From: Ruminococcaceae bacterium UBA5396
GTDB lineage: Bacteria; Bacillota; Clostridia; Oscillospirales; Acutalibacteraceae
Direction of reading: 5' to 3'
Assembly (NCBI GenBank): GCA_002410715.1
Contig: DHOG01000129.1
Coordinates: forward strand, 1 to 12,927
DNA length: 12,927 bases
Both the position numbers and the translations under genes were made by a program. Every line of letters begins with the position of its first letter. The first letter of the stretch is position 1. Below, piece by piece: positions 1 through 12,927 of this stretch. The notes under the pieces are model-generated. The model made no database searches. It had not been told where the DNA came from and saw only the letters and a list, made by a program, of their open reading frames with translations.

Positions 1-1
1 A

Positions 2-358
2 ATCCCCAATTGGTTCGGAAATCTGCTTTTAGAGCTTGAAAAAAAGGAAAATCTTTTGCACGGGGTCGATACGCTCAAAAGCTCCCCCAACTATTCGTAT
101 GAACATATCTGCAGGTGTTTTAAAAAACATCTGAATCTTTCTCCAACCGACTATGTTAACCGGATAAGAGTGAAGCATGCCGCGTCCCTGCTGGTAACCA
201 GCGACGACAATATCCTTGATATAGCCCTGTCGAGCGGTTTCAGAAACGGTACGTATTTTCACAAAGTATTTAAGAAGGTCTTTTTAATGACCCCGCATCA
301 ATATCGAAAGAAATATCAATCCGTCGTAAGACCGAATCATGAAGATAACTCCATATAG
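2..358 (+). CDS. AraC-family transcriptional regulator, C-terminal part (5' end outside window)
   Basis: The reading frame is open from the left edge, so this is the 3' end of a longer gene; the missing part would hold the N-terminal ligand-binding domain. The visible 118 residues contain the usual paired helix-turn-helix DNA-binding domain of AraC/XylS proteins. The first HTH includes YSYEHICRCFKKHLNLSPTDY. The second is ILDIALSSGF followed by TYFHKVFKKVF and the family-typical end MTPHQYRKKY. Such proteins often activate nearby sugar-utilisation genes when they bind a sugar. The gene converges on the GH130 gene, with only 35 bases between the stop codons. Control of the GH130 gene and the rightward transport operon is likely from position but not shown. 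An internal TTG at 56 could be mistaken for a start, but homology-like sequence continues upstream of it (PNWFGNLLLELEKKE), so the gene is cut by the window edge. Confidence 0.93.
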   Translation: MPNWFGNLLLELEKKENLLHGVDTLKSSPNYSYEHICRCFKKHLNLSPTDYVNRIRVKHAASLLVTSDDNILDIALSSGFRNGTYFHKVFKKVFLMTPHQYRKKYQSVVRPNHEDNSI

Positions 359-385
359 CGATTATCCGCATAAGCCCCCCGGACC

Positions 386-400
386 GGAATGGCTCATTCC
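386..400. terminator. Small hairpin between convergent genes, possible weak terminator
   Basis: A perfect 6-bp stem (GGAATG / CATTCC) with a 3-base loop lies in the short gap between the convergent AraC and GH130 genes and overlaps the GH130 stop codon. Neither side has a T-run, so it is not a classic intrinsic terminator. It may only help separate the two convergent transcripts. Confidence 0.25.
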
Positions 401-1383
401 AGGCAAAGCTTTATCAGTTCATCGCAATCGGCGAAGGCGACACATTCGACTGTATCGGATGCACCATAATATATTTTGACCGAACCGTCGTCTTCCAGGA
501 TCATTCCGCCGGGGAACACGACGTCCTGTCTGAAGCCTTCCTCGGTTTCATAGCTTGCTTCGGGCGCAATCAGCGGCTGCCTGGACATACCGACTATTTT
601 CCACGGCTCATCCAGGTCGAGTAGCATGATCCCTGTTGTATAGCGTTTTTGCCAAACATTTTCCCAGCCGTTTTTGCCTCTGTTTTTATCGATATCAACG
701 GCGTGGAACGTTGTAAGCCAGCCTTTTGACGTTTTTACCGGAGGAGCCGCGGGGCCGATTTTATCATTCGCAAATCCGACGTCTTCCACACCCATCACCA
801 ACCGGGACTCTCCCCAATATCTCAAATCAGGGGAAAAAGACAACCACATATCAAACCGGTCGCGTCCTCCCCTTGAGTAAACCGGCATGGGCCTTTCTAA
901 ACGGCAGTATTTTCCGCCGATTTTTTCAGGGAAAAGAACCATATTGCGATTATCCGGAACAGAAATGCTTAAAAACTCCAAATCCTCAAAATTATTTGTT
1001 TTCGCGATGACTCCCCTGATCCCGTGCCCACTGTCCGCGGCGAGACAGAGATAGGCCTCCCCGTCTATCACGGTGATTCTCGGGTCATAAACTCTGCGGA
1101 TACCCGGAATGGTGATCATTTCCTGCGTGAAAAACGGCTTTTTCTCAACCTTCCAGTTCAAGCCATCCTCGCTAAATGCCAATCCCAGATTTGTTCCCTT
1201 AAAACAGGTTCCGCCTTCGTAATCAAAATCATTGCGAAAGACCATAACATATTTTCCCTGATATTTTACAACGCCGGCATTGAAAACCAGATCCGAGGGG
1301 TATGGTACATCCGCGCTTGTGAGGATCGGGTTTTTTTCATACCTTTTTATGCATTGAGAAGATTTTGCAAGCGGCAGCATCAT
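394..1383 (-). CDS. GH130-family beta-mannoside phosphorylase or mannosidase
   Basis: This 329-aa protein has the length and motifs of glycoside hydrolase family 130, a five-bladed beta-propeller family. Most members phosphorolyse beta-linked mannosides (mannosyl-glucose, beta-1,4- or beta-1,2-mannooligosaccharides) to mannose 1-phosphate; some only hydrolyse. The N-terminal YEKNPIL, the FNAG-VVKYQGKYVMVFR block, VYDPRIT with the expected proton-donor Asp at residue 100, RLERP near 161-165, NDKIGPAAPP near 206-215, GWLTTFHAVD with His227, and the C-terminal VFPGGMI...IYYGASD all fit. Arg50, Lys208 and His227 are candidate phosphate or sugar contacts, but I cannot assign the subfamily. There is no signal peptide, so it is probably cytoplasmic and acts on imported oligosaccharides. 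The start ATG (1383) has AGGAG ten bases upstream; a second in-frame ATG follows directly. It is transcribed divergently from the transport operon. Confidence 0.9.
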   Translation of the reverse strand: MMLPLAKSSQCIKRYEKNPILTSADVPYPSDLVFNAGVVKYQGKYVMVFRNDFDYEGGTCFKGTNLGLAFSEDGLNWKVEKKPFFTQEMITIPGIRRVYDPRITVIDGEAYLCLAADSGHGIRGVIAKTNNFEDLEFLSISVPDNRNMVLFPEKIGGKYCRLERPMPVYSRGGRDRFDMWLSFSPDLRYWGESRLVMGVEDVGFANDKIGPAAPPVKTSKGWLTTFHAVDIDKNRGKNGWENVWQKRYTTGIMLLDLDEPWKIVGMSRQPLIAPEASYETEEGFRQDVVFPGGMILEDDGSVKIYYGASDTVECVAFADCDELIKLCLE

Positions 1384-1490
1384 AATTTACATTCTCCTAA
1401 ACTTAAAATTTTGAGTGATTGATCAAGTTGATTCAATAGCATACAACAAAATCATGAATGTTTTTGTTCATCTGCATAGACACTGGCTAT

Positions 1491-1519
1491 ATTATAACAA
1501 GAGTACTATGATAAAAAAA
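1491..1519 (-). promoter_or_regulatory. Likely promoter of the GH130 gene
   Basis: On the minus strand a perfect TATAAT -10 box (plus-strand 1491-1496) lies about 110 bases upstream of the GH130 start. Seventeen bases further upstream the -35 position is only a T-run, so the -35 box is poor. A good -10 with a poor -35 is common at activator-dependent promoters and would fit control by an AraC-type protein. The AT-rich stretch just upstream (1520-1560) contains the palindrome CAATATTG and could hold an activator site. Confidence 0.5.
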
Positions 1520-1558
1520 GATATTTGTTGACTATTTTGCAAACAATATTGATATTGA

Positions 1559-1571
1559 ATGTTACGAACAT
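1559..1571. promoter_or_regulatory. Inverted repeat ATGTT-ACG-AACAT, candidate operator
   Basis: Two perfect 5-bp arms are separated by three bases in the divergent intergenic region, upstream of the GH130 promoter and just before the isolated terminator. The size and symmetry suit a dimeric DNA-binding protein. AraC proteins more often use direct repeats, so a different regulator, or chance, remains possible. Confidence 0.25.
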
Positions 1572-1573
1572 GA

Positions 1574-1605
1574 CCGTCTGCGAAGCTGCGGACGGCCATT
1601 TTTTT
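1574..1605 (+). terminator. Rho-independent terminator, isolated in the divergent intergenic region
   Basis: A 9-bp stem (CCGTCTGCG / TGCGGACGG, with two G-U pairs when transcribed) has a 4-base loop AAGC and is followed after three bases by seven T residues. This is a good intrinsic terminator for plus-strand transcription. No recognised plus-strand gene ends here: the nearest one upstream, the AraC gene, ends about 1.2 kb away with the antisense GH130 gene in between. The promoter proposed for the downstream operon (1770-1798) starts after the hairpin. It may stop antisense read-through or end a very short RNA. Confidence 0.75.
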
Positions 1606-1769
1606 GTCGATTTTTCGGGGCGCTAAAAGCACAGGAATTCCGAAACCCGGGAAGGCTTTTCATCGCGTTCATTGCAATGACGACGGAGCGGGTAGTGTCA
1701 CCAACATGTCGCTACCAGTGAAAATGAGTCTTAAATAAAAAAAGTGCTACTTTTATATCATTTTTGTTA
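1606..1769. other. Intergenic stretch without a gene; palindrome and hairpin only
   Basis: I see no supported coding sequence here. It contains a perfect 12-bp palindrome TCATTGCAATGA (1669-1680) and a possible hairpin with arms GGTAGTG (1691-1697) and CGCTACC (1710-1716) around a 12-base loop. The part around 1694-1730 is reminiscent of terminal sequences of IS21-type insertion sequences, but no transposase is present and this is only an impression from memory. Confidence 0.35.
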
Positions 1770-1798
1770 TTGGAAAGATTTTATTAATAGTGTATAGT
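1770..1798 (+). promoter_or_regulatory. Likely promoter of the transport operon
   Basis: TTGGAA (1770-1775) and TATAGT (1793-1798) are separated by exactly 17 bases, a good match to a sigma-A promoter. It lies in strongly AT-rich DNA and predicts a transcript start near 1805, giving a leader of about 78 bases before the ATG at 1883. It sits downstream of the isolated terminator, so the operon does not depend on read-through past that hairpin. Confidence 0.6.
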
Positions 1799-1882
1799 AA
1801 TGGTGTGGAATTATATAAAATATTGCTGCGAGTCAACCATATGATTTGTTAATTTTTAATATTTAAAATGGCATGACAACCA

Positions 1883-4771
1883 ATGAAAAGTATTTTACAG
1901 GGAATGATGCTGATAATGTTAAGAAAAATTACGGTGTTTGTGTATGTAATTTTATTGATACTTTTTTGGTCGATTAACATTTCAGCAAGCGCGGATATCG
2001 GTCAGCCGTCAGTGGCACTGCCGGGCGCGGTTACAGACAGTGCCGGCAGTTACGATGAATATAGGAAAACATTGTCTGGCATACCGGCCGCCACAGTTCC
2101 CGTTTCCATTTCGGCCGGTAGTTATGTGGAGGCTACAGGTGTTACCGCCGACGACTCCGAGAGTGCCGTGTCCTTTGACAGCGGCAGCGGGTCAGTTTCT
2201 TATCAGATTGAAGTCAGTGAACCGGCTGTATACAACATGAGCCTTGCCTACACGACGATGGAGGGGCTCGGCGATATTGAACTGGGTATTCTGATCGACG
2301 GCGCTTCCCCCTTTGAGGAAAGCTCGTCCCTGAAACTGAAAAGAAACTACAGCAACGGCGGAAAAAAACGAACAGATGCATACGGCAATGAAATATCACC
2401 TGAACAGACTGAGGTGACAGGTGATTATGAAACAACTCTTTCCGTTAACTATAACGGTGAAAATATGCTGCTGTACCTGGCTGCGGGAGTACACCAAATC
2501 TCGATTCAAAGCAAATCCACAGATTTTGCATTAAGAGAAATAAAGTTGGGCGTGCCGGAAAGCATGGTATCGTATGCCGAATACCTACAGCAAAACGGAG
2601 AGGCAGACGTTTATGATAAAAATCCCATCTATATTGAGGGAGAAGCGGCTGTCTACAAATCTCAGAACAATTTAATTTCGCTTTCGGACAATTCCTCTGT
2701 GGATGTGTATCCCCACGACGCGGTTACTTCCCGCTTAAATTACATCGGCGGGAGAAACTGGGATCTGCCCGGCGAGTCTATCACATGGGAAATCCCGGTG
2801 GACAAGGCCGGATATTATCAGCTGGGGATAAATTATCGCCAGCGCTATACGCTGAACACCGTTTTTTACCGGGAGCTTCGTATCGATGGCCGGGTACCTT
2901 TTGCGGAGGTCTCCGCTATCCCGTTTGAGTATGCGCGTGGCTGGACATATCGCGTATTGGCTGATGACAATGACGAACCGTATTTATTCTATCTTGACGG
3001 CGGCGTTCATTTCATTACTCTGACTGTCACACAGGGTCCGGTTGCTTCGGTCATGAATGAGTTGGAAGAGTTAAGCTACAACCTTGCCTCCTTTTACAGA
3101 AGCATGGTAGTTATCACAGGGGACAGCCCGGATTTAAATCGCGACTACAACCTGTTCCAACAAATTCCGGATTTTCTGGGAAAACTGGAATCCTATCAGT
3201 CAAAGCTGGAATCCATAGCGAAGCAACTGGAGAGCGTCAACCGGACGAAGGGTGCTTATGCCATATCGACCGTAAACAATATGATGAACGTTATTGAAAA
3301 AATGACGAATAATAAATATTCAGCCCATCGCTACATAAAACGCTATTATTCCTGTTACGCGAGTCTGAGTGCTATGCAGCTGGAAATGAGCAGAATGCCG
3401 CTGGATATTGATGCGTTGTCTTTCAGCGGGGATGGTGAATTCCGGCATAACGGTATAATTGCGAAAATCGTATTTTCATTTCGGCGGTTCATCTCAGCGT
3501 TTTATGACGATTATTCGCGGAAGACGGCAAACGCTGATTCTTCTGACAGAGAGCAGATAACCGTGTGGGTCAACTGGGGACGGGATCAGGTTCAGGTATT
3601 GCAATACCTGACGCAAAGCAATTTTTCAGTCAAGCACGACATCAATGTGGAAATCAAGCTTACCAATGCAACCTTGCTGCAGGCAATATTGTCCGGTAAT
3701 GGTCCCGATTGCGCGCTACAGGTATCGCGTTCCGAACCAATTAATCTGGCTATCCGCGAAGGCGTCTATAACCTGACCAATTTTGATGATTATGAGCAGG
3801 TGCTTGAGAATTTTCAGGGAGACGCTTCGGCGCCGTATTGGTACGAGCGGGACGGCAGCCGGGGACTTTACGCACTACCGGACACACAAAACTTTTATAT
3901 GATGTTCATTCGGACGGATATTTTTAATGAGTTGGGCTTGAAGATCCCTACTACTTGGGAGGAATTTGATCGAGTTTCCGACATGCTGTTACGGCAAAAT
4001 ATGCAGGTTGGTTTGCCGTATGTACAGATTACTGAAATGACACAAGTGAACAGAGGCGCGGGCGCATTGAGTATCTTTCCTACACTCCTGCTGCAAAAGG
4101 GCGGCTCCCTTTACAACGAAGACTTAACGAAAACGGTGCTACTCAGCGATGTTTCCATAGAAGCCTTTGAGGACTGGGTCAATTACTATGTGAAACGCAG
4201 CTTCCCCCTGACCTACGACTTCTTCAGCCGCTTCCGTTTAGGGCTTCTGCCGATGGCGATTCAAAGCTACTCTATGTACGCGACGATAAAGGCAGCCGCC
4301 ACCGAAATTGACGGATACTGGGGAATGTATCCGGTTCCCGGAACAGTGGACAAAAACGGAAATGTCTCCAACACGGTAACCGGCGGAGGTACGGGCTGCC
4401 TGATATTAAATCAATCCGAAAATAAAAAAGCCGCATGGGAGTATCTCAAATGGTGGGTTTCGGAGGATGTTCAATATCAGTATTGCCGGGACATTGAAAC
4501 CCAATTGGGGGCGTCGGCACGGGTAACGACTGCGAATGTCAATGCGCTGTCCCGATTGGAATGGGACAGGGATAATTTGAAAAGCTTGATGGAACAGTGG
4601 AAGAACGTAACGGAGTTGGCGGAGGTCCCGGGCGGGTATTATGTGTCCAGAGTACTGGATCAGGCCTTTTGGAACTCAGTAAACGCGGGAGAAAACGCAA
4701 AGGACAGCCTGTTGGAATGGGCGGAGGTGGCGGATGCCGAAATCGCCAGAAAGCGTGCCCAGTATGAATAG
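1883..4771 (+). CDS. Large modular sugar-binding protein: carbohydrate-binding-like modules fused to a family 1 solute-binding domain
   Basis: This 962-aa exported protein is roughly twice the usual length of a CUT1 sugar-binding protein (about 420-450 aa). A hydrophobic signal sequence ends at ASA (about residue 37). Residues about 72-226 and 249-386 look like two beta-sandwich carbohydrate-binding modules of the CBM6/35 type; the second opens with IYIEGEAAVY and has repeated aromatic and glycine positions. A helical, coiled-coil-like spacer (about 390-545) follows. Residues about 557-962 are the solute-binding domain (ITVWVNWGRDQ, YALPDTQNFYMMFIRTDIF, IPTTWEEF, WEYLKWWVSEDVQ). It should capture a glycan outside the cell and deliver it to the adjacent permeases. 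No lipobox Cys is visible after the signal. The start is uncertain: ATG 1883 has a poor ribosome site, while in-frame ATG 1916 has AGGGA 12 bases upstream and begins neatly at a signal peptide (MLRKITVF). Confidence 0.9.
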   Translation: MKSILQGMMLIMLRKITVFVYVILLILFWSINISASADIGQPSVALPGAVTDSAGSYDEYRKTLSGIPAATVPVSISAGSYVEATGVTADDSESAVSFDSGSGSVSYQIEVSEPAVYNMSLAYTTMEGLGDIELGILIDGASPFEESSSLKLKRNYSNGGKKRTDAYGNEISPEQTEVTGDYETTLSVNYNGENMLLYLAAGVHQISIQSKSTDFALREIKLGVPESMVSYAEYLQQNGEADVYDKNPIYIEGEAAVYKSQNNLISLSDNSSVDVYPHDAVTSRLNYIGGRNWDLPGESITWEIPVDKAGYYQLGINYRQRYTLNTVFYRELRIDGRVPFAEVSAIPFEYARGWTYRVLADDNDEPYLFYLDGGVHFITLTVTQGPVASVMNELEELSYNLASFYRSMVVITGDSPDLNRDYNLFQQIPDFLGKLESYQSKLESIAKQLESVNRTKGAYAISTVNNMMNVIEKMTNNKYSAHRYIKRYYSCYASLSAMQLEMSRMPLDIDALSFSGDGEFRHNGIIAKIVFSFRRFISAFYDDYSRKTANADSSDREQITVWVNWGRDQVQVLQYLTQSNFSVKHDINVEIKLTNATLLQAILSGNGPDCALQVSRSEPINLAIREGVYNLTNFDDYEQVLENFQGDASAPYWYERDGSRGLYALPDTQNFYMMFIRTDIFNELGLKIPTTWEEFDRVSDMLLRQNMQVGLPYVQITEMTQVNRGAGALSIFPTLLLQKGGSLYNEDLTKTVLLSDVSIEAFEDWVNYYVKRSFPLTYDFFSRFRLGLLPMAIQSYSMYATIKAAATEIDGYWGMYPVPGTVDKNGNVSNTVTGGGTGCLILNQSENKKAAWEYLKWWVSEDVQYQYCRDIETQLGASARVTTANVNALSRLEWDRDNLKSLMEQWKNVTELAEVPGGYYVSRVLDQAFWNSVNAGENAKDSLLEWAEVADAEIARKRAQYE

Positions 4772-5684
4772 CGTGAAGGTGAGCGGTTTGAAAAAAGGGA
4801 AACGGTATACTTTATGTTCCGGCATCCAGATGAAGCTGATGCTGGCACCTTTTCTGGTGCTGATGATCGTGTTTTTGGTTTTGCCGGTCTTGTCCTCTTT
4901 GGCGTTAAGCTTTTTTGAGTATGATGTTATTTATTCCTTTAAGTGGATCGGCCTTGATAACTATGTACATATGTTTTTCGAGGACAACGTTTTTCCGACG
5001 GCGTTGAAAAATACGCTTTTATTTGCGGTAGTCACGGGCCCGATTGGTTTCTTTCTTTCGTTCATCCTTGCGTGGATGATCAACGAATACGGGCGTTTTA
5101 CGAGGAGCTGGCTGTCCTTTCTGTTTTATTCTCCCGCCCTGATGGGAAACGCTTATATGATATGGCAGGTTATGTTCAGCGGTGATGCTTACGGGTATGT
5201 GAACAATATCCTGCTTTCGTTCGGACTGATAGACAGTGCTGTCCAATGGTTGAAAGACCCGGCGTATGTACTGCCGATCATTATGGGGGTTCAGCTCTGG
5301 ATGAGCATGGGTGTCTCTTTCCTTGCCAATATCGCAGGTTTGCAGAACGTCAACCCTGAGCTTTATGAGGCGGGAGCAATCGACGGCATTAAAAATCGCT
5401 GGTACGAGCTTTGGTATATCACATTGCCGTATATGAAGAACATTCTGCTGTTTGGCGCTGTCATGCAGATAGCGGCATCATTTTCGGTGGGCACCATTTG
5501 CATGACGATGGCGGGATTCCCCAGTGTGCAGTACTCTGCGGAAACCCTGGTCACTCACCTGATGGATGTCGGCAACATGAGGTACGAGATGGGGTTAGCC
5601 TGTGCCATATCGGCATTTCTGTTTATGATGATGCTGGCTGCCCGATGGCTTATCGGCAAAATTATGAATAGTTTAGGGAGATAG
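4734..5684 (+). CDS. Sugar ABC transporter permease, CUT1 family (MalF/LacF-like), first pair
   Basis: The protein is an integral membrane permease with about six membrane helices. The first is APFLVLMIVFLVLPVLSSLA, others include FGAVMQIAASFSVGTI and AISAFLFMMML. The cytoplasmic EAA loop that docks on the ATPase is clear: ELYEAGAIDG...WYITLP near residues 207-230. It would form a heterodimer with the next gene product and receive sugar from the upstream binding protein. The start at ATG 4734 has GGAGG six bases upstream and overlaps the binding-protein gene by 38 bases, implying translational coupling. Later starts are possible: ATG 4764, or TTG 4788 behind AAGGTGA, which would give an N-terminus (KKGKRYTL) more like family members. 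No ATPase gene is nearby. Confidence 0.93.
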   Translation: MPKSPESVPSMNSVKVSGLKKGKRYTLCSGIQMKLMLAPFLVLMIVFLVLPVLSSLALSFFEYDVIYSFKWIGLDNYVHMFFEDNVFPTALKNTLLFAVVTGPIGFFLSFILAWMINEYGRFTRSWLSFLFYSPALMGNAYMIWQVMFSGDAYGYVNNILLSFGLIDSAVQWLKDPAYVLPIIMGVQLWMSMGVSFLANIAGLQNVNPELYEAGAIDGIKNRWYELWYITLPYMKNILLFGAVMQIAASFSVGTICMTMAGFPSVQYSAETLVTHLMDVGNMRYEMGLACAISAFLFMMMLAARWLIGKIMNSLGR

Positions 5685-5687
5685 CGT

Positions 5688-6551
5688 ATGATCCGAGCCA
5701 GGCAAAATTATAAGCGATATGCCCGCAGCGGCGCGGGAAATATTGTCATGCTGTTGTTTTTGATCATTGCAGGCGGCGTCACACTTTTGCCCCTTATTTA
5801 CTCCGTCATCACCTCGTTTAAGCCGTTGGAGGAGCTGCTGGTCTTTCCGCCGCAGTTCTATGTGCTGCGCCCCACCATGCAAAATTATCTGGAGCTGCCC
5901 AATATCATTTCCAACCTTGCGGTTCCGCTCTCGAAATATATTTTCAACAGTTTATTTGTGAGCATCGTCACTACTTTTTTGCACGTTCTGGTTGCCAGCA
6001 TGGCGGCGTTTGTGCTGTCAAAGGGGCGGTTCAAAGGATTGGGTGCCATTTTTATGGTGGTGCAGGCGCTGCTGCTATTCAACAGCTATACGCTGGCGAT
6101 TCCGCAATACCTCATATTTTCAAAGCTGGATATGATCGATACATACTGGGTATACATTCTTCCTTACCTTCCCAATGCGTTGGGAGTGTTCTTGATCAAG
6201 CAGTACATGGACGGCAGCGTACCGGACGCCTTGATTGATGCGGCATATATTGATGGAGCCAGTGAATTTAAGATCTATGCGCGGATCATTATGCCCATCA
6301 CCAGGCCGGCGTGGATGACTCTGATTTTGTTTGCGTTTCGAGATTTGTGGTCATTGCAGCCCCAAGGAACCATTTTTGATGAGAAGTTAAAGACGCTCCC
6401 GACCGTTATGTCGACAATTATCGCGGGAGGCATTGCCCGAACGGGGAGCGCTATGGCGGCAACGGTTATCCTGATGATCATTCCTATCGCGGTGTATCTG
6501 ATATCACAGTCGAGCGTAATGGAAACCATGAGTACTTCCGGCATTAAGTAG
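5688..6551 (+). CDS. Sugar ABC transporter permease, CUT1 family (MalG-like), first pair
   Basis: This 287-aa membrane protein is the MalG-type partner of the preceding permease. It has a long first membrane segment (IVMLLFLIIAGGVTLLPLIY), further helices, and a typical EAA loop, ALIDAAYIDGASEFKIYARIIMPITRP, near residues 183-209. The start ATG has AGGGAG seven bases upstream and lies three bases after the previous stop, so the two permeases are clearly co-transcribed. Length and order (MalF-like then MalG-like) are standard for carbohydrate importers that borrow a shared ATPase. Confidence 0.94.
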   Translation: MIRARQNYKRYARSGAGNIVMLLFLIIAGGVTLLPLIYSVITSFKPLEELLVFPPQFYVLRPTMQNYLELPNIISNLAVPLSKYIFNSLFVSIVTTFLHVLVASMAAFVLSKGRFKGLGAIFMVVQALLLFNSYTLAIPQYLIFSKLDMIDTYWVYILPYLPNALGVFLIKQYMDGSVPDALIDAAYIDGASEFKIYARIIMPITRPAWMTLILFAFRDLWSLQPQGTIFDEKLKTLPTVMSTIIAGGIARTGSAMAATVILMIIPIAVYLISQSSVMETMSTSGIK

Positions 6552-6566
6552 CGGCGAAAGGTAGAC

Positions 6567-8687
6567 ATGACTATGAGATTGAAAAAAAACCGAATAGCCG
6601 TATTGATAATAATTCTTGTGCTGCTTATGGAGATCGGCGCCGCGGCTGCGGAGGTGCCGTATCATTCCTATACATACTGGCTGGGATATGATCAAAAGAC
6701 TCTGGTGGAAACCAAAGAGATGTATCTGGTCAAAACGGTTTTAACGGCGCAGGATTTGCAGCTGCCCGATTTCGCCCATCCGTCTGCAATGGCTTTAGAT
6801 AAGGACGAAAATCTGTACATCATCGAGGACGATGTTTCGCGTCTGACCGTACTCAACAAAGAGCTTCAGGTTACGCACCGCATCACCGCTTTCACGGACG
6901 ACGACAAGAACGCGTACGGATTTGCGGGTGCTTCGGACATCTGCGTAGCGGAGGACGGCAGAATCTATATAGCGGATACTGCGGAGGCGCGGATACTGGT
7001 GGGTGACCTTTCTGGGGACCTGATAGCCGTATTTCAGTCGCCGAAATCCGATGCAGTTCCGGATGATTTCATTTTTTCACCTATACGGGTAGCCGTTGAC
7101 TCAAAGGATTCGGTGTATGTGCTGAGTTCCGGATCCACATACGGAGCCGTACTTTATAATAAAAGCGGCGAGTTTCAAAGCTTTTTCGGAGCCAACAGCG
7201 TTACCTCATCGGCGCTGACGGTGCTTAGCCGACTCTGGGACATGTGGTTTATGAAAGACGAGCAGAGGGCAGGTCAGATTCAAAAAATACCTTATCAGTT
7301 TAATGATATTTGTATTGACGCGGATGACTTTGTCTACACGGTGACCGGTGCTCTTTCCGAGAACGAGTTGATACAGAAGGGACAGATTCGCTGCCTCAGC
7401 GCCGCGGGAAAGAACATCCTGAAAGTCAAAGGGAACATGCAGTATACCAATTCCGATTCTTTTAATTTTGGCGATGCCCAGGCGATGAGCAGGACGGATT
7501 TCCGTTACATCCAGATCGACGATTTTGGATTCATTTATGCGCTGGACGTTATCAATGGCAGGATTTTTGTTTATGACCGAGAGTGCAACCTGTTAAGTGC
7601 CTTCGGAGGCGGCAGCGGAGCCGGGACGCAATATGGAACCTTCAAGACACCCAGCGCTCTGGCTGTCGGAGAAGATACGCTGTATGTTGCCGACTTCTCC
7701 CATTCCACCATCACCATATTCAGTCAAACCGAATACGGTTCACTGGTCAAAAAAGCGGACGCTCTTTTTTTAGAAGGCAAGTATGAACAGGCGGGCACTT
7801 TATTCAAAGAGGTTTTGCGGCTCGATAAAAACAGTCAGCTGGCTTATTGCGGACTTGCAAAGTCCTATCTGGTCGGCGGGGACTACGAACAGGCGCTGGA
7901 GATGGCAAAACACGGCTTGGATTACAGCACTTATAGTCAAGCTTTCAGACGCATATCCTTGCTGAATATGAAGCAGGTTTTTGCCGCCGGTTTAGGTGTG
8001 GCGGTGCTGATTATCACCGTTGTCATCAGTATGGTGGTCATTTTCAAAAAGAGGCGAATCGTCGTTGCACTCCCTTCCAGATTAAAGATTTATGCAAGCG
8101 GATTTATTCATCCGTTTGCGACGGCCAACCAGATCAAATACGGAAACGGCGGATCCGTACTTCTTGCCACAACCACACTGTTTCTATTTTATGTTTTTCA
8201 GGTTTTAGAGGATACATCCGGAGGGTTTCTATATAACCGGTTCGATCGCAACACCTATAACTCCATTTATACGTTTTTGGGTACTGTTGGCATTGTGATT
8301 CTTTGGTCGGCTTGCTATTGGGCCATGTCGGTCATATTTAACGGAAAGTCCAGACTCAGGGAAGTTTTTATCATTTCGTCTTACGCAATGGTCCCCCAGA
8401 TAATCAAAAGTCTTTTCTTTTTGATTGTATCCCATCTGTCCTCCGCACCGGCCGAAGGATTGATCCAGACATTTTCGGTGATCATGTTCATTCTGTCCGG
8501 CATTGTGCTGGTAATCGGGTGTATGGTAATCAGTGAATTCGATTTGTTCAAGATGGTGGGCACGTCGATTCTCGCGGTGATCGCCATGGGTGTCGTCATA
8601 TTTCTGATTTTTATGATTATGGTGCTCGACCAGCAGTTTATTGAGTTTGTCCGCACGCTGTATCTTGAAATTCGATGCAAGTTATAG
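6567..8687 (+). CDS. NHL-type beta-propeller / TPR / YIP1-like membrane protein
   Basis: The 706-aa product begins with a signal or anchor helix (residues about 6-27). Residues about 60-385 hold repeated NHL-like beta-propeller blades, for example HPSAMALDKDENLYIIED, ASDICVAEDGRIYIADT and TPSALAVGEDTLYVADFS. Residues about 389-460 resemble tetratricopeptide repeats (ADALFLEGKYEQAGTLFKEV, then GLAKSYLVGGDYEQALEMA). A membrane helix at about 471-493 ends in basic KKRR. The rest (about 512-706) has about five membrane segments in a YIP1-like domain. The propeller and TPR part would lie outside the cell, on the same side as the binding protein. Proteins of this kind are annotated in sugar ABC loci of Paenibacillus-like bacteria, but I know of no established function; docking, sensing or assembly of the transporter is a guess. 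GAAAGG lies five bases before the ATG, and only 15 bases separate it from the upstream permease. Confidence 0.82.
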   Translation: MTMRLKKNRIAVLIIILVLLMEIGAAAAEVPYHSYTYWLGYDQKTLVETKEMYLVKTVLTAQDLQLPDFAHPSAMALDKDENLYIIEDDVSRLTVLNKELQVTHRITAFTDDDKNAYGFAGASDICVAEDGRIYIADTAEARILVGDLSGDLIAVFQSPKSDAVPDDFIFSPIRVAVDSKDSVYVLSSGSTYGAVLYNKSGEFQSFFGANSVTSSALTVLSRLWDMWFMKDEQRAGQIQKIPYQFNDICIDADDFVYTVTGALSENELIQKGQIRCLSAAGKNILKVKGNMQYTNSDSFNFGDAQAMSRTDFRYIQIDDFGFIYALDVINGRIFVYDRECNLLSAFGGGSGAGTQYGTFKTPSALAVGEDTLYVADFSHSTITIFSQTEYGSLVKKADALFLEGKYEQAGTLFKEVLRLDKNSQLAYCGLAKSYLVGGDYEQALEMAKHGLDYSTYSQAFRRISLLNMKQVFAAGLGVAVLIITVVISMVVIFKKRRIVVALPSRLKIYASGFIHPFATANQIKYGNGGSVLLATTTLFLFYVFQVLEDTSGGFLYNRFDRNTYNSIYTFLGTVGIVILWSACYWAMSVIFNGKSRLREVFIISSYAMVPQIIKSLFFLIVSHLSSAPAEGLIQTFSVIMFILSGIVLVIGCMVISEFDLFKMVGTSILAVIAMGVVIFLIFMIMVLDQQFIEFVRTLYLEIRCKL

Positions 8688-8697
8688 GTGATTAAAA

Positions 8698-10890
8698 ATG
8701 AAAAAAAACATACGCTTGGTTGTAATGATATTGCTGGGTTCCATGGTTTTTTCATCTTTTGCCGCCTGCGGTAATGTTTCGGATACCGCTGCGCAAAGTT
8801 ATGAGGCCGCTTATGAGGGCAGATCGTATGTTCCCACCGGGCAGGTGGCCGAGAACGGCCGCTTTTCTCTCCACTGGGATGCTGAGAAGCTATGCATCTT
8901 ACTAAACGATAAAACAACCGGGAAAATCTGGTCTTCAACCCCCTATGACAGCTATCAAAACAATGAAACCGTCGATGCGGATATCCGCTCTCTGATGTTT
9001 CTTGATTTTATCACTGTGGGCAGCAGAACCAACTCAATTACAGCCGGGTCGTCCAGTCAGGATGTAACTTCTAAAAAGGTGGATAACGGTATTCAATTGG
9101 CGTTTTGGTTTGATAAACTCAAAATTTCCGTACCCCTTCGATTTTTGCTGACCGGAGAGGGTCTGCGTATCGAAATGCCTGTTCAGGATATCGTCGAGGA
9201 GAAGCATTCCCATAAGGTGTTTAAAGTGGCGTTTGCGCCTTTTTTCTGTTCCGTTGAGAACAGTGTCGAAAATTATTTGTTTGTTCCATCCGGGAGCGGC
9301 GCGCTTCTGTATGCGGATGAGCGCGGTAACGGTTCGGAGCGTTCGTATAGCGGAGCCCTTTATGGCCATGATCCGCTGCATACAACGGCCAGAAAGTATA
9401 CCGAAGAAGAGCCTATGCGTATGGGTGTTTTCGGCTCGGTTTCAAACGGGGAGGCACTGTGCGCCGTTATTGAGAATGGCAATGAATATGCATGGATATC
9501 CGCCGACGCGGGAAACAGTGCCAAAGGAATCTCCAACGCGTATGTTTGGTTTCAGGTAAGAGGAATTAATTCCACCACCCTGTCGACCAGAAGAGTCGTA
9601 AATTATTATACCGATTCCTTAATCGACGAGGATGTCGTCAGTGTTGCCTATTATCCCCTTTATGATCAGGACGCGGGATATACGGGCTTTGCGCAAAAGT
9701 ATCGCGAATACTTGAAAAAGAAATATGGATTGGAGAAATCCTCGGATGACGCTTTGCTCTCCCTCAAAATATTGGGTGGCGCCAAGCTGAAAAAGTTCTT
9801 TCTCGGTATTCCCTATGAAGAAGTCGAGGCGCTGACAACCTTTGAGGAAGCCCGTCAAATCATCAATGAAATGCAGAAAACTGTTGATGGGAAGATGACT
9901 GTTCTGCTGCAAGGCTTCGGAAAATCCGGGCTGGATATTGGAAAGACAGCAGGCGGATACCGTTTTTCATCTGCCTTGGGAACCGATGAAGATTTTCAGG
10001 AGCTGAGCGGCTATTGCGCGGAAACCGGCGTACCTTTATTTGTGGATTACGATGTGGTGCGCTTTTCTAAAGGCCTGTTTTCGACATTCAAGGCCGCGGA
10101 AAACGTGAACCATCTTACGGGAGAGCAAATGCGGTATTCCATTATTACCGGAATGGCGGAGCGCGCGCGAAGCAATCTGTTGCTCAAACGTTCCGATCTG
10201 TCGGCCGTCGTCGACAAGCTTTCAAAGCGGGCAAGGTCCGCCTCGGTCAGCGGCATATCATTGGGGTCGCTCAGCAATCTGGCCTACTCCGATTTCCGTG
10301 AACGGCAGTATTACGTGAAGGGCGGTATGGATGACGCGGTTTATGACGAGTTCCAAAAGCTCAAGCGAAATCAGTTTGCGGTCGCCTCTATAAGCGCAAA
10401 CGACTATGCGGCTGTCGCATCTGATTTTGTCTTTGAGACAGTCTGCTATTCGACACAGAATCTTTATTTTGATGTGGAAGTTCCGTTTTACCAAATTGTG
10501 TTCAAAGGTTATGTTCCCATGTCGTCCGGCTCTATCAACGCATCCGCCGATCCGCAGCGTCAGCTGCTCCGGGCGCTGGAAACCGGTATCGGACTGCAGT
10601 TTACGCTTGTGAACGATTATCATACGGATTTTGCTCCCCTCATCGATAAGGAGGCGTCGCAATCCGTCTATAGGGATAATAAGGATGATATCACGCAAAC
10701 GGTCAGCGATACGTCAGCTTATTTGAACAGCGTTAAAAATGTTGCGATCAGCAGTCACAGCCTGCTGACGTATGACGTGCATAAAACCGTGTTTGAAAAC
10801 GGCGTGACCATCTATGTCAATTATGGCGCAAAAGAAGCCGCGGCAGACGGTGTGACAGTTGCAGCAATGGATTATGTGGTGGTGAAATAA
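8698..10890 (+). CDS. DUF5696-like lipoprotein, possible glycosidase-fold protein
   Basis: The 730-aa product starts with a lipoprotein signal: basic MKKNIR, a hydrophobic stretch, then SFAAC with the likely lipidated Cys at residue 24, so it should be anchored on the outer face of the membrane. The region about 45-310 looks like a large beta-sandwich (FSLHWDAEKLCILLNDKTTG, NYLFVPSGSGALLYA). The region about 330-640 reads like an alpha/beta barrel (MTVLLQGFGKSG, GVPLFVDYD, EVPFYQIVFKGYVPMS). This order recalls clan-level features of GH101/GH129-like enzymes, hence a possible glycan-active role. Candidate acidic residues include Asp450, Asp452, Asp532 and Asp643, but I cannot assign catalysis, and a non-catalytic binding role is equally possible. 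AGGTGA precedes the start; the gap to the upstream gene is 10 bases. The family name is from memory. Confidence 0.75.
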   Translation: MKKNIRLVVMILLGSMVFSSFAACGNVSDTAAQSYEAAYEGRSYVPTGQVAENGRFSLHWDAEKLCILLNDKTTGKIWSSTPYDSYQNNETVDADIRSLMFLDFITVGSRTNSITAGSSSQDVTSKKVDNGIQLAFWFDKLKISVPLRFLLTGEGLRIEMPVQDIVEEKHSHKVFKVAFAPFFCSVENSVENYLFVPSGSGALLYADERGNGSERSYSGALYGHDPLHTTARKYTEEEPMRMGVFGSVSNGEALCAVIENGNEYAWISADAGNSAKGISNAYVWFQVRGINSTTLSTRRVVNYYTDSLIDEDVVSVAYYPLYDQDAGYTGFAQKYREYLKKKYGLEKSSDDALLSLKILGGAKLKKFFLGIPYEEVEALTTFEEARQIINEMQKTVDGKMTVLLQGFGKSGLDIGKTAGGYRFSSALGTDEDFQELSGYCAETGVPLFVDYDVVRFSKGLFSTFKAAENVNHLTGEQMRYSIITGMAERARSNLLLKRSDLSAVVDKLSKRARSASVSGISLGSLSNLAYSDFRERQYYVKGGMDDAVYDEFQKLKRNQFAVASISANDYAAVASDFVFETVCYSTQNLYFDVEVPFYQIVFKGYVPMSSGSINASADPQRQLLRALETGIGLQFTLVNDYHTDFAPLIDKEASQSVYRDNKDDITQTVSDTSAYLNSVKNVAISSHSLLTYDVHKTVFENGVTIYVNYGAKEAAADGVTVAAMDYVVVK

Positions 10891-10891
10891 G

Positions 10892-11797
10892 ATGGCCAAA
10901 AAACGCAGAGCAAGCAGCTTCGAAGCCCGGAAGGCTCGTTACGGCTTTTACTTCATTGTGCCGTGGCTTTTTGGAATGGCGACGTTTTTCTTATTGCCTT
11001 TGGTCAAATCAATCTGGTATTCCTTGTCCGATGTCTATTTTGATATGGACGGGGCGTTGAAGACCGACTTCGTGCTGTTCTCGAATTTCAAATACCTGTT
11101 CAACGTAGACCCGGACTTTATCAACAATCTTCGGGATTCCATTGTTACCTTTTCTTATAAATTACCGGTCATTGTTATTCTGAGCCTGTTGTTTTCCATC
11201 ATGCTGAATCAAAAGTTTAAGGGTCGGTTATTCATGCGCTCCTTGTTCTTTCTGCCTGTAATTATCGCAAGCGGCGTTGTTATGGAAAAGATCACAGGCT
11301 TTTCCGGCGCCAGAATGAGCGTCTCCGGTTCAGTCAACAATGTCTATGCCAGCGGGACTTCCGATCTTCAGCAGATACTGATAAATCTCAATTTTTCAGA
11401 TACGGTTGTTGCCATTCTGCTGAAATACATATTCCAGATTTTTAATCTGATTTGGAGCACCGGAGTCCAGACGATTCTGTTTATATCCGGTCTTCAAACC
11501 ATACCGGCACAACTTTATGAGGTGTCCAAAGTAGAAGGCGCTACGAAGTGGGAGGAATTTTGGTTTATCACCGTTCCCATGCTGCGCAACATTATTTTCC
11601 TTGTGATGGTATATACCATCATTGATCTGTTCGTTACAGTGGACAGTCCGGTTGTCGGGCAAGCGTATGCCTTGCTGGATTCACTTCAATACGGATTAAG
11701 TTCTTCTATGCTGTGGATGTATTTTGTCATTGCGGGGACGATTTCAGGTGTTTTATTGTTTTTATACAATCGTCTGTGCATCAGGAAATGGGAATAG
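10892..11797 (+). CDS. Sugar ABC transporter permease, CUT1 family (MalF-like), second pair
   Basis: This 301-aa membrane protein has a basic N-terminus (MAKKRRAS), a first membrane segment FYFIVPWLFGMATFFLLPLV and about six membrane helices in all. Its EAA loop, QLYEVSKVEGATKWEEFWFITVPML near residues 206-230, is recognisable but departs from the common EAAxxDGA pattern. An unusual Ser/Gly/Asn-rich outer loop lies near residues 137-160. It starts one base after the stop of the lipoprotein gene and uses a GGTGGTGA ribosome site inside that gene's 3' end, so expression of the two is tightly linked. It differs clearly from the first MalF-like permease (4734-5684), so this is a second, distinct transporter core rather than a recent duplicate. 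Confidence 0.93.
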   Translation: MAKKRRASSFEARKARYGFYFIVPWLFGMATFFLLPLVKSIWYSLSDVYFDMDGALKTDFVLFSNFKYLFNVDPDFINNLRDSIVTFSYKLPVIVILSLLFSIMLNQKFKGRLFMRSLFFLPVIIASGVVMEKITGFSGARMSVSGSVNNVYASGTSDLQQILINLNFSDTVVAILLKYIFQIFNLIWSTGVQTILFISGLQTIPAQLYEVSKVEGATKWEEFWFITVPMLRNIIFLVMVYTIIDLFVTVDSPVVGQAYALLDSLQYGLSSSMLWMYFVIAGTISGVLLFLYNRLCIRKWE

Positions 11798-11808
11798 GGG
11801 GGAACCGG

Positions 11809-12774
11809 ATGAGAGTACCTGGCTTGGCTCGGAAGATGTGGCCCTACAAGCGCCATAAGCTGGCAAACCTGGCCGTCGTTATTTTCAGATGGATGGTTTT
11901 TCTGCCGGTCGCCTATATCATTCTATATCCCCTGTTAGACATGCTGTCCACCTCCTTAAAAACGACAGCGGATGTCATCGATCCGGCAGTTGTTTGGGTA
12001 CCAAACGGAATTCGGCTGGATAACTTCAAAGACGCTATGGCGGGGTTGGATTATTGGGGCACACTCGCCAGTACCCTTTTGATTTATATCGTCAGTGCCA
12101 TGGTCGAGGTGTTTACCTGCGCCGTCACAGCATACGGTTTCGCGCGTTTTAAATTCAGATTTAAGAAAATATTTCTCGGTCTTTTGATGCTTAACATCAT
12201 TATTCCCAAAGAAACGATCATCGTTTCTTCCTATATGCAGCTAAAGTATTTCGATGTTTTAGGGGTATTGCGCTTATTAGAAAAGCTGTTCAGTGGTAAT
12301 TTACGGTTTAGCCTGCTGAATACACCGTGGGCTTTCTGGTTGCCCTCCTTATTCAGCGTAGGGATTAAAGCCGGATTATTTATCTTCATTTATATGCAGT
12401 TTTTTAAAGGCTTGCCCCGTGAATTGGAAGAAGCGGCTTATATTGACGGAGCGGGACCTGTAAGAACGTATTTGAGGATTATCATGCCTTCCAGCGGGGT
12501 GGCATTCCTCACAGTAAGTATTTTTTCCGTAATCTGGCATTGGAATGAATTTTACCTTTCTTCCGTGTACATGTCCTCTCAGCAACCGCTGGCGGTCAAA
12601 CTGGCCAATTTGGAAAGCAACTTGTCTGTACTGGGGCTTAACCACGCTACGTCGGTAATCAATGGAACGGTTATGGCCGCTTGTTTGCTTTTCATCTTAC
12701 CCATGCTGATCATGTTCATGGTCTTGCAGAAAAACTTCGTTCGGAGCGTTGACCGTGTGGGCATTGTTGGATGA
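11809..12774 (+). CDS. Sugar ABC transporter permease, CUT1 family (MalG-like), second pair
   Basis: The product is a 321-aa MalG-type permease. It has a basic N-terminus (RKMWPYKRHK), a first membrane segment WMVFLPVAYIILYPLLDML, and the conserved outer segment typical of the family (VVWVPNGIRLDNFKDA). The EAA loop ELEEAAYIDGAGPVRTYLRIIMP lies near residues 204-226, and the C-terminus ends in VLQKNFVRSVDRVGIVG, with the usual basic tail. I chose ATG 11809 because it follows a G-rich ribosome site (AGGGGGGAA) and lies 11 bases after the previous stop. The frame stays open upstream to an ATG at 11713, but that would overlap the partner permease and add a non-family N-terminus. It should pair with the preceding permease. 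Confidence 0.93.
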   Translation: MRVPGLARKMWPYKRHKLANLAVVIFRWMVFLPVAYIILYPLLDMLSTSLKTTADVIDPAVVWVPNGIRLDNFKDAMAGLDYWGTLASTLLIYIVSAMVEVFTCAVTAYGFARFKFRFKKIFLGLLMLNIIIPKETIIVSSYMQLKYFDVLGVLRLLEKLFSGNLRFSLLNTPWAFWLPSLFSVGIKAGLFIFIYMQFFKGLPRELEEAAYIDGAGPVRTYLRIIMPSSGVAFLTVSIFSVIWHWNEFYLSSVYMSSQQPLAVKLANLESNLSVLGLNHATSVINGTVMAACLLFILPMLIMFMVLQKNFVRSVDRVGIVG

Positions 12775-12782
12775 GGAATTTT

Positions 12783-12827
12783 ATGTTCTCTTTCGTCGGC
12801 AAACGGAGCACAACAGGATTGTATTAA
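12783..12827 (+). CDS. Possible 14-aa micro-ORF between genes (doubtful)
   Basis: An ATG with AGGA four to five bases upstream opens a 14-codon frame (MFSFVGKRSTTGLY) in the gap after the last permease. It is too short to judge, has no recognised similarity and may be chance. If translated, it could couple the permease to the next gene. Confidence 0.12.
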   Translation: MFSFVGKRSTTGLY

Positions 12828-12856
12828 AAAATATTAATAAAGAGGAGCATGTCCAT

Positions 12857-12927
12857 ATGTTAGTAAGAACAGCAAGCCATCAATGTTTCCATAGCCTCGC
12901 TTGTTTTATGAATACGATCAGCCGGCA
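12857..12927 (+). CDS. Start of an unidentified gene, cut by the right window edge
   Basis: An ATG with a strong AGAGGAG ribosome site nine bases upstream (12841-12847) opens a frame that runs without a stop to the window edge. The 23 visible residues begin MLVRTASHQCFHSLACFM. They show no clear signal peptide or family motif, so I cannot name the product. The gap to the last permease is 82 bases with no terminator that I can see, so the gene is probably still part of the operon. Confidence 0.5.
   Translation, partial: MLVRTASHQCFHSLACFMNTISR

Follow-up and report, generated by a model that had tools for sequence, protein, structure and literature searches.

How two sugar permease pairs and two accessory proteins come to share one tightly packed run of genes, and whether they act together, is the question raised by the window, the whole stretch of 12,927 nucleotides from Ruminococcaceae bacterium UBA5396 (contig DHOG01000129.1) that was analysed. 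At stake is how Gram-positive gut and soil bacteria take up large glycans without SusCD. The original prediction held that the accessory proteins work with the transporters, perhaps as a cell-surface complex for glycan capture and processing. All seven genes of the cassette were located on the + strand, in the order solute-binding protein SBP1, permease pair 1 (A1 and B1), NHL-TPR-YIP1 protein, DUF5696 protein, and permease pair 2 (A2 and B2). The features of the window were as follows:

2..358, + strand: C-terminal part of an AraC-type regulator, truncated by the contig start (ORF list, Pfam)
394..1383, - strand: GH130 enzyme (mannoside phosphorylase family), divergent neighbour (Pfam, 134 bits against a cut-off of 26; NCBIfam)
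1574..1595, + strand: intrinsic-terminator-like hairpin and T run 5' of the cassette (9-pair stem, tail CCATTTTTTT)
1883..4771, + strand: SBP1, 962 aa (ORF list, Pfam, profile search, predicted model)
4734..5684, + strand: permease A1, UgpA-like, with EAA-type loop (ORF list, NCBIfam)
5688..6551, + strand: permease B1, UgpE-like, with EAA-type loop (ORF list, Pfam, NCBIfam)
6567..8687, + strand: NHL-TPR-YIP1 protein (Pfam)
8698..10890, + strand: DUF5696 protein with lipobox FAAC and GH129/GH101 fold (ORF list, Pfam, fold match)
10892..11797, + strand: permease A2, UgpA-like (ORF list, Pfam, NCBIfam)
11809..12774, + strand: permease B2, UgpE-like (start in the ORF list GTG 11713; Pfam, NCBIfam)

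The predicted order on one strand, with gaps of a few bases or overlaps, was borne out by the open reading frames and by Pfam. The spacing across the seven genes was 1-15 bases or overlap; SBP1 and A1 overlap by 38 bases, with GGAGG located upstream of the A1 start codon, and the gaps that follow A1 measure 3, 15, 10, and 1 bases in order. A second overlap, of 85 bases between A2 and B2, did not stand, as it is probably an effect of the ORF caller: GTG 11713 is merely the earliest start codon in the B2 frame, and ATG 11809, which has AGGGGGG upstream, is the more plausible one, which leaves a gap of 11 bases. Because 17 terminator-like sites were detected against a shuffle mean of 14.6, the hairpin upstream of the cassette is weak evidence by itself, and the terminator and promoter scans of the window, both near their shuffle means, carried little information on co-transcription.

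The arrangement recurred widely, with many copies in related gut bacteria. The source genome, which is incomplete, contained 12 loci marked by DUF5696, 10 of them with the complete seven-gene set, and a congener contained 20 such loci, 14 of them complete. Among 70 DUF5696 loci examined (a count that omits the GH129-like L087 and L088), the complete set was present at 55, with 53 in the order of the window and two with pair 2 first; the other 15 comprised nine truncated by contig ends, four with DUF5696 alone, and two true deviations (L020 and L050). Named loci were selected through SBP1, as the best 80 of at least 585 confirmed matches, a selection biased towards cassettes, and of the 71 whose downstream sequence reached 8.8 kb or more, 68 had the complete set on one strand. 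These best 80 included Paenibacillus, Cohnella, Ruminococcus, Lachnospiraceae, and, outside Bacillota, two Treponema MAGs. Cassettes were present in records of the culturable Paenibacillus xylanexedens (L117, L182, and L187). A chance order or assembly artefact was rejected on account of the same order in many genomes, and an arrangement private to one lineage on account of the named loci from other lineages. In a phylum sample of 398 genomes, in which the two accessory families alone were scored (up to three and up to two candidates per genome in the two profile scans), strong matches to DUF5696 and to NHL-TPR-YIP1 fell in an identical set of 36 genomes apart from the window's own, the identity of the genomes between both scans being read from agreeing labels and genome counts. 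The original prediction could have failed if the accessory genes were seldom together or seldom beside permeases; when tested, they co-occurred in these genomes and lay beside both permease pairs at the 55 DUF5696 loci and 68 named loci.

Each permease pair had the binding and membrane components of a CUT1 ABC importer, namely a family 1/8 SBP and two permeases with EAA loops. A1 had no Pfam match at E 0.001 and was UgpA-like in NCBIfam (5.8e-12; 46 bits, below the model cut-off of 335), and the Pfam scores of B1 (24.2) and A2 (21.8) lay under the gathering cut-off of 26.4. EAA-type loops, which couple a permease to its ATPase, were kept in 128 of 137 A1 and 110 of 127 B1 proteins. A1 and A2, as well as B1 and B2, formed separate lineages that were exclusive in the trees made, and mean identity among cassettes was 0.51/0.49 for A1/B1 against 0.38/0.38 for A2/B2. 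No ATPase gene was detected among the genes of the window with Pfam and NCBIfam. Four genomes were each found to carry one UgpC/MsmX-type ATPase over the cut-off, which in G000 lies at a different locus, and a single ATPase of this type is probably common to every cassette copy.

SBP1 begins with a hydrophobic segment that has no obvious lipobox, followed by a pair of beta domains (approximately 66-225 and 248-385), a helical linker, and a CUT1-type SBP domain (about 556-962). Its best PDB profile match was Lin1841 (8.2e-35), and profile and structure searches (predicted model with pLDDT 84) indicated similarity to oligosaccharide-binding proteins. The CBM-like reading of the beta domains rests on weak sequence matches, because the best 50 Foldseek matches were all SBP or maltose-binding-protein chains. 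In one simple motif test, which is no substitute for a signal-peptide predictor, a lipobox was found in 20 of 135 SBP1 and 73 of 87 SBP2-like proteins encoded at the loci, and a stricter test gave 15 of 135 for SBP1, 41 of 139 for DUF5696, and 10 of 133 for NHL proteins; the simple test does not support SBP1 as a standard lipoprotein SBP. The one binding protein of the original prediction gave an incomplete picture, as a second, SBP2, has its gene close to roughly half of the cassettes: within two genes upstream or three downstream in at least 47 of 76 named and at least 21 of 63 other cassettes, lower bounds given the short flanks. At the window's own locus, SBP2 is the fourth gene downstream. 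Given this limited linkage, pair 2 may be served by SBP1 or an unlinked SBP instead of a linked SBP2.

The NHL-TPR-YIP1 protein contains an NHL beta-propeller, TPR, one transmembrane segment, and a YIP1 membrane domain, with the three named domains over their Pfam cut-offs (NHL 41 against 20 bits, TPR_19 27.7 against 25, and Yip1 35.5 against 28.6, which places it in the YIP1 family). In Paenibacillus, it was split into two genes in most of the loci listed.

The DUF5696 protein scored 431.8 bits against a Pfam cut-off of 25.6, and its match to the GH129/GH101 fold spans the full length. DUF5696 is not restricted to the cassette; four relatives (G013, G014, G017, and G020) had a strong DUF5696 match and no NHL-TPR-YIP1 match, which is counter-evidence to co-occurrence. 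In profile alignment, the positions of the GH129 catalytic pair correspond to G523 and I565/S566 of the window protein, which gave no Pfam GH129 match at E 0.001. The equivalents of NagBb D435 and E478 varied among 138 DUF5696 proteins (length 650 aa or more, score above 200 bits, four solo ones included): both acids were present in three, and the position aligned to D435 was occupied by R in 45 proteins and by D in 18. A standard GH129 enzyme is not supported by these data. We consider it doubtful, although compatible with our preferred explanation, that the protein nevertheless has glycosidase activity as a member of the GH101/GH129 group, using an altered catalytic pair to trim surface glycans ahead of import. 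The full-length fold match and four columns in which 0.7 or more of the members carry an acid (198, 0.91; 225, 0.92; 532, 0.88; 628, 0.86), with D532 and E628 jointly present in 100 of 138, speak for it, and DagB, a GH129-like enzyme, likewise retains only one of the two NagBb catalytic residues according to PMC5698469; the rarity of the NagBb-type pair and the location of E628 on a helix in the predicted model speak against it. Because the pair is not conserved despite the fold, DUF5696 is better read as mainly a glycan binder, and the "processing" in the original prediction is doubtful. DUF5696 differs from the GH129/GH101 glycosidases NagBb, DagB, and EngBF in lacking both a conserved NagBb catalytic pair and a Pfam GH129 match.

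The seven proteins largely co-diverged across cassettes. Of 152 annotated loci, 100 had every one of the seven genes called at a length over the limit (the NHL part was taken for split NHL-TPR-YIP1 proteins), and these served for trees and co-divergence; co-divergence skipped G034, with four such loci. Co-divergence was weak between A2 and B2 in G007 (0.25, 38/500), A1 and DUF5696 in G000 (0.36, 32/500), and B1 and DUF5696 in G004 (0.33, 51/500). Block duplication without contact would equally yield joint divergence, which is one of the points favouring a simpler view, in which the locus holds a pair of conventional CUT1 importers for related sugars that work independently and share no more than their regulation, with separate accessory proteins touching neither transporter. 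The evidence for a joint role is all conservation and homology, foreign genes lie between A2 and B2 in L049, L057, L079, L089, and L093, and at L061 and L086 pair 2 stands ahead of the other cassette genes. Independent importers would, however, be expected apart, whereas both pairs keep both accessory genes across Bacillota and the two Treponema MAGs and form exclusive lineages in the trees, so that this explanation is unlikely. More improbable still, SBP1, pair 1, and the NHL-TPR-YIP1 protein would mainly serve for sensing or gating, leaving true import to pair 2 and SBP2, as the higher identity of A1/B1, the scarce SBP1 lipobox in the simple motif test, and the precedent of CuaD, an SBP serving a sensor in Ruminiclostridium (PMC10384115), would allow, but EAA-type loops are mostly kept and no sensor kinase was found among the window's proteins in the Pfam scan.

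The explanation that we favour, with moderate confidence, is a modular, SusCD-like cassette for glycan uptake by Gram-positives, equipped with two importers and repeatedly duplicated in Bacillota. The cassette probably captures and imports complex sugars. Glycosidases of varied kinds were found downstream of many copies (84 of 85 listed genes were scanned, one very long gene being omitted; 25 of 96 families were among the matches listed), and together with the glycosidase fold of DUF5696 and the likeness of SBP1 to oligosaccharide-binding proteins they fit a glycan role. SBP1, with its SBP and CBM-like domains and mostly no lipobox, and DUF5696, a surface protein that has the GH129 fold but in most cases lacks the catalytic pair of GH129, would hold the glycan at the surface, where the NHL-TPR-YIP1 protein may anchor or organise them at the membrane. 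Pair 1 would accept the ligand of SBP1 and pair 2 the cargo of the lipoprotein-type SBP2, often encoded nearby, both borrowing the common ATPase. Imported oligosaccharides would pass to local enzymes, such as GH130 at the window locus, and separate copies may serve separate glycans by analogy with the SusCD pairs of Bacteroidota. Joint function of the seven genes is well supported by conservation, in partial agreement with the original prediction of accessory proteins that work with the transporters, apart from the doubtful processing by DUF5696; the physical complex, the substrates, and co-transcription we infer. More tentatively, and with less confidence than the cassette itself, one membrane complex could be envisaged as a Gram-positive counterpart of SusCD, in which an NHL-TPR-YIP1 scaffold joins two importers of different lineage and a DUF5696 pseudo-glycosidase receptor. 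A single ATPase would then power as many as about 20 copies in a cell, equivalent to some 40 permease pairs, and added copies would widen the diet of the lineage.

In the open-licence literature, judged largely by title, no description of the cassette was found, and the original prediction likewise knew of none. DUF5696 gave no match there, searches for YIP1 proteins with SBPs, ABC transporters, or polysaccharide utilization gave no matching cassette by title, and nothing was found on NHL repeats with glycoside hydrolases and solute-binding. The constant company of two transporter pairs and two accessory proteins suggests an uptake machine not described before. The cassette offers a concrete, repeated candidate for Gram-positive glycan capture that includes two poorly understood families (DUF5696 and NHL-TPR-YIP1), DUF5696 gains a fold and a testable role, and the enzymes adjoining each copy may allow substrate prediction.

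Among known systems, CUT1 importers with a shared ATPase of MsmK or MsmX type are similar in their SBP, UgpA/UgpE-like permeases, EAA-type loops, lack of an ATPase among the window's genes, and single UgpC-type ATPase over the cut-off in the genome. The cassette differs in its two permease pairs of separate lineages, its long SBP (about 960 aa), which carries extra domains, and its two accessory surface or membrane proteins. SusCD of Bacteroidota combines the TonB-dependent outer-membrane channel SusC with the SusD lipoprotein, captures glycans at the surface, and occurs as paralogous modules beside glycosidases. Cassette copies are likewise paralogous uptake modules by glycosidases, with surface capture as a putative further likeness, but they have ABC importers in place of the TonB-dependent channel, and no SusC or SusD Pfam match was found in the nine window proteins scanned. 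In PMC10318527, Gram-positive polysaccharide utilisation loci (gpPULs) are defined as single loci that unite a regulator and a carbohydrate transporter with one or more polysaccharide-degrading enzymes, and are described without SusC, SusD, or surface glycan-binding proteins. By its predicted genes, the window also appears to combine these elements: an ABC sugar importer, a carbohydrate-active enzyme (GH130, on the opposite strand), and a truncated AraC-type regulator gene. In contrast to gpPULs, the cassette keeps two permease pairs and both accessory proteins as a fixed set, and one genome carries as many as 20 DUF5696 loci, of which 14 are full.

The window spans positions 1-12,927 of contig G000:C8, which is 22 kb long and belongs to an assembly (G000) of 3.16 Mb in 210 contigs, with an estimated completeness of 73%. 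Its locus (L018) contained a cassette of seven genes, identified by ORF calling and Pfam/NCBIfam searches, and neighboring genes on the same contig:

Before the GH130 gene: AraC-type gene, tail only
Upstream of the cassette, opposite strand: GH130 gene
1883-4771, plus strand: solute-binding protein (SBP1)
After SBP1 in the window, plus strand: permeases A1 and B1 (pair 1), NHL-TPR-YIP1 protein, DUF5696 lipoprotein, permeases A2 and B2 (pair 2)
L018:14177-16828, downstream of the window: CBM-bearing gene
L018:16738-18300, downstream of the window: second solute-binding protein (SBP_bac_8, 9.1e-18)

The gene order in the original prediction, two permease pairs flanking two accessory proteins, was borne out as a recurrent one-strand order. 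Among 70 DUF5696 loci surveyed (G000, its congener G008, G004, G007, G034, and twelve single loci), the cassette was full at 55 and followed the window's order at 53; L061 and L086 carried pair 2 ahead of SBP1 and retained all seven genes. The remaining loci were cut by contig ends (nine), harbored a solo DUF5696 gene (L070, L073, L074, and L077), or deviated (L020 and L050). In L049, L057, L079, L089, and L093, A2 and B2 were separated by additional genes, the majority of which, judged by eye, encode secretion-type N-termini. G000 had 13 DUF5696 matches at 12 loci, ten of which contained all seven genes; L009 was cut off by the contig start, and L020 lacked pair 2 and had a short DUF5696 gene, a possible case of decay or replacement. 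This short gene lies at L020:7509-8876, and three DUF2961-like genes, recognized by eye, were located farther downstream. Same-genus genomes reached 20 DUF5696 matches in G008 (14 full loci, 5 cut by contig ends, and 1 deviating).

Named genomes were scanned with an SBP1 alignment, and the best 80 of 585 confirmed loci were retained; their hosts include Paenibacillus, Cohnella, Neobacillus, Lederbergia, Ruminococcus flavefaciens, Lachnospiraceae MAGs, and two Treponema MAGs. All seven genes were present at 68 of the 71 loci with at least 8.8 kb downstream and at 2 of the 9 shorter ones, and ORFs alone gave the exact order at 59/80. The three exceptions were L109 and L154, without B2 in the available stretch, and the divergent L131, a possible variant cassette in which the DUF5696 match was very divergent (~32 bits) and pair 2 was not found in the locus sequence. 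L131, from Candidatus Avimonas faecium, also has an extra 669-aa ORF ahead of the NHL-TPR-YIP1 gene. The four named SBP1 loci closest to the window, among these best 80 of 585, belonged to Clostridia and Ruminococcaceae MAGs (39-41% identity).

That the two accessory genes occur together was upheld in a sample of 398 genomes, G000 included, where strong matches (E < 1e-100) to DUF5696 and to NHL-TPR-YIP1, the two genes compared, were found in the identical 36 genomes besides G000; it did not extend to four relatives with strong DUF5696 (G013, G014, G017, and G020), which had no NHL-TPR-YIP1 match at 1e-15. Nine genomes had weak and partial DUF5696 matches only, and three (G281, G050, and G169) had partial NHL-TPR-YIP1 matches only. 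Among the matches listed, the genes were adjacent in 34 of the 36 genomes; the listed copies in G120 and G203 were on separate contigs because only top candidates were scored. By eye, the solo DUF5696 genes at L074:7453-9651 and L077:8812-10986 lie directly downstream of genes whose translations resemble spoIIAA-spoIIAB-sigF and sigF, respectively, and that at L073:8755-11073 adjoins an N-acetylmuramoyl amidase-like gene. The genomes of L074 and L077 had no NHL-TPR-YIP1 match at 1e-15, and their DUF5696 represents a separate lineage with a possible link to sporulation or the envelope.

In trees of 100 cassettes with seven (A) or one (B) other permeases, A1, A2, B1, and B2 formed exclusive groups (support 0.993, 1.0, 0.997, and 0.896). 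Mean identity between cassettes was 0.51 for A1, 0.49 for B1, 0.38 for A2 and B2, 0.37 for SBP1, 0.32 for NHL-TPR-YIP1, and 0.27 for DUF5696. Paralogue distances of the seven proteins were correlated inside single genomes (Spearman, 500 permutations), at 0.66-0.90 in G008 (10 cassettes; at most 1/500 permutations for every pair) and lower for some pairs in G000 (9), G007 (9; down to 0.25 for A2-B2, 38/500), and G004 (6; down to 0.33 for B1-DUF5696, 51/500). These correlations argue that the seven genes of a cassette are, for the most part, duplicated together and diverge together as one block. EAA-type loops were kept in 128/137, 110/127, 109/126, and 120/136 members of the four permease classes. 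Exactly one UgpC-type ATPase exceeded the curated cut-off in each of four genomes (483-489 bits; next best, 205-297), so many cassette copies probably share it. The sole UgpC/MsmX-type gene over the cut-off in the incomplete G000 (G000:C94:28968-30101), on a contig with no DUF5696 match, may be a single control point for many importers.

The C-terminal domain of SBP1 resembled Lin1841, a beta-1,2-glucooligosaccharide-binding protein (PDB profile search, 8.2e-35; also Foldseek). Profile positions 270-393 and 233-393 matched the cycloisomaltooligosaccharide glucanotransferases 5x7g (9.2e-10) and 3wnl (6.5e-6), in a region that we take to be CBM35. By a simple motif test, a lipobox was found in 20/135 SBP1 proteins vs. 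73/87 SBP2-like proteins; SBP1 is therefore probably held at the cell through its N-terminal segment or partners such as NHL-TPR-YIP1. The window's DUF5696 protein has a lipobox, but a stricter test found one in only 41/139 relatives. Hydropathy of NHL-TPR-YIP1 revealed an N-terminal segment, another spanning 475-493, and a further five within the YIP1 part, which would place the propeller and TPR outside if the N-terminal signal functions as such. NHL-TPR and YIP1 were fused in 19/80 named loci, split in 54, and undecided in 7; L154 had two ORFs between the halves, and L167 had three pieces. A protein-database search gave 155 relatives at E 1e-20, and most of the 120 listed had a YIP1 domain; the listed relatives bore no names other than YIP1 family protein, pgl1, and YncE-like propeller.

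Pfam analysis of 84 genes downstream of cassettes detected SBP_bac_1 (11), SBP_bac_8 (6), GH38, GH31, and DUF4838 (3 each), GH2, GH20, GH32, and GH16 (2 each), and others; a separate search added GH30. This variety fits different copies serving different glycans, as judged from gene content. Gram-positive polysaccharide utilization loci are described as being without SusC, SusD, and surface glycan-binding proteins (PMC10318527). Measured against that description, such loci lack surface glycan-binding machinery, whereas the cassette looks like dedicated machinery of that kind, and we rank it above an ordinary sugar operon for this resemblance.
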